Assembly (NCBI GenBank): GCA_018343915.1
Contig: JABRWF010000002.1
Span: forward strand, 1 to 64,000
Direction: 5' to 3'
Length of the DNA: 64,000 nucleotides
Origin: Agroathelia rolfsii
Lineage: Eukaryota; Basidiomycota; Agaricomycetes; Amylocorticiales; Amylocorticiaceae
The translations under genes and the position numbers were made by a program. The notes under the pieces are model-generated. The model saw only the letters and a list, made by a program, of their open reading frames with translations, was not told the origin of the DNA and did no database searches. This document shows positions 1 through 64,000 of this stretch, in pieces (position 1 is the first letter of the stretch; the number at the start of each line of letters is the position of its first letter).

Positions 1-68
1 ACTACCCTAACCCCCTAACCCCCTAACCCCCTAACCCCCTAACCCCCTAACCCCTAACCCTTAACTAA
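1..68. repeat. Chromosome-end telomeric repeat array
   Basis: The window opens with tandem C-rich repeats. Most units are the octamer CCCCCTAA (TTAGGGGG on the complementary strand), with shorter CCCTAA, CCCCTAA and CCCTTAA variants at the edges. The C-rich strand reads 5' to 3' inward, as it must at a left chromosome end. The array passes directly into the Penelope-like element, with TAACTAACCCC as the last degenerate telomeric bases. Confidence 0.93.
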
Positions 69-96
69 CCCCAACAAGTCCCCCTCCGTTCAGTCT

Positions 97-427
97 ATGA
101 TAGACAAAGCGGTAGCTCGCACATTGAAGGGCAAACTTGGTAAGCTTACGGAAAAGCAAAAGAAGGTAAGATCCTCCTTCTATAACCAAGATCTAATGAC
201 TTATAAAAATAATTCTTTAGAACAATGCCAAACGCGACGCCAAATTGGCGAAACAAGCTCGCAAGATCTTAAGCGTCGCCAAGGACTACACCGACAAGGG
301 CGGCAAACGTTACCTGCCCCCTCCTTCTCGCAAGCAGCCCAAGAATGTGCTGCAAGCCGCTCAGAAAGACAAGAACAAGAAGGCTGGTGGGTCCAACAAC
401 AAGGGCAAAGGCAAGGCTCGCAAGTAA
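97..427 (+). CDS. Small basic Lys/Ala-rich protein at the 5' end of the Penelope-like element (spliced)
   Basis: Exon 97-165, a 55-nt intron 166-220 (GTAAGA, branch-like CTAATGAC, TTTAG) and exon 221-427 give a 91-residue lysine-, alanine- and glycine-rich protein ending KGKGKARK and two adjacent TAA stops. In exon 2 this frame has a strong preference for C or G at third codon positions, whereas the frame that runs through from 97 into the RT is low-complexity there. It therefore looks like a real first ORF, possibly nucleic-acid binding, lying immediately upstream of the RT frame. Function is unknown. If the intron is retained, translation from the same ATG would instead stay open into the RT frame as far as 1014. 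Confidence 0.5.
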
Positions 428-430
428 TAA

Positions 431-1017
431 GAGGGGACGACATCGATTTTTCCGGGTATGTACCTGGTATCGCCTCAACCTTGCCTGATAAGATTACTGA
501 CATTTCTTATCCACGCGCGGTAGAATTAGTTATTTTACATACGCCTGTAGATTATTTGTACTTAAATAGTTACAAAAAATCTGTTCACACTTCTCCTGGC
601 GTGAATTTGCCCGATAACATAAGTTACTCATTAAGTGTTGGAATGCGATTTCTTCTACACCAACCACTAAAGAAAGAGTTATTACAAAATGCGTATGAAG
701 ACTTTACTCGCCGTTTAAGATGGAGAGTATTATTCTCTTTCTCAGGGAAAGATTCCCTCTATGATCCTGATTTTGAAGTCAAGAAAGAAACCAAATTTCC
801 ACCCTTCAAAATGCCGTGGTACCTGGAACAGGGTCTCCGTATGGGACAGCGCTTCATTAATGATACGATCGCTAAAATGCCAACGGAGTCGGATGAGTCG
901 AACTTTAAGTCGCTCACACCTCATCTCAAACCAATCCAAAAGTTCTTGAACGACCATAACTATGTAGTTACTGGCACTGATAAGAACCTAGGTATCGCCG
1001 TGTCAGAGCGTACCTAG
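431..1017 (+). pseudogene. N-terminal part of the PLE reverse-transcriptase polyprotein, ending in an in-frame TAG
   Basis: This frame is the same as that of the RT core, and it is open from 97 if the intron at 166-220 is retained. The portion from about 431 (GDDIDFSGYVPG) reads as normal protein and carries the N-terminal region that precedes RT in Penelope-like proteins (for example DKNLGIAVSERT near its end). It stops at a single TAG (1015-1017). The frame then continues without interruption (IIEKSLEILNN) into the RT core, so the stop is probably a nonsense mutation (from TGG or CAG) and not a true end. No convincing ATG lies just before 431. Confidence 0.6.
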
Positions 1018-1080
1018 ATCATAGAAAAATCTCTCGAGATATTAAATAATCCTTTAGATTATAAAGAGCTTAACCCAGTA

Positions 1081-2817
1081 ATGGCACAAGCTATTCTCGA
1101 CAACAAGGTTAAAAGTATGAAAGAACTTGCCAACCTTGCAGATACAGCCAATTTTGTCCAGATAGAAACTGTAACGGAGAAATTCTTTCTTTCTCAAATA
1201 CCTGAAGAAAAGGAAGGACGTTACAATCATAAGATCCCGAAGTTTTATGGTATCCCCAAAATCCATAAACAGCCGGTTAAATTCAGACCAATCATACCCT
1301 GTCACTCTTCGGTTATGAATCCGGCGGCTAAATTTGTATCTAAAAAACTTAAACCAATTATTAATTCGGCGCCAACTATTATACATGGAACCAAAGACTT
1401 GGCGATAAAATTAAGTAAACTATCTCTATTACCTCGCCACAAATTCTATATCGTCACTGGTGACGTAGTGGCCTTCTACCCTAATATACCATTAGATAAA
1501 TGTCTCACTATAGTGTACGACATGTATATGGATCACTATTGGAATATAAGGGATCATGATAGTCATAAACTAGAACAAAGATTGTTCAAACAAAGTTTAT
1601 ATGTAGGTAATACTAGACTAGTAACACAGTTTCAAGATAAAATCTACGAACAAAAACGTGGCCTTGCTATGGGAGTCGCTGACTCCCCAGATTTAGCCAA
1701 CCTCTATGGCTGGTTTTTTGAAAACAAGGTCAAAATTCTTGAATGTGCCCAAGTACCGTTCTATGGGCGCTACATCGACGACTGCTTAGCAATTGTGTAT
1801 GCTTCAAGTGAACAAGAAGCCATACAAGTTGTTAATGACAAAATAAAGTTCGATGGCTGTGAAATTATTTGGAATGCGTCAGAATCTTTTCAACACTTCC
1901 TGGACATGACACTGTACCGAGATCACAATGGACAGTTACAGCACATGCCCTTCAGAAAAGCGCAGTCCAACCACGAAAGAATTCCATTCATCTCGGCACA
2001 CCCCATGGATGTCAAAAGAGGAACATTCATTGGGGAAATGTCAAGGATGGCCGTGTTAAGTAGTACACAGTCACACTACCTGGATGCAATTAAAGACTTA
2101 GTTAATCTTTATATAGCACGCGGCTACCCTGAGGCTCTTGTTATGTCTTGGGCAAAGAAAAATTTACAAGAAAGATGGGAAAAACGGCTCACCGTTAATC
2201 ATCGTAAAGCCGAAGACGGCACTAACCTTCTTGTACTCAAGACAGAATTCAATCCTGTATGGAATTACTTTAATGCAAAAGAATTTACAGACACCATTCT
2301 TGGTTACTGGCGTGAATACTTATACAAAGTAGAACGTAATGAACTAGAACCCAAATTTGGGGACTATAGCTTCATTGGTGAGGAAGACCTCCTTAGGTGG
2401 TTTCAAATTGATCAGCGCTTCTGTTTATTGCCTTCTTCGGGAGACATAGACATGGAGACTGGTTGGTCTGAAAATCAGGGTATGCCTGATATTCGTCACT
2501 TCTTTAACCATACCACACGAACAATTGTGAGTCGCTCACGCACTCGCAATCTGTTTGACATCACAAGTCTTTGGAAAAAAGTGGTGTTAGAAAACCTGGA
2601 TGAGCAAGTAACAGGGGAAATTGACACTCTTGTTAATCAAGAGAGGCGACACGGAACAGCGCCACCCCTAGACGATTCGTTCACGTCTTCATACCTACCT
2701 ATGGCAGACCCAGCCCCCGGTGAGGGCTCTGTTAGTTCTGATTCGGATAGTTCTGACATAGGTTTTAGAAGAAGACGCTCTCCAGGGCCTACACAATGGA
2801 GAATTGCTAGATGGTAA
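1081..2817 (+). CDS. Penelope-like reverse transcriptase core
   Basis: This is 578 residues from the internal ATG after the in-frame TAG. It holds the Penelope hallmark YGIPKIHK (about residue 57), RPIIPCHSS, motif A TGDVVAFYPNIP (two residues before the P-N-I-P turn is the first catalytic Asp region), motif B RGLAMGVADSPDLANLY, motif C YGRYIDDCLAIV with the catalytic Asp pair, and FLDMTLY after it. The C-terminal part past about residue 430 is acidic and Ser-rich, with no GIY-YIG signature, so this is the endonuclease-lacking class. The catalytic residues look intact, but the in-frame TAG just upstream would separate this part from its N terminus. Confidence 0.85.
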   Translation: MAQAILDNKVKSMKELANLADTANFVQIETVTEKFFLSQIPEEKEGRYNHKIPKFYGIPKIHKQPVKFRPIIPCHSSVMNPAAKFVSKKLKPIINSAPTIIHGTKDLAIKLSKLSLLPRHKFYIVTGDVVAFYPNIPLDKCLTIVYDMYMDHYWNIRDHDSHKLEQRLFKQSLYVGNTRLVTQFQDKIYEQKRGLAMGVADSPDLANLYGWFFENKVKILECAQVPFYGRYIDDCLAIVYASSEQEAIQVVNDKIKFDGCEIIWNASESFQHFLDMTLYRDHNGQLQHMPFRKAQSNHERIPFISAHPMDVKRGTFIGEMSRMAVLSSTQSHYLDAIKDLVNLYIARGYPEALVMSWAKKNLQERWEKRLTVNHRKAEDGTNLLVLKTEFNPVWNYFNAKEFTDTILGYWREYLYKVERNELEPKFGDYSFIGEEDLLRWFQIDQRFCLLPSSGDIDMETGWSENQGMPDIRHFFNHTTRTIVSRSRTRNLFDITSLWKKVVLENLDEQVTGEIDTLVNQERRHGTAPPLDDSFTSSYLPMADPAPGEGSVSSDSDSSDIGFRRRRSPGPTQWRIARW

Positions 2818-3270
2818 GTCTCTGGCTTACAATCGATTGGATTTGTACCTGCAACGACATTAAAGTGCTCAATGCGGCTAATGGTTCAGATCAAAGTAGG
2901 ACTAGTATGACCAAGGTAATGTGCTTGTATACGACGTTAGAGAATTTAATGGAACCGGGATGGATTCCGGTATAGCCTCGGCTGTGACACGCCAAACCTC
3001 TCTGCGACGGCAGCGCTAATCCCCGTGTAGTAGTAAGGCTATAATCCAACGCTTTTACTTTATGGTCCCATTTCGTAGGAATTCTTTTGCAACACACATG
3101 TATCTTGTAGGTACTTCGGAAATTCTGTTTCATGCACAGACGGTATTAACCAAGGTAGTTAGACAAGCTAACAGACACCCTAACTCCCTAACCCCGTAAG
3201 TACATATATAACACATTTATATAATACTACCTAGCCACTAAGACTAACTTATCAATAGCTAACCCCTAAC
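2818..3270 (+). other. 3' region of the Penelope-like element ending in telomere-like tracts
   Basis: No coding frame of quality was seen. The stretch ends with degenerate telomeric repeats (about 3177-3196 and 3260-3281) and an AT-rich spacer. This is where the element would have been joined to the pre-existing chromosome end. I found no ribozyme core here; the hammerheads are in the repeats that follow. Confidence 0.5.
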
Positions 3271-3273
3271 CCC

Positions 3274-3712
3274 TAACTAACCTAACACGTAGGTCACGTG
3301 ATCAGTAGGGGTTAGGTCACGTGGATTAGTCACGTGCCTGTGAAGCACGTGACTTCGTCACGTGGTCTGGTTATAGATCACGTGTTTTTCATGTGACCTT
3401 GCTGGAAGGTTAGTAAGCACGTACTGCTTATTACTAATTGTTAGCGATTTTTAGTCATTCCGATGCGGACTTGATCTTATCGATCGGCGTTGGTAAGCGT
3501 CCCGCTCATGGATTACCAATCGCCTTCGGCGATTGGGCTAGGTAAGCAAGATAACATTAGTCACCCTTAGGCTGATTACGTGTGTAGACTCGACTAAGCA
3601 GGTCCTGATGAGCCCTTTAAAGGGCGAAACGGGTATGCTGTGGACTAACCATCCACCCGTTGACCCAGTCGAGCCCCCCCTGCTCCTCTCACGAGTTTTA
3701 TTTGCCATCCTC
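3274..3712 (+). repeat. Telomeric tandem monomer 1 (hammerhead-bearing, ~449-bp period)
   Basis: This is the first of three near-identical monomers with offsets of 449 and 443 bp. In order it contains a telomere-like CTAACTAACC start, six CACGTG hexamers within about 110 bp (3295-3385), a GC-rich hairpin (3516-3536), a hammerhead ribozyme (3589-3673) and a pyrimidine-rich tail ending TTTGCCATCCTCC. It is followed directly by another CCCCTAAC. There is no coding capacity. The architecture resembles retrozymes or the ribozyme-bearing repeats of telomeric PLE assemblies. Confidence 0.85.
3589..3673 (+). ncRNA. Hammerhead ribozyme 1
   Basis: The core CTGATGA is at 3605-3611 and GAAA at 3626-3629. 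Stem II is GCCCTTTAAAGGGC. Stem III pairs ACGGG with CCCGT and is extended by GTGGA/TCCAC. Stem I pairs GGTC (3601-3604) with GACC (3662-3665) and, beyond an internal loop, CTCGACT with AGTCGAG. The cleavage triplet GTT ends at 3661, so scission is predicted between 3661 and 3662. The two strands enter at stem I (type I topology). All universally conserved core nucleotides are present. Confidence 0.9.
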
Positions 3713-3722
3713 CCCCTAACCC

Positions 3723-4160
3723 TAACTAACCTAACACGTAGGTCACGTGATCAGTAGGGGTTAGGTCACGTGGATTAGTCACGTGCCTGTGAAGCACGTG
3801 ACTCCGTCACGTGGTCTGGTTATAGATCACGTGTTTTTCATGTGACCTTGCTGTAAGGTTAGTAAGCACGTATTGCTTATTACTAAGTGTTAGCGATTTT
3901 TAGTCACTCCGATGCGGACTTGATCTTATCGATCGGCGTTGGTAAGCGTCCCGCTTATGGATTACCGATCGCCTTCGGTGATCGGGCTAGGTAAGCAAGA
4001 TAACATTAGTCACCCCTAGGCTGATTATGTGTGTAGACTCGACTAAGCAGGTCCTGATGAGCCCTTTAAAAGGGCGAAACGGGTATGCTGTGGACTAACC
4101 ATCCACCCGTTGACCCAGTCGAGCCCCCCTGCTCCTCTCACGAGTTTTATTTGCCATCCT
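3723..4160 (+). repeat. Telomeric tandem monomer 2 (hammerhead-bearing)
   Basis: It has the same order of parts as monomer 1. It is the most divergent of the three, with an extra A in the stem II loop and paired changes in the GC-rich hairpin. The hammerhead core is intact. The monomer is flanked by CCCCCTAAC telomeric units on both sides. Confidence 0.85.
4038..4123 (+). ncRNA. Hammerhead ribozyme 2
   Basis: It has the same fold as copy 1 with one extra A in the stem II loop, outside the core. CTGATGA lies at 4054-4060, GAAA at 4076-4079, and GTT ends at 4111. Cleavage here and in copy 1 would release a 450-nt monomer RNA from a tandem transcript. Confidence 0.9.
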
Positions 4161-4165
4161 CCCCC

Positions 4166-4602
4166 TAACTAACCTAACACGTAGGTCACGTGATCAGTAG
4201 GGGTTAGGTCACGTGGATTAGTCACGTGCCTGTGAAGCACGTGACTTCGTCACGTGGTCTGGTTATAGATCACGTGTTTTTCATGTGACCTTGCTGGAAG
4301 GTTAGTAAGCACGTACTGCTTATTACTAATTGTTAGCGATTTTTAGTCATTCCGATGCGGACTTGATCTTATCGATCGGCGTTGGTAAGCGTCCCGCTCA
4401 TGGATTACCAATCGCCTTCGGCGATTGGGCTAGGTAAGCAAGATAACATTAGTCACCCTTAGGCTGATTACGTGTGTAGACTCGACTAAGCAGGTCCTGA
4501 TGAGCCCTTTAAAGGGCAAAACGGGTATGCTGTGGACTAACCATCCACCCGTTGACCCAGTCGAGCCCCCCCTGCTCCTCTCACGAGTTTTATTTGCCAT
4601 CC
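4166..4602 (+). repeat. Telomeric tandem monomer 3 (hammerhead core mutated)
   Basis: It is nearly identical to monomer 1, including the hairpin, and ends in CCACCCCCTAACCCCC at 4601-4616. The hammerhead GAAA box reads AAAA, with G to A at 4518. The AT-rich LTR sequence begins immediately after the terminal telomeric tract. Confidence 0.85.
4481..4565 (+). ncRNA. Hammerhead ribozyme 3, probably inactive
   Basis: All stems and the CTGATGA box are kept, but the GAAA box is AAAA: the base after stem II, at 4518, is A instead of G. That position is G12, the general base of hammerhead catalysis, so cleavage should be abolished or very slow. Confidence 0.85.
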
Positions 4603-4615
4603 ACCCCCTAACCCC

Positions 4616-4759
4616 CTTGCTTAGTCATCAGAGTGCTTATATAATGTCTGCTTATATAATATACATATTATATACCAAAAAATCGAGAAAAATCAGGAAA
4701 AATTCGGAAAAATAATAAGAAATTCTAAATAAATTTATAGTACATAGATCAACTCATAA
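4616..4759 (-). repeat. Truncated inverted 5' fragment of family-1 LTR
   Basis: The sequence reads as the reverse complement of the first ~140 bp of the family-1 LTRs (the poly-pyrimidine ATTTTTCTGATTTTTC segment and the CTTATATAAT segment). It is cut off on the left by the telomeric monomer array. The next ~90 bp to 4852 show nothing recognisable. Confidence 0.6.
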
Positions 4760-4852
4760 TAGCAGTAATCACCTGATTGGCCCTTACGTATTCTAAGCCA
4801 CATGTTACAGGAGTAATCTTAGGGCTGTGTCTTTTCTCTTTACCATTATATA

Positions 4853-5753
4853 TGTTACAAGACGCTCATTGTACTATAAATTTATTTAGAATTTCTTGTT
4901 ATTTTTCTGAATTTTTCCTGATTTTTCTCTATTTTTTGATATATAACTTGCATATTATATAAACATTACATAATCACCCTAATGACTAAGCAAGTCATGT
5001 GACAGCTAATCATATGATATATTATATATACACAAGTCTAGAATATAAGTCCAGACTAGGATATCATAATAGACTTATTATAATGCAATATTACACCATA
5101 CTTAGCACCCCTGCACACAGACCAGGTAGAATTAGTATATAACCCTGTAGTACCCCTATCTAAAGACCTAGATTTGTTCTCTTTGTCATTAGGTAAGCAC
5201 AAATAGTGCCATGTACTAAGTAGTAACTAATATAATAAAAACTTTGTCTTCAGAGCCTATCTCTCTCCCCTCCCCTTTCCAAAATCCTCTCTACTTCATG
5301 CTAGAAGGTTATAAGTATGCTCAGTGCTACTTGTAGACAAGGTGTGCTTAGTGCTACCTCCATGAGCTTGTATAAGACAGGTCCAGCCCATCAGTAGTGA
5401 CCATTTGCAATAGCTGTAATACAAAACCATATTGTGCTTAGTACACATACCCAACAAAGCTTTATGCCTAGTTGGCTAGGGTTAAGATACCTCAACCCCT
5501 ATCTACATACACAAGAAAACTTATGTCTTGACTATAGACCTTGCTTGAAAGTCTTATAGACTTAGAGTAAAGCCTGGTGATAGAAAAGCTTGAGTTTGAG
5601 TGAGAGTAGAGACAAGGCATAGAGAAGTGTACACCCCTGTATCCCAAGTCCTAGGAAGAGTAAAAAAGGCCTTACTGCCTACCTCGTACCTTCAAGGGGT
5701 TTCTATGGACTTTGGTTGAGTTTTGGTGGCAAGAGTTAGGTATACTCTTAACA
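4853..5753 (+). repeat. Family-1 solo LTR, copy A
   Basis: It begins TGTTACAAG and ends ACTCTTAACA (901 bp). It shares its whole length with copies B, C and H: a pyrimidine-rich start, paired TCATGTGAC-type motifs, a TATATAA promoter-like box, a CTCTCTCCCCTCCCC tract and a GGTTGAGTTTTGGTG segment before the end. The flanking five bases (ATATA and ATACA) match at four of five positions, an imperfect target duplication. It has no coding capacity. Confidence 0.7.
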
Positions 5754-6176
5754 ATACAGAGTGTTATAAGTTGCTTGTTGTATTATAAATTTATTTAAGA
5801 TTTATCATTATTTTTCTGATTTTTCTCCGATTTTTCTCTATTTTTTGGTATATAATATGTATATTATATAAGCAAAGATTACATAAGTACTTTGATGACT
5901 AAGCAAAGTTATATGATCAGTCATTATATGACTGGCCCATTATGTGACCACTAGTCATGTGACTTATTATGTAACAAGTCTAGACCACAATACCATTATA
6001 GACTTATTATAGTGCAATATTATATTATACTTAGCACCTCTGTACACAGATTATGTACCAGTGCATAAACTAGGTAGAAATAGTATATAACCCTGTAGTG
6101 CCTCTACCTGAAGACCTCAGATTCATTTTCTTTATCTTTAGGTAAGCATAATAGTGCTTTGTATTAGATAATTAAC

Positions 6177-7960
6177 TATTAAACTATTATAGTTTTTAGT
6201 TGTATAGTATAGCTATATGCTAGCTTACAAGTTACCTATTATAAAGCAAACACTTACTTGTGTGAAAAGTACAGGCTTGAATTGTTTTCTAGGTTTAGGC
6301 AAGGTTTCCTAGGTAGGAAGCAATTAGTAACTTTGCTATACTTAAGATAAGATTGTAGCTGGTGTTTCTTTAAGACTACCTACTTGTTTTCCCTTGGGAA
6401 AGGCTTGTTTTCTTATCTTGTAGACTTGGTAAGTCTGGGGTGAAGTTAGTACCCTGGGAGCTAGTCTTGTAGACTATTTAACTCACTATTTTCAAGTGAA
6501 ATAACTTATATTTTATAGCTGATTTATGTTACGAGTCGCTCATTGTATTATAAATTTACTTAGAATTTTTCATTATTTTTCCAATTTTTCTCTGATTTTT
6601 CTCTATTTTTTGGTATATAATTTGTGTATTATATAAGCGGACATTACATAAGTACTTTGATGACTAAGCAAGTCATATGATCAGTCATCATGTGACTGGC
6701 CATCATGTGACCACTAGTCATGTGATACATTATGTAAGCAATGACTCACTATGGTGCAATATCGCATCATACTTAGCACCACTGTGTACAGACCATGTAC
6801 CCTATGCACAGACCAGGTAAAATTAGTATATAAACCTGTAGTGCCCCTGCCTAAAGACCCTAGATTTGTTCTCTTTGTCTTCAGGTAAGCACAAATAGTG
6901 CTTTGTATTAAGTAGTCACTAACATAATAAAACTTTGTCTTCAGAGTCCCTATCTCTCTCCCCTCCCCCAAAAAATCCTCTCTGCTTTGTGCTAAGAGGT
7001 TGTGAGCGTGCTCAGTGCTGCTTATAGTAGAGGTGTGCTCCGTGCTACCTCCGTGTGCATACATAAGACAGGTCCAGCCCTCTGGGTGACCATTTGTACT
7101 TGTAATAACACAAACAATCATAGTGCTTAGTACACCCAAGCAAGCAAAGACTCTGCTCTAAGCTTGTTGCAGTTAAGATACCCTGCACCCCTATTGATAT
7201 ACACAAGACCCCTGGTGTTACAATAGTAGACCTTGCTTGAAAGTCTAGCAGACTTAGAGTAAAGCTTGGTGACTAGTGTACTCCAGAGTGAGTGAAAGTT
7301 AAGACAGGGCACAAGGAGTGTACACCTGTGCTTCCCAGGCCTTGGGAGAAGTAAAACAGCCATTACAGGCTACCTTGCACTTTAAAGAGGTTTTTATAGG
7401 CTCTGGTTGAGTTTTAGTGACAAGAGACTAGTGTGCTCTTGACAATTTAGCTAGGGTTTATATACTACAAAATATTCTAATTTCTAAAGGATTTATAAGC
7501 AATGTCTTTGCTTAAGTAATCTGCTTGGTAAGCAAAGAGCGTATAGTTTATGCTGATAAATCCACTCTGTAAGCTAAGTATAGTATTTATAAGCAAATTA
7601 AATATTTGAATAAATAGGAAAGTGATATTAGTAATATATCTCAAATATTACTAATGTCTTTAAAGGTGATTACTAATTTATTTGTGTGATTTGTAAGCTG
7701 ATTTATAATCACAATCATATATTAGTAAGTAAAGTAAATTGTTTGAACAAAAGATATTTAAAATGAATATTGAAATATAAATATATTTTGGAAATATTCA
7801 GAATAAAGTGAATAAATAATTGCTTTATATCTCCACAACTAATGGTTGTAAATTCTTGAAATAAATATCAGTGATAGATGAGATATAAATTGATTTATTG
7901 AAGTATTCATTGGAATATTTAGAAAGATTGGATATATTGAAATATGTATATCTTTTAACA
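6177..7960 (-). repeat. Family-2 LTR, copy G (inverted), split by LTR C
   Basis: On the minus strand it starts TGTTAAAAGATATACATA and ends TTTAATA. It is flanked by the exact 5-bp duplication TTAAC (6172-6176 and 7961-7965). Without copy C it is about 861 bp long, close to copies E and F. It sits inside family-1 copy B. Confidence 0.85.
6527..7444 (+). repeat. Family-1 solo LTR, copy C
   Basis: It runs from TGTTACGAG to CTCTTGACA (918 bp) with the perfect duplication ATTTA at 6522-6526 and 7445-7449. The uninterrupted target, GCTGATTTAGCTAGGG, occurs in the related LTR near 22911-22926, which proves the insertion point. It lies inside family-2 copy G. Confidence 0.9.
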
Positions 7961-7985
7961 TTAACTAACATAATAAAAACTTTGT

Positions 7986-8681
7986 TGTCAGGGCATAGCT
8001 AGAAGCCATGACCAACCACTCCAAACAACCATAAAAGGGGGGGGGGGTAAGGAGTAATGAGAAGGTGGTGGGAAACTAAGAAATATAACATAGTGGGAAT
8101 ACCCCTGGCAAGGGCTAATAAATGCCAATCATCATAGAACTTTACATACCTGTGCCCCTAATAGAGCAGGCTTTTGGGATATCCTATCCCTCACTGATTA
8201 TTAGAGCCCACAGCCTTTCCTGAGTGCATAGACAAAGAACATAAACCAGAGTGAGCCAGCATCATCATCACTAAGTCATAAAAAAGTAAAAGAGTGGATT
8301 GAGCAAAGAACACTGAGTGGTGAACAGAGTAGTCTGAACTAGAGAGGCATTCTCTAGGACAGCCAGCCTTAAGTATGTACATGAACTATACAGTAGCTGA
8401 GTCTCAATATTGAAGAGGAGCATGAAAGTGCAGCTACATCAGCCACAAAGTGAAGAAATGAAGATATGTACAGTAAAATGCAAAACTAAGGAGATTAACC
8501 AAGAGATAAGAAGATCAGAATGGAAAATAAGGTAAAGGAACAGTACCAAATAGACCCTAAAAAGTAAGATCTTGATCCAAGAAAAATTGCAAGTACAGTA
8601 AGCAAAATACTAATCCACAAAATAAAATAAAATGATGAAAAATCAAAGAAAGTAAAAAATTCAAAAGATCAACCCCTGACA
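7986..8681. repeat. Solo LTR of a third family (696 bp)
   Basis: The ends are TGTCAGGG and CCCCTGACA, an 8-bp inverted terminal match, with exact 5-bp duplications TTTGT at 7981-7985 and 8682-8686. It interrupts copy B of family 1. It contains a run of about ten G near 8037-8047 and purine-rich sequence but no credible ORF. Five-base duplications and TG...CA ends argue for an LTR over a DNA transposon; orientation is unknown. Confidence 0.7.
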
Positions 8682-9097
8682 TTTGTCTTTAGAGTCCCTA
8701 TCTCCTCTCTCCCCCTCTCCCCATTAAAATCCTCTCTGCTTTGTACTAGGAGGTTATAAGCATGCTCAGTGCTGCTTATAGTAGGAGTGTGCTCAGTGCT
8801 ACTCCTGTGTGTGTACATAAGATAGATCTAGCCCTTGTGGTAACTATTTGCATTTACAATAATATAAACTATATAGTGCTTAGTGCACTTAAGCAAGCAA
8901 AGACTTTGCTCTAAGCTTGTTGCAGTTAAGATACCCTGCACCCCTATTAGCATACACAAGACCTTTGGTGTTGTGATAGTAGACCTTGCTTGAAAGTTCA
9001 GTGAACTTAGAGTAAAGTCTAGTAACTGGAACACTCTGAAGTAAGTGATAGTTAAGACAGGGCACAAAATATGTACACCTATGCATCCCAGGCCTTG

Positions 9098-10056
9098 TGT
9101 CAAGAGCACACCTGCCTCTTGTCACTAAAACTCAACCAGAGCCTATGTTAACCCCTGTAAGGTACAGGGTAGCCTGTAATGGCTGTTTTACAACTTTCAA
9201 GGCCTAGAATGCAAGGATAGACACACCTTATGCGCTATCTTTATTCTCACTCAACCCTAAGCTTGCTGATCACCAAGCTTTACTCTAGACTTGCAAAGTC
9301 TTCAAGCAAGGTCTACCATTAAGATACAAAGTTTCTTGTGTATACAAATAGGCATGCAGGGTCTCTTAGCCTTGATAAATGTAGGGCAAGCCTTTGTTTA
9401 CTTTAGGTATACTAAGCACTATGTTGGTTTTTGTGTTATTGTAAATGTGAATGGTCACTACAAGGGCTAGACCTGTCTTATACATATACACAGAGACTTG
9501 CACTAAGCTTATCTCTACTATAAGCAGCACGGAGCATGCCTACAACCTCCTAGCACTGAGCCAAGAGGATTTAATGGGGGAAGAGAGAGAAAGAGAGATA
9601 GGGACTCTGAAGACAAAGTTTTATTATATTAGTTAACTATTTAATACAAAGTACTATTATACTTACCTAAAGATAAAGAGAACAAATCTGGGGTCTTCAG
9701 GTAGACACTACAGGGTTATATACTAATTCTACCTGGTTTATACACTGGGTATATGGTCTGTACATAGTAATGCTAAGTATAATGTGATATTGCACCATAA
9801 TAAATCTATAATGATGTTATAGTCTAGACCTATGCTCTAGGCCTTGCTTACATAATATATTACATGACTAGTAGTTACATAATGGCCAGTCACATGATGA
9901 CTAGTCATATAACTTGCTTAGTCATCAAAGTGCTTATGTAATGTCCGCTTATATAATATATATTATATACCAAAAAATTGAGAAAAATCAGGAAAAATTC
10001 AGAAAAATAATAAGAAATTCTAAATAAATTTATAGTACATAGATCAATTCATAACA
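9098..10056 (-). repeat. Family-1 solo LTR, copy H (inverted)
   Basis: On the minus strand it starts TGTTATGAATTGATC and ends GTGCTCTTGACA (959 bp). The duplication is CCTTG at 9093-9097 and 10057-10061. It lies in the tail of copy B, so two opposite family-1 copies adjoin and form a long inverted repeat. Confidence 0.88.
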
Positions 10057-10167
10057 CCTTGGGAGTTGTAAAACAGCTATTACCAGCTACCTCATACCTT
10101 AGAGAAGTTTACGTAGGCACTGGTTGAGTTTTGGTGGTAAGAGGCAGGTGTACTCTTGATATACAGC

Positions 10168-11876
10168 CTAAAAAGTACAAACTTTCTTTCCCTGAATAAT
10201 TCCTAATGGTTACTGGTACCATTCTAGAAATAGAATTCTATACAGATGCCTAGTGGAGTTAGGATGAAAGTTCTTCCTCTGTATAGCCTTATTAATACTT
10301 CTAATTCCAGCTGCATACAGACCAACAAAGCTGTATACAGAGCCTTCTCTAGTAGTATAAATAAAGCATGTAACTTATCCTGAAGGCCCTAGCTTTGACC
10401 TCTTTTGTCATAGGTCTATAAACTATGACTATGAGTACTATGAATATTATAAAGGATTACTATGGAAAAGACTATTAAAAATACTTAAGCAGTGAACAAT
10501 AGGTTGTAAAGCCTAATCTAAGGCTAGTAGTAATGCCTCTAGAATTTCCAACTCTAAGGTTACTTATAAGAACAGAACTATGATTAGGGTGACTATAATA
10601 ACTGTGACTTATAACTTGGACTTGTAGAAGCAGTATAGAGACAAGGAAATATTCTTTAAAGCTGATAGATACTTAAGGGGGACTTTAGACAGTAAGGCAA
10701 TAATACTAGAATTAATGAAAGAGGTCTGTGAGATGGGGAACATCTCTTAGACCTTAGTAACTTAAATACATAATTATATACTATTGTTCTCCTACTTTGG
10801 TATGCTTTTCTAGTTACTAATCCTTACCAAATAATCCAATATCATTCCTAGGTTCTTCCTTGATTGTTTCAATGATTATAATGATGTATTGTAGTTCCTG
10901 TGTAACTATGATAGTGTCTAAAGATAGGGAATGTAAAGTTACACTCTTTTTTGTGACATGACATATAACATGTCACAACCAGCGCAACAGTGAAAAGGAG
11001 TAGAAATAATAATATACCTATTTCTAAGCCTTGGGCTTAGAATTAAGCTTTAACCAAATAATAAACTATGGTTTACTATGATATACTATAACTTATAGAT
11101 AATATACTGTGATATATTATGTATAATAGCCTCTATAGCATGATTTATAGCTTGATAATATTAATAATAAATACTTGAGTGATTTCATGGTTATCTTGAG
11201 TGTATGCTGAATAAACCTGGGTATATACTTGGTAAACCTGAATATATGCTTGGTAGACATGATTAAATACTATAGTGTCTATGGCATGGTATAACTATAG
11301 TTGTGACAAGTATAGGCTAGGAGAAAGCAAAAATAAAGTCATTAGACTACATAAGATACTAGTAAGAGCAAGATGTCTACACTAGTAGCAGTAAGCAGGA
11401 CTAGTACTCACACATTATATTATTTGCAATATAATGTCATATCTTACATAAGCATAACATTGGGAAAAGTTTATAGCCCTTGAATATACTGATTTCTTTA
11501 AGTAGAAATTTCTAATTACTTAATATCCTATATAGCAGAATCAACTACTGATTGGCCTTAAATTAATAAATTTAGAGTCTTGTATTAGCCCAAAAAGAAT
11601 GAGTACAAAAGTATGTGATATTTGTGATATTGCCGTCATGTGAACAATACAACGTGTGACACAGCGGATTTAGCCACTACAAGTTGCTAACTTTACCAAG
11701 GTCCATATGACTTTCTCAGCTTCTGATTGGCTGCTTCCTAGGTAAAAGCAATGACTTTTTACACAAAAAACCAAAGTGTAAGTAGGGTATTACTGTAACA
11801 CCTATATATACCATTTCCTAGTCTGGGTAAAAAGGGGTACCATTCCTGATGGTTGTTTTGGTCAATGTAGAAACAA
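10168..11876. other. AT-rich subtelomeric stretch without genes
   Basis: No reading frame above 60 codons looks coding. The stretch is AT-rich with a promoter-like TATAAATAA near 10358 and a perfect hairpin TGTGACATG/CATGTCACA at 10952-10977 followed by ACCAGCG, which may be the end of a further decayed LTR element. Its right end and the sequence from 30810 onward were contiguous before LTR E inserted. Confidence 0.5.
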
Positions 11877-12206
11877 ATACCTGTTGAAAGATATGCATAT
11901 TTCAATATATCCAATCTTTCTAAATATTCCAATAAACACTTCAATAAATCAGTTTATATCTCATCTATCACTATTATTTATTTCAAGAATTTACAACCAT
12001 TAGTTGTGGAGATATAAAGCAATTATTCATTCACTTTATTCTGAATATTTCCAAAATATATTCATATTTCAATATTCATTTCTTAAAATCATTTAAATAT
12101 TCATTTTAAATATCTTTTGTTTAAACAATTCACTTTACTTACTAATACATGATTGTAATTATAAATCAGCTTATAAATCACACAAATAAATTAGTAATCA
12201 CCTTTA

Positions 12207-13212
12207 TGTTGAAAGATTGAATATTTACAAGCTTCATATCTTTCTAATAATTCCAATGAATACTTCAAATAATCATCTAACACTATATCATACATGATTA
12301 TTTATTTCATGATTTTACAACTGTTCATTGTTGAGATATTAATAATTCTTTACATGCATATATTCTTTTATTTAATATTTTCAATATTTCATTATATCTA
12401 ATCTTATCAGAGATAAGATTATCATATCTGAAGTCACTTGACTTTATCATTTATGAATATCTTTTCATAAATAATAAACAATTCCATTTAAATATTCATT
12501 TCTAAATAATCATTGTGAATATTACTAATTGATTTTTCACGCCCTAGATCCTTGCTTATAAATTACCAAAATATTTACTAAGCAAATTCATAATATTAGT
12601 AATATTTATAAAATATTACTAATACAGATCTAATAATAGGATATTGAGATCAATAGACATTTTCACTTACTAATACTATACAAATTACTTACTAAGCACA
12701 CAGATTGCTTACCAAGCATATTATTCAGCAAATAGGAATATTACTAAGCTGATTTATAAGCTGATTTGTAAGCAACCCTTCTTACTAAGCAGATTAGATA
12801 AGCATAGGATTGGCTTACTAATCTTGTAGAAATTAGAATATTTTGTATTATATAAGCACCAGCAAATTTGGCTGGAAATAACAAGTTATTTCACTCAAAA
12901 ATAGTGAGTTAAATAGTCTACAAGACTAGCTCCTAGAGTACTAACTTCACTAACAGACTTACTAAGTCTACTACAAGACAACAAGCCTTTCCTAAAGGGA
13001 AAACAAGTAGGTAGTCTCAAAGGGACACCGGCTACAGTCTTATCTTCAGTATAGTAAAGTTACTAATTGCTTCCTATCCTAGGAAACCTTGCCTTATCTT
13101 AGGAACAACTCAAAGCCTGCACTTTTCTTTACAAGTGTTTGCTTCACAACAGGTAACTTATGAGCTAGCATATAGCCACACTATACAACCTAAGAACTAT
13201 GATAGTTCAACA
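12207..13212 (+). repeat. 5' LTR of the copia element
   Basis: It is 1006 bp, with ends TGTTGAAAGATTGAA and TAGTTCAACA. A promoter-like TATATAAGC lies near 12850. It matches the 3' LTR closely in its second half, with several transitions in the first 300 bp and a 4-base difference near the end. Confidence 0.92.
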
Positions 13213-13229
13213 GGTTATGAGCCCTGCCT
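13213..13229 (+). other. Primer-binding site matching the initiator tRNA-Met anticodon arm
   Basis: GGTTATGAGCCCTGCCT directly follows the 5' LTR. It is complementary to the anticodon stem-loop (GGGCTCATAACC) of fungal initiator tRNA-Met and not to a tRNA 3' end, and it lacks the usual TGG start. The same arrangement in Drosophila copia reflects priming by a tRNA half-molecule cut in the anticodon loop. Confidence 0.75.
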
Positions 13230-13285
13230 AAATAGGCAACTTAGATAAAACAGGAGTAGCTAACTAAACAATTCCCTTTTCTAGT

Positions 13286-14880
13286 GTCTTTCCAATCCAA
13301 CACTGCCTCTTTCAACCTTGTTATTGCCCAGGCAATCAATTCTGCCAATCAGGTTGCCATTGCAGAAACCCTTGATCAGCAGATCATTGAGGATCAAGAG
13401 ATCGACCATCAGTGGCTTCTTGATCTCAACAGTAAGCACAGATAAGGAAATACTCAATTAGGAAACTGATATACCTTCCTAATCAGGCTACCCATTGCCC
13501 TCCAGCCCCTCTATTAAATCAGAAGACCTAGAGGAGGTCCCAAGCTTTGTAACCACAGGCAACTACAAGCAGGAGGAAAACCTTGAAGATATTAATAAGG
13601 AGATTACCCAGTTTACCACTGAAGAAGAATTCCAGTGGACTGACTATCAAGCTTTCACTAACAGCTTCAAAGATATAAGAAGAGAATCCCCCTCCACATA
13701 TATTTCCATTTTAACAGATCTCAAGATCCAAAACAAGTGGAAGTACATAGAAAGTGTCAGGGACTACATTACAAGAGAAATCACAGAGCAACAAGACATC
13801 TGGTGCAGACATTTCAACATTCCATTGACAGGACCTTGCTGGACCATCAAAGATATTTTTGAAGAAGCTTTAAGATACAACCCAGAAGAGGAATACATCT
13901 ATCCAGACCCCCTTACTCTCACTTCCTCAGACTTAGAACTATCTACACCATCATTGGTTTCTGAACCAGTAAGCAAACTAAAATTAATTTTAGTAGAAGC
14001 TTATTGACACAGAAAATATACACAGCTCTCCCCAATCTCTTCATCTTCATCTTCATTAGAGGAAGGAGAAATTAGAAGCCCTAAGGACAAGTCAGTTAAA
14101 GACGTCCAGGTGAATCTTATCAAATTTATTAAATCCTCCTCATTCAAATCCTTATACCAGGAACTTAAACAGTTACCTGAGTTCAATGTTGACAATACAG
14201 AAACTTGGGGATCCAGTCAGTCTAGATCATACACACCTTGGTCAGTAGGCAATAGAGAGCTCAACAACTGGGCAAAAGAAGAAATTACTCCCAAGGCTAT
14301 AGACTCATTGTCATCCATACAAGGTATTTAATTACCATACATCACAATCAACTAGATAAGCTAACCAAGCTTTAGTTGAACAAGAATCCCTCCTTCAGTT
14401 TGCACTTAAGACTGTAAACGTCCTTGAAGCAACAGTCAAGCACCAGTCAGCCCAACTTTCCTGGTACAAAAGCTCCCTAGAAGATCTCACCAAGGAATTA
14501 CAAGGACTCTCATACTCCTTAGGTTGGAACCAGGAAATCCAGAAAGGAGTAGCTGCAAAGGCAGAAGAAGAAAGAAAGGAGATTCATAGATTAATAAATC
14601 ATCAGGCAGGTAGACTCTTTAAGATCGATTACCACCAGAGAGATTTCAACAAGAAGTACACTGGTGAGCTAAAAGAATTCAAGGATTGATTTGAGGCCCA
14701 GACTAGGAAGATCCTAGAAAACCAAACTGGAACATCTCACAGAGGTGGTAGAAGGCTTACAAGTAACAGGTTCACCCCTTATTAGAAGCCTTATACTTTT
14801 AGTACTACAAGTCCTACTAGTACTAGAAAAATCTTTACGCTTCAGCCTCTATCTTTTCTTTTATATTTTTGTCTTGAGCC
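13286..14880 (+). pseudogene. Unassigned 5' ORF of the copia element, intron-containing and decayed
   Basis: Reading frames at about 13286-13431, 13487-14323 and 14370-14880 join smoothly if introns 13432-13486 (GTAAGC...TAATCAG) and 14324-14369 (GTATTT...CTAACCAAG) are removed. A CTAAC plus pyrimidine-rich TTTTCTAG at 13272-13285 suggests a leader intron as well. The predicted protein is acidic, then helical and Gln/Lys-rich (VEQESLLQFALKTVNV, ELKEFKD), reminiscent of a coiled-coil capsid or accessory region. In-frame stops are TGA 14005, TGA 14687, TAG 14783 and TGA 14882. No family is recognised. Confidence 0.45.
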
Positions 14881-15124
14881 TTGAATTTTTATATAACCTT
14901 ACATCTGCTATTTCAAGTTTCTTTGCATCAATTATTTCACTTATTTTTGAATTCTGTGCAACTGTACTTTTGTGAAAGTAGCCAAGTCTTAGCTACCACA
15001 AAAATCAAACATTGTATTTGTGATTCTTTGATTTTCAATAAGCCCAACATAAGTCTACTAAGGATTTTTATTTTTATACTAAGAATTCTTCAGGTATATT
15101 ATAAACTTAAAAACAGGCAAAATA

Positions 15125-15856
15125 TTGGCATCAGAGAAAACACAATATCACCACAGCTCTACAGGTGAAGAATCACCTCAAACTCAAATCCCACTTGAGT
15201 TTGAAGAAACCACTCCTCCTAAGAAATTAAGTAAAACTTCACTTAAATACTTAGCAAAGAGGAATAGGAAGAAATTTCGAAGAGAAGGGCATATCACCCT
15301 TAAATCTCATTGGGAAATATACCACAAGGATTTCCCTACACCATCCAACAACCCAGAATTATACCTGGAAATAAAGAAATTCCTATTCGACAGTACCAAA
15401 TATAATTGGGAAAAAGTCAGTCAGAATTTCCAGAACAAATTCTTCACTCTCTGTGCAGAAAGAGTAATTCTTGCAAGAGTATTCAGAAGATTTGACAAAG
15501 TCAAACCCTTCACATTTCCAGACAAAGAAGTAAGAGAAAACTCTCAAAACCATACAAGGTATCTTATCAAAATCACTCCAACACCTCATAATTGGAGTAT
15601 ACCATACTTCACACTGGAGGAAATTGAAGACAAAGTTAGTCTTATAGATATAGAGAGATTAGACAATATAATCTACCTCTATAATTTAGGACATTGGGAT
15701 AGCATACATCTAGGTCCAAACCTTAAAGACTTTAAGGAATTCCTAGAAAATCATCATAAGGAATACCTTGAAACAAGCCTCAACAGGATTATAGAAAATT
15801 ATAGCATATATCTATATCCTATTGAAGACAGCTTTATATCCTGGGAATTTGTATAA
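15125..15856 (+). pseudogene. Second unassigned ORF of the copia element, in frame with gag-pol
   Basis: This is a 243-codon open frame without an ATG (first codon TTG), rich in charged residues (KKLSKTSLKYLAKRNRKKFR) with a helical C-terminal half. Its TAA at 15854 is in the same frame as the downstream gag, and the sequence after the stop (VKITEILIKN, then the FNGSNWAKF gag start) continues without a shift. It may be an N-terminal extension of Gag cut by a nonsense mutation. No homologue is recognised. Confidence 0.4.
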
Positions 15857-16219
15857 GTCAAAATAACTGAAATACTTATAAAAAATATACCCTTAGGATT
15901 TCCTATTTTCAACGGTTCAAATTGGGCCAAATTCTCAGTTAAATTTTATTTCCTAGCCAAGTCATTGCGCATTTGGACAATGTTCTCTAAAGGATTACCC
16001 AAGGATAATCCTACTCCCTTACAAAAACCAGATCTCAAGCCAGCAGAAATTCTACCACAAGAATTAGCTTCAGCTGCAGGGATTTCTTGAGGAGAAGACA
16101 AAAAAATCATTCTAGCTAATGCATGGGATCAAGCAGATGATCGTGCAAAGGGTTTACTTGGAGGATGTGTAAATGAAACTTAGGCAAATATTTTAATAGC
16201 TGAAGAAACAGCTGCTAAA

Positions 16220-16735
16220 ATGTGGAATAAAATTTACACAGTGGCAAAAGCTCAAAGACTTGCAGAAGGTCAAAGATATCATACTGAGTTCTACTCCTAC
16301 AGACTCAGGACTGATAAATCAATAGCTACACAAATCTCAGAAATGCAAGAAATACAGACAAGAGCCAATGCTACAGGATTATCTATTGGTGAAAAGGATT
16401 TTATCTCATACATAGGAGAAATACTTCCAGATTCATACCGCATGATTTGGGGTAGTATCCTAAGAGCAGTGGGAGGTTATGAGAAGGCCACAATAGACTT
16501 AATCTGGGGAGAATTACAGCAGGAACAAACCATACGTGAATCTCTCCACACTAATAATAAATCTCAAAGCAGGTCCAATATGTCCAAAGGCCAAAGAAAA
16601 TTCAAAAGGAAATTTAAAGGTCAAGACAAAACAAATAGTCAGGAGTCAGATAACAAAAACTATTGCAAAAAATGCAAAAAGTATGTTAAACATACCACTA
16701 ACAAACACATAGACAATTGGAAACCTCCTAATTGA
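16220..16735 (+). pseudogene. Copia Gag C-terminal fragment (UBN2-type)
   Basis: This is the longest open stretch of Gag, 171 residues (KMWNKIYTVAKAQRLAEGQR, then FISYIGEILPDSYR and a basic tail). It is typical of the gag-polypeptide of copia elements, followed by a Cys/His motif. The true N terminus lies upstream of two nonsense codons. It is part of the gag-pol frame. Confidence 0.7.
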
Positions 16736-17386
16736 AAAAATGCAGGAAAGAAAAACTATGGTGGAAAATCCAAAACAAATCAAAGAACAGAGGAAGTTGA
16801 AGGCTCTTCCAATGAAGAAACAAATACTTCACTCTCTCTATATCAAACAGAAAAAACACAGGATAATGAATTCTTTTACCTAGTTGATTCAGGTACTAGT
16901 CATCACTCCACATTTGATTTAAAGGATTTTCACCAGTACAAACCATTTTCTCCTGAAAAACAAAAATACACAATCATCTCAGATGGCACCAGACTCCCAA
17001 TTAAAGGGATAGGTACCATCAAAATCAAACACATTGATTCCAGTGGGAGAATACATGTACTTGACATTACAAATGTCAGGTATATTCCAGATACTAGAGA
17101 AAGATTACTATCCCCTCAACAAATTTCACAAAAAACAAATGGGATATGGATCATTGGAAAATCTGGAAAGACCATGGAATTAATGATCAACAAGAAAAAG
17201 ATTCTAAGTGCATACATCAATCTAAACAATAATTTTGAGCTTAGAGGATCAATTACACAAAGTCAATATGCAAAATCTTTGCATAGCTCAGAAGAAACAC
17301 CCTATGAATTAATTCATTAAAGATTTGCATACTCAGGTAGTGATGTTATCCATAAAATCTTAGGAAACACCATAGGTGGACCTAAA

Positions 17387-18415
17387 TGTTAAAAGTTAGT
17401 GGTAATGGTGTAATGTAGACTACTTGTAATCTACTGGTTACCTATTTAAAAGACAACTAACTTACTTGTTTGAAAAGTTAATGGTCTGGGATGTTATAGG
17501 TTTAAAGGCAATAAAACCTATTTGTGAAAGCGATTAGTAACTCTGTTACACCTGAGATAAGACTGTAGCCGGTGTCCCTTTGAGACTACCTACTTGTTTC
17601 CCTTTAGGAAAGGCTTGTTGTCTTGTCTTGTAGACTTTGTAAGTCTGGGGTGAAGTTAGTACTCTAGGAGCTAGTCTTGTAGACTATTTAACTCACTATT
17701 TTTGAGTGAAATAACTTGTCATTTCCAGCCGAATTTGCTGGTGCTTATATAATACAAAATATTCTAATTTCTACAAGATTAGTAAGCCAATCCTGTGCTT
17801 ATCTAATCCGCTTACTAAAAAGGTTGCTTACAAATCAGCTTATAAATCAGCTTAGTAATATTCCTATTTGCTGAATAATACGCTTGGTAAGCAATCTGTG
17901 TGCTTAGTAAGTAATTTGTATAGTATTAGTAAGTAAAATGTCTATTGATCTCAATATCCTATTATTAGATCTGTATTAGTAATATTTTATAAATATTACT
18001 AATATTATGAACTTGCTTAGTAAATATTTTGGTGATTTATAAGCAAGGATCTAGGGCGTGAAAAATCAATTAGTAATATTCACAATGATTATTGAGAAAT
18101 GAATATTTAAATGGAATTGTTTAATATTTATGAAAAAGATATTCATAAATGATAAAGTCAAGTGACCTTAGATATGATAATCTTATCTCTGATAAGATTA
18201 GATATAATGAAATATTGAAAATATTAAATAAAAGAATATATGCATATTATTTCAATGAATGTATGCATGTAAAGAATTGTTAATATCTCAACAATGAACG
18301 GTTGTAAAATCATGAAATAAATAATCATGTATGACATGATGTTAGATGATTATTTGAAGTATTCATTGGAATTATTGGAAAGATATGAAGCTTGTAAATA
18401 TTCAATCTTTCAACA
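17387..18415 (-). repeat. Solo LTR of the copia family inserted in the integrase region (inverted)
   Basis: The 1029-bp sequence is the reverse complement of the copia LTR (minus-strand start TGTTGAAAGATTG, end TTTTAACA). It is flanked by the exact duplication CTAAA (17382-17386 and 18416-18420). Removing it restores GGPKNIGKTSYETCEGCVLG in frame, the zinc-binding segment of the GAG-pre-integrase domain. Confidence 0.92.
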
Positions 18416-19311
18416 CTAAAAATATAGGAAAAACATCTTATGAAACCTGTGAAGGTTGTGTACTAGGGAAATCTATTGGAGCACCACATTTTCCATCTCC
18501 AGAGCGTACTAAAAACCCAAATGATTTGGTACACTCAGACTTATACTCACTTCCAGTAAATGCCATCCGGAGTAACATAAAATATGTTGTGACATTCCTA
18601 GATGATGCCACTTTATATTGTACAATGTACTTCATATCATCAAAAAATGAAACCCTTGAAGCATTTAAAAAATATGTTACATGGTCAGAAAGGCAATCTG
18701 GAAATAAGTTAAAAACTATCAGATCAGATAGAGGTGGGGAATATATGTCAAAAGATTTTGGCAAATTTCTTAACGACTTTGGTATTTCTAGAGAAACTTC
18801 TATTCCGCATACACACCAACAAAATGGCAGAGCAGAAAGAGTTCAAAGAACCATCCATAAAAAAGCTGAAGCCATTAGAAAAACTGCTGGAATGAAAGAA
18901 GGATTTTGGAAAATATCCATGGAAGTGGCATTATACATCTATAACCATACACCTACTAGAGTTCAATCCTGGAAAACTCCATATGAATCCTGGTATAGAA
19001 AACAACCAGATATATCAAGGATACGGGTATTTGGATGCCAAGCATGGATGACTATTCCAAAGGAAGGTAGAAAAAATAAACTTTCAGACAAAGCCAGAAA
19101 AACAATTTTCATAGGATACCCAGAAGGTTCCAAAGGTTGGAGACTTTATGATCCAATTACTGGAAAGATATGGGATTCATACAATGTTAAGTTTGATGAA
19201 CACATATTTCCTATGAAAGAAAAGAAAAAGGCTCAATATATGCTACCTCAAAACAATGAGGCAGATGTATTAGGTTCTGAAACTACCTTAGAAAAAATAC
19301 TTTATCCTTAA
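18385..19311 (+). pseudogene. Copia integrase fragment
   Basis: This open frame starts within the end of the inserted solo LTR; genuine integrase begins at about 18416. Visible are the CxxC of the zinc module (CEGC), the catalytic Asp in VHSDLYSLP, the second in RSDRGGEYMSKDF and the Glu in QQNGRAERVQRT, giving an intact DD35E set. It continues to the GKIWDSYNVKFDE region and ends at TAA 19309, after which the same frame goes on. Confidence 0.85.
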
Positions 19312-19659
19312 AAACAAGATGAATACATAGACATAGGGAATATAACAAATCCTATCTCTACAATAGATGATGAAGAAGATATTTTATATCTTGAAGAGTT
19401 AAGAGATACTGAAATACGTGACAAAGAGCTAGAGCTAGATAGTATTTCTGGAGCACTTGGAAGAACAGGCAGATTTGAACCACTTGGAGATTTTTCTGAA
19501 GAATATTTCCCGGGTGAATCCCCAACACCAGAAGCAAACATAGATCCTAGAGAAACAAGTCAACCTAGAAGAGAAAAGAGACCTAATCCCAGATATAAAG
19601 ACTATATCACTTCAAGCCAAATCAAACCAGTTCAACCAACTATAAATCATCTGCTAACA

Positions 19660-21243
19660 TTGGCTGCAGATGTCAAAAATATTCCCAGAATATATAAACA
19701 AGCAATGAATTCACCTGACCATGAAAAATGGGAAGAAGCTATGAAAAAAGAAATGGATTCATTAAAATCTAGGGATGTTTACAATCTGGTTAATAGACCC
19801 AAAAACAAGACAATCCTCAAAGGAAAATGGGTTCTAAATATCAAATCAGATGGACGTTACAAAGCTAGATATGTTGCTAGAGGAGATCTACAAACAAATG
19901 ATACATTTGATGACACTTGGTCACCAGTTGCAAGATATGAGGCATTCAGAGTTTTACTTGCAATAGCCATATATAGTGATTGGGAAATTGACCAAATGGA
20001 TGTTACCACTGCATACCTTTATGGAAAACTTGACCATGAAATTTACATAGAACAACCCACAGGTTTTTCAGTCAAAGGAAAAGAAGATCAAGTCTGCAAG
20101 CTTAAAAAATCCCTCTATGGATTAAAACAAGCAGGTAGACAGTGGAATTTTGAAATACATTCAACACTTGAAAAAATGAATTTCAAAAGAACACACTCAG
20201 ATGCAGGTATCTACATAAACCATCAACAAGTGGGAGACCCAAATGATAAAATCATTCTCATTTTATATGTTGATGATTTATTAATCATAGAAAAAGTGAA
20301 AAAGCAAATTCAAGACTTCAAGAAAAAACTCATGGAAAAATATGAAATGAAAGATCTTGGAGAAGCTAAATCATTCCTAGGTATCAATATCAATAGAAAC
20401 AGGAAAAAGAAATTACTGTCTATTGATCAAAAAGATTACTGTGAAGGTATCCTAAAGAAATTCCAAAAGGAAAAATCAAAAGGATATTCTACACCAATGT
20501 CAGCAAGCATCCAACTCAAATCTAATCCTAACCAAGTGACAGAGGCCAATAAAACCCACTACAAAAGTATGATTGGTTCACTCACATTCTTAACCATCAT
20601 AACTAGGCCAGACATCACTTTTGCTGTAAACAAATGTGCTAAGTACAGTGAAAATCCTGGAAAAGAGCATTTCACTGCAGTAAATCATATATTCCAATAC
20701 CTATCCAAAACCCCGGACAAAGCCATTGTCTATCAAGGACAACACCCAAAAGAATTAACCACATATTCAGATGCAGATTGGGCAATGGACTTAGATGACC
20801 GGAAATCTACAACTGGATATATTACCATGATATGCAAAGGTGCAACTTCCTGGTCAACCAGAAGACAACACACCACTGCATTATCTAGTGTAGAAGCTGA
20901 ATATATGGCTCTCACAGAAACAGCAAAACAAGTTAAATGGTTACAGAAACTACTAAAAGACATAGGTGAAGATATATCTAACCCAACAACTATTTTTACA
21001 GATAATCAAGGAGCTATTAGCCTAGCCAATAACCCCAAACATGGTGGAAGAGGTACTAAACACATTGAAGTTAGGCATCACTTTATCAGAGAAACAGTCT
21101 CTGATGGTACTGCTAGGACTGAGTATATTAATACTAACCAACAGCTAGCAGATGTTTTAACCAAACCTTTGGCAGAAACAAAGCACAGCTATTTTTCAAA
21201 TTTAGCTGGACTAACAAATGATCTTAGATGGTTAAAGCAATAA
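19660..21243 (+). pseudogene. Copia reverse transcriptase and RNase H
   Basis: These 527 codons are open from a TTG at 19660; the frame itself extends back to the TAA at 19309. RT motifs include KWVLNIKSDGRYKARYVARG, QMDVTTAYLYG, KSLYGLKQAGRQW and LYVDDLLII. RNase H shows TYSDADWAMDLDDRKS, SSVEAEYMAL, TDNQGAI and KHIEVRHHFI. No stop lies within. The native end is TAA 21241-21243, twenty bases before the 3' LTR. Catalytic residues look intact although the full polyprotein is broken upstream. Confidence 0.9.
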
Positions 21244-21262
21244 AGCATTCATTGAGTGGGAG

Positions 21263-22273
21263 TGTTGAAAGATTGAATATTTACAAGCTTCATATCTTTC
21301 TAATAATTCCAATGAATACTTCAAATAATCATCTAACACCATATCATACATGATTATTTATTTCATGATTTTACAACCGTTTATTGTTGAGATATTAACA
21401 ATTCTTTACATGCATATATTCTTTTATTTAATATTTTCAATATTTCATTATATCTAATCTTATCAGAGATAAGATCATTATATCTGAAGTTACTTGACTT
21501 TATCATTTATGAATATCTTTTTCATAAATATTAAACAATTCTATTTAAATATTCATTTCTCAATAATTATTGTGAATATTACTAATTGATTTTTCATGCC
21601 CTAGATCCTTGCTTATAAATTACCAAAATATTTACTAAGCAAATTCATAATATTAGTAATATTTATAAAATATTACTAATACAGATCTAATAATAGGATA
21701 TTGAGATCAATAGACATTTTCACTTACTAATACTATACAAATTACTTACTAAGCACACAGATTGCTTACCAAGCATATTATTCAGCAAATAGGAATATTA
21801 CTAAGCTGATTTATAAGCTGATTTGTAAGCAACCCTTCTTACTAAGCAGATTAGATAAGCATAGGATTGGCTTACTAATCTTGTAGAAATTAGAATATTT
21901 TGTATTATATAAGCACCAGCAAATTTGGCTGGAAATAACAAGTTATTTCACTCAAAAATAGTGAGTTAAATAGTCTACAAGACTAGCTCCTAGAGTACTA
22001 ACTTCACTAACAGACTTACTAAGTCTACTACAAGACAACAAGCCTTTCCTAAAGGGAAAACAAGTAGGTAGTCTCAAAGGGACACCGGCTACAGTCTTAT
22101 CTTCAGTATAGTAAAGTTACTAATTGCTTCCTATCCTAGGAAACCTTGCCTTATCTTAGGAACAACTCAAAGCCTGCACTTTTCTTTACAAGTAAGTGTT
22201 TGCTTCATAACAGGTAACTTGTAAGCTAGCATATAGCCATACTATACAACCCAAGAACTACGATAGTTCAACA
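21263..22273 (+). repeat. 3' LTR of the copia element
   Basis: It is 1011 bp, preceded by the polypurine tract GAGTGGGAG and ending TAGTTCAACA before the CTTTA duplication. It carries GTAAGT near its 3' part, where the 5' LTR has a 4-base deletion. Confidence 0.92.
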
Positions 22274-23468
22274 CTTTAAAGATATTAGTAATATTTGAGA
22301 TATATTACTAATATCACTTTCCTATTTATTCAAATATTCAATTTGCTTACAAATACTATACTTAGCTTACAGAGCGGATTTGTCAGCATAAACCTTATGC
22401 TCTTTGCTTACCAAGCAGATTACTTAAGCAAAGACATTGCTTACAAATCCTTCAGAAATTAGAATATTTTGTAGTATATAAACCCTAGCTAAATCAGCTG
22501 TAAAATATAAGTTATTTCACTCAAAAATAGTGAGTTAAATAGTCTACTAGACTAGCTCCTAGGGTACTTATTGAACTATGGTAGTTCTTGGTTGTATAGT
22601 GTGGCTATATGCTAGCTCACAAGTTATCTGTTGTGAAGTAAACACTTACTTGTGTGAAAAGTGCAGGCTTGTAGTGTTTCCTAAGAATAGGCAAGGTTTC
22701 CTAGGTGGGAAGTGATTAGTAACTTTGCTATACTTAAGATAAGATAATAGCCGGTGTCCCTTTAAGACTACCTACTTAATTTCCCTTGGGAAAGGCTTCT
22801 GATCTTGTCTTGTAGACTTGGTAAGTCTAGGGTAAAGTTAGTACTCTTGGAGCTAGTCTTATAGACTATTTAACTCACTATTTTCAAGTGAAATAACTTA
22901 TATTTTACAGCTGATTTAGCTAGGGTTTATATACTACAAAATATTCTAATTTCTGAAGGATTTGTAAGCAATGTCTTTGCTTAAGTAATCTGCTTGGTAA
23001 GTAAAGAGCGTAAGGTTTATGCTGATAAATCCGCTCTATAAGCTAAGTATAGTATTTGTAAGTAAATTGAATATTTGAATAAATAGGAAAGTGATATTAA
23101 TAATATATCTCAAATATTACTAATGTCTTTGAAGGTGATTACTAATTTATTTGTGTGATTTATAAGCTGATTTATAATCACAATTGTGTATTAGTAAGTA
23201 AAGTGAATTGTTTTAATAAAAGATATTTAAAATGAATATTTAAATGATTTTAAGAAATGAATATTGAAATGATTTTAAGAAATGAATATTGAAATATGAA
23301 TATATTTCAGAAATATTCAGAATAAAGTGAATGAATAATTGCTTTATATCTCCACAACTAATGGTTGTAAATTCTTGAAATAAATAATAGTGATAGATGA
23401 GATATAAACTGATTTATTGAAGTGTTCATTGGAATATTTAGAAAGATTGGATGTATTGAAATATACAT

Positions 23469-24300
23469 TGTCAAGGGTACTCTTGACTGCGTAAGGACGT
23501 TTGGGCTTTGGTGTGCCTACTTTGTCTTTGTACAATCTCGGGCACACTCTTAACACTAACTCAAAGTACCTAAACTAAATAATTTTCCCACGCACGGATA
23601 CCCTTTCTTATTGGGGTTTGTACAGGTACTCTCTTACTTAATTTACGGGGGCTTCACGCGTATGAACACACTGTACTTTTGTTGGGGGATTTACACCACC
23701 ACCTATTAAGGAGAAGGGGAAGAGGCTAGGACGGGTAGGCTAGGCCTAAAGTACGAATACCCTGAAGGCGAAGTTTTAATTAGTAATCTACTTTATCGAA
23801 CATACAAACTCTTTTACTTGCCTGAAGGCGAAGAGGTCGAAGCTGAGCTCTTCAGGACAAGTTACATGCTGTATTTATACTACTAGTTAAGGGTCCGTGC
23901 GCAGCTTTGTTGGTCTGTGCGCAGCCGGAGATAGAAGTATGAATGTGGCAATGCAGGGGAAGAATGTTTAGCCTAACTCCACCGGGCATCCGTGTGGAGC
24001 TCCTTGCGGAGTGGTACCGGTAACCGTTAGGAATTATTCTTAGGAGGAAGGCTATGTTCCTAGGCTGTGCGTGATGATGAAGAGGAAAGCGCACAGCCCC
24101 GAGATTACTCCTGTAACGTGCGGCTTGGAACACGTGAGGGCCAATCAGGTGACCACAGCACTGCCCACAGTCCACGCCCTAAAGGGTAATTTTGATAAGG
24201 AAAGTAGAAAAATAAAGAAAATGATAGAACAAAAGAAATATGAGTCCAAATATTACAAGAAATATACCGAAAAATCGGCAAAAATTTCTATCTCATGACA
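23469..24300 (-). repeat. 3' LTR of the gypsy element
   Basis: It is 832 bp, TGTCA...TGACA in either orientation. It differs from its partner at seven places by eye, all transitions. It follows the purine-rich tract just right of 24300 when read on the minus strand. Confidence 0.93.
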
Positions 24301-24311
24301 TTACCCTCTTC

Positions 24312-27300
24312 CTAGGGGGATTTCCTCCGGAACATCCCAAGTTCCCATGCTCCTCCTATTTTCTCTGTAGGTCCGTTTGTGAAATTCTCAATTGGCCGGA
24401 AGGGTAACTCCGCAAAGGCTGCAGTGGTCAGGCGTTTAGGCGCTTTGGGGTTCTTCCGGTGAAATTCCTTCAATAGTCGTGGGGCATTGGCGACATCTTT
24501 TTCTGACTCCCACGAGTCTTCTCCGGGGTAACCTTTCCATTCCACAAGATATTCAAGCTTCTTAGTCCGCGGGCTTAAGCGGCTATCTTTAATTCTTAGG
24601 ACCTCGTGTTCTTCTTCTCCCTCGATTTCTACTGGTGGTGGAGGTGGTGGCGCAGGTCTAGATTCCGTCTGGACATGTGGCTTAATGAGCGAGACGTGAA
24701 ATACGTCGTGAATTGTCCATCTTTTTGGAATAGCTAGACGTAGGGCGCGGTTCCCGACCTTCTCCGTGACCTTATAGGGACCAATCCATTCTGCTGACAA
24801 TTTCTTGGATGGTTGTGCCAGGCGGATGTTTTTGGTGTTTAGCCAAACTTTATCTCCGACCTCGTATTTCGGAATTTCCACCGCGTGTTTGTCAAAAAAG
24901 AATTTCATTCGGTCCGCCGTATGGTCCAGTGCTGCTTTAGCGTCTTCTTGTAATTCCTTAACCTTTTCCAGCCAGTTCTGGGCTCCTTCCGTGTGTAGGG
25001 TTCCTGCCGTTGTTAAATCCATTTTGGGAGAGAAGCCGTAATTCATCTCGAAGGGAGAAGACTTGGTTGCGGAATGTTGTCGGTTATTGAGAGCGAATTC
25101 TGCGAGGGGTAGTAGTCCAGACCAATTGTCTTGCCGGTGTGACACGTAATTCCGGAGATAGACTTCAATCTCTTGGTTCATACGCTCGGTTTGTCCATCT
25201 GACTGGGGGTGATATGCCGTGGATAGGGATGTTTTGATGTCTAGCCGCTTATGGATTTCCCTCATGACTTTTCCTGCAAACTGGGGTCCTCTGTCCGAGG
25301 TCCAGGTTTTAGGGAGTCCGTGGAGTCGGAAAACATGGGTAAGGTATAAGTCCGCCATTTCAGAGGCCGTGATTGCTTCTACGCAGGGAATAAGGTGCAA
25401 CATCTTTGTTAATTTGTCCACTACCACCAGAATAGAATCATATCCTTGTGATTCCGGTAGCTTGACTATCATGTCTGAAGTTACGTGTTCCCAAGGGAGG
25501 TCTGGCGTTGATAGCGGGGCTAATGGTCCAGTGGGCATTGCTCTGGATTTCTTGTTTGCCAGACAGCTTGGGCATGAGTCGACATAGTTGTTGATTGCTT
25601 TAGTCATTCCGGGCCACCAGTAGTTCCTTGATGTTAGTTCCAGAGTCTTGTGTCTTCCTGGGTGACCGGCTGCAGGGACGTCGTGGTTTAAGCGGATGAT
25701 GTCATTGCGTAAGGAGACGTCTCGTGGTACGTAAACTTTCCCTTGGTGCAGTATCAGACCGTTTTCCTCATTCCATTCTTCAAGCCCCTTTTGGAGCTTA
25801 ACCGGGCCGAGCTCCTTGACTACTGCTAGCGCCTTGGCTATTTCTGCATCCCTTCCCTTGCTTCGGATTCGATCCAGGATTCCTTTTTCCCCTATGACTT
25901 CCACATGTCCTCTTCTGGCGGCGTTGATTCGGAATAGTTTTGGGTCTAGAACTATCTGGTCCAAATTGTCTTGTTCGTCACTACGTTGAAAGTCCGGACG
26001 CCGGGAAAGGGGGTCTGCGCGGCCATTTTCGGAACCTCGGAGATATGAAATAGTGAATCGGAACTCAGATAGGAACAGGGACCATCTTGCTTGGCACCGG
26101 GTAAGGTTTCGGGCCGTTTTCCAGTATTCCAGATTTTTATGGTCCGTCCGAATATCAAAGGGGTGGGGAAGCCCTATTAGGTAGTGTCGCCAGGAGTCAA
26201 GTGCGCGGATGATCGCCAACATTTCCTTGTCCCAGATGTCGTAATTTCTTTCGGCATCATTCATGGCTTGAGATAGGAATGCAATTGGTCGCCAGGAGCT
26301 ATCTTTTTGCTTTTGGAGAAGGACTGCTCCTGTGGCAAAATTGGAAGCGTCGGTTTCAATGCGAGTTTCTCCGTGTTGATTGTAGGCTCCCAGAACCGGT
26401 GCCGAGGTGAAGGCCTTCTTTAGTGCATCAAAAGCCCCTTGTTCTTCCGCTTCCCACTTCCAATCCGTTTTTCCAGTGAGCCGGTCTAAGGGTTTGCAGA
26501 TTTGGGCGAAGTTTTTGATGAACCTCCGGTAGTAATTGGCAAGTCCGCGGAACCTTTGCACGTCGGAAACCTTTTGTGGGGTTGGCCAGTCCACTACTGC
26601 TTTGACTTTTTCTGGGGTCATACGAATAGAGCCAAACGATACGAGGGCGCCCAAAATATCTACTTCTGGAACATCGTATTCAAATTTTTCCAGGTTGGCA
26701 AATAGGTCATTAGTCTTGAGTACTGCTAGAGTTTCTTTGACATGTGACCGTAGCTCTGGTTCGGACTGTGCTCCAATAATGATATCGTCTATGTAGTGTA
26801 CTAGCCACCCTTTCTGATTGAACTCATAGAAAAGGTCATCCATCATGGTTTGCATTGTGGCAGGTGCATTACATAAACCGAACGTCATGACTGTAGGTTC
26901 AAAAAGACCTTTGTTTGTAATGAAAGCGGCTTTGTGCTCGTCGCCTTCTCGGATGCGGATATTGTTGAAACCCCATCGAAGGTCTATTTTGGCAAATGTT
27001 TTGAACCGGGTCATTTTATCTTGGAGTTCAGAGATCAATGGCAAAGGGTAGGCGTTTTCCACCGTTTTGGCGTTGAGTTTCCGATAGTCCTGGACGGGCC
27101 GAAGAGAACCGTTCTTCTTCGGTACAAAAAACATGGGGGCGGCGATAGGGCTTTCTGATTTCCGAAGGTAGCCTTTCTCCAGGTTTTCCTTGAGGTAGTC
27201 AACAAGGGCCTCTTCTTCTTTAACCGAAAGAGGATAGGCTTTACTTCTTCGTAACTGTGCATTGTCTTTGAGCACAATCTTGTGGTCCCAGGGTTTTCGT

Positions 27301-27725
27301 AGGGGCATTCGTTGGGACGCTTCTTTGGAAAAGACGGAAGAAAACTCTGAAGCCCAATCGGGTAAGAGGCTCGATGAGATTTGTAGGGTTTTTCCGGGTT
27401 GTATTTTTCCGGCGGACCAATCTATGATAGGGTTTTTCAATCTTAACCAATCAATGCCTAAGATTACGTTTTCCGGTCCTATGTCGGTGACCAGGAAGGG
27501 GAGTTTCTTCTTTATTCCGGCAATTGAAGTTTCCAAAAAGGCAATTTCTTCTATTGCTCCTTGCGCATTTGCGGAATTGTCTATATTGTACAAAGGGATA
27601 CTGCGTGGTAATTTTTTTGTATTTATTTTATTTTCTTTGATAAATCGGGAGTGAATAAAAGAGGACGAAGCGCCTGAGTCGATCATAGAAACAGTAACTA
27701 AAGAGGAAAAATGTCCATGGAACAT
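24312..27725 (-). CDS. Gypsy Pol: protease, reverse transcriptase, RNase H, integrase, chromodomain
   Basis: This frame has 1137 residues from the first ATG; the frame is open back to 27857, where a -1 shift would fuse it to Gag. In order: protease MIDSGASSSF, RT with SPIAAPMFFVPKKNGSLRP, FRTFAKIDLRWGFNNI-like and YIDDIIIG, RNase H ETDASNFATGAVL, integrase zinc finger (H-H, CPSC), TSDRGPQFAGK and QSDGQTERMNQE for DDE, then a chromodomain (YLVEWKGYPGEDSWESEKDV) near residues 1040-1090. The chromodomain places it among chromoviruses, which target heterochromatin. No frame damage is seen. Confidence 0.96.
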   Translation of the reverse strand: MFHGHFSSLVTVSMIDSGASSSFIHSRFIKENKINTKKLPRSIPLYNIDNSANAQGAIEEIAFLETSIAGIKKKLPFLVTDIGPENVILGIDWLRLKNPIIDWSAGKIQPGKTLQISSSLLPDWASEFSSVFSKEASQRMPLRKPWDHKIVLKDNAQLRRSKAYPLSVKEEEALVDYLKENLEKGYLRKSESPIAAPMFFVPKKNGSLRPVQDYRKLNAKTVENAYPLPLISELQDKMTRFKTFAKIDLRWGFNNIRIREGDEHKAAFITNKGLFEPTVMTFGLCNAPATMQTMMDDLFYEFNQKGWLVHYIDDIIIGAQSEPELRSHVKETLAVLKTNDLFANLEKFEYDVPEVDILGALVSFGSIRMTPEKVKAVVDWPTPQKVSDVQRFRGLANYYRRFIKNFAQICKPLDRLTGKTDWKWEAEEQGAFDALKKAFTSAPVLGAYNQHGETRIETDASNFATGAVLLQKQKDSSWRPIAFLSQAMNDAERNYDIWDKEMLAIIRALDSWRHYLIGLPHPFDIRTDHKNLEYWKTARNLTRCQARWSLFLSEFRFTISYLRGSENGRADPLSRRPDFQRSDEQDNLDQIVLDPKLFRINAARRGHVEVIGEKGILDRIRSKGRDAEIAKALAVVKELGPVKLQKGLEEWNEENGLILHQGKVYVPRDVSLRNDIIRLNHDVPAAGHPGRHKTLELTSRNYWWPGMTKAINNYVDSCPSCLANKKSRAMPTGPLAPLSTPDLPWEHVTSDMIVKLPESQGYDSILVVVDKLTKMLHLIPCVEAITASEMADLYLTHVFRLHGLPKTWTSDRGPQFAGKVMREIHKRLDIKTSLSTAYHPQSDGQTERMNQEIEVYLRNYVSHRQDNWSGLLPLAEFALNNRQHSATKSSPFEMNYGFSPKMDLTTAGTLHTEGAQNWLEKVKELQEDAKAALDHTADRMKFFFDKHAVEIPKYEVGDKVWLNTKNIRLAQPSKKLSAEWIGPYKVTEKVGNRALRLAIPKRWTIHDVFHVSLIKPHVQTESRPAPPPPPPVEIEGEEEHEVLRIKDSRLSPRTKKLEYLVEWKGYPGEDSWESEKDVANAPRLLKEFHRKNPKAPKRLTTAAFAELPFRPIENFTNGPTEKIGGAWELGMFRRKSP

Positions 27726-27813
27726 GATTGGTATATGCAGGTGCTGTCCATGCGCACCAGAAATAGAAACGGAATTACAGGAGAGAAGAGAAGAAAAACG
27801 ATTACAAAGATAT

Positions 27814-27857
27814 GGGTCGGCCGAAATGGCCCTTTCCGTCGACCCTTCTAAAAACCC
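27814..27857 (-). promoter_or_regulatory. Programmed -1 ribosomal frameshift signal between gag and pol
   Basis: On the minus strand the heptamer G_GGT_TTT (27857-27851) precedes the gag stop TAG (27850-27848) directly. Re-reading as GGG TTT enters the pol frame exactly: 132 bases, no stop, to the pol ATG. After a 5-nt spacer, GGGTCG (27845-27840) pairs with CGACCC (27819-27814), with a smaller GGCC/GGC pairing inside the loop. This is the canonical slippery site, spacer and stem arrangement. Confidence 0.8.
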
Positions 27858-29212
27858 GCTTTGTCTTTGAACGCTGCGAGTGCCATCCCTTGTTGCTCCA
27901 CTATGGCTTGGAGATCGGCCATTGTCAGGGCCGAGGCTTCTTCATTGGGTGTGACATGGGGAATGCCTTGCTGTTCTTGAGAAGGCGCAGGAGAGGTGGA
28001 TGTAGTGGTCGCCTGGACCCGTGGCTGATTTCCCCGGTATCTAGATACACGAGGGTTAATGCATGTAGAGGCGAAATGCCCCCATTGTTGACAATTATAG
28101 CACTGAACCGTGCTAAGATCCCTTTTAGGCCTGGATAGGCCGGCACCGTCTGCCGAAGGTTTTGTACTGCCCCCTGTTCCTTGAGCAGCGTTAATTACGA
28201 TAGGGTTGCTCATGCTTCCCTGCGTGTTCTGCTGTTGTTGTTGGAAACGGGGGCGTGGTTTCCAACCGTCGGTCCAAATGCCCGCATCTCGCAGGCCTTC
28301 CTCTGCATCTACGGCAGCTTCCATGAGGCTTTCAAGGGTCTCTTTCCTTTCTTTTGGATATCCGGCAATAACACCCCTGATTTTGGGTGATAACGCGTCC
28401 CAGTACCGGACACGTAAGTCTTCTTCGGAAAGTTTGGTCTCTGCGGCGAGAGCAGAGAAGGCCGCCGTAAAGTCTGCGACGGACGTTGTTCCTTGTTTGA
28501 GATCTCGTAGCTTTTGGAGGGCAAGTCTCCCAAAGTCACGAGCTCCGTACAATGCTTTAAACTTATCGTACAGATTTTTCTCAAATTCGAAGCCCTTAAT
28601 TTTCATGGCGGCCTCGAACTTCCTTGACCAGGCTTTTGGTGGCCCATCTAAGAGGCTAACGAAGAAGCGTCCCTTCAGCTCTTCTGTGTTGTAAATCCGC
28701 GGATTCATGCGGAGATGGTTGTCAAACCCAAAGATGAAGGACTGATACTTGGTCCAATCGCCTGTAAATTTTTCTGGGGCGTGACCAATTTCCTTCGGCG
28801 TGCTTGTGGATGCAGCGGCAGCTGTTTGTGGAGTTCGTTCGAAGACTCCGGTCATTTGCGCCTGTGTTTCTTGTACAAGGCGGAGCGTTTCCTCCATGCG
28901 TGCTTGGTTGGCCTGGAGGGCTGCAAGGATGTTAATGAGTTCCTGTGAAGCCATCTCTTCTTCTGGTTCGGATTGGGCGGGAGAGGGGATTGGTGATGGA
29001 ACGAGGGATGCGGGTCTGGACGGGAGAAGGTCTTCTACTTCTTCCTCGTCGTCTTCTTCGTTTTCTTCTTCTTCGTCAGAAGCTTCTTCGCTTTCTGATT
29101 CGTCCTCGGATGATGAGGGGTCTTCCTCGAAGAACGGTAGTTGTTCTAGGAGGGAAAAGGCGGTGTTTTGTTCTTCTGCGGGTTTATATCTAACGCCGCT
29201 GCGCGTGCTCAT
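27848..29212 (-). CDS. Gypsy Gag (capsid-nucleocapsid)
   Basis: The protein has 454 residues. It begins with an acidic Ser/Glu-rich N terminus (residues 20-90) and a Gln-rich helical segment, followed by a retrotransposon gag domain (FTGDWTKYQSFIFGFDNHL to YWDALSPKIRGVIAGYPKE, residues 150-290). A CCHC zinc knuckle CYNCQQWGHFASTC follows near residue 375. The start MSTRSGVRYKP is the first ATG and lies about 470 bp inside the 5' LTR. It ends at TAG on the frameshift site. Confidence 0.93.
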   Translation of the reverse strand: MSTRSGVRYKPAEEQNTAFSLLEQLPFFEEDPSSSEDESESEEASDEEEENEEDDEEEVEDLLPSRPASLVPSPIPSPAQSEPEEEMASQELINILAALQANQARMEETLRLVQETQAQMTGVFERTPQTAAAASTSTPKEIGHAPEKFTGDWTKYQSFIFGFDNHLRMNPRIYNTEELKGRFFVSLLDGPPKAWSRKFEAAMKIKGFEFEKNLYDKFKALYGARDFGRLALQKLRDLKQGTTSVADFTAAFSALAAETKLSEEDLRVRYWDALSPKIRGVIAGYPKERKETLESLMEAAVDAEEGLRDAGIWTDGWKPRPRFQQQQQNTQGSMSNPIVINAAQGTGGSTKPSADGAGLSRPKRDLSTVQCYNCQQWGHFASTCINPRVSRYRGNQPRVQATTTSTSPAPSQEQQGIPHVTPNEEASALTMADLQAIVEQQGMALAAFKDKAGF

Positions 29213-29683
29213 ACACTAAAGCTGGGGTCGTTCTTCTTCGTCACCGAGGGTTCTCGGTTACCAAACGGGTGACGGGATTTTCTTCTTCTTCCGGGGCTAG
29301 AGCTTGCCCGTATAGTGATCACTCAAAATCAAACAAAAATATTTTATGGCAGGGGGGGGTGGAAAAGGTGCCACTCACGCTTAGCAACGATAAACTTTAA
29401 TTCCCCGAAAGGAACTCCTAGAACGCAAGATGTTTTAGATCTTTTGATGCGCTTCGGATACAGCCTCTGAGTCGGGTAGAACGTATACCCTATCAAAGTC
29501 TAGACAGGGTTGTAAACGGGATTTGGAGGTCCTCGCACAATTGCTTCCTGAAGTAGTTCGTTGCTTACGTGCTCAGAAGAATGTTCTTTTTAAAAAAAAT
29601 AGAAATGGGGCTCTTCGCGTACGATCGTCACTCGTACCTTCTCAGACCGCGGGAGTCCGAGGGATCTGGTAGCTTTGACCTAA

Positions 29684-30515
29684 TGTCAAGGGTACTCTTG
29701 ACTGCGTAAGGACGTTTGGGCTTTGGTGTGCCTACTTTGTCTTTGTACAATCTCGGGCACACTCTTAACACTAACTCAAAGTACCTAAACTAAATAATTT
29801 TCCCACGCACGGATACCCTTTCTTATTGGGGTTCGTACAGGTACTCTCTTACTTAATTTACGGGGGCTTCACGCGTATGAACACACTGTACTTTTGTTGG
29901 GGGATTTACACCACCACCTATTAAGGAGAAGGGGAAGAGGCTAGGACGGGTAGGCTAGGCCTAAAGTACGAATACCCTGAAGGCGAAGTTTTAATTAGTA
30001 ATCTACTTTATCAAACATACAAACTCTTTTACTTGCCTGAAGGCGAAGAGGTCGAAGCTGAGCTCTTCAGGACAAGTTACATGCTGTATTTATACTACTA
30101 GTTAAGGGTCCGTGCGCAGCTTTGTTGGTCTGTGCACAGCCGGAGATAGAAGTATGAATGTGGCAATGCAGGGGAAGAATGTTTAGCCTAACTCCACCGG
30201 GCATCCGTGTGGAGCTCCTTGCGGAGTGGTACCGATAACCGTTAGGAATTATTCTTAGGAGGAAGGCTATGTTCCTAGGCTGTGCGTGATGATGAAGAGG
30301 AAAGCGCACAGCCCCGAGATTACTCCTGTGACGTGCGGCTTGGAACACGTGAGGGCCAATCAGGTGACCACAGCACTGCCCACAGTCCACACCCTAAAGG
30401 GTAATTTTGATAAGGAAAGTAGAAAAATAAAGAAAATGATAGAACAAAAGAAATATGAGTCCAAATATTACAAGAAATATACCGAAAAATCGGCAAAAAT
30501 TTCCATCTCATGACA
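29684..30515 (-). repeat. 5' LTR of the gypsy element
   Basis: It is 832 bp. The sequence just inside it on the minus strand (TTAGGTCAAAGC) does not start with TGG, so I cannot assign a tRNA primer; a self-priming mechanism, as known in Tf1/sushi chromoviruses, is one possibility. The ~470-bp leader 29213-29683 has no ORF. Confidence 0.9.
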
Positions 30516-30804
30516 TACATATCTTTCAACAGTACTAACTTTACCCCAGACTTACTAAGTCTACAAGACAAGATCAGAAGCCTTTCCCAAGGGAAATTAA
30601 GTAGGTAGTCTTAAAGGGACACCGGCTATTATCTTATCTTCAGTATAGCAAAGTTACTAATTGCTTCCCACCTAGGAAACCTTGCCTAATCTTAGGAACA
30701 AATCCAAGCCTGCACTTTTCTAACAAGTGTTTGCTTCATAACAGGTAACTTATGAGCTAGTATATAGCCACACTATACAACCCAAGAACTACCATAGTTC
30801 AATA

Positions 30805-31643
30805 ATACCTATTGTACACCATTATCAGCTCTTATATACCTAAAATTCATGTATTATACTAGTATACTCACTCCGAGTGTACTATCACTTAGTCAGAGTT
30901 GCAACTTAGTCACGAGTTGCAAATCATGAAAGATTGGACAATTGCCACACAACAACAAATATTTGCCACAAGATATGCTCTATATAGGACTATGGATATT
31001 TAATAAAGAGCCCTACAACTATAAATTATTATATGCTTGTGCTGATGTCCCGCCAGCGCTCAATCTTTGTGAAAAATCAACCATCTTCCAATTCAAACTC
31101 AGAGCGGATTTTGAACCGACAGTGATCGCCAAGCAGCTGGGTACGAGCCTACAGCACGCCCTATACACGTGCCTGCTGACAATACTCGAAATACAGCAAG
31201 TACTGGCTCTGAACGAGTGAATATCTCATGTAGCAGCTAACGTATGGGACAATGTACACGTCCTTGACACCCATTATTTCCTGCAACTGGTATTGCTTTG
31301 TCTACTCTTCGCACTTTCAAGTTCCCTGTACAGCCCAAGCATACATGTACTATCCAGCATCACTGGCATACTGCCGTCACTACCTGCATCCCGGATCGCA
31401 TTTGCCGGACAAGGTCATGGTGGGTCATAATTAATATCTTTTCAGTCCCCTTAGCGCCGGCCGCAGCTACATGTAAAAGGCCTCATTGACGACTCGGATC
31501 CTCTGTGCTTCCTACCAACTCATCTGCTATTCTATTTCACCCATCCACCACAACCGCTATTACTTTGCGTCCTCGTATCTTTGTGATCCACCCACTTCAG
31601 TATCGTCTCAAAAACCATTCGGGTCTGTACTCATCCATCGACG
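30805..31643. other. Boundary between transposon block and gene-rich arm
   Basis: AT-rich sequence gives way after about 31.0 kb to balanced composition. A 92-codon ORF at 30942-31220 shows no family signature and is probably chance. Sequence upstream of 31644 must hold the promoter of the next gene. Confidence 0.45.
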
Positions 31644-33190
31644 ATGATGCCCTTCTCCCCCGCGTCGAACCGAATGGCCCTCGACGACAGCCCCTCGTCC
31701 TTTCATTCCAGTCCAGATAGCCTGGATTTTCAGATCGAAAGACCTCATCACAGATCTCGCAAGGTGCATCATACCAAGTTGCTCAAGGCTGATTATGAAG
31801 CACAACAAGCCTTTCAATCTAACATCTCCAACCTGTTGTCTGCGACAAGACAACAAAATTGTGTCTCTGGTCATATCCCATTTGATGCTGCGAATCTCGT
31901 TCTTTTTTTTCGTTCCAAGGTACACTTGTGTTTCACTTTCATCGGTACCGATTAGCCTCATGTGTCTTCCAGTCCGGTTTGACCCATTCGCTCAACTTCC
32001 CAATCGATGTCGAGATTGACACGCCGCCGGCTTTGGATGTATTGATCGCTGCTTGTAAGCCACATCAGTCGCTCAATCCGGATGACTTCACCGAGCGTGA
32101 GTCACTCTATTATCCACAAAACCTTCCTGTCACGACTACACTCGATATTTCGAACCACCCCATACTGGAAGCCGTTCGGAATACCCTGTTCCCGATACTC
32201 CCACAAGGTCATTACCTTACCGCCTTACGCGATAAACTCGAAATTATTGTCACTGGTGGTCGCATGTTACCCCAGGCATCCAACCTTCGCAATGATGGTC
32301 GCGTGGCCACCATACTCGTCACTCTACCCATACGCCACCGCGGTGGTGCACTCATAGTGCGTGACGCGCAAGGTAGGACAGATCAATTTCACGGAAAAGG
32401 CGGGAAAGGCGGGGATCTTGAGTGGACTGCGTTTACGACGGAATGCGAATATGAAATGGAAACGGTTTCGCGGGGATGCCGAGCTACGATGTCCTACGCC
32501 ATTTACCTTAAGAGTTTTGGGCCTGCTGGCCTCGTGCCTGATCCCTTGATTAACCCAAGTGACCAATTTCTGGATCTTCTCAGTCCCATCCTCAACGCGA
32601 CAAGAGGGCGTCGTATTGCGTTTTACCTTCAGCATGAGCACAACGTGAGCCCTGCTGACATGTTGGCTGACTCACTTGTCCCTATGGTACGATATTATTT
32701 CCTTTGCAACCTTGCAACGATCTGGGCACTGAAACTGAACTGGATTTCATAGTTGAAGGGAGGCGACTCTGTTCTTTACCACGCTCTCAAGCTGTACAAA
32801 CTCACGCCAGAATTGCATTGGACCGCCGGCGGATACATTTGGCCTGTCGATCGCAATGTTGAATGGGGTATTGACACAGCATCTTTGCTGAAGAGCCCTT
32901 CTAGTCGTCGTACACCCTTCGGCGTATTGAATGGACAGCGATCATCATCCGCTACGAGACGGCCTTATAGCATGTATAGTGACGTCCAGGATGAGGCCGA
33001 TATGGTCCGAATGCGAATTCAAGAAAGCGGCGCAGTTCCCCTTGCAGAGGAGGATATTCTTGTGCTTAGCGACCCATGGGCGTCTCCTTCTGCCGCCGTA
33101 CCTGGGAAAGAAAGGCTGCCATTTGTATCCAACACAGGAGAACTCGAGAAATTGGTGGTTAATGTGCTGATGGTTGTGTTTGTTCCCTAA
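31644..33190 (+). CDS. Hypothetical protein with degenerate 2OG-Fe(II) oxygenase-like region
   Basis: Three exons (31644-31919, 31973-32686, 32753-33190) encode 475 residues. Introns have GTACAC...CCAG and GTACGA...ATAG ends and are phase 0. The central part (ILVTLPIRHRGGALIVRD through CRATMSYAIYL, about residues 200-270) resembles the double-stranded beta-helix of fungal prolyl-hydroxylase-like proteins, in which a strand with GG-hL-hR precedes the distal His. Here the HxD pair is not evident, and the position usually occupied by the distal His reads CEYEMETV, so it may be catalytically inactive. It is the first gene inside the transposon block. An alternative ATG lies eleven codons downstream. 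Function unknown. Confidence 0.62.
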
Positions 33191-33513
33191 GATATTTATC
33201 TTCTGGGCTAATTTTGCCTATGTAATCCTTATCGTGTATCTTTAGTCTTGACGTCAATGCGATTATTATATACTCGTAGTGCGGACATACTGTATATGTA
33301 TACGAAAAGCAATGGAACGGATGCGATTCGCTGGGCTGCGTGGATTAAAACTCCGCCTGAAATCGCCTCCGCCTAGAGGAATTCGCTGCGCCAGGACAAA
33401 CTACGACGAGCATTGTACGCGGGTCGAAGCTCACCGCTCTTTCCCTGTCTAATAACTCTCCATCTCTCCTAGCTTATCTCTCCTGCTACCCCATATTGTG
33501 GTAGCCTGCCCTG
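33191..33513. other. Intergenic region upstream of NDUFS1
   Basis: 323 bp between two same-strand genes with no ORF. It holds the terminator of the first and the promoter of the second; no distinct element was recognised. Confidence 0.4.
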
Positions 33514-36282
33514 ATGATGTTGCGTCTTGTGTCACGTCCAACCCAGACGGGTCTTCTCGGGAAGGTCGCCTCAAGCGGAGGTACGCCTTCAGCCATTTGT
33601 CCGCATTCTGCGAACGGCTTGTAGTAACTCTGTGCAAAAGCCGTTCGCAATTTTGCATCAACGTCTGCGAGACAAGCGGACATTACCCTGACCGTCGACG
33701 GCAAGGAGGTAACGGTACCACAAGGTCTGTTGTACTTACTGCCGCACTAGCGAGCAAATTCGATGGCTCATGCATTCTTGTGCAGGTTCTGCTCTTATCC
33801 AGGCATGCGAGGCAGCAGGCGCTACCATCCCTAGGTTTGTTCTCCCAGATATTGTGCTCTTCGTCTGGTTTAATCTATCGTCAATCCGTTTAGATTCTGT
33901 TACCACGATAGGTTGGGTTTACGTTCTCATTTACACAAACGATGCACTAACGTGTTTTCCCCAGGCTTTCTATTGCTGGCAATTGTAGGCAAGTATATTT
34001 ACTCGATTCTGCCATATTCTCTCGTGCTTACAAACTCGGACAGGATGTGTCTCGTCGAGGTGGAACGCTCCCCGAAGCCAGTAGCATCATGGTATGTTAC
34101 GTGCCTCTAGCTTCTCCTACGTTACTCACACAATAAACCTCAAAGTGCTATGCCCGCTATGCCTGGTGCCAAGGTGTTCACGAATACCCCATTGGTACAC
34201 GAAGCCCGGTATGTCTTTGACTTGCACTTGCCTTTCTCTACTTATTTCTGTCATTTAGCGAGGGCGTCATGGAGTTCTTGCTCGCAAATCACCCATTGGA
34301 CTGCCCTGTCTGTGATCAAGGTGGAGAATGTGACCTCCAAGACCAATCCATGCGGTATGGCTCTGACAGAACCCGATTCCATGAAATCACTGGCAAACGT
34401 GCAGTCGAGAACAAAGATTTGGGCCCGCTTGTGAAGACATCCATGAACCGGTGTATCCAGTGCACACGCTGTGTGCGCTTTGCTAATGAAGTCGCCGGTG
34501 TCGAAGATCTTGGTACGACGGGTCGCGGCAATGACATGCAGATTGGCATGTACGTCGAAAAGACCATGAACTCGGAGCTTTCCGGAAACGTTGTCGATCT
34601 CTGTCCAGTTGGAGCATTAACAAGCAAGCCCTATGCATTCCATGCTCGGCCCTGGGAGCTCAAGCGGACTGAGTCAATTGACGTCTTGGATGCAGTCGGC
34701 TCCAACATCTCTGTCGAATCCCGGGGTGTACAGGTCATGCGCATCCAACCCAAGACGAATGATGATGTGAACGAGGAGTGGATCAGCGACAAAACCCGCT
34801 ATGCATATGATGGCCTGAGATTCCAGAGATTGACCACACCTCTTGTAAAGCAGGGTGATCGCTTTGTCCCTTCAACATGGGAGGACGCTCTCTCAGCAAT
34901 TGCTAATGGTCTCGCGGCTTCAGGTGCTACTGGAGACGAGATTCAAGCTGTTGCTGGTCATCTTGCCGATACTGAATCTCTTGTAGCGCTCAAGGACCTC
35001 TTGAATCGTCTTGGTTCCGACAACCTTGCTCTTGATCAAATTAATGGCAATGCGCTTCCTGCACATGGTGTTGACATCCGTTCCAACTATCTTTTCAATT
35101 CTACTATTCCCGGAGTCGAGAGTGCCGACGTGATTCTCTTAGTTGGCACTAATCCACGGCACGAGGCGGCTGTGTTGAATTCCCGCATTCGCAAAAGCTG
35201 GCTCCACAGCGGTCTCGAAGTTGGTTTCATTGGCGAAAGAGCGGACACCACCTACGGCTATGATTATCTGGGTGCTGATGCAAAGGCATTGGCCGAATTT
35301 ATTGCCGGGAATGGGGCATTCGCCGACAAGTTCAAGAACGCCAAACGACCCCTGATCATTGTCGGTAGTGCGCTCTCGGAACACTCGGATGGTCATGCCA
35401 TGTATAACGCACTGTCCAAATTCGTTGAGAAGAACAGAGGCAGTCTCCTGACGCCTGATTGGAATGGTTTCAGCGTCCTTCATCGTGTTAGTATATATCT
35501 ATTGCCATTGTTACCAAAACTGACACTTGTCTTTTGTACAGGCTGCATCTCGTCCGGCTGCATATGAGATCGGGTTTGTTCCATCGAAGAAAGCCACCTC
35601 AACAACGCCTAAATTTGTTTATCTGTTGAACGCCGATGAGGTCGACCCTAAATCGATCCCTAAGGATGCATTCGTTGTCTACCAGGGTCATCATGGTGAT
35701 CTTGGAGCTCAACTTGCGGATGTCTGTCTTCCCGCCGCCGCTTACACAGAGAAATCCACAACTTGGGTGAACACCGAAGGTCGTGCGCAACTTGGCCGTG
35801 CCGCTGTCCCCCCTCCGGGCGCATCGCGCGAGGATTGGAAAATCATCCGGTATTCTATGTCTTCCTCTTTCAAGTCTATTATTTCATTCATGTTTTTGTT
35901 AGTGCTCTGTCCGAGATTGTTGGAACCCCACTACCCTATGATGACGTCCTAAGCTTGCGTGATCGCATGTGGGAGATCTCTCCCGCTCTCGTAAGATACG
36001 ACGCGTCAGAACGCACGTCCGTTGACATTGCCCTGGCGGGCTTGCAGACACTGGCTGCTCTAACATCGAATGCAAAAATGTCCGGGCAGCTATTGAAGAG
36101 ACCCATTGGCAACTTCTATCAAACAGACCCCATTTCTCGAGCGTATGTGTCTCTTAACTTTCTGACGTCCCCAAGTACTAATTGGATATATTAGTTCTGT
36201 TACCATGGCTCAATGCACTAGAGCATTCACAAAAGAGAGCAGCGAGCTTGCAGAAGAGGGTAAGGTGGCTGCACACGCATAA
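33514..36282 (+). CDS. NDUFS1: NADH:ubiquinone oxidoreductase 75/78-kDa subunit (complex I)
   Basis: Eleven exons give 738 residues: 33514-33580, 33641-33724, 33786-33834, 33894-33911, 33965-33988, 34044-34091, 34146-34208, 34259-35486, 35542-35849, 35903-36142 and 36195-36282. The N terminus [18 protein letters not shown] is a mitochondrial presequence. A 2Fe-2S ferredoxin domain follows with cluster ligands FCYHD, GNCRMC and VASC. Next come HxxxCxxCxxxxxC ([14 protein letters not shown]) and [11 protein letters not shown] with [11 protein letters not shown] for the two 4Fe-4S clusters, then a molybdopterin-oxidoreductase-like domain. The subunit carries electrons from FMN toward ubiquinone in the matrix arm. 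Exon 4 is only 18 nt, and intron 5 (33989-34043) begins GCAAGT. Length matches the family (about 730-745). Confidence 0.95.
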
Positions 36283-37224
36283 ATATAGTATCACAAACAA
36301 TAGAATGCTTTCCAATCTTGATTTGGTTTTGTTGCTCTGAAATTTGTAGATTCAAAGTTTTTGTGTTGTGACTAGAAAGACGTCCGAGTCATCTCGCATT
36401 AAACCTAGCCTAGGTTGGAGCTTGTAGTTTAGAGCCATGGTCAACAATTCACTTGTCAACTACTATGCCGTCTCCGTTAAACAGCTTCACTACGGGGTTT
36501 CCGGATGTTGTTGACAAAAGATCAAACAACATTATAAGCCCCTAATTTCTACTAGTCATAGTAGTGCAGTTTGAATGTGTTACTTCATCTATTATTACAA
36601 ATACCATCCGGAAATCCCGTAATCTTTGGACCCTTTGATTCGCCTGAAAGGCTGATGTCTCTGAAAAGCACTGACGACTACCGGTAGTCGTCGAGCTAAA
36701 GAAATATTTTTAATTGCTATTCTATTCCCTTGCGAGACTTGGAACCAATAGCTTGAGTGATTTGGATTCTCTCGCCATGAATCATCGACTACTAATACTA
36801 CTAATGGCACCGGTGCCGGCACCGATGACTCAGAAGAGTCGCACTGTTACATCGAGTCATCGACCATGTACTAACAACGTTGGCGTCGACACTGACACGG
36901 GTGCTTGATGGCTTGATGATTGACTCGATTTACTTTAGAGCCGCCTTTTATATAGTTCCTTTGGGTGCTAGCTGGTAACTATCTTCTCACTGACACACAC
37001 GGTGCCCTTTTGAGATTTTGTCAAGCGAGCCAGCCAGCCAGAATCAATACAAAAAGCAAGATTAAATTCTGCTTGTCATTGTACTCGGTCGCGGTACGCC
37101 GACAAACGAATGCGGCACAAACTCGACACACAGCCACTCTAAATACCATGTCACGCTACGCGTGACTGTGACTACGTCACACATACTCCGTAGCTATGGA
37201 TTATTACTATTCTAACACCTTTCA
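36283..37224. other. Intergenic region with palindromes, upstream of the acyltransferase
   Basis: About 940 bp without a credible ORF. It contains a perfect 20-bp palindrome centred in ACCGGT (36673-36692) and overlapping 12-bp palindromes GGCACCGGTGCC and GGTGCCGGCACC near 36806-36825. They could bind a dimeric regulator of the downstream gene or form cruciforms. Confidence 0.5.
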
Positions 37225-38841
37225 ATGTCGGTATCTCGTATAATCACTCGAAGCTCTCTCGATATCCAAGTGTTATTGGATACTCGTATCCGATGCCCTC
37301 AGGTTGATGAACCTCGCTCCGTACCGCTTTCCATTCTGGACAACACCGTTACAAATTTTAGCCCAACGGGTTGTACATGGATTTATCACTTACCAGATCA
37401 CGACATGTTGCCTATTAATGTCTTGCAACAGAGTCTGTGTGAAATCCTACTTCGTTATCCTGCTTGGACCGGAAGACTGCGATTTGTTGCCTTTAACCCT
37501 CAGGAGGCTCTAATCGATCACACCAGAAGACATGGGAGACTCTGGGTTGATTTTGGGTCTTGCGACACACCAGGTGTAAGGTTTATTATCGCTCGTTCAT
37601 CAATCCCTATTGCATCCATTGTAGCGCGACCAGCAGTACAGGCGGGTGGTGCCCCAGGCCTGGGTGCAGCTGGGTTTCCTTGTTCAGACTTCATCGACAA
37701 AAATATGGCCCTGTCCCCTTGTGAAGACGATGCTGATGCCCCTTCCGTGATAATCCAAATAACGGTTTTTGCGGATGATGCGACAGCCATTTCTATCAAG
37801 ATGGCCCACCCTTTGGCAGATGCTCAGTCTCTTTTGCGTTTTGTTTCGGACTGGGCAGCAATGAGTCGGGGTATAACCGCAAATCAGACGATTCCCAGAC
37901 TAACTCCGCCCATATTCGATCCCTTACGATTAGACAGCATTGCGGCAGGAGATGTCAATGGCACAGTAGCTGATCCCAGCCTGATAATGCAATCTCATGC
38001 GTTGCCAATGCATCGTTATGACTGGTGGGCATCAGGCGGAAATGCCTGTCCATCCACCATGCTTCCATCGACTATCATCCCAGCAGTGTTGATAGCCGCT
38101 AAACCATTTTTATCCATTGGTGCATCCTTACCGTGGTCTCAGTGGGACCTTTCAGCGTCTCTTGACCATAACACTTTCACGTTTTCGGCCTCCACTGTTG
38201 AGACATTACATTATATCGTATCCGGGTCCGATGAACGTATTAGCCATCTAGATGCATTATTAGCATATGTCTGGCGATGCATAATCTTATCTCGAGATAT
38301 ACGCGATAATGAAAGCCATTACCTGGACGTGACTCTCGGTGTACGCTCGCGCGTAAAACCACAACTGCCCGAGACGTTTCTGGAAAGTCCCCTTGTTTTA
38401 GCTTTCGCTGGCGCAACGGGAGCGCATGCACGTTTGGATCCACCCCTCTCGCTGAAGACACTAGCTTCTTCGATTCGCAGCACAATCTCCAAATTCTCAC
38501 CACAGAATATATCAGCGCTGTTGCATGAGCTTGCTCACTATGATGATCCCCGGAGGCGATGGGATGCCTGCCTAGGCAGGAACCATACGATCGTAACCTC
38601 GTGGCTTAGGCTTGGTACGGAGAAGGTGGATTTTGGTGTGGGAATACCCTGGCTCGTGGAAGCAAATATGCCAAGCTATGATGGCTGCATTCAAATTATG
38701 GAAGCGCCGGTGAGAAATGGTCAAAGAAAGGAGTGGGTGTTATCCGAACGATGGTGGTCGGGTGGTGTTACCGTTTCTGTAGATTTAGCGAGCGAGACTA
38801 TGGCTAAGTTCGTTGCTTGCATGACCAGAGCAATTCCATAA
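37225..38841 (+). CDS. BAHD/trichothecene acetyltransferase-type acyltransferase
   Basis: A single-exon gene of 538 residues from ATG 37225. The family signatures are the catalytic HxxxD as HPLAD (in KMAHPLADAQSLLRF, about residue 195) and the structural DFGxG as DFGVG (about residue 470) before the C-terminal two-strand segment. The N-terminal FSPTGCTWIYHLP and LLRYPAWTGRL are also typical of the transferase family (PF02458). Members move acyl groups from acyl-CoA to hydroxyl or amine acceptors of secondary metabolites or cell-wall precursors. The acceptor cannot be told from sequence, and no biosynthetic cluster surrounds it. Confidence 0.85.
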   Translation: MSVSRIITRSSLDIQVLLDTRIRCPQVDEPRSVPLSILDNTVTNFSPTGCTWIYHLPDHDMLPINVLQQSLCEILLRYPAWTGRLRFVAFNPQEALIDHTRRHGRLWVDFGSCDTPGVRFIIARSSIPIASIVARPAVQAGGAPGLGAAGFPCSDFIDKNMALSPCEDDADAPSVIIQITVFADDATAISIKMAHPLADAQSLLRFVSDWAAMSRGITANQTIPRLTPPIFDPLRLDSIAAGDVNGTVADPSLIMQSHALPMHRYDWWASGGNACPSTMLPSTIIPAVLIAAKPFLSIGASLPWSQWDLSASLDHNTFTFSASTVETLHYIVSGSDERISHLDALLAYVWRCIILSRDIRDNESHYLDVTLGVRSRVKPQLPETFLESPLVLAFAGATGAHARLDPPLSLKTLASSIRSTISKFSPQNISALLHELAHYDDPRRRWDACLGRNHTIVTSWLRLGTEKVDFGVGIPWLVEANMPSYDGCIQIMEAPVRNGQRKEWVLSERWWSGGVTVSVDLASETMAKFVACMTRAIP

Positions 38842-39273
38842 AGAATAAAGTGAGGTTTCTGTTTTTATAGCCTTTAGTACAAAAAGCTTGCTGTGCGTGG
38901 AACCATGTATCAATTGGGTATTAGTTAGAGATAAGCAATATGTGTTGTAATGCAAGCTATATCAACATTTATTCTTAAATAAATGTAATCATGTCTACAC
39001 GGATACATGGTTTTTTTGTCGCGTGCAAAAAGTGCAGTCCCGTGCGGCTCCCTCAGGCTATGAGAGCGGCTCTATAGGCCAAATTCCTCAAGCCTCTAGC
39101 GGAAGCAGGCCGAAACATCAACACATACAGACAAAAAGAAAATACCGGGCCGTGTATCCGCTATAGAGGCTTGAGGTTCTCAGGCTAACGAGCTCTTACA
39201 ATATAACCGAACTTTAATGATATCATGGGATTCATTCAGGTTATTGCGTGACAACTACCAGTGCAAAAGAAAT
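38842..39273. other. Intergenic region with an inverted repeat
   Basis: No ORF. Arms CCTCAAGCCTCTAGCGGA (39086-39103) and its near-perfect inverse (39157-39176, with a two-base insertion) enclose 53 bp. The outer motif CTCAGGCTA recurs at 39052-39060 and 39179-39187. This could be a small structured RNA, a terminator or a miniature transposon remnant. Confidence 0.4.
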
Positions 39274-39355
39274 TGGACACTAGGGGAATTGAACCCCCGA
39301 CTTCATGCACACATCATGATGCGAAGCAAGCACTCTACCACTGAGTTAAGTGCCC
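39274..39355 (-). tRNA. tRNA-Ala (CGC anticodon), with a short intron
   Basis: On the minus strand acceptor arms GGGCACT and AGTGTCC pair (one G-U). The D stem is ACTC/GAGT, the T arm is GGGGG-TTCAATT-CCCCT with a good B box, and the discriminator is A. Anticodon CGC is at 39323-39321 in loop TTCGCA; about 10-11 extra bases follow position 37, the canonical intron site. The anticodon stem CTTGC/GCATG has one T-T mismatch, so isotype and intron limits deserve a covariance check. Confidence 0.8.
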
Positions 39356-39464
39356 ATGCACTCCCTGATGCAGAGTATATTATTCATCTACACAATCAGC
39401 AGTCAAACGCGACTTCGGCCAACCCAGCGCTATTTGTTCCTTTTGCTGCTGGCGGTGTACGATT

Positions 39465-41624
39465 ATGGCGTCTTCACTATCCCCTAGCTGGCGTACATAC
39501 ATTGACCGAAATAATGGGCTTCTTATCTTTCTCTACATCCCTATTGTCTTCTTTATAGCCGGTCTGTCTGCAGGGCATTATAGTACATATCAAGATGTAT
39601 CGAGCACCAGTAACAGTGCTTCGTCCTCCCGGTCTCCCACTGCCAGATATCAGCATCCTATTACAAGACTCATGTACGATGCTGAGGAAAATTTTCGCTT
39701 CAAGCTTTCTCAACAAAGCAAAACGTTATCCAAGGCCGTTTCCGAATACAGACGAAGATATGGACGTAATCCCCCCAAAGGCTTTGACCAGTGGTTTCAA
39801 TTCGCACAAGAGAATGACTTCCTATTAGTCGACGAGTTTGATGCCATTGAAGAGGACTTGGCCCCATTTCGTAAGCTTTCCGCACTCGAAATAAGGAGAA
39901 GAACTAGGCAGGTGCGTACGCCAAACTAGTGCTAAATCACCTGGTTATTCACTATGGCCCTAGGTCGCTCTTCTACCCAATATTGATCTTGTCCAAATCA
40001 GAGGGGGCAATGTCTCTGCGCTCAGCTTGACTGCACACAACACTGGTGGTCGCGCATCTGGTTTCTTAGAAATAATAGAGCGTTATCAGGATCGTGTACG
40101 TCAACGTCAGCTATTTACGACAACCAAATGTCAGCTCAATAAATCCTACCTGGCAGCTTCCAGATATGGAATTTTCCATCAATACTGTGGCTGAAGGACG
40201 TGTTTTGGTTCCATGGGAGGATCGTGAATATCCTAACATTACGCTCCAGGATTCCTCGAGTACGCTAACTCTCCAATTTGCCAATCTTTAGCCTGATGTT
40301 TTTCTAGGGGGTCTCGAATCTATGCTTGGGGGACCATTTGAAACCGCTTGGAATGGTAACGGGAATGTTTGGGATGCTTTCAGACGCACTTGTCCTCCTG
40401 ATTCAGCTGCTCGTCGTATCTTTTCCTCCCTGAGAAATGTCTTCGTACAACAAGTCCATGATTATCTCTCTGGCCCTGGATTTACTGCCGCCGGTACAGA
40501 TTTCCAGTTCGTACGTTCCACTGACGCAAATTTTCCCTTTTGCGATCAGCCTTGGGCACATTTTTTGCAAAGCACCTTTTTCAGTGACTATCGCACCATA
40601 CCGGCCCTCTTCCCGGTATTTTCTCCGGCGAAAGGTCCAGGATTTATGGATATCCGTGTCCCTAGCCATTACTACTTTGGTTCCACACCGAGATATACAT
40701 ACGGCTGGGATGCAATCAATCTCGAGCTGAAAGCGGTTGACCCATCCGAAGTGCCTTGGGAAGACAAAACCAATAAAGTATTTTGGCGTGGCGCCTCCAC
40801 CGGCGGTGGCAGCTCACCGGCCGGTTTTCAGAGCCACTACCAACGTCACCGATTTGTACGCATGGCCAGTATCAATGACGATGAAGCTCGCCGTGTCGTT
40901 ACCTATGTCGATCCATCAGGACTCACAAAGATGTATCAATCAACTTCGGTGCCAATGGCTTCTCTCAATGCAGACATATTGGACGTTGCGTTTGTCTCTG
41001 CCGTAGACCCGTACCATTACGAGGGCGGATTACAAGGCATGCGTCAGGAGCATCGTTTCGACGATCCCATCTTTTTGGAAGAGTTTTGGAAGTATAAATA
41101 TATCATGGACCTCGATGGCAATGCTTACTCGGGACGATTCATGGCTTACATGAATAGCGATAGTGCAGTACTCAAATCTACGGTGTATCGAGAATATTTC
41201 CAAGATTGGATCGAGCCATGGTAAGTATATAGGCGCTCTTGTTCTCATTAGTTAGTCTAACCCAAAATTTAGGCTACATTTCATTCCAGTGTCTTCTTCA
41301 TACAAAGAGATCTATAATATACATCATTATTTTTCTGGTCCGTCTAGTTCCACATTAGCAGCTGCGAATACCACCTCTTCTCTGGACGCACACAAGGCAA
41401 TGTACCTTGAGGCTGATCGTCGCTTACGGCGCATTGCTCGCGCGGGCAAGCAATGGAAAAACACAATTGGTAAACAGACCGGCATGGAGGGTGAGTTGAC
41501 TTCCACGCTAGATTTGATATTCAGATAATTGATTTGCTTCTGTCCAGTTTATGTGTATAGACTTTGCCTTGAATGGGCTCGCCTGTGGGCAGATGATAGA
41601 GACAGCATGGACTTTGAATTCTGA
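39465..41624 (+). CDS. Glycosyltransferase family 90 (CAP10-like), type II membrane protein
   Basis: Six exons (39465-39911, 39964-40095, 40157-40259, 40308-41220, 41273-41490, 41548-41624) encode 629 residues. A single N-terminal membrane anchor (LLIFLYIPIVFFIAGLSAG, residues 19-37) is followed by a stem (RYGRNPPKGFDQWFQFA, the usual GT90 entry motif) and the catalytic region with PWEDKTNKVFWRGASTGG, HRFVRM and KYKYIMDLDGNAYSGRFMAYMNSDSAVLK. GT90 enzymes in basidiomycetes add xylose or glucose to capsular or wall glycans in the Golgi; the donor here is unknown. Introns are short GT-AG. The 3' end converges with the next gene, about 320 bp away. Confidence 0.92.
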
Positions 41625-41943
41625 ATTATTTTTTTCGTTATACCTATGCTTACATATTGGTGTGATTGTCTGGACACTTTGACATGTAATAGCAATACAA
41701 CTCAGCTGGAGTACAATATAGTATGGATAGAATAATTAAGGGCTAGTGATGTATTGCCTGCATATAATCCAGAAATAATAAATAAGGCTTACATGCAGAT
41801 GAAATGAAGTTTGTTTTACACATGTCATGATAACGAGTAGAAATCCAAATAAATAATGATTGAAGCAATGTGTTCGAACTAGTCTATCACGTTTGCTTAT
41901 CCAGTAGGAGGGAAGGAGCCACAAGACGCAAGAGGCTTAGTTA
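41625..41943. other. Convergent 3' intergenic region
   Basis: AT-rich 319 bp between the ends of the GT90 and AMSH-like genes. It holds both polyadenylation regions and nothing else recognisable. Confidence 0.4.
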
Positions 41944-44485
41944 TTAGGAACGCAGATCTACGATTTCTAGCTGGGTATCCTTCATCTGTACGTGGCCTCT
42001 ATCTGCATCCTAGTGATTGTATTAGGTAGGATCACATCGGATGTGAGGAATACACACTGTGTAAATGGGAACATCCACATGAGGGTGAAAAGCCTCCTTG
42101 GCTTCACAATTTAGGATTACATCAAGTCCGGGAGGGTCTGTCAAACGAAATATTCCAAAGCTGTATTTCTCAGTTAGTAAGGAAAAACAAGGGCAAATTC
42201 AATATCAAGAACTCGCTTAGGTGTATGCTTGGGGGCACAAACAACAGCAAAAGATTCGGGTAACATCCGTTGAAAGCCGGAGTGTGTGTGTAGGTCTACC
42301 GAGGACATAAAACATGACTGGGACGGATGCGTATGGATCTGAGGCGTTTGTGGTTAATTTGAGAGATCTCAAAGGAGGGGGGGGGGGTAGTGTAACATAC
42401 CCATCCAAGCGTGATCAAGCTTCTTTCCTCTGTGAACTGCAAAACCAGCTCTTCCTCGTCCATTGTGCATGTGTCACTAGTAGAATGTTGTTTTGGAATC
42501 AGCAATGTCGTTACGACATACTTGTGCCCCTTGTCTTTGCCCAGAAGCAAACCGCACGTCTCTCTGTTTCGCTCCGTGTTAATTTTAGCAATAGAAAGGA
42601 AGCGTGGGAGACAGTCTCGCGGGAGCGTCACGGTACGCAACTCCTTACCGGCATCGATGGTACGTACGATGCGCGGATCAGGCTGTGAATTTGGATACGG
42701 GGAAGGTGAATTCCGGAAAGTTGGTATGTGCGCAGCATTAGGCAAAAGGTCGCGAGCATATATATCAGAGGTGACGGAAAGTAATGCCGATTGGTCGGGC
42801 GGATTTGGTGTAGATGCATTTTTGAACATAGAGAGCAACGAAGGAGTATAACCTTGCATTTGTTGGTGCTGCGACATAAGAGATGGATATTGGATTTGAG
42901 CTACCTCTGGAGGGGCAGGCGAAGTTGTCGTGATTGTAGGATAGGAGAATCTGTTTTAAATATTAGTGGTGTGTTATTTCTAGCAAACAAAGTGACAATC
43001 TCGTACGCTGGTTTAAGGGTGCGTTGCGGGAGGGTATGTACATGTCGTTCGACAGGGTGCTGATGATGGTACGAGTTGTTGGAGTCTTCTTGAGACTCCG
43101 AATCAGTGGTATCGTCCTCGTATCGGGCTGGAGTCTGTAAAGGAAGAGGCTTTGGATAAAATGCCTCGTCATCAGAAGACTGATAATAATAGTCTTGCGA
43201 ATTCGATACTGAAAGTCTTGAGGGACCAGGTGCATTAATGGCAGGAGCAGCTGGGGGGTACAGAGAAGCCATTCGTGATGCCCTGCTCATCTCTGTGGCC
43301 TCTTGTTGCCTGCGCAAGATCTCCTTTTCTCTTCTTCGCTCTTCATCCTTTCGACGCCTCATATCTTCCTCTCTTCTCATCATCTCTTCTTCTTCCTTTC
43401 GCATCATCTCTTGTTCTTCCCTTGCTTTCCTGCTTTCCTCTCTCCTTCTTAGCTCTTCCATTTCTTGCTGTTGGCGTCTTGCCTGATCTTCCTGCATTCT
43501 CCTTTGCTCAGCAGCCCGCCTTGCCTCCTCGTCCCGCTTACGATCCTCTTCGATCCTCATACGTTGGAATGCTGATTGTAGATCAGGTTGGGATGGGTCT
43601 GCCGCACGCCTGACGCTGGCCATGATAGTTTCCCGGTTGGCGAGTGCTGCTGCTTGATTGGGATCGGCAGCTCGTCGAACGGCATCCATAGCGCTGGTCC
43701 ACTTTCGTGTATCCTGTTCATCGACGACCGGAGGTATACCGCGAGGACTTGGGCGACTATCGTCGTACTGGGTGCGGCGCGGAGATCTTTGCGGAGGTTG
43801 TCGTGGTGTGGTTGGATCAATGTATTGTGCATTAGGTGTATACGATGCCGGCGTATGTGGTGTTGAGCTACGACGAATCGGAGGTGCTACAACTGTTGGA
43901 GATGACGTTACGGTTGTTGCTATTGCGGCAGCAGCAGCAGCAGACGCAGACGCAGACGTAGGTATAGACGCAGATGCAGTTACAGGCACTGATGCAGGTG
44001 TGGCAGCATCGCCGTCGGGATACGCTGCACGCCATTTTTCGTATTGATCAACGAGCGCTGGCTTGAGTTCACTAAGGGCATCAAGCATGGCTTGACCATT
44101 CTGTTAATATTTAAGATGTTAATGCTTTGATGAAGAGACTAAGAGAGAAATGCATGCTTACACCACCGATGTTGCTCCTCTGGGCATCGCTAAGGAGAGT
44201 ATGGTAATCTCGGTGATGAGGCAGCTTTTCAAGGACGATTGTGGCCGCCTTTGCATAATTGACAAAGGCCTCTTCACGATTTCCCTGGGCATGTTGCTCC
44301 TTAGCGAGTTTGTTATACTGCTCTGCAGCCTTGACGAGCGACTTGAGGGACTGGGCAGGATCGAAGGGGTAGTCTCTTGCCCGCTGAGCGAGCTCGGCGA
44401 TGCTGGATGGGCGCCTGAGTGACGATGGCGAGGACGATGAGGATGGGGGAGGAAATGCTAATGGATATGTGCGCGAGGGGCCCAT
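41944..44485 (-). CDS. AMSH-like JAMM deubiquitinase
   Basis: Six exons (44485-44162, 44100-43007, 42950-42401, 42338-42217, 42160-42054, 41996-41944) encode 749 residues. The N-terminal USP8-dimerisation/MIT-like helical domain ([20 protein letters not shown], about residues 25-110) is followed by a Glu/Arg-rich coiled coil ([19 protein letters not shown]) and a disordered Pro/Ser region. The C-terminal MPN+ domain has the metalloprotease motif E-x(n)[14 protein letters not shown] and [13 protein letters not shown]. It should be a zinc-dependent, Lys63-specific deubiquitinase acting on endosomal ESCRT cargo. Intron 42161-42216 starts GCGAGT. An in-frame ATG 24 codons upstream (44557) is an alternative start; I prefer MGPSRTYP by spacing to the domain. 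Confidence 0.9.
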
Positions 44486-44718
44486 GGACGATGTACGATG
44501 GTAGATGGAGAGAGCGAGAAGGGCAGGAGGCGTCGTCTGGTCAGCGCATGCGCACAACCGCCATTTGGATATTCAAGCAGGCACCTACGTAGCAAGCACC
44601 ATCACAGCGAGCACACATTAATTATCAATTCAGCAATTATTCATACACAATCTTTTATCTTACACCACTATATCCATCGTCGTCATCTATATTCTCTTTC
44701 TGCTCATCCACCCTCAGC

Positions 44719-47700
44719 CTACTTGCCCACCCGCGCCCGTGCCCGCGTCCGCGTCCGAGTCCGAGCTCCTGGTAGCGCAGACCCCTCTCCATCCTCTTCA
44801 TCCTTCACCTTAGGCGCATTATGCGTACCCCTAGCCCGGGTCTTGGGTTTATCACCTAACCCCATTACCGCTGCACGCTCCCCGTCATCTGCGGGCGATC
44901 CCGAGTTTTCCTTATCCTCTGGAATGCGTTCATCAGCATCCTCAGCGACTCCCTTGGCCACCCGTCTTCGGGTTGCTGCGGATACAGCCGGTTGAGACAC
45001 CGCCTTCCTTGTCGTCCTCGAAGGAGCCTTGGCAACTGGAGCAATCAATGCATCGGCTTCTTCCTCACTCTTGACCACCACCCTTGGCTTCTTTGCAACA
45101 TGTGTTGCATCTTCTGCTCTCGACGGACCCCTCGACCCCTGAGCTTTGGTTTGCTCAGTAACAGTAGTAGTCTTTGCTCGAACGCTACGTTTGGGCTTTT
45201 CTGATGCATCTGTAGCCGCAGGTAGAGGCGCAACAGTAGTTCGCGAGCCCCGTGAGGCCGTGGCGAGCCTCTTCGGAGGACCGGCTAGTGTCTCTGACGC
45301 TTTGCGTGTTCGATTGATCGGTGCTATCTTGCCTTGGTCTGGAGCCGAGGCAGGATTAGGTACTGATGGTGCTTGTCTAGTTTGTCGTCCCGAGACATCA
45401 GGCATCACCCGACCAGTTGCACTACGTTTGCTACTAGTAGAGGCAAGCTGGAAAAGAATTCATGAGCCAAATATAGCAGCATAACAGTAGTCGAAAAAAG
45501 AAATACATACAGCATTGGACTGGCCATGTACGGTGGACGTTGCTTGTCTAATACCTGTGATATGAGTTGGTATTGTTTCTTTCTTTGAAGAGAAAGAGTT
45601 AGACATTGGTATTCTGATTTAGACCTTGCACATACTCGTTGCACGGATTTGGTTGATATCCTCGTCCTTGGACTTTTGCGGATAGTGCGTCCCCTTTGGA
45701 TGGATATCTCGTCATCATCATCACTGGTGGCCGTAGTATCCATTGACTTCACAATTTTTGAGATAGCTATTTCTGCAGTATCCGGATCATCCTCCAGCAT
45801 CTCCTCTTCCATACGTTGAGCTTTGTTTGTTAGTGGGGGGGCCGCCTGTGTCTCCAAAGATGGAGCCATAGGCTCAATATCCGAGCCCTGATCGACTTCA
45901 TGTTCCGGCGGTGCGGCCAGCATGTTGTCTACATCGTCGTAGAGCGGTGTAGCCGTCTGAAGCTCCCGAGCACGCAGAAACATATCTCGCACGCCATCCA
46001 TCTTCGGGGTGGCCATCTCTTCCACTGGTGTAGGCCTTTTGGTTGTATTCCGAGTTACGGGAGAAGGTGATTGACATTCAGGGATTTGGATAAAAGCTGG
46101 GTCCTCGTTTGATACTGAAAGATGCTTAGAAGCGTCTTCATGGTGAAATATCTCTCGGTCAAATGCGCCGGGCGCGAGTAACGAAAACCCACTGGGTTGT
46201 GCCTTCTGGGGGCTTAGACTAGCACGGCCTATCCCAAGGTTTTGCTTGATACCTATGCTTCTCCGTCGCATACCTTCTGCTGTCTTCCGCATGCGGGCCA
46301 GCATATGTTCTGTATCTTCATCATCGCTATCATCTTCCGTGGTGTATGCGAGTGGTTTACCAGGGGATGCGGAAACTTTATAAGACGAGGTGGCGATCCT
46401 CTGTGGTGATGGTGATGGTGGTGGATCGTGTGCATAATGAAATATTGGCTTGGCCAATGACGGGGCAGGGCTGACTGGCGCTACGGAAGATCTGCGTGTA
46501 CCAGGGGCAAGTCCCCCGAAAAAGGCATCCGGCGTCACTAAAGCTGAGCGACGGCGCTCCGATATAGCCTAAAAACCATCGTAGTGAGTAATAAAGTCAA
46601 CATACATAGAATGCCATCACTATACCCTGCGCTCCGCTTCGCTAAGCTTTTTTCTAGGCGTACCAACCACAGTATGCTTAAGCGATGAATCAGGTGGGTC
46701 AAGAACCAGATCCTTCACTTTCCATGATTGTTCAATAGGTACTCTACGAGGGCCATCGGCTAACTTGGTAGGAGATATCGTAGATCGACCGACTGGCAAC
46801 GGTGACGGCCGATTTTCTTTCGAGGATCCATACGAGTCGTCATTCTCGTCGTCGAGGTGTTCGTCCATTGGTTCTTGAGTAAAAGCACTGGAAGCCTCTT
46901 CGATGTTTCGAGAACCAGAAGATAAATCATCCTTGGTTGGGCTGGAGCTACGGAATCTTACAAAGTTGGTCACCGCCTGCAAGCTAGACCTCCAACTGGA
47001 AAGTGTTGCCTTGGGTTCTGATTCTCGAGCAGAATCGTTTGTGTCCATGGTCACATCTTCATCCGGTTGATCTCCGAATGATTCGTCCTTCTCCTCCTGA
47101 TCACTTTCATCCGTAGATTCCTGATCCATCACGGCGTTGGCAACTTCTGACTCTTCCTGCTCCTGTTCCTTCTCCATCTCCGCTTTCAAGACTGCGCGTT
47201 GAACACTTCGGATTAATAGCGCACGATGAAGGTTGCTACGATTGCGGGGTGTCTTGGGTGGTCCAGCAGGTGACTGATGAATCGATACAGGACGAGAGAA
47301 ACCTGATGACGGGCTATGGTGTGGATTCGGCGTCGAGAACACATGAGTCCTACTGATGGATTTTGGGGTCGTAGGGGGCAGGACCACAGGCGGTGGAGGT
47401 TTGTCATCCACTTCAATATCTTCGAGAATCACAAGATCCTCTTCCTCTTCGACAACTTGAGGTTGGTCCCCTTGAACTAGGACGATTTCTTCATTCCATT
47501 CGTCCAACTCTTCGGACTGATGGTGCAACATTTGCTTGAGTGGCGAACTCGGCCTGGTTTTCAGAGGACTCTGAAGAATCCGTAGGTTCTCCGATGGATC
47601 GCGGCTGGGTCTTGGGGTAAATACCTCAGCACTTTGGATCATGCTCATACGGACGGCGCGCCGCTTGCCTGGCGTCACTGGCTTCGCGAGAGACCTAACA

Positions 47701-48147
47701 GATGACTTGACAGAGTGAGAATGGAGGAGGGTGCGCAGCTCTTTCGGCGGGTATAAAAAGCGAAACCTCTTATGGTTTATTACAATCTCTGAGTTGTTTG
47801 GTATAGGTATTGTCGTTGGTGCTGAGGGATCTCCGGAGGGGAATACCTGACAGCTGTCAATAGCAAGACCGCTAGTACCAAGAACAATCAAGAAAGCCTT
47901 GAATACGAGTAATATGAGATTCAAATAAGAGGATTACAGGATGACCCTTGTATACCTTCTTATCATGGAAGGTAATCTTGCCGTGAATGGGGCTAACGGT
48001 TGGGTAATAGAGACGGAGGCTACATTCGGGGTCACAGCCAAAAGTCATCTCCTCATCGTCAATAGGATATGAGGCCACAGCTACATCCGGTTCTAGGCGC
48101 TTCATTAGTCGTAGGGTTCCATAGCGGCCAACTTCACTGGGCTCCAT
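44719..48147 (-). CDS. Large FHA-domain nuclear protein, Ki-67-like N terminus
   Basis: Five exons, all phase 0 (48147-47956, 47897-46626, 46568-45636, 45582-45511, 45447-44719), encode 1065 residues. The N-terminal FHA domain (FGCDPECSLRLYYPTVSPIH, then INHKRFRFLYP) is followed by long disordered Ser/Thr-Pro-rich sequence with many SP/TP sites and acidic tracts. It carries a short conserved-looking motif TPKMDGVRDMFLRAREL near residue 650. The C terminus is basic with RTTRKAVSQP, KPKTRARGTH and an RTRTRARARVGK end. FHA domains bind phosphothreonine. The layout (N-terminal FHA, long disorder, basic DNA-binding tail) recalls Ki-67, but this is inference. The conserved FHA Arg is not obvious. 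An upstream in-frame ATG at 48186 exists. Confidence 0.75.
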
Positions 48148-48532
48148 AATCGTGTGTTGCTTCGTGGTTGACAATGATGCTTTCAAAAGACTTTGAACGA
48201 AAGCGCCCCAGTGGCGACTGCGTTTCAGACTCCGAAGTCACATGATCGCGCCATAGCAATCACAAGTTGGCAGGATAACGAAGTACAGTATCAATGTTAA
48301 CGAAGCCATAACTAACAACCATCCAGGCATAGCAATGCAGTTACCAATATATTGCAAGTATTTATAATACAAAAAAAAAAACAAGATAATTGTTTGGAGG
48401 AAGTGATCTCATCTCAAACTTAGTGCTTTCCCACAGTCCAACTGTCCCTAAACAATATGCCAGTGGCACGGCGTAAAAAGACACGCCATTCTGCTAATGC
48501 CCTTCGTGGGGAGGCCTTTTTTATTTATTTTG
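48148..48532. other. Intergenic region between two minus-strand genes
   Basis: 385 bp with an A-run of 12 near 48370 and no credible ORF. It must contain the promoter of the FHA gene and the terminator of the GNAT gene. Confidence 0.4.
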
Positions 48533-49525
48533 TTACCAGTGTCCTAATTGAACATGATTACGATCAAAACCAACTTCTAGCCACTCGGAGACGCCTTGAG
48601 TGGGCCCCAACATCTGATCAAGACCGGCAAAGCCAATACGACGATAAACGGTATTAGCAGCGGCGTTGCTGCGTGCAACATATAGAGCAACGGTCTGATG
48701 CTTGGAAAAGAGACATTTCATGACGTGCCGAACAAGGTGCTCGGCCAAGCCCTCGCCCCGGTAGCGAGGCGCTGTAAAGACCTTTGTTATAGCCGCAACC
48801 TCTGGGGTACGGCGAGAAGATGAAACAATGCTGGCTGGTTGATCATTGACGCGCAGTAGCCAGACGTAGCAATGATCGATTAAGTAGGTGGCTTCAGCAA
48901 TAGCACCATGTTGCGTCAACACAAATGGTTCCGAATCTTGTGCAAAGCCAAAACATAGTTCGGCTACGTCGCTGACGTGCGCTTCTGTCGCAAGTATGAT
49001 TTCTACATTTTTCATAGTCATGCAACGATCCTTGGTCATCATTTGACGTGTGCAAAAGGACAGCATTGCGTTATAATACGGATGTGACAAGCAATGTTCA
49101 ATTTGTGTTACTTGAGTCCAAACGTGGGTGAAGGCTTCGGTAACCAGAGTCGGCGCGAAAACAGAAAAAACACGGGTAGTTGGTACAGTATTTAAAAGAG
49201 ATTCGGCTAGCTGAGTGATAGCTGGTAAAACCCGATCTTTTACTTGTCCTGATGGTGGCAGGCTTGTGAAGATGAAGATAGGCAGCGAACCAACAGGACC
49301 GTCGTTGCATGACAGAATGAACTCGATGGTACCGGATTCAGTGCCGATGCATGTGATATATAGCTCCGAAGTCGGCACAGAGGAGTGTGTGACATTGGCC
49401 AAGGCAGATGCATACATGATGCTGCTCTCGACTGGATAGCGACGAAATACGTCCCAGACTGATTCAGGAAGGTCCCTTGCGTGGTGGTAAATCTTGACGA
49501 GATATGGTAGAAGCTGTCCCGGCAT
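48533..49525 (-). CDS. GNAT-family N-acetyltransferase
   Basis: Single-exon gene, 330 residues. The C-terminal half (about residues 175-320) is a GNAT fold: AAITKVFTAPRYRGEGLAEHLVRHVM gives the acetyl-CoA pyrophosphate-binding R-x-x-G-x-G/A signature. VALYVARSNAAANTVYRRIGF is the motif B strand and helix with the usual Tyr. The N-terminal half is divergent and resembles the fungal glycine-N-acyltransferase-like subgroup. Substrate unknown. The start MPGQLLPYLVKIY is the first in frame, and I see no introns. Confidence 0.88.
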   Translation of the reverse strand: MPGQLLPYLVKIYHHARDLPESVWDVFRRYPVESSIMYASALANVTHSSVPTSELYITCIGTESGTIEFILSCNDGPVGSLPIFIFTSLPPSGQVKDRVLPAITQLAESLLNTVPTTRVFSVFAPTLVTEAFTHVWTQVTQIEHCLSHPYYNAMLSFCTRQMMTKDRCMTMKNVEIILATEAHVSDVAELCFGFAQDSEPFVLTQHGAIAEATYLIDHCYVWLLRVNDQPASIVSSSRRTPEVAAITKVFTAPRYRGEGLAEHLVRHVMKCLFSKHQTVALYVARSNAAANTVYRRIGFAGLDQMLGPTQGVSEWLEVGFDRNHVQLGHW

Positions 49526-50741
49526 AGCAGACTAGTCAAGTATGAGGCGATTATGGGTCACTAGGGTGCGATAGAGATGATCTGCGACGTTGCATGATAT
49601 TCTGTACTTAAATTGTTGAGCTCTGATGCAGCTGCACAGTTCTGGTGGTTTAACCGAACCGAATGTTTGCAATGCATGATAAGCTATCTAATGAATGTGT
49701 GTGGCATAATTGCAGATAGCTCTGCGAATAATTTAAGTCTAGTCATGCATATGGTGCGACATGCTATGTCACCACCACGAGTGCCAGCGAGTGAGCTAAT
49801 AGGAGTCGGAAAACCGGATACCTATGAAAACAACTATAGGGATTAATTTTATTTGATTTAATCCGATTTTCTCACAGCAGTATAGGCGTGACGTAGTTAG
49901 ACCTGTTTCCATTGCCCGGCCACGCCCAACTAGCATTATCATGGTATCATCTTGGATCCCTGGGAGGTGTAAGCTTTGACAGGCGTAAGGGTGTCAGACT
50001 AAGTATTACATCCTCACGCAGTTGCAGAATGAACACATCGTTTAATATCCAAGTCGACGAGTGAGAGCGGTCTCAGCTATCATCGTGGTCACGATATAAC
50101 TTGAAAATAAATAGAATGTTTTAAATATACTACCTATGTAATGTATACATTTGCTTCCGTTGCCTGAATCAATACCAATGAGCTCTGCATCGTGACTAGC
50201 TGGCAAGCCACGCAGCTGCTTTACAGCGCTTATTGTTACCACGGCCATTACATGTACACGTCTAGTGTCTAATAGCCATTCAAGTTATATTATTACTGAC
50301 ATATTGCCCAATTCTCGACAATATCCTAATTCAAGTCATCGCAAACTCTTGCAGATCTCGTCATTCTCAGCTGCTAATACTAGCGGTGGCAAGCCATACT
50401 GGTAGTGTTTCCGAACGGTTCGTGTTTCTACTTCTGCTTCTGCAGATCCTATTGTCGGTGTACACTGTCCCATGCAAGTCGTTATTGCTTTCGACCTGAT
50501 GTTGGTATTGCGTGCAAGCAATCCCGATGATGTGGCGACCCGCCTATCAGCTTGAACACGGCTTGGCCAATCGACCCATGTTCTTTGAGGTCTTGGCTAG
50601 TACATCACCCCATTATCCCATTATCATTAGGATAGCTTCTCCTAATTCATTCATGCCCCCGATCCCAACCATTTAGCGGACTTTGGACTGACCTATATGT
50701 TAAGATCTCAACCTCAAGTCATTATCCCCTAATTCGTCGAG
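49526..50741. other. 1.2-kb divergent intergenic region
   Basis: Lies between the GNAT gene (-) and the universal stress protein gene (+). Several ORFs of 60-77 codons on both strands have no family features. The promoters of both genes are expected here; CT-rich and AT-rich stretches occur but no defined operator was recognised. Confidence 0.4.
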
Positions 50742-51933
50742 ATGTCTGGCGGCAGCAATGTGCCACGATATATCCCTCTTCCGACTCAGCCCCTGCGTTC
50801 CGTTCTCAAGAATTCCGGTACCCCAACATCTTCTCCAAAGACATCTCCAATGGCTCTCCGCTCTACCTCCCCGTCAACCCAATATTTTCCCTCCTCTTCT
50901 TCGTCATTACTCAAGCCAGTATCAAAGTCGTCCACCATGTCTTTATCACCTTCAGGCTCAACAGCAAACAATGCACCATTGACGGGGAATCCCATCACAG
51001 GCAGTAGTCCCCTTATCGTGGGCGCAGGCTATACGCCTAAAGTATCTTTCGATACATTTGAGAACCCTGCTGCATCAATGTTTAGCTTCACACTCCAAGT
51101 CAAGTCCGATGGTTACAGCCGCACCCGCAATACCAGAGTCTTCCTCTGTGCTTCTAGCCCGGATGAAAGTGGCAGCCAGGCGTTGGATTGGGCACTCGAT
51201 GCCCTTGTCCAAGATGGAGACGAGCTCGTTGTTTTCAGAGGAGTTGATCCCGAGGATCTGGGTAGGGAGAACCTTTTGCATTCTTGGCTTCCGAGACATC
51301 CTTATTCATCACTGCTGCAGATAAGGACCATGAAATTGTCAGAGATGAAGCACGCGAATTAATGCGCTTTATCCAAGATAAAGCCGCCGAATACGATCCT
51401 ACCCGCAAGGTGCGTAGATATCGAAATCAGTCCGGCTGCCGTCCCACATGTTCAATCCTTTGATAGCTATCAATTGTTGTCGAATTCATCGCCGGTAAAG
51501 TGACAGAGACACTCGATCGTCTTATTGCACTTTATCGCCCAGATAGTGTGGTCGTCGGTACCAAAGGGCAACGTGGCGTCATGCAGACATGGGGCGCCGC
51601 TTTTGGAGCCCCTGGTATGGGCAGTGTTTCCAAGTTAGTACCTTTCTAACCTGAAATCCTTGAAAGATCGCTGACATTATATTAATTTCTCAGATATACA
51701 CTGTCACATTCACCTGTACCAATCATTGTGGTCAGCCCTGAACGGAAAGTCCGCAAAGTCCTCGAGAAACGACGAGCCGATCCGAAACGAGGCACGCATT
51801 TCGATGAGTGAGTTTATGCAGTGTCGTCAATTAACAACAACTGATTTGCCTATTGGAAAACATTAGGGTCACTCGCAATAGGAGTGGTAGTATATGGAGC
51901 CCCCCAATCACTCCCATTCAAACTAGGCAATAA
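50742..51933 (+). CDS. Universal stress protein (UspA-domain) family member
   Basis: Five exons (50742-51261, 51321-51409, 51467-51633, 51694-51807, 51867-51933) encode 318 residues. The Ser/Pro-rich N terminus (residues 1-110) precedes a Usp alpha/beta domain: TRNTRVFLCASSPDESGSQA, ALDWALDALVQDGDELVVFR, IVVEFIAGKVTETLDRLIAL, then SVVVGTKGQRG and VPIIVVSPERK near residues 235-285. The G-x-(2)-G-x-(9)-G(S/T) ATP loop is only partly recognisable (VGTKGQRGVMQTWG). It is typical of fungal Usp proteins of unknown stress role, cytoplasmic by default. All introns are GT-AG, 55-60 nt. Confidence 0.88.
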
Positions 51934-52245
51934 ATATCTTTCAGAGTTTTTTTTTCTCAAGGACTCTTCGCTCTATTTGTGCCTGACGTATTTCTGGCGA
52001 TTTTTTGTATCTCAATCTCAATCCATGTTCGCCTTGAAATTTATATTATAACACAACCTATAATTTCTTGGTAAAGTTATTCCCGGGTGTGAGATAGTTC
52101 AACTTCAAACAATCAGCGCACTTCTAAAGATCCACTACTTGTATTCACACAAACATTCTATTTCCGTTTGGACAATAGAGAACTTTTCCACAAAACAGGC
52201 AATTTTATACATCATGCGCTACCATGCGGTACCATTTCTAATCTA
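51934..52245. other. Convergent 3' intergenic region
   Basis: 312 AT-rich bp between the ends of the Usp and carbonic anhydrase genes; no ORF or structured element recognised. Confidence 0.4.
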
Positions 52246-53052
52246 TCAAACCGAATTCTGCGAAATACCCAAATCCTTCAGAGTTCCCTGTTCGAGGTCA
52301 TAGACCCAGCCATGAATGTGAAGTCGCCTAGTTGGGTCTGCCCATGCAGATAAAACGGGATCGGACTTCGCGAGGGTCTGGACTTGTGCCTTGACATTTT
52401 CCTCAACCAAAGTATTCAACGCCACGTCACTGGGTTTTCCGCTCAGATCAAGCTTCTGGGCGAGACGGGTCAACGGGACGAGCCATCTTTCCAATGGTGT
52501 TGAAGGGGCAGCGGTAGCGCCAGAATTGGCACCCTGAAGACAAGCAGCGGCCCCACCGCAGCGAGTATGACCAACAACAATGACTAGAATATCATAGACC
52601 ATAAGCCAAGTTTGATTGAGCCCAACAATGAAACTTCTCTAACCATGTTCCACTTTGACAGCATTGATAGCAAATGCGAGGACAGATTGTACACTGTCAT
52701 CATCAGCGAAAATTTGGCTGATATCGTGGTATTTGTTGAGCTGCCAAACAATAATGCTGCTTTGCGGACTCACTTGGCGATGTTGCGATGAACAAATATA
52801 TCACCAGGTCTTGATGCTGTGACGACGCTTTCTGGTACTCGTGAATCCGCACATCCTATCCAGAGAATCTAGAAGTTGAACGGATTAGACCTCTTTCGCA
52901 TTTGGCGAATGTTCTGTGTGGTGAATAAACGGCACCTTTGGGGATTGGCTCTGAGCGCTAGTGGAGAAGAATTGAGGATCTGCCCGAGATACGTCTTTTG
53001 CCCATTGAGCGTTGGATGAAAGTAGGCGAGAGAGCTCAGGGTGTGTAGACAT
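52246..53052 (-). CDS. Beta-class carbonic anhydrase
   Basis: Four exons (53052-52936, 52868-52774, 52717-52644, 52583-52246) encode 207 residues, the usual length. Zinc ligands lie in CADSRVPES (CxDxR, about residue 46) and GHTRCGG (HxxC, about residue 105). HRNIANQIF and [12 protein letters not shown] are family-typical, and the end [19 protein letters not shown] is the conserved C-terminal strand. It interconverts CO2 and bicarbonate, needed for carboxylations in air. The second intron (52718-52773) had to run to ATATCAG, not to a nearer AG, to keep the frame. It is divergently paired with the WW gene (354 bp between starts). Confidence 0.95.
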
Positions 53053-53406
53053 GGTGTAGAGAGGGTAGGAGTTGGATCTATCGCCGTTCTCCAAGACCTG
53101 GTTTTATTGGGGGCAGGATCCCATTCCTATGTCCGATCGAGCATCCCCAAGAGACAGTTGATGAAGTTGATGATGGCGCAAACATGGGCACAAAACTTGC
53201 GAAAAAAAGCGGGAAAAAAAGACAGACTGGCCATGAACGCATACAAGCATATACGGCCCCTCCCTACTTCAAACCGACTGGCCTTATGTACTCATTTTCC
53301 TGTCGGTTTCGAATCGGACCAGCAATGGACTGAGATGGAAATTTGAGGCGGAGCACAAAACATATTCGCGGCCCGACTAGTTTCTCCGCTCCGCACTTTA
53401 ACGCCC
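53053..53406. promoter_or_regulatory. Divergent promoter region (carbonic anhydrase / WW protein)
   Basis: 354 bp between two ATGs pointing away from each other must contain both promoters. No TATA box is evident; GC-rich patches lie near the WW start. A 101-codon ORF across it (53041-53346) has no family features and overlaps both leaders, so I read it as noncoding. Confidence 0.5.
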
Positions 53407-54191
53407 ATGTCCGCCTCCGCAGAGACCAGTTCCCCAGACGCTTCTGACCTGAGACAGACCGTATCTACGCCAGGCTCTCCATCTGATACTAAAAATGAAA
53501 CCGTAGCTTCAAAATCCGACAGCGAGGCACACTCTGGGAGAAAAGGGGAAGATACTCGGCAGGAGGAAAGGCCCAATTCGTGGCAGGCCATATTCTCTCC
53601 CCAACACAATGCCTATTATTTCTACAACTCAAAAACGCATGAGACGACATGGGAAAACCCTTTACAACCAAAGCCAGCTGGTCCCTATGCTTCCTCTCTA
53701 GAAGTTCCTGCTACCCAGGAGCCTGTCCCATCCTCATCAACATCATATCCGCCTTCTGGTTATACAGCACTACAAGAAGCTGCGATAGCTCAAGGGATCG
53801 ATCCATCGCTGGCTTATCTCGACCCCTCTTTAGCTGCATCTACTGGGCCTGGTGGCTCACTCGCATCCACAGCTAGGTTTAATGCTCGCACAGGAGCATT
53901 CACTAAGACGGACGCGCGTGATCCAAGCCATGTATCGGAATATGAAAGAGCCAGACGGATGAGTGAGTTTTATTTTGACGTCAACGCCTGGGAGAAGGAC
54001 GTGGAGAAACGCAAGGCGGAAGAAGAGGATGCAGATGGGAGGAAGAAAAAAAGAACAACAAAGAAAGACATAGTAAGTGACACTACAATTTGTCTTTCTT
54101 TTATTTTGCTTAACCAACACCACCTTAGGAGCGTTATAAAGAACAGAAAAAGCAGAAGAAATTAGCGAAAACAGCATGGCTCCGTAACTGA
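53407..54191 (+). CDS. WW-domain protein, probably splicing- or transcription-related
   Basis: Two exons (53407-54072 and 54129-54191) encode 242 residues. A WW domain at about residues 57-86 shows W-x-A-I...YYFYN and TTWENPL, with both Trp residues and the aromatic core. It should bind proline-rich ligands. A Ser/Pro linker follows, then a conserved-looking stretch TARFNARTGAFTK and a long, highly charged helix (EKDVEKRKAEEEDADGRKKK) ending KKLAKTAWLRN. The domain order recalls small spliceosome-associated WW proteins such as the FBP21/WBP4 group, but the zinc finger is absent. Exact function is not assigned. Confidence 0.82.
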
Positions 54192-57100
54192 TATATTAGA
54201 GCACAGGTGATCCCTTGTTGATATGTGGTGTATTCCGATGTTCTTGTGCTATCATGTTTATGTTTGATAGTTCTCTTTTCTCCAATCAGTATACCTTGGA
54301 AGACTGTCAGGATTGATGCGAACACCGTGGCATTCATTTACCAATCACATGGTATTTGCGCTCTTCAGTGCAGATGCGGGTTCTTGGTGAAAGTTTTACT
54401 AGCTTTGTGCAACTGATCCATCGTGTATATTACTGAACATGCAATATTGGTGTTTAATATCACCTGCATCCGAGTACCTGTCAGACTCTGTTAGAGACTC
54501 GCAAAGAGCGTCGATCGCATTCGCATGCACGGCATCTCGATTTTTCTTTCAGACCATATTAATGGCAAAGCTCATGATCTCGAGCTCAGAAAGGGCTTCG
54601 AACCTGCTATCATGCCCAGCCAGTAATCTCATTATATTTGTAGGTAATGGAGCAGTGTGGGAGACGTGTTGGGGAGTAATAAGTGGATAATTAGTTTTGA
54701 ACAAGTCATTAGCAGTTGACTTTCCCCGCCGTCTCATCGTATTTGTAAGTAGAAATGCTCATTTTGAGACTAATCAAGCCGAGGAGAACATCCTCGGGCA
54801 TGCGGTCCGACGGAATTTAATTCTGTGGAGATTTAACGGGTTGGATAGCGCTCCAGGTTGAAGAATCAGTATCGCAAGTTACACAAGTCACATATGTTAC
54901 ATCATTTTACGAATCAAAAGTCAAACTGCTGACATCAACCGAAGAATAATTCGTCATACAGAATACCGTGAGATCGCGCTGTAACAACGGCGCTATCGGC
55001 GCTCCGTTTGGCGTCTTCCACTATTCTATCGATTCGGACAAGGAGAAGCTGCACTAGTCATTTGCAGGATATTAATGCGTATGTAGATTTTTGCTCAAGT
55101 TCGCTTCTCAGTCACCCGGAACATACATGTAAATTTGGGAACTTGATAGAGCTATTGGTAATAAGCATTGATCAACGAAGCAGTCGAAATCAGAATCCAA
55201 GAAATTGATTGATACACATTGTTCGTCGCTGTTCACTCCTAGATTAATGAATGAGGTAGGTAAGCGGTGACCAATTCAAACCCGAGGCATTGTCTTTGCT
55301 GGTGCAGAAACAGCTCAGAGAGCCTGGACAATTGGAGAAATGAGCACCCTCTAACCTCCACGTTCAGGCCTTGCCGTTCATTAGGCTTGCCGTGACTCGG
55401 ACAGGCCGGCAACCCATTCGAGCTTTGGGACTCTGAAAGGTTAGTACTAGCAAGGTACATTGAGTGCTATTCCTCCATGCCTCGTCAGTGCTGTGTGCAC
55501 AACGGTGGCAACTCAGACAGGAGGCATATGCCTGCTCGAGTGTACCTAGCTAGAGTGTGTATTCCTCTGAGTCGTTGTTCAACTTCTCTGAGTCCTGGAG
55601 AACATGCGGCAGGGGAACGACGGCTGTGACGACATCAGTCATGCGCTATTTGATCTCACCGACATCGGATATACGCCTTGGCCGCTTCACGCGCCTCAGT
55701 AGCGGCGATTGTCATGAAAATTCTGCATGCTGACGACTCGGAGTATTGGATATCGAGCAGACTTCATTCACCAAAAAAAAGCGCCTATCGCTGCATGCCC
55801 CTCTTAGCGGCGGTTTGCGCCTCTGTTATATAACTACCCCGGATCCAGCGGACTTCGTACTGGTCCTAAGCATCGGCCTGCTTGACTCGAGACCGGAATT
55901 TACAACTTGTCGTTATTAGCATGTTCATTGTTGACTTGAGCTTGAGAAGGGGGTGCGTCATAGGTTTATGCTTCCATCATAATTCAGCTCATTCAGTACT
56001 ATTCAGCTCCAGTCCACCCCGCATCTGTGCGCATAGAACCTCTTTAGGTGAATGATGGAAACAAACGTCATTCGAGATTTGATGGCCGCCAGAGTTGCAG
56101 ACCTGCAGTACATGTACATAGTGAGCTGCGGCCGCGGACGTAGTCTCGGAATCAGTGCGAACGAAGTCGCGAAGCATTGCTCTTGCCGCGGTAGCGATGT
56201 CTTGATCGCCTCTACTGTTTGTACCATATGATTTCATTGACGCTACTCAATTGAACTACGGCCGTCCAGAAGAGACATCCTCGCAGTATCGAGAAATTGC
56301 TCTACTTTAAACGTGTTTTCAGATCGCATTTTCGTGGATGCATCATCCAATAGATTATCCTCGAGAGGTTTGCCTGTTTCACCACTCAGGCTATAAAGTA
56401 GACTCCAACTTACAAATATTAATGGACACCGAAAAACAAAAATCAAGACTCAAAATTCAATCAGCCGCATCTACATGGATAGGCTCAGCAAATAGATATT
56501 CTAAAGAAATGATGTCAATCGCTCAGAAAGTTTGTCCACCATACACGTCACAGCCAGCTTGGGCAATGGTAAATTATGTCGGTAATAATCGATCACTGAT
56601 CATCAAACCACTTATACGACCCGAGGGGACTACCAGTAATCTTCGGGGACCAACGGCCTTCAAAAATCCCAAAAATTGCCTTTCTTTCGCATCCAAGCCG
56701 CGTACAACGGACCACGCCGACCGCACGGTATTCATTCGAATACCATCTCAAGATATAACTAACTCATGCAGACTCAAATTAAGTACCTGTCATGTGGAGC
56801 CCGGGGATGAAGCACCCCTGTCAACTAACTGAACTCAAGAGACCGTTGATCCATCATACTCTGAACCGGCTGCTATCATAAGCCTAGCGTATATGGTATT
56901 ATCAAGATAAAAAGGCTTCTGCGTCGATCAATTCAAGGAAACCGAAGTTTTGGGCACTGAAGGTCGTACATACCATGAGACTTTTATGCGCTACCTTGGT
57001 ACCATGTTCGCTATGGTGCAGATGGTAATCAATATGCCTGGATCACAGACCGCATGATGCTACGGATCGATCCGTTGGCTTTATCTACCTCTCCATGGAG

Positions 57101-57795
57101 CTTACACAGCCGGGACGGACGTAATACGGACACGAGCATCCAAAGAGGATGGATGGATAAGGCATCATCCGATTTGTATGCTCATCATGTTCTTCGGGTT
57201 TTGCTCTTGCATGTCAATGATTTATATAATTAAGAATGTATTTTAAATTTTTCTTTTTGCGTATCCATCCAGGGCCAGGGTAAAGAACCTCGATGAAGAT
57301 GCTTGGTAACAGATCTTGGCATCTCGCCTGACGTAAAATGGGGCAAAACCAACCAAATACCCGTCAAGCCGATCAGGTCTGCCTCCGCCTTCAGGCCTTT
57401 CAGGGTTTCCCACGGTGGAACATGGCTCTAACGAGGTCCCTTTCGAACCACCAAAGCGCCTATGTAGGCGGTGTAGAAGAGACGCACGATTGGTTATGGG
57501 TCAGCAGGTTGTCTCCAGGCAGTGCATTCCATTCCAACATAAAAACCAAAAGTATTCCAACGTGCGCTAGCTTCTCTAATTCATTGTCATCTAAACAACC
57601 ATCCTGTTCACTCTCTTCCTTGGCCTTGTGCATTCATCAAGTACGCGCGCAAGTGGCCGAAAACTAATAGAGGCGTTGAATATCACGTAAATGCTCACCC
57701 CCGTCGTCTCTTCCGTTGACTGTGGAAGAACATTTGGGAGCATTTAAAAGCCCTCGTCCGCTCTAGTGACCGAGCTTCGTCCCTTGTGATCATAT
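54192..57795. other. 3.6-kb gene-poor stretch
   Basis: I see no coding region that I can support. The longest ORF (56338-56832, 164 codons) has no domain, no codon bias and no splice partners. The stretch may contain noncoding transcripts or decayed genes; no LTR ends, terminal repeats or tRNA-like folds were noticed. Confidence 0.4.
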
Positions 57796-59145
57796 ATGCC
57801 GGCAGATCTTTCCCCGACTTTAGGTGCCACTGGCCTTTCGGACCGTCCTGAACGAAGCCGTAATGCCCAGGCTCAGGCTCGCCATCGTGCGAAGCGTAAA
57901 GCCTACATAGAACAAGTATGGCGTTTACCATGTCTACCTTATCCCTCTGTATCGCTCACACACACTCTACAATGATACCTTGCTCAGCTCGAGTTGTCGG
58001 TGCAGAAGTTACAAATGCAACTTGGGCTGAGCTCTTCGGAGGTTGCAGATCTTCCTTCGCCAATGGTTAGGATAAGAGAGCTCGAGGAGGAGAACCAACG
58101 ATTACGCTGGGAGGTCCAACGCATGAGACAATCTGGATCTCAATCCGTGAATTTTCCTTCTTACCATGACAGTTCACTCGCGGATCCACCGGTAGTATAT
58201 TCTGATTTAGACCGACGTCGCGAGCATCACACTAGTACTTACTCAGATGACTCTGAGGTCCTGGCGGCAAGTATTCCACCCTGCACACCAATTTGGCTGC
58301 TAGTTGCATCCAACTGACATTTTCTACCAGGGAGACCAACCTTCTAGCTCATATACTGCCGGTCCTCGCTCGATGGTTATATCCGCTCCTATTCCTCCAA
58401 CATCAGTGGATACGTACTCGGATTATTCTTCGCCCTCAACTTCTTCTACAAGCATCGTCTCAGGCTCTCGGACCAATCTTGTGTCATATCCTCAGCGTCA
58501 CGACCCAAGCTCCTTTCGTTTTGATGAGCACACCCCATCCTCCCAGGTCCATTCTACTGAATCATCGACCAATGTTACTTTCATGGTCTGTGATATGCAA
58601 GGCTGACTGCAAGCTCCGCTCATGTCTCCTTTATCATTCATAGCAAACTGCATCTTCTGCAGAATCTTACGCTTCCACTCTTGAACGTCCACCCATGACA
58701 ATGGACTTTCAATCTGGATCATCAAGAAGTCGCAGAACGTCTGTTTCTATGTTTGATCGTGTTAAGACCGAGGACCCCGAAGAATGGCCTTCAGGATACG
58801 CACAAATTGTATGAGATTATTTTCTTCCATCGCTCTTCCTGACTAGCTGAATCGTCCTTACGACTAACACTGTAGGTTAATCGTACACGAGGTGCAACAT
58901 CAAATCCATACCCCTCATCCAACGATCCTGAGTCAATCTACAACAATCCGTCCTTTAGACGCTCTTCTAATCAACTGAGGGGTCCGTCGGAAGTTAGTTG
59001 GCCAGCTCGTCCTTTTTCAGGAATGACATCGTCACACGTCCATACTAGCGCCAGTGGACATTCTGAAAGATGTTCATGTCCAGATTGTAGCCGCATGGAT
59101 AACCAGAGCTTAGAGCAGTTTCACACTTACAATTCTTCACGCTGA
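57796..59145 (+). CDS. bZIP transcription factor
   Basis: Five exons (57796-57915, 57988-58266, 58331-58585, 58644-58808, 58876-59145) encode 362 residues. The basic region RNAQAQARHRAKRKAYIEQ (residues 22-40, with the invariant Asn and Arg) leads into leucine heptads (LELSVQKLQMQLGLS). A second helical stretch follows (VRIRELEEENQRLRWEVQRM). The rest is Ser/Pro/Tyr-rich and probably activating, with a Cys pair cluster CSCPDC near the C terminus that is worth noting. It should bind DNA as a dimer in the nucleus; targets are unknown. The second intron (58267-58330) starts GCAAGT, and only this GC-AG choice keeps the frame. Confidence 0.88.
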
Positions 59146-59670
59146 ATTACATCGCATCTAGATTGTTTTATGTACTTTATCCAATGCTTGCCGTATGTAG
59201 TCCTTCTTGCATTACTAGTAGTTGGTACACATGCCACTCCCTCCAATGCAAACTTTCCGTATTTACCACTAATAGTCTCTTCTATCTTGCTTGTTCATAT
59301 ACAAATATTTTAGTTTTGTGTATCACATGTCCGCGTGTACTCAAGTTTTCCTGCCGGCCCATTAGTTGCATGTAATGAAGTGAAGCTCAGCCACTATGTC
59401 GTGGCTTCAGCAGTCATGAGGGCAGAAATATCAGATGTTCCCTTCGAGTTGGTAGTATTACTACTAGCACTATCTATTGTGCACAGTACTGTAGCACAGT
59501 ACTGTAGCACAGCATTATTATATGACGTAAGACTCCGCCACACGCCGCAATGCCCTTGTAATGGACTGAGCGACCGGGCCGGATCGGGATAGCTAGATTA
59601 CTGAGAAGCCTGAGTAACCTCACGTATACAATCTCTATCATCATCTACGCACACTTCCTTCTTTCACATA
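59146..59670. other. Intergenic region upstream of the HAD phosphatase
   Basis: 525 bp without a gene. A short direct repeat with unit CAGTACTGTAGCA occurs twice plus a partial third copy at about 59484-59514, each containing the palindrome CAGTACTG. Confidence 0.45.
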
Positions 59671-60847
59671 ATGGCATTATCTTGGCTTCAGAGCAATGAA
59701 GACTACGAATCTCTGCTGGGAAAATATGATACCTGGATGTTTGACTGCGATGGGGTTCTATGGAATGGTGATCAGCTAGTAGATGGAGCATTGGAAACCT
59801 TGAAGTTGTTACGCAGCCGAGGTGTCCTTCATTGGTTACTGGTAATCTGATCATATGCTGAGCTCAGTTCAAATATAGGGAAGAAGGTCATATTCGTGAC
59901 TAATAATGCGACGAAATCGAGGAAAAGTTACAAGAAAAAGTTTGACAATCTTGGCGTAGAAGCTCATGTGGTACGGTGGTAATGTTATGATCGATGTGGC
60001 CTGCTGCCTAATAGATCTTGCTTCAGGATGAAATTTATGGGTCTGCTTACGCATCTGCTGTCTATATTTCATCTGTTGTCAAGCTTCCCAAAGACAGAAA
60101 AGTATACGTGATTGGCATGACTGGTGTCGAAGAAGAGCTAAAAGAAGAGGGCGTTTCATTCATAGGTGGAACGGTATGATCATCACTTTCGCAGCCGAGG
60201 GGAATTAACATAGACCTGGAACATATAGGATCCGGCCGACAATACCCTCTCGTCTTTTTCTTTGACCGATTTTAAGCTTGACAAAGATGTCGCTGCAGTC
60301 TTATGTGGTCTGGACACAAATATCAACTACACAAAACTTTCCAAGGCGTTTCAGTATCTGACTCGAAACCCGGGTTGCCTTTTCCTTGCAACAAACGAGG
60401 ACAGCACATATCCAAGTGCAGATGGACTTTTGCCCGGAGCGGGATCAATATCTGCCCCTCTGCGATATGCCTTAGGCAAGGACCCGATAAGTATCGGAAA
60501 ACCCTCCAGTACCATGCTAGACTGTATCAGAGCTAAGTAAGATATCTTAGGATAGCTATGGTGGAAGTATTGATGATGTTTGAAAAGGGTCACTTTTGAT
60601 CCATCCAGGACTATTATGGTTGGCGATCGATTGAATACAGATATATTATTCGGACAAAATGGAGGTTTATCAACATTACTGGTATTAACTGGTGAGCCTT
60701 ACGTCTCTCATAGCACCGTTCAGGCGCGTCTGAACATGTCGTGTACTAGGTATTACCCAGAGGTCGGAAATTGAAGGCCCATCAGCCTCACCAATTATAC
60801 CTAATTTCGTAACATCGTCGATAGGCGATTTCCGCGTATTATTTTAG
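59671..60847 (+). CDS. HAD-superfamily 4-nitrophenylphosphatase / phosphoglycolate phosphatase
   Basis: Six exons (59671-59821, 59879-59970, 60027-60173, 60229-60536, 60588-60691, 60750-60847) encode 299 residues, normal for the family. HAD motif I is [10 protein letters not shown] (about residue 25), motif [11 protein letters not shown], motif III Lys in [10 protein letters not shown] and motif [19 protein letters not shown]. The type IIA cap lies between ([13 protein letters not shown] to [13 protein letters not shown]). Homologues such as yeast Pho13 remove phosphate from 2-phosphoglycolate and other damaged glycolytic by-products in the cytosol. All introns are GT-AG. It converges with GPI11, with only 75 bp between stop codons. 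Confidence 0.93.
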
Positions 60848-60922
60848 TAGAGTAAGAGAAATATATAGAGCTACATTCTATAACCAATATATGCCGCTTT
60901 TATTGAAGTCTCAATAGATTAT

Positions 60923-62060
60923 TCAAATGGGCTTTTTCACTGTTTGAATGGCTTCCCGTCCAGCTTGGATGTCCGCATCAGCGAGTGAGTTGATTGCATT
61001 GACAGTCAATGCTGCCAGAGATGCGATAATGTACCCTCCAACAGCACCAAATGCAGGTGTCAAAGGCCAAGCCTATCAATTGTCATTTCTAATGATCCAT
61101 TGATAGAAATATTGGATTACTCGCCTGCCATGGACGATCCCAATCCAGAGGTAGAGGCAACGCACCAAGCCAAGCACCGACAAGGACACCCCAAAATGGA
61201 TAAACAATAGCCCGTTCCACGGGGTTTCTTACACTAAGAAATGCGGTTGTCTGCGCGGTTGTCTCAAGTGTAGTCGATGATCACGTACGAAAGCTCAACA
61301 AATAAACGGGTCCAGGTTAGTCGCCGAACAGTCATATCAGTACCAGAGAACAAGGTTGGAAATCCAAGAGTGTACGTCGGAGCAGAAAGAGTAAGGATGG
61401 ATATCAACATTGACAAAAGGATATTATGAGGGATATGGCTTTATGTGGATTAGTCGATAAACATACACACACCCGTGTAAATACACATCGACTTACGAAT
61501 ACAAAGGTGCGCCAAACAAGACAATGATGCCATTCATAATGACGGCACCGGATACAACTATCAAGATTGAGGAACGAAGTTCCTTTACGACCTGTTTAGA
61601 TACAATAAACCGAAAGTGTTGCAATGCGCACCGAAGCCTTTCTCCAGTCTGCTTTCTTTCTTGAAATCTCATCGTTCTTGTCGCCGTTGAGAGAGTATGC
61701 ATAGTCCATCCACCACTGCCTGATCCATCCGCTCCACCAAATTTGTATGAGTGCAGTACCTGCACACATAAAGCCTAAAGTTGCAAGTGGGCTGTCGAAC
61801 AATGATGCAGCCGTCTTTCTGTCTACATCAATTGCTTTGGACGTGGTCAGGGTAAATTGGGAAGCCAGAGGTGTCCTGGGCAATATGAAGCAAGAAAAGA
61901 GTATGAGGCTGGTGTGCACGCCTATGACAGACGTGTAACGAGCAAAAGGAAAGAATCCAGGCTGGGACACAGGGGCATCAGCCTGAGTGTCGCCATTGAA
62001 AGCTGTTGCGGTTGCGGGGGATGCTTTCGCAGGTATCTTCTGTCCTCTACGTTTAGACAT
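60923..62060 (-). CDS. GPI11: GPI-anchor biosynthesis protein Gpi11/PIG-F
   Basis: Five exons (62060-61632, 61591-61497, 61438-61289, 61233-61125, 61072-60923) encode 310 residues. Several hydrophobic segments are visible ([86 protein letters not shown], and one near the C terminus). FGAPLYSHIPHN and [21 protein letters not shown] are the PIG-F signatures. The protein works in the endoplasmic reticulum with Gpi7/Gpi13-type enzymes to add phosphoethanolamine to GPI mannoses. The first intron is only 40 nt, and the last (61073-61124) begins GCGAGT, splitting WQ from AWPL. Confidence 0.92.
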
Positions 62061-62807
62061 AGAAGCAACAGGGGATATCGTCTGGGTTCTGCCAGAGGAC
62101 GTTACGAGTTTGGGAGCTTAAGATGTGTAGAATAGGTTGAGATGGTCTAGCTATACTATAACTCAAGTACGACTTAGTAGTGTCACCAGACTAACGTGTG
62201 TTTGAACCAAATGCCAATATGCTTCCGCGATACAATCGTGTATCACGTGTATCGATGTTTCAGACCCATTTCGAAATTGAGATACCCTCTTACATGTAAC
62301 ACTCATGTTCCCTAAAACTAACTTGTATCCGATAATCACTTTATAAGATGATTTTCCCAGGGAAACCGGGGATACCAGCAGCACGCAATTGACGTCTTAG
62401 GACAATGTTATACTAACACTATACACCCGCACACGAGGGCAAATCCGTGTGATCATGTGGCTCTATCCCATCCCGTATCATTGACTATATGATATAAGAT
62501 AAACTGGATCGGAACATTGCTGGACAGTTGAGACGCTACACCAATCTGAACTGTCGATTGTAACTTGGGACATTTTTTCGAGCCCAGCAGCTGTTCTGAC
62601 GTAAGAAAAACCACACGTAGCCTTGGAAGATTCAATACAGCCTCGTGAAGTGTCTTACACGGGCGATGAATTTTGTTAGCCATAGGTACATATCGTGCAT
62701 AAGTGCAGCATGGCGAGGAAGGGCTGCAGCGAGAGCGCCCGGTGGAAAAATCAATCCAGAATATGGTAAAAGGCAAAATCCGAAAGTGTGTGGATTAGCG
62801 GTACAGT
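62061..62807. other. Intergenic region between GPI11 and eL34
   Basis: 747 bp holding the GPI11 promoter and the eL34 terminator. Small ORFs (for example 62453-62776 on the minus strand) show no family features. Confidence 0.4.
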
Positions 62808-63263
62808 CTACTTGCCCCCCTTCTGTTGTGACTTGATAACTCGCTTTACAATCTTAGCCTCCTCAACCAGGAAGGCACGGAGGATCCTGTATGAAATATG
62901 AGAAAAAGAAAATCAACCAGCAAGCAATCGGGACACACCGCGACTTTACACAGTCGCCACACCGCGACCCACCGTAAGCCCGACTAACAGTCTTTTGACG
63001 TTTCGAGATAGCGGCATATTGACGCGGGCGAAGGGCAGGGACCTAAGTATAGTAATATGTAAATAGCTATACTTGGAGAATAGTCCTCAAAGGACGAGAC
63101 CGACCCCTGGGAGTGCGATACCGCAGTCACCACATTTAGGAGCCGATGGGAGCTTCTTAAGATGATGATAGACAAGCTTTCCTCCTGGCGTCTTGACAAC
63201 ACGGCGGCGGTTCGACGTAGTGTTGTAGGGCTGTCGTTTACGGAGTGTAACACGTTGGGCCAT
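62808..63263 (-). CDS. RPL34: 60S ribosomal protein eL34
   Basis: Three exons (63263-63105, 63042-62939, 62886-62808) encode 113 residues. MAQRVTLRKRQPYNTTSNRR, the zinc-binding CGDCG (about residue 45) and GGSRCGDCV (about residue 78), and the end FLVEEAKIVKRVIKSQQK are diagnostic of eL34. It is a structural protein of the large cytosolic ribosomal subunit. The first intron has an atypical 5' site, GTCGGT; it is fixed by the conserved LPG/VPALRPRQY junction. The second intron is 52 nt. Confidence 0.95.
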
Positions 63264-64000
63264 TGCTGTATCTGAAGAGATCGATAGCTTATCATGAGAA
63301 AGCTTGAAAATTGGGTTGAAACAGAATGGGCAAGCAGTCTAGCTTCATCCATCTTCGTATCTCTAGCATCCTCTTAACGTGGTATCAGACCAATCACATC
63401 GCATGATATTGGTGGATATTGGATCAGCGTCCTGGTGTTCGCTAGACTGCTTACCCGCCTAGCAAGAGATGTTGTGCAAACTCACGAGAGGTCAATAAGT
63501 CTTATCTGTGAGCAAATATTCAGAGTTACGATACAATAACGATAGATTTTGAAGCGCACCTTGGGTTCGTTGCCGCCAACAGTGTTGGAGAGGCTGATGT
63601 GGGTGTCACATGTCACTCGAAAATGTCACAACTGCTTAGTATCTATCGGAGTTACAAAATATCCAACCGCGCTACTTCGGTCCATTCTTCCACTGGTATG
63701 CAGTACAGCACCTATGCACTGGTACTCTCTTAGCGTTATGCCCTGTTATGCCTGTCGCTTTATTTCTGTCTCTTATTTAATCTATATAATTTTTGGGACT
63801 TTACTTTTATTAATCTTTGTGTTCCCACACACTGGCTTGTCGCGCCTGCGACTATCCTGCATCTCCCAAATAAAGCCAAGTGCAAATAGGAAGTCCTTTC
63901 AACAAGTCTTAAGAATTGATGAACTTGACTCTTCGCAAGTAGACATTACTTAGATTTGTGCATCAATGTGCTGGCCGGCACAGTCGTGGAATCATTCACA
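63264..64000. other. Right-edge region upstream of eL34
   Basis: It contains the eL34 leader and promoter. A 134-codon plus-strand ORF at 63549-63953 has a hydrophobic middle but no recognisable family or splice context and is probably chance; a gene that continues beyond the window cannot be excluded. Confidence 0.4.

Follow-up and report, generated by a model that had tools for sequence, protein, structure and literature searches.

Two families of short elements, A (about 447 bp) and B (about 410 bp), are present at chromosome ends of the fungus Agroathelia rolfsii, and carry a hammerhead ribozyme (HHR) towards the 3′ end. The genome sequence shows directly where the elements lie and which way they point, that their 3′ ends are intact and some are truncated on the 5′ side, that their stacks are mixed, and that HHRs are present. 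The explanation we prefer, and think probable, is that A and B are short non-autonomous retroelements found on chromosome ends only, the RNA of which is serially reverse-transcribed onto those ends. Judged by alignment, B is a diverged sister family of A.

The window, which is the whole 64,000-nucleotide stretch analysed, is the left end of contig C2 (C2L) in an assembly of 37.67 Mb and eight contigs, and includes three tandem copies of A (Table 1). Tandem Repeats Finder reports these as one array (positions 3263-4614, period 443-449, 3.0 copies, 95% matches), and a C-rich TAA joint closes each of the three copies. A preliminary description of this DNA proposed three tandem, non-coding monomers of about 445 bp with telomeric joints and one type I HHR each, complete in copies 1 and 2, and this picture stands: the copies are about 447 bp long, the core is full in copies 1 and 2, no sizeable gene was found in the array (the longest open reading frame touching it is 71 aa and runs out of the array), and the predicted cuts agree with the RNA 5′ ends that it expected at 3662 and 4112.

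Table 1. Features at the left end of contig C2 (positions in the window; HHR, hammerhead ribozyme; PLE, Penelope-like element)
Feature	Position	Strand
Telomere repeats of CCCCCTAA type at the tip of the contig (left end)	1-62	
PLE remnant, RT frame, 5′-truncated at telomere, one in-frame TAG	97-2817	+
3′ region of PLE remnant, found twice in genome	2818-3258	+
Short telomeric joint, PLE remnant / first A copy	3259-3273	
Family A copy 1, full length	3274-3720	+
Six CACGTG sites clustered in 5′ part of copy 1	3295-3384	
Matching CACGTG cluster, copy 2	3744-3833	
Matching CACGTG cluster, copy 3	4187-4276	
HHR of copy 1, type I, cut predicted at 3661/3662	3589-3673	+
Telomeric joint, copy 1 / copy 2	3712-3726	
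Family A copy 2, full length	3723-4169	+
HHR of copy 2, type I, cut predicted at 4111/4112	4038-4123	+
Telomeric joint, copy 2 / copy 3	4161-4173	
Family A copy 3, full length	4166-4612	+
HHR of copy 3, core G12 to A, predicted inactive	4481-4565	+
Joint on the inner side of the array, about 1.5 telomere units, followed by other subtelomeric DNA	4604-4616	

The CACGTG cluster in the 5′ part of A may act as a promoter. Of eight A copies in which the sites were counted, six have six, one has five and one seven; six B copies have two to four, and 18 of the 22 sites in the window fall within the three A copies. Inward of the array lies subtelomeric DNA whose first part recurs at other contig ends; directly after the array, at 4616-4994, there is an AT-rich inverted repeat with 129-bp arms (88% alike) that is MITE-like in its sequence, with similar stretches at several other ends. 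Elsewhere the window includes a Ty3-type element (24312-29212, - strand) with gag and a pol containing a chromodomain, and a Ty1/copia-type reverse transcriptase (RT; 19660-21243, + strand). The NuoG/Ndufs1 gene of the window has its nearest matches in mushrooms: among the 120 listed of 7998, a metagenome protein ranks first (96%) and the first with a species name is from Leucogyrophana mollusca (89%), which by itself would point to an Agaricomycete host, perhaps one of the Boletales.

Of the sixteen contig ends looked at, one is unreadable; telomere repeats are present at the start of 13 and absent there from the other two. We counted 14 A and 9 B copies in the assembly, all 23 of them at most 4.7 kb from a contig end and together occupying 8 of the 13 telomere-reaching ends (C1R, C2L, C2R, C3L, C4L, C5R, C6L and C6R), so the telomere association first seen at C2L is not limited to one assembly end; neither family was found in the first 10 kb of C1L, C4R, C7L, C7R or C8R. 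A whole-genome search (E≤0.001) gave at least 14 matches to A, representing 13 copies of which one is split by an insertion, and at least 10 to B, representing nine copies with one split; all of these are at contig ends, and none elsewhere in the genome was among the matches listed. The fourteenth A copy is a tail of about 17 nt at C3L identified by eye. At C2R, an A copy is split about 291-1069 from the tip by some 780 bp that begin TGTCACAAC, end TGTGACA and have GCTTA on both sides; with these features the insert resembles a solo LTR that has nested within the ribozyme element. A B copy at C1R likewise contains an insert at about 572-1578 from the tip, here of other DNA about 1 kb long.

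All A and B matches are in + orientation at left ends and - orientation at right ends. The 3′ end (HHR, about 38 nt, usually CCCCCTAACC) is kept in 23 of 23 copies, and seven of the 23 are short at the 5′ side, beginning at about 27, 149, 228, 373 and about 431 in A and at 211 and 305 in B; intact 3′ ends and 5′ truncation are signs of the copying through RNA that the preliminary description had supposed. Full-length A copies begin at a fixed point, TAACTAACCTAACA, and none begins inside the Penelope-like element (PLE) or its 3′ region, and B has its own fixed 5′ end with no PLE attached. Between elements the joints comprise roughly 0.5 to 3 telomere units; at each of the eight ends about 0.5 to 2 units separate the innermost element from other DNA, and 2 to 9 units are present in the first 90 nt of the 13 assembled tips. 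The short joints fit additions at ends with little telomere left, the RNA itself supplying about 1.5 units, and short telomeres in general would produce the same joint picture.

The two families are related along the body, with an alignment score of 83 against a mean of 33.7 and a maximum of 57.5 in 200 shuffles. When all columns are counted, 60 of 81 are identical in the HHR and 210 of 451 in the rest, with the fewest gaps in the HHR; over ungapped columns (60/68 and 210/244) the two parts are about equally alike. Variability within families is not significantly lower in the HHR, either in A (7 of 85 columns, versus 43 of 363 in the rest, p=0.44) or in B (7 of 70 versus 56 of 340, p=0.20).

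Hammerheads are recognized by a conserved core (CUGANGA..GAAA), an NUH cut site and three stems, with stem I open in type I, as it is in the HHRs of the window. The A ribozyme reads CUCGACU-AAGCA-GGUC-CUGAUGA-GCCC(UUUAAA)GGGC-GAA-stem III-U/GACC-C-AGUCGAG (the slash marking the predicted cut), and B has the same core, but with GACU-GGUC and a 2-bp stem II. Stem III follows one plan in other letters, the lower part being ACGG/CCGU in A and AUGG/CCAU in B and the upper part GUGGA/UCCAC in A and GGGUGA/UCACCC in B, and the differences are paired changes, for example C-G in A to U-A in B. In the written-out folds of one A and one B copy stem III has 9-10 pairs and all pairs are standard; the minimum-energy fold differs from the HHR fold in both A (-30.8 versus -25.2 kcal/mol) and B (-20.2 versus -18.9 kcal/mol).

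An HHR was found in every A or B copy long enough to contain one, and the core is full in nine of the 12 A ribozymes and in all nine of B. In three A HHRs (C2L_3, C6L_2 and C6L_3) G12 is changed to A, at a CpG; copy 3 of the window reads CAAAA where copies 1 and 2 read CGAAA, so that within this array the full core is present only in copies 1 and 2. The HHR of one B copy (C3L_2) is without the 5′ strand of stem I, and this copy, cut at stem I, was excluded from the HHR alignment, which contains 20 of the 21 HHRs. At C3L 484-587, a truncated B copy begins at or beside CTGATGAG, the first bases of the HHR core.

At Rfam gathering scores the window yields a single tRNA and no HHR, and detection of the ribozymes is therefore based on pattern, core and pairing. 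A strict pattern, CTGATGAGN{4,24}CGAAAN{8,38}TTGAC, chosen after inspection of A and B, has 18 matches genome-wide, every one in an A or B copy at a contig end, and none when reversed; a looser core expression applied to the 16 ends found 23 places, 18 in A or B and five elsewhere. The independent Rfam model Hammerhead_3 (RF00008), in a genome search at E≤1 that scored 68 of 7204 first-look candidates, found nine places, all nine of them A-family HHRs, with scores of 19-28 bits (best 28) against a gathering score of 48.5, and at E≤1 it also matches, below the cut-off, in 3 of 14 control genomes. Hammerhead_1 (RF00163) matched no A or B HHR in the genome; its sole match there (C3:5276375-5276430, 20.9 bits, E 0.32, cut-off 34) is far from a contig end, and 1 of 14 control genomes matches. 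Model R1, run against 16 sources, gave 21 matches, all in A or B, 20 of them being its own training rows.

Stacks of these elements are mixed, reading A, A, short B, short A, B at C6L and A, B, short A at C2R. Because A and B alternate, the arrays look built by separate additions, and orders such as A-A-B-A-B and A-B-A cannot derive from a single one-family multimer. Pairs of A copies at the same end are 96.43% identical (9 pairs) and those at different ends 96.05% (67 pairs), a same-end mean reached in 725 of 5000 label shuffles. For B the corresponding values are 96.67% (5 pairs) and 93.71% (37 pairs), with 130 of 5000 shuffles, and two B subgroups follow ends. These counts leave out the C5R_3 remnant and the two-piece pairs of one interrupted copy, and the C3L tail is in no alignment.

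Recombination between ends is also at work. C2L and C6R have in common the truncated PLE remnant, its 3′ region and A copies, and diverge more with increasing distance from the tip, showing 3 differences over about 2140 bp, 7 over about 617 bp and 13 over 456 bp (the first boundary being placed by eye); copy 1, beyond these blocks, is 96.2% identical between the two ends. At C3L, the A tail of about 17 nt that precedes B has the same A-B joint as C2R, and it follows from these two cases that the copies are not all independent. Such sharing, together with the 99.6% likeness of C2L_1 and C2L_3 and the loss of G12 in 3 of 12 A HHRs, speaks for A and B being subtelomeric satellites spread by break-induced replication or ectopic exchange, the HHRs being relics of an old retroelement. 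We nevertheless regard this as an unlikely account of the families, since it does not explain why the 3′ end is missing in none of the 23 copies and the 5′ end in seven, the innermost copies at eight ends meet different sequences through one short telomeric joint, and A copies at one end are no closer to each other than to those at other ends.

Next to the array is an RT frame (window 97-2817), which we take to be the remnant of a PLE. It has relatives in 336 proteins at E≤0.001 among 7994 scored, and the 25 aligned of the best 120 listed are 41-56% identical to it, one of them from Lentinula edodes; the precomputed domains PF26215 and PF28514 occur on many of the relatives listed. Pfam names no domain in the remnant, RVT_1 in 8 of the 26 aligned proteins and a GIY-YIG nuclease domain in none of the 26, and a PDB profile search with the PLE gave weak matches only (best E 0.036), so that the assignment as a PLE rests on RT motifs. 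No relative was found in IMG/VR with the PLE alignment or the HHR pattern. An intron or frame change in the 5′ part was considered and rejected, the straight frame matching one relative (E 2e-5) and the other frame none better than 0.044; a second open frame there, at about 221-426, would encode a very basic peptide. Besides the three A copies, the best match of R1, run unfiltered over window positions 1-5000 to cover the PLE flanks, has an E of 0.17.

The preliminary description supposed that this adjacent PLE had copied the array. The remnant at C2L contains an in-frame stop, and although the sole other copy found, at C6R, is open, both are without about 260 N-terminal residues; 17 of the 25 aligned relatives have 256-331 extra residues at this end, and a genome search at E≤0.001 gave no match to residues 1-332 of one relative (P0001). 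No intact autonomous partner for A and B was found in the genome. Because the adjacent PLE is broken and 5′-truncated, the identity of the copying enzyme is unproven, and an RT acting in trans may be encoded in an unread end, may have been lost, or may be telomerase. A telomerase appears to be encoded, to judge from a predicted RNA-binding domain at C8:2136652-2137168, of which two of three pieces are over the cut-off, one with a TAG inside that is perhaps an intron, and for which 0 of 14 control genomes match.

That domain, along with the failure to find an intact PLE in the genome, lends something to the proposal that telomerase, and not a PLE enzyme, copies A and B RNAs onto ends with CCCCCUAACC as the template entry. 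We think this distinctly unlikely, there being no known case in which telomerase copies a 400-nt stretch of foreign RNA like this. Against it also is the view, in the part of PMC6431247 available to us, that PLE-type enzymes at telomeres copy such RNA.

It is very doubtful that A represents a PLE 3′ UTR (pseudo-LTR), with solo A copies as 5′-truncated PLEs. Both PLE remnants are followed by A at the same joint, and an HHR with telomeric repeats 3′ of it is the Terminon layout in the available text of PMC6431247. However, the fixed start of A is never in the PLE or in its 3′ region (itself found only twice in the genome), B has its own 5′ end and no PLE, and the two remnants have one truncation point and so probably reflect a single event. 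Further, A lies only 3′ of the remnants and not on both sides as a pseudo-LTR would, their 5′ ends abutting telomere repeats, in remnants both of which are truncated.

In our preferred explanation of serial reverse transcription onto ends, a transcript of the array would read from the telomere inward, and its C-rich joint CCCCCUAACC, which directly follows the HHR fold, would anneal to the G-rich overhang where a telomere is short. This overhang would then be extended through tail, HHR and body by a telomerase-like RT (PLE-type in trans, or telomerase), and telomerase would subsequently add repeats capping the new end. Repeated rounds would give rise to stacks, and an early RT stop or end erosion to 5′-short copies. 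The weakest step concerns the HHR, whose probable role is to form a 3′-terminal structure presenting the tail complementary to the telomere, and to trim transcripts that have read through. Because cleavage would part tail from body, and because every copy reaching the cut site continues to the tail, the template must be uncut, religated or circular. For a purified lizard PLE, the portion of PMC11167929 available to us reports that HHR mutants left in vitro insertion unchanged, that reverse transcription began within the RNA and that HHR cutting required the protein. In view of these results, and of the copies that cross the cut site, we favour initiation within the array transcript, at its C-rich joint, the HHR acting both as fold and as trimmer.

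A retrozyme cycle, in which HHRs cut multimers, monomers are ligated to circles and several RT laps produce tandem arrays, resembles the origin first suggested for the C2L array but is equally very doubtful: a type I HHR in tandem units of about 400 bp fits the metazoan non-LTR retrozymes as presented in the available part of PMC7229834, a circle would join tail and body so that both ends abut a telomeric joint, as observed, and same-end B pairs are the closer ones (though B subgroups follow ends), yet neighbouring A copies, except C2L_1 and C2L_3, are not near-identical, and mixed A/B stacks require separate events. Multimer copying as the source of the A arrays is thus not favoured, neighbours being no closer than distant copies.

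Among the closest known systems are the Terminons (Athena) of rotifers, endonuclease-deficient telomeric PLEs which, in the accessible text of PMC6431247, have a 3′ HHR followed by reverse-complement telomere repeats, are 5′-truncated by telomere repeats and form head-to-tail or mixed stacks, all as in A and B. Terminons are up to 40 kb and encode an RT, whereas A and B are about 0.4 kb, without RT, and fungal; and the HHRs of PLEs and Terminons are described in the consulted part of PMC7761336 as minimal, without helix III or loop-loop contacts, in contrast to the long stem III of A and B. By its sequence, the anatomy of A and B matches the 3′ end of telomeric PLEs (Terminons) shrunk to about 0.4 kb, and we do not class either family as a PLE, there being no PLE RT predicted in the A unit of about 447 bp. 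The HeT-A and TART elements of Drosophila form serial, oriented, 5′-truncated additions to ends, encode proteins and replace telomerase. A and B are similar in their oriented, 5′-truncated end additions, but differ in that the fungus has both telomere repeats and a telomerase domain, and in that their units contain ribozymes. The Coprina-type telomeric PLEs of mushrooms offer a further comparison: PLEs are said to be telomere-linked in Agaricus (PMC7473861) and the RT remnant in the window has a mushroom relative, although A and B are without RT and the remnant has no HHR match. Metazoan non-LTR retrozymes are likewise short units in tandem, each with a single type I HHR and lacking a large gene, and PLEs have been proposed as their mobilising machinery (in the available text of PMC7229834). 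Unlike these, A and B are tied to telomeres, and the A arrays are not of near-identical units.

The preliminary description knew of no fungal example of such a layout, which is correct only in part. HHRs in fungal PLEs were reportedly described by Cervera and De la Pena in 2014. PLEs are linked to telomeres in Agaricus bisporus, according to the part of PMC7473861 available. Among the matches listed in the openly licensed literature, none dealt with short, HHR-bearing non-autonomous elements on the telomeres of fungi. What appears to be new here is short non-autonomous HHR units on fungal telomeres; the Terminon 3′ layout, retrozyme-type units and the HHRs of fungal PLEs were already known.

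One extension of the preferred explanation, which we put forward as speculative and rather unlikely, is a 'telomere retrozyme', in which ribozyme-processed, possibly circular RNAs of about 0.4 kb would serve as mobile templates to rebuild ends worn to about one repeat unit. A telomerase-like RT would copy them in trans, which would give a fungus a reserve alongside telomerase. What the HHR does at the 3′ end of PLEs on telomeres is called a mystery in the consulted part of PMC7761336, and in telomeric PLEs it sits in units that are difficult to handle. Two natural families of about 0.4 kb that keep the ribozyme, the telomeric tail and the CACGTG cluster would be a minimal system in which to ask if addition to telomeres depends on ribozyme cleavage, and A and B bear on the choice of RNA by telomerase-like enzymes.
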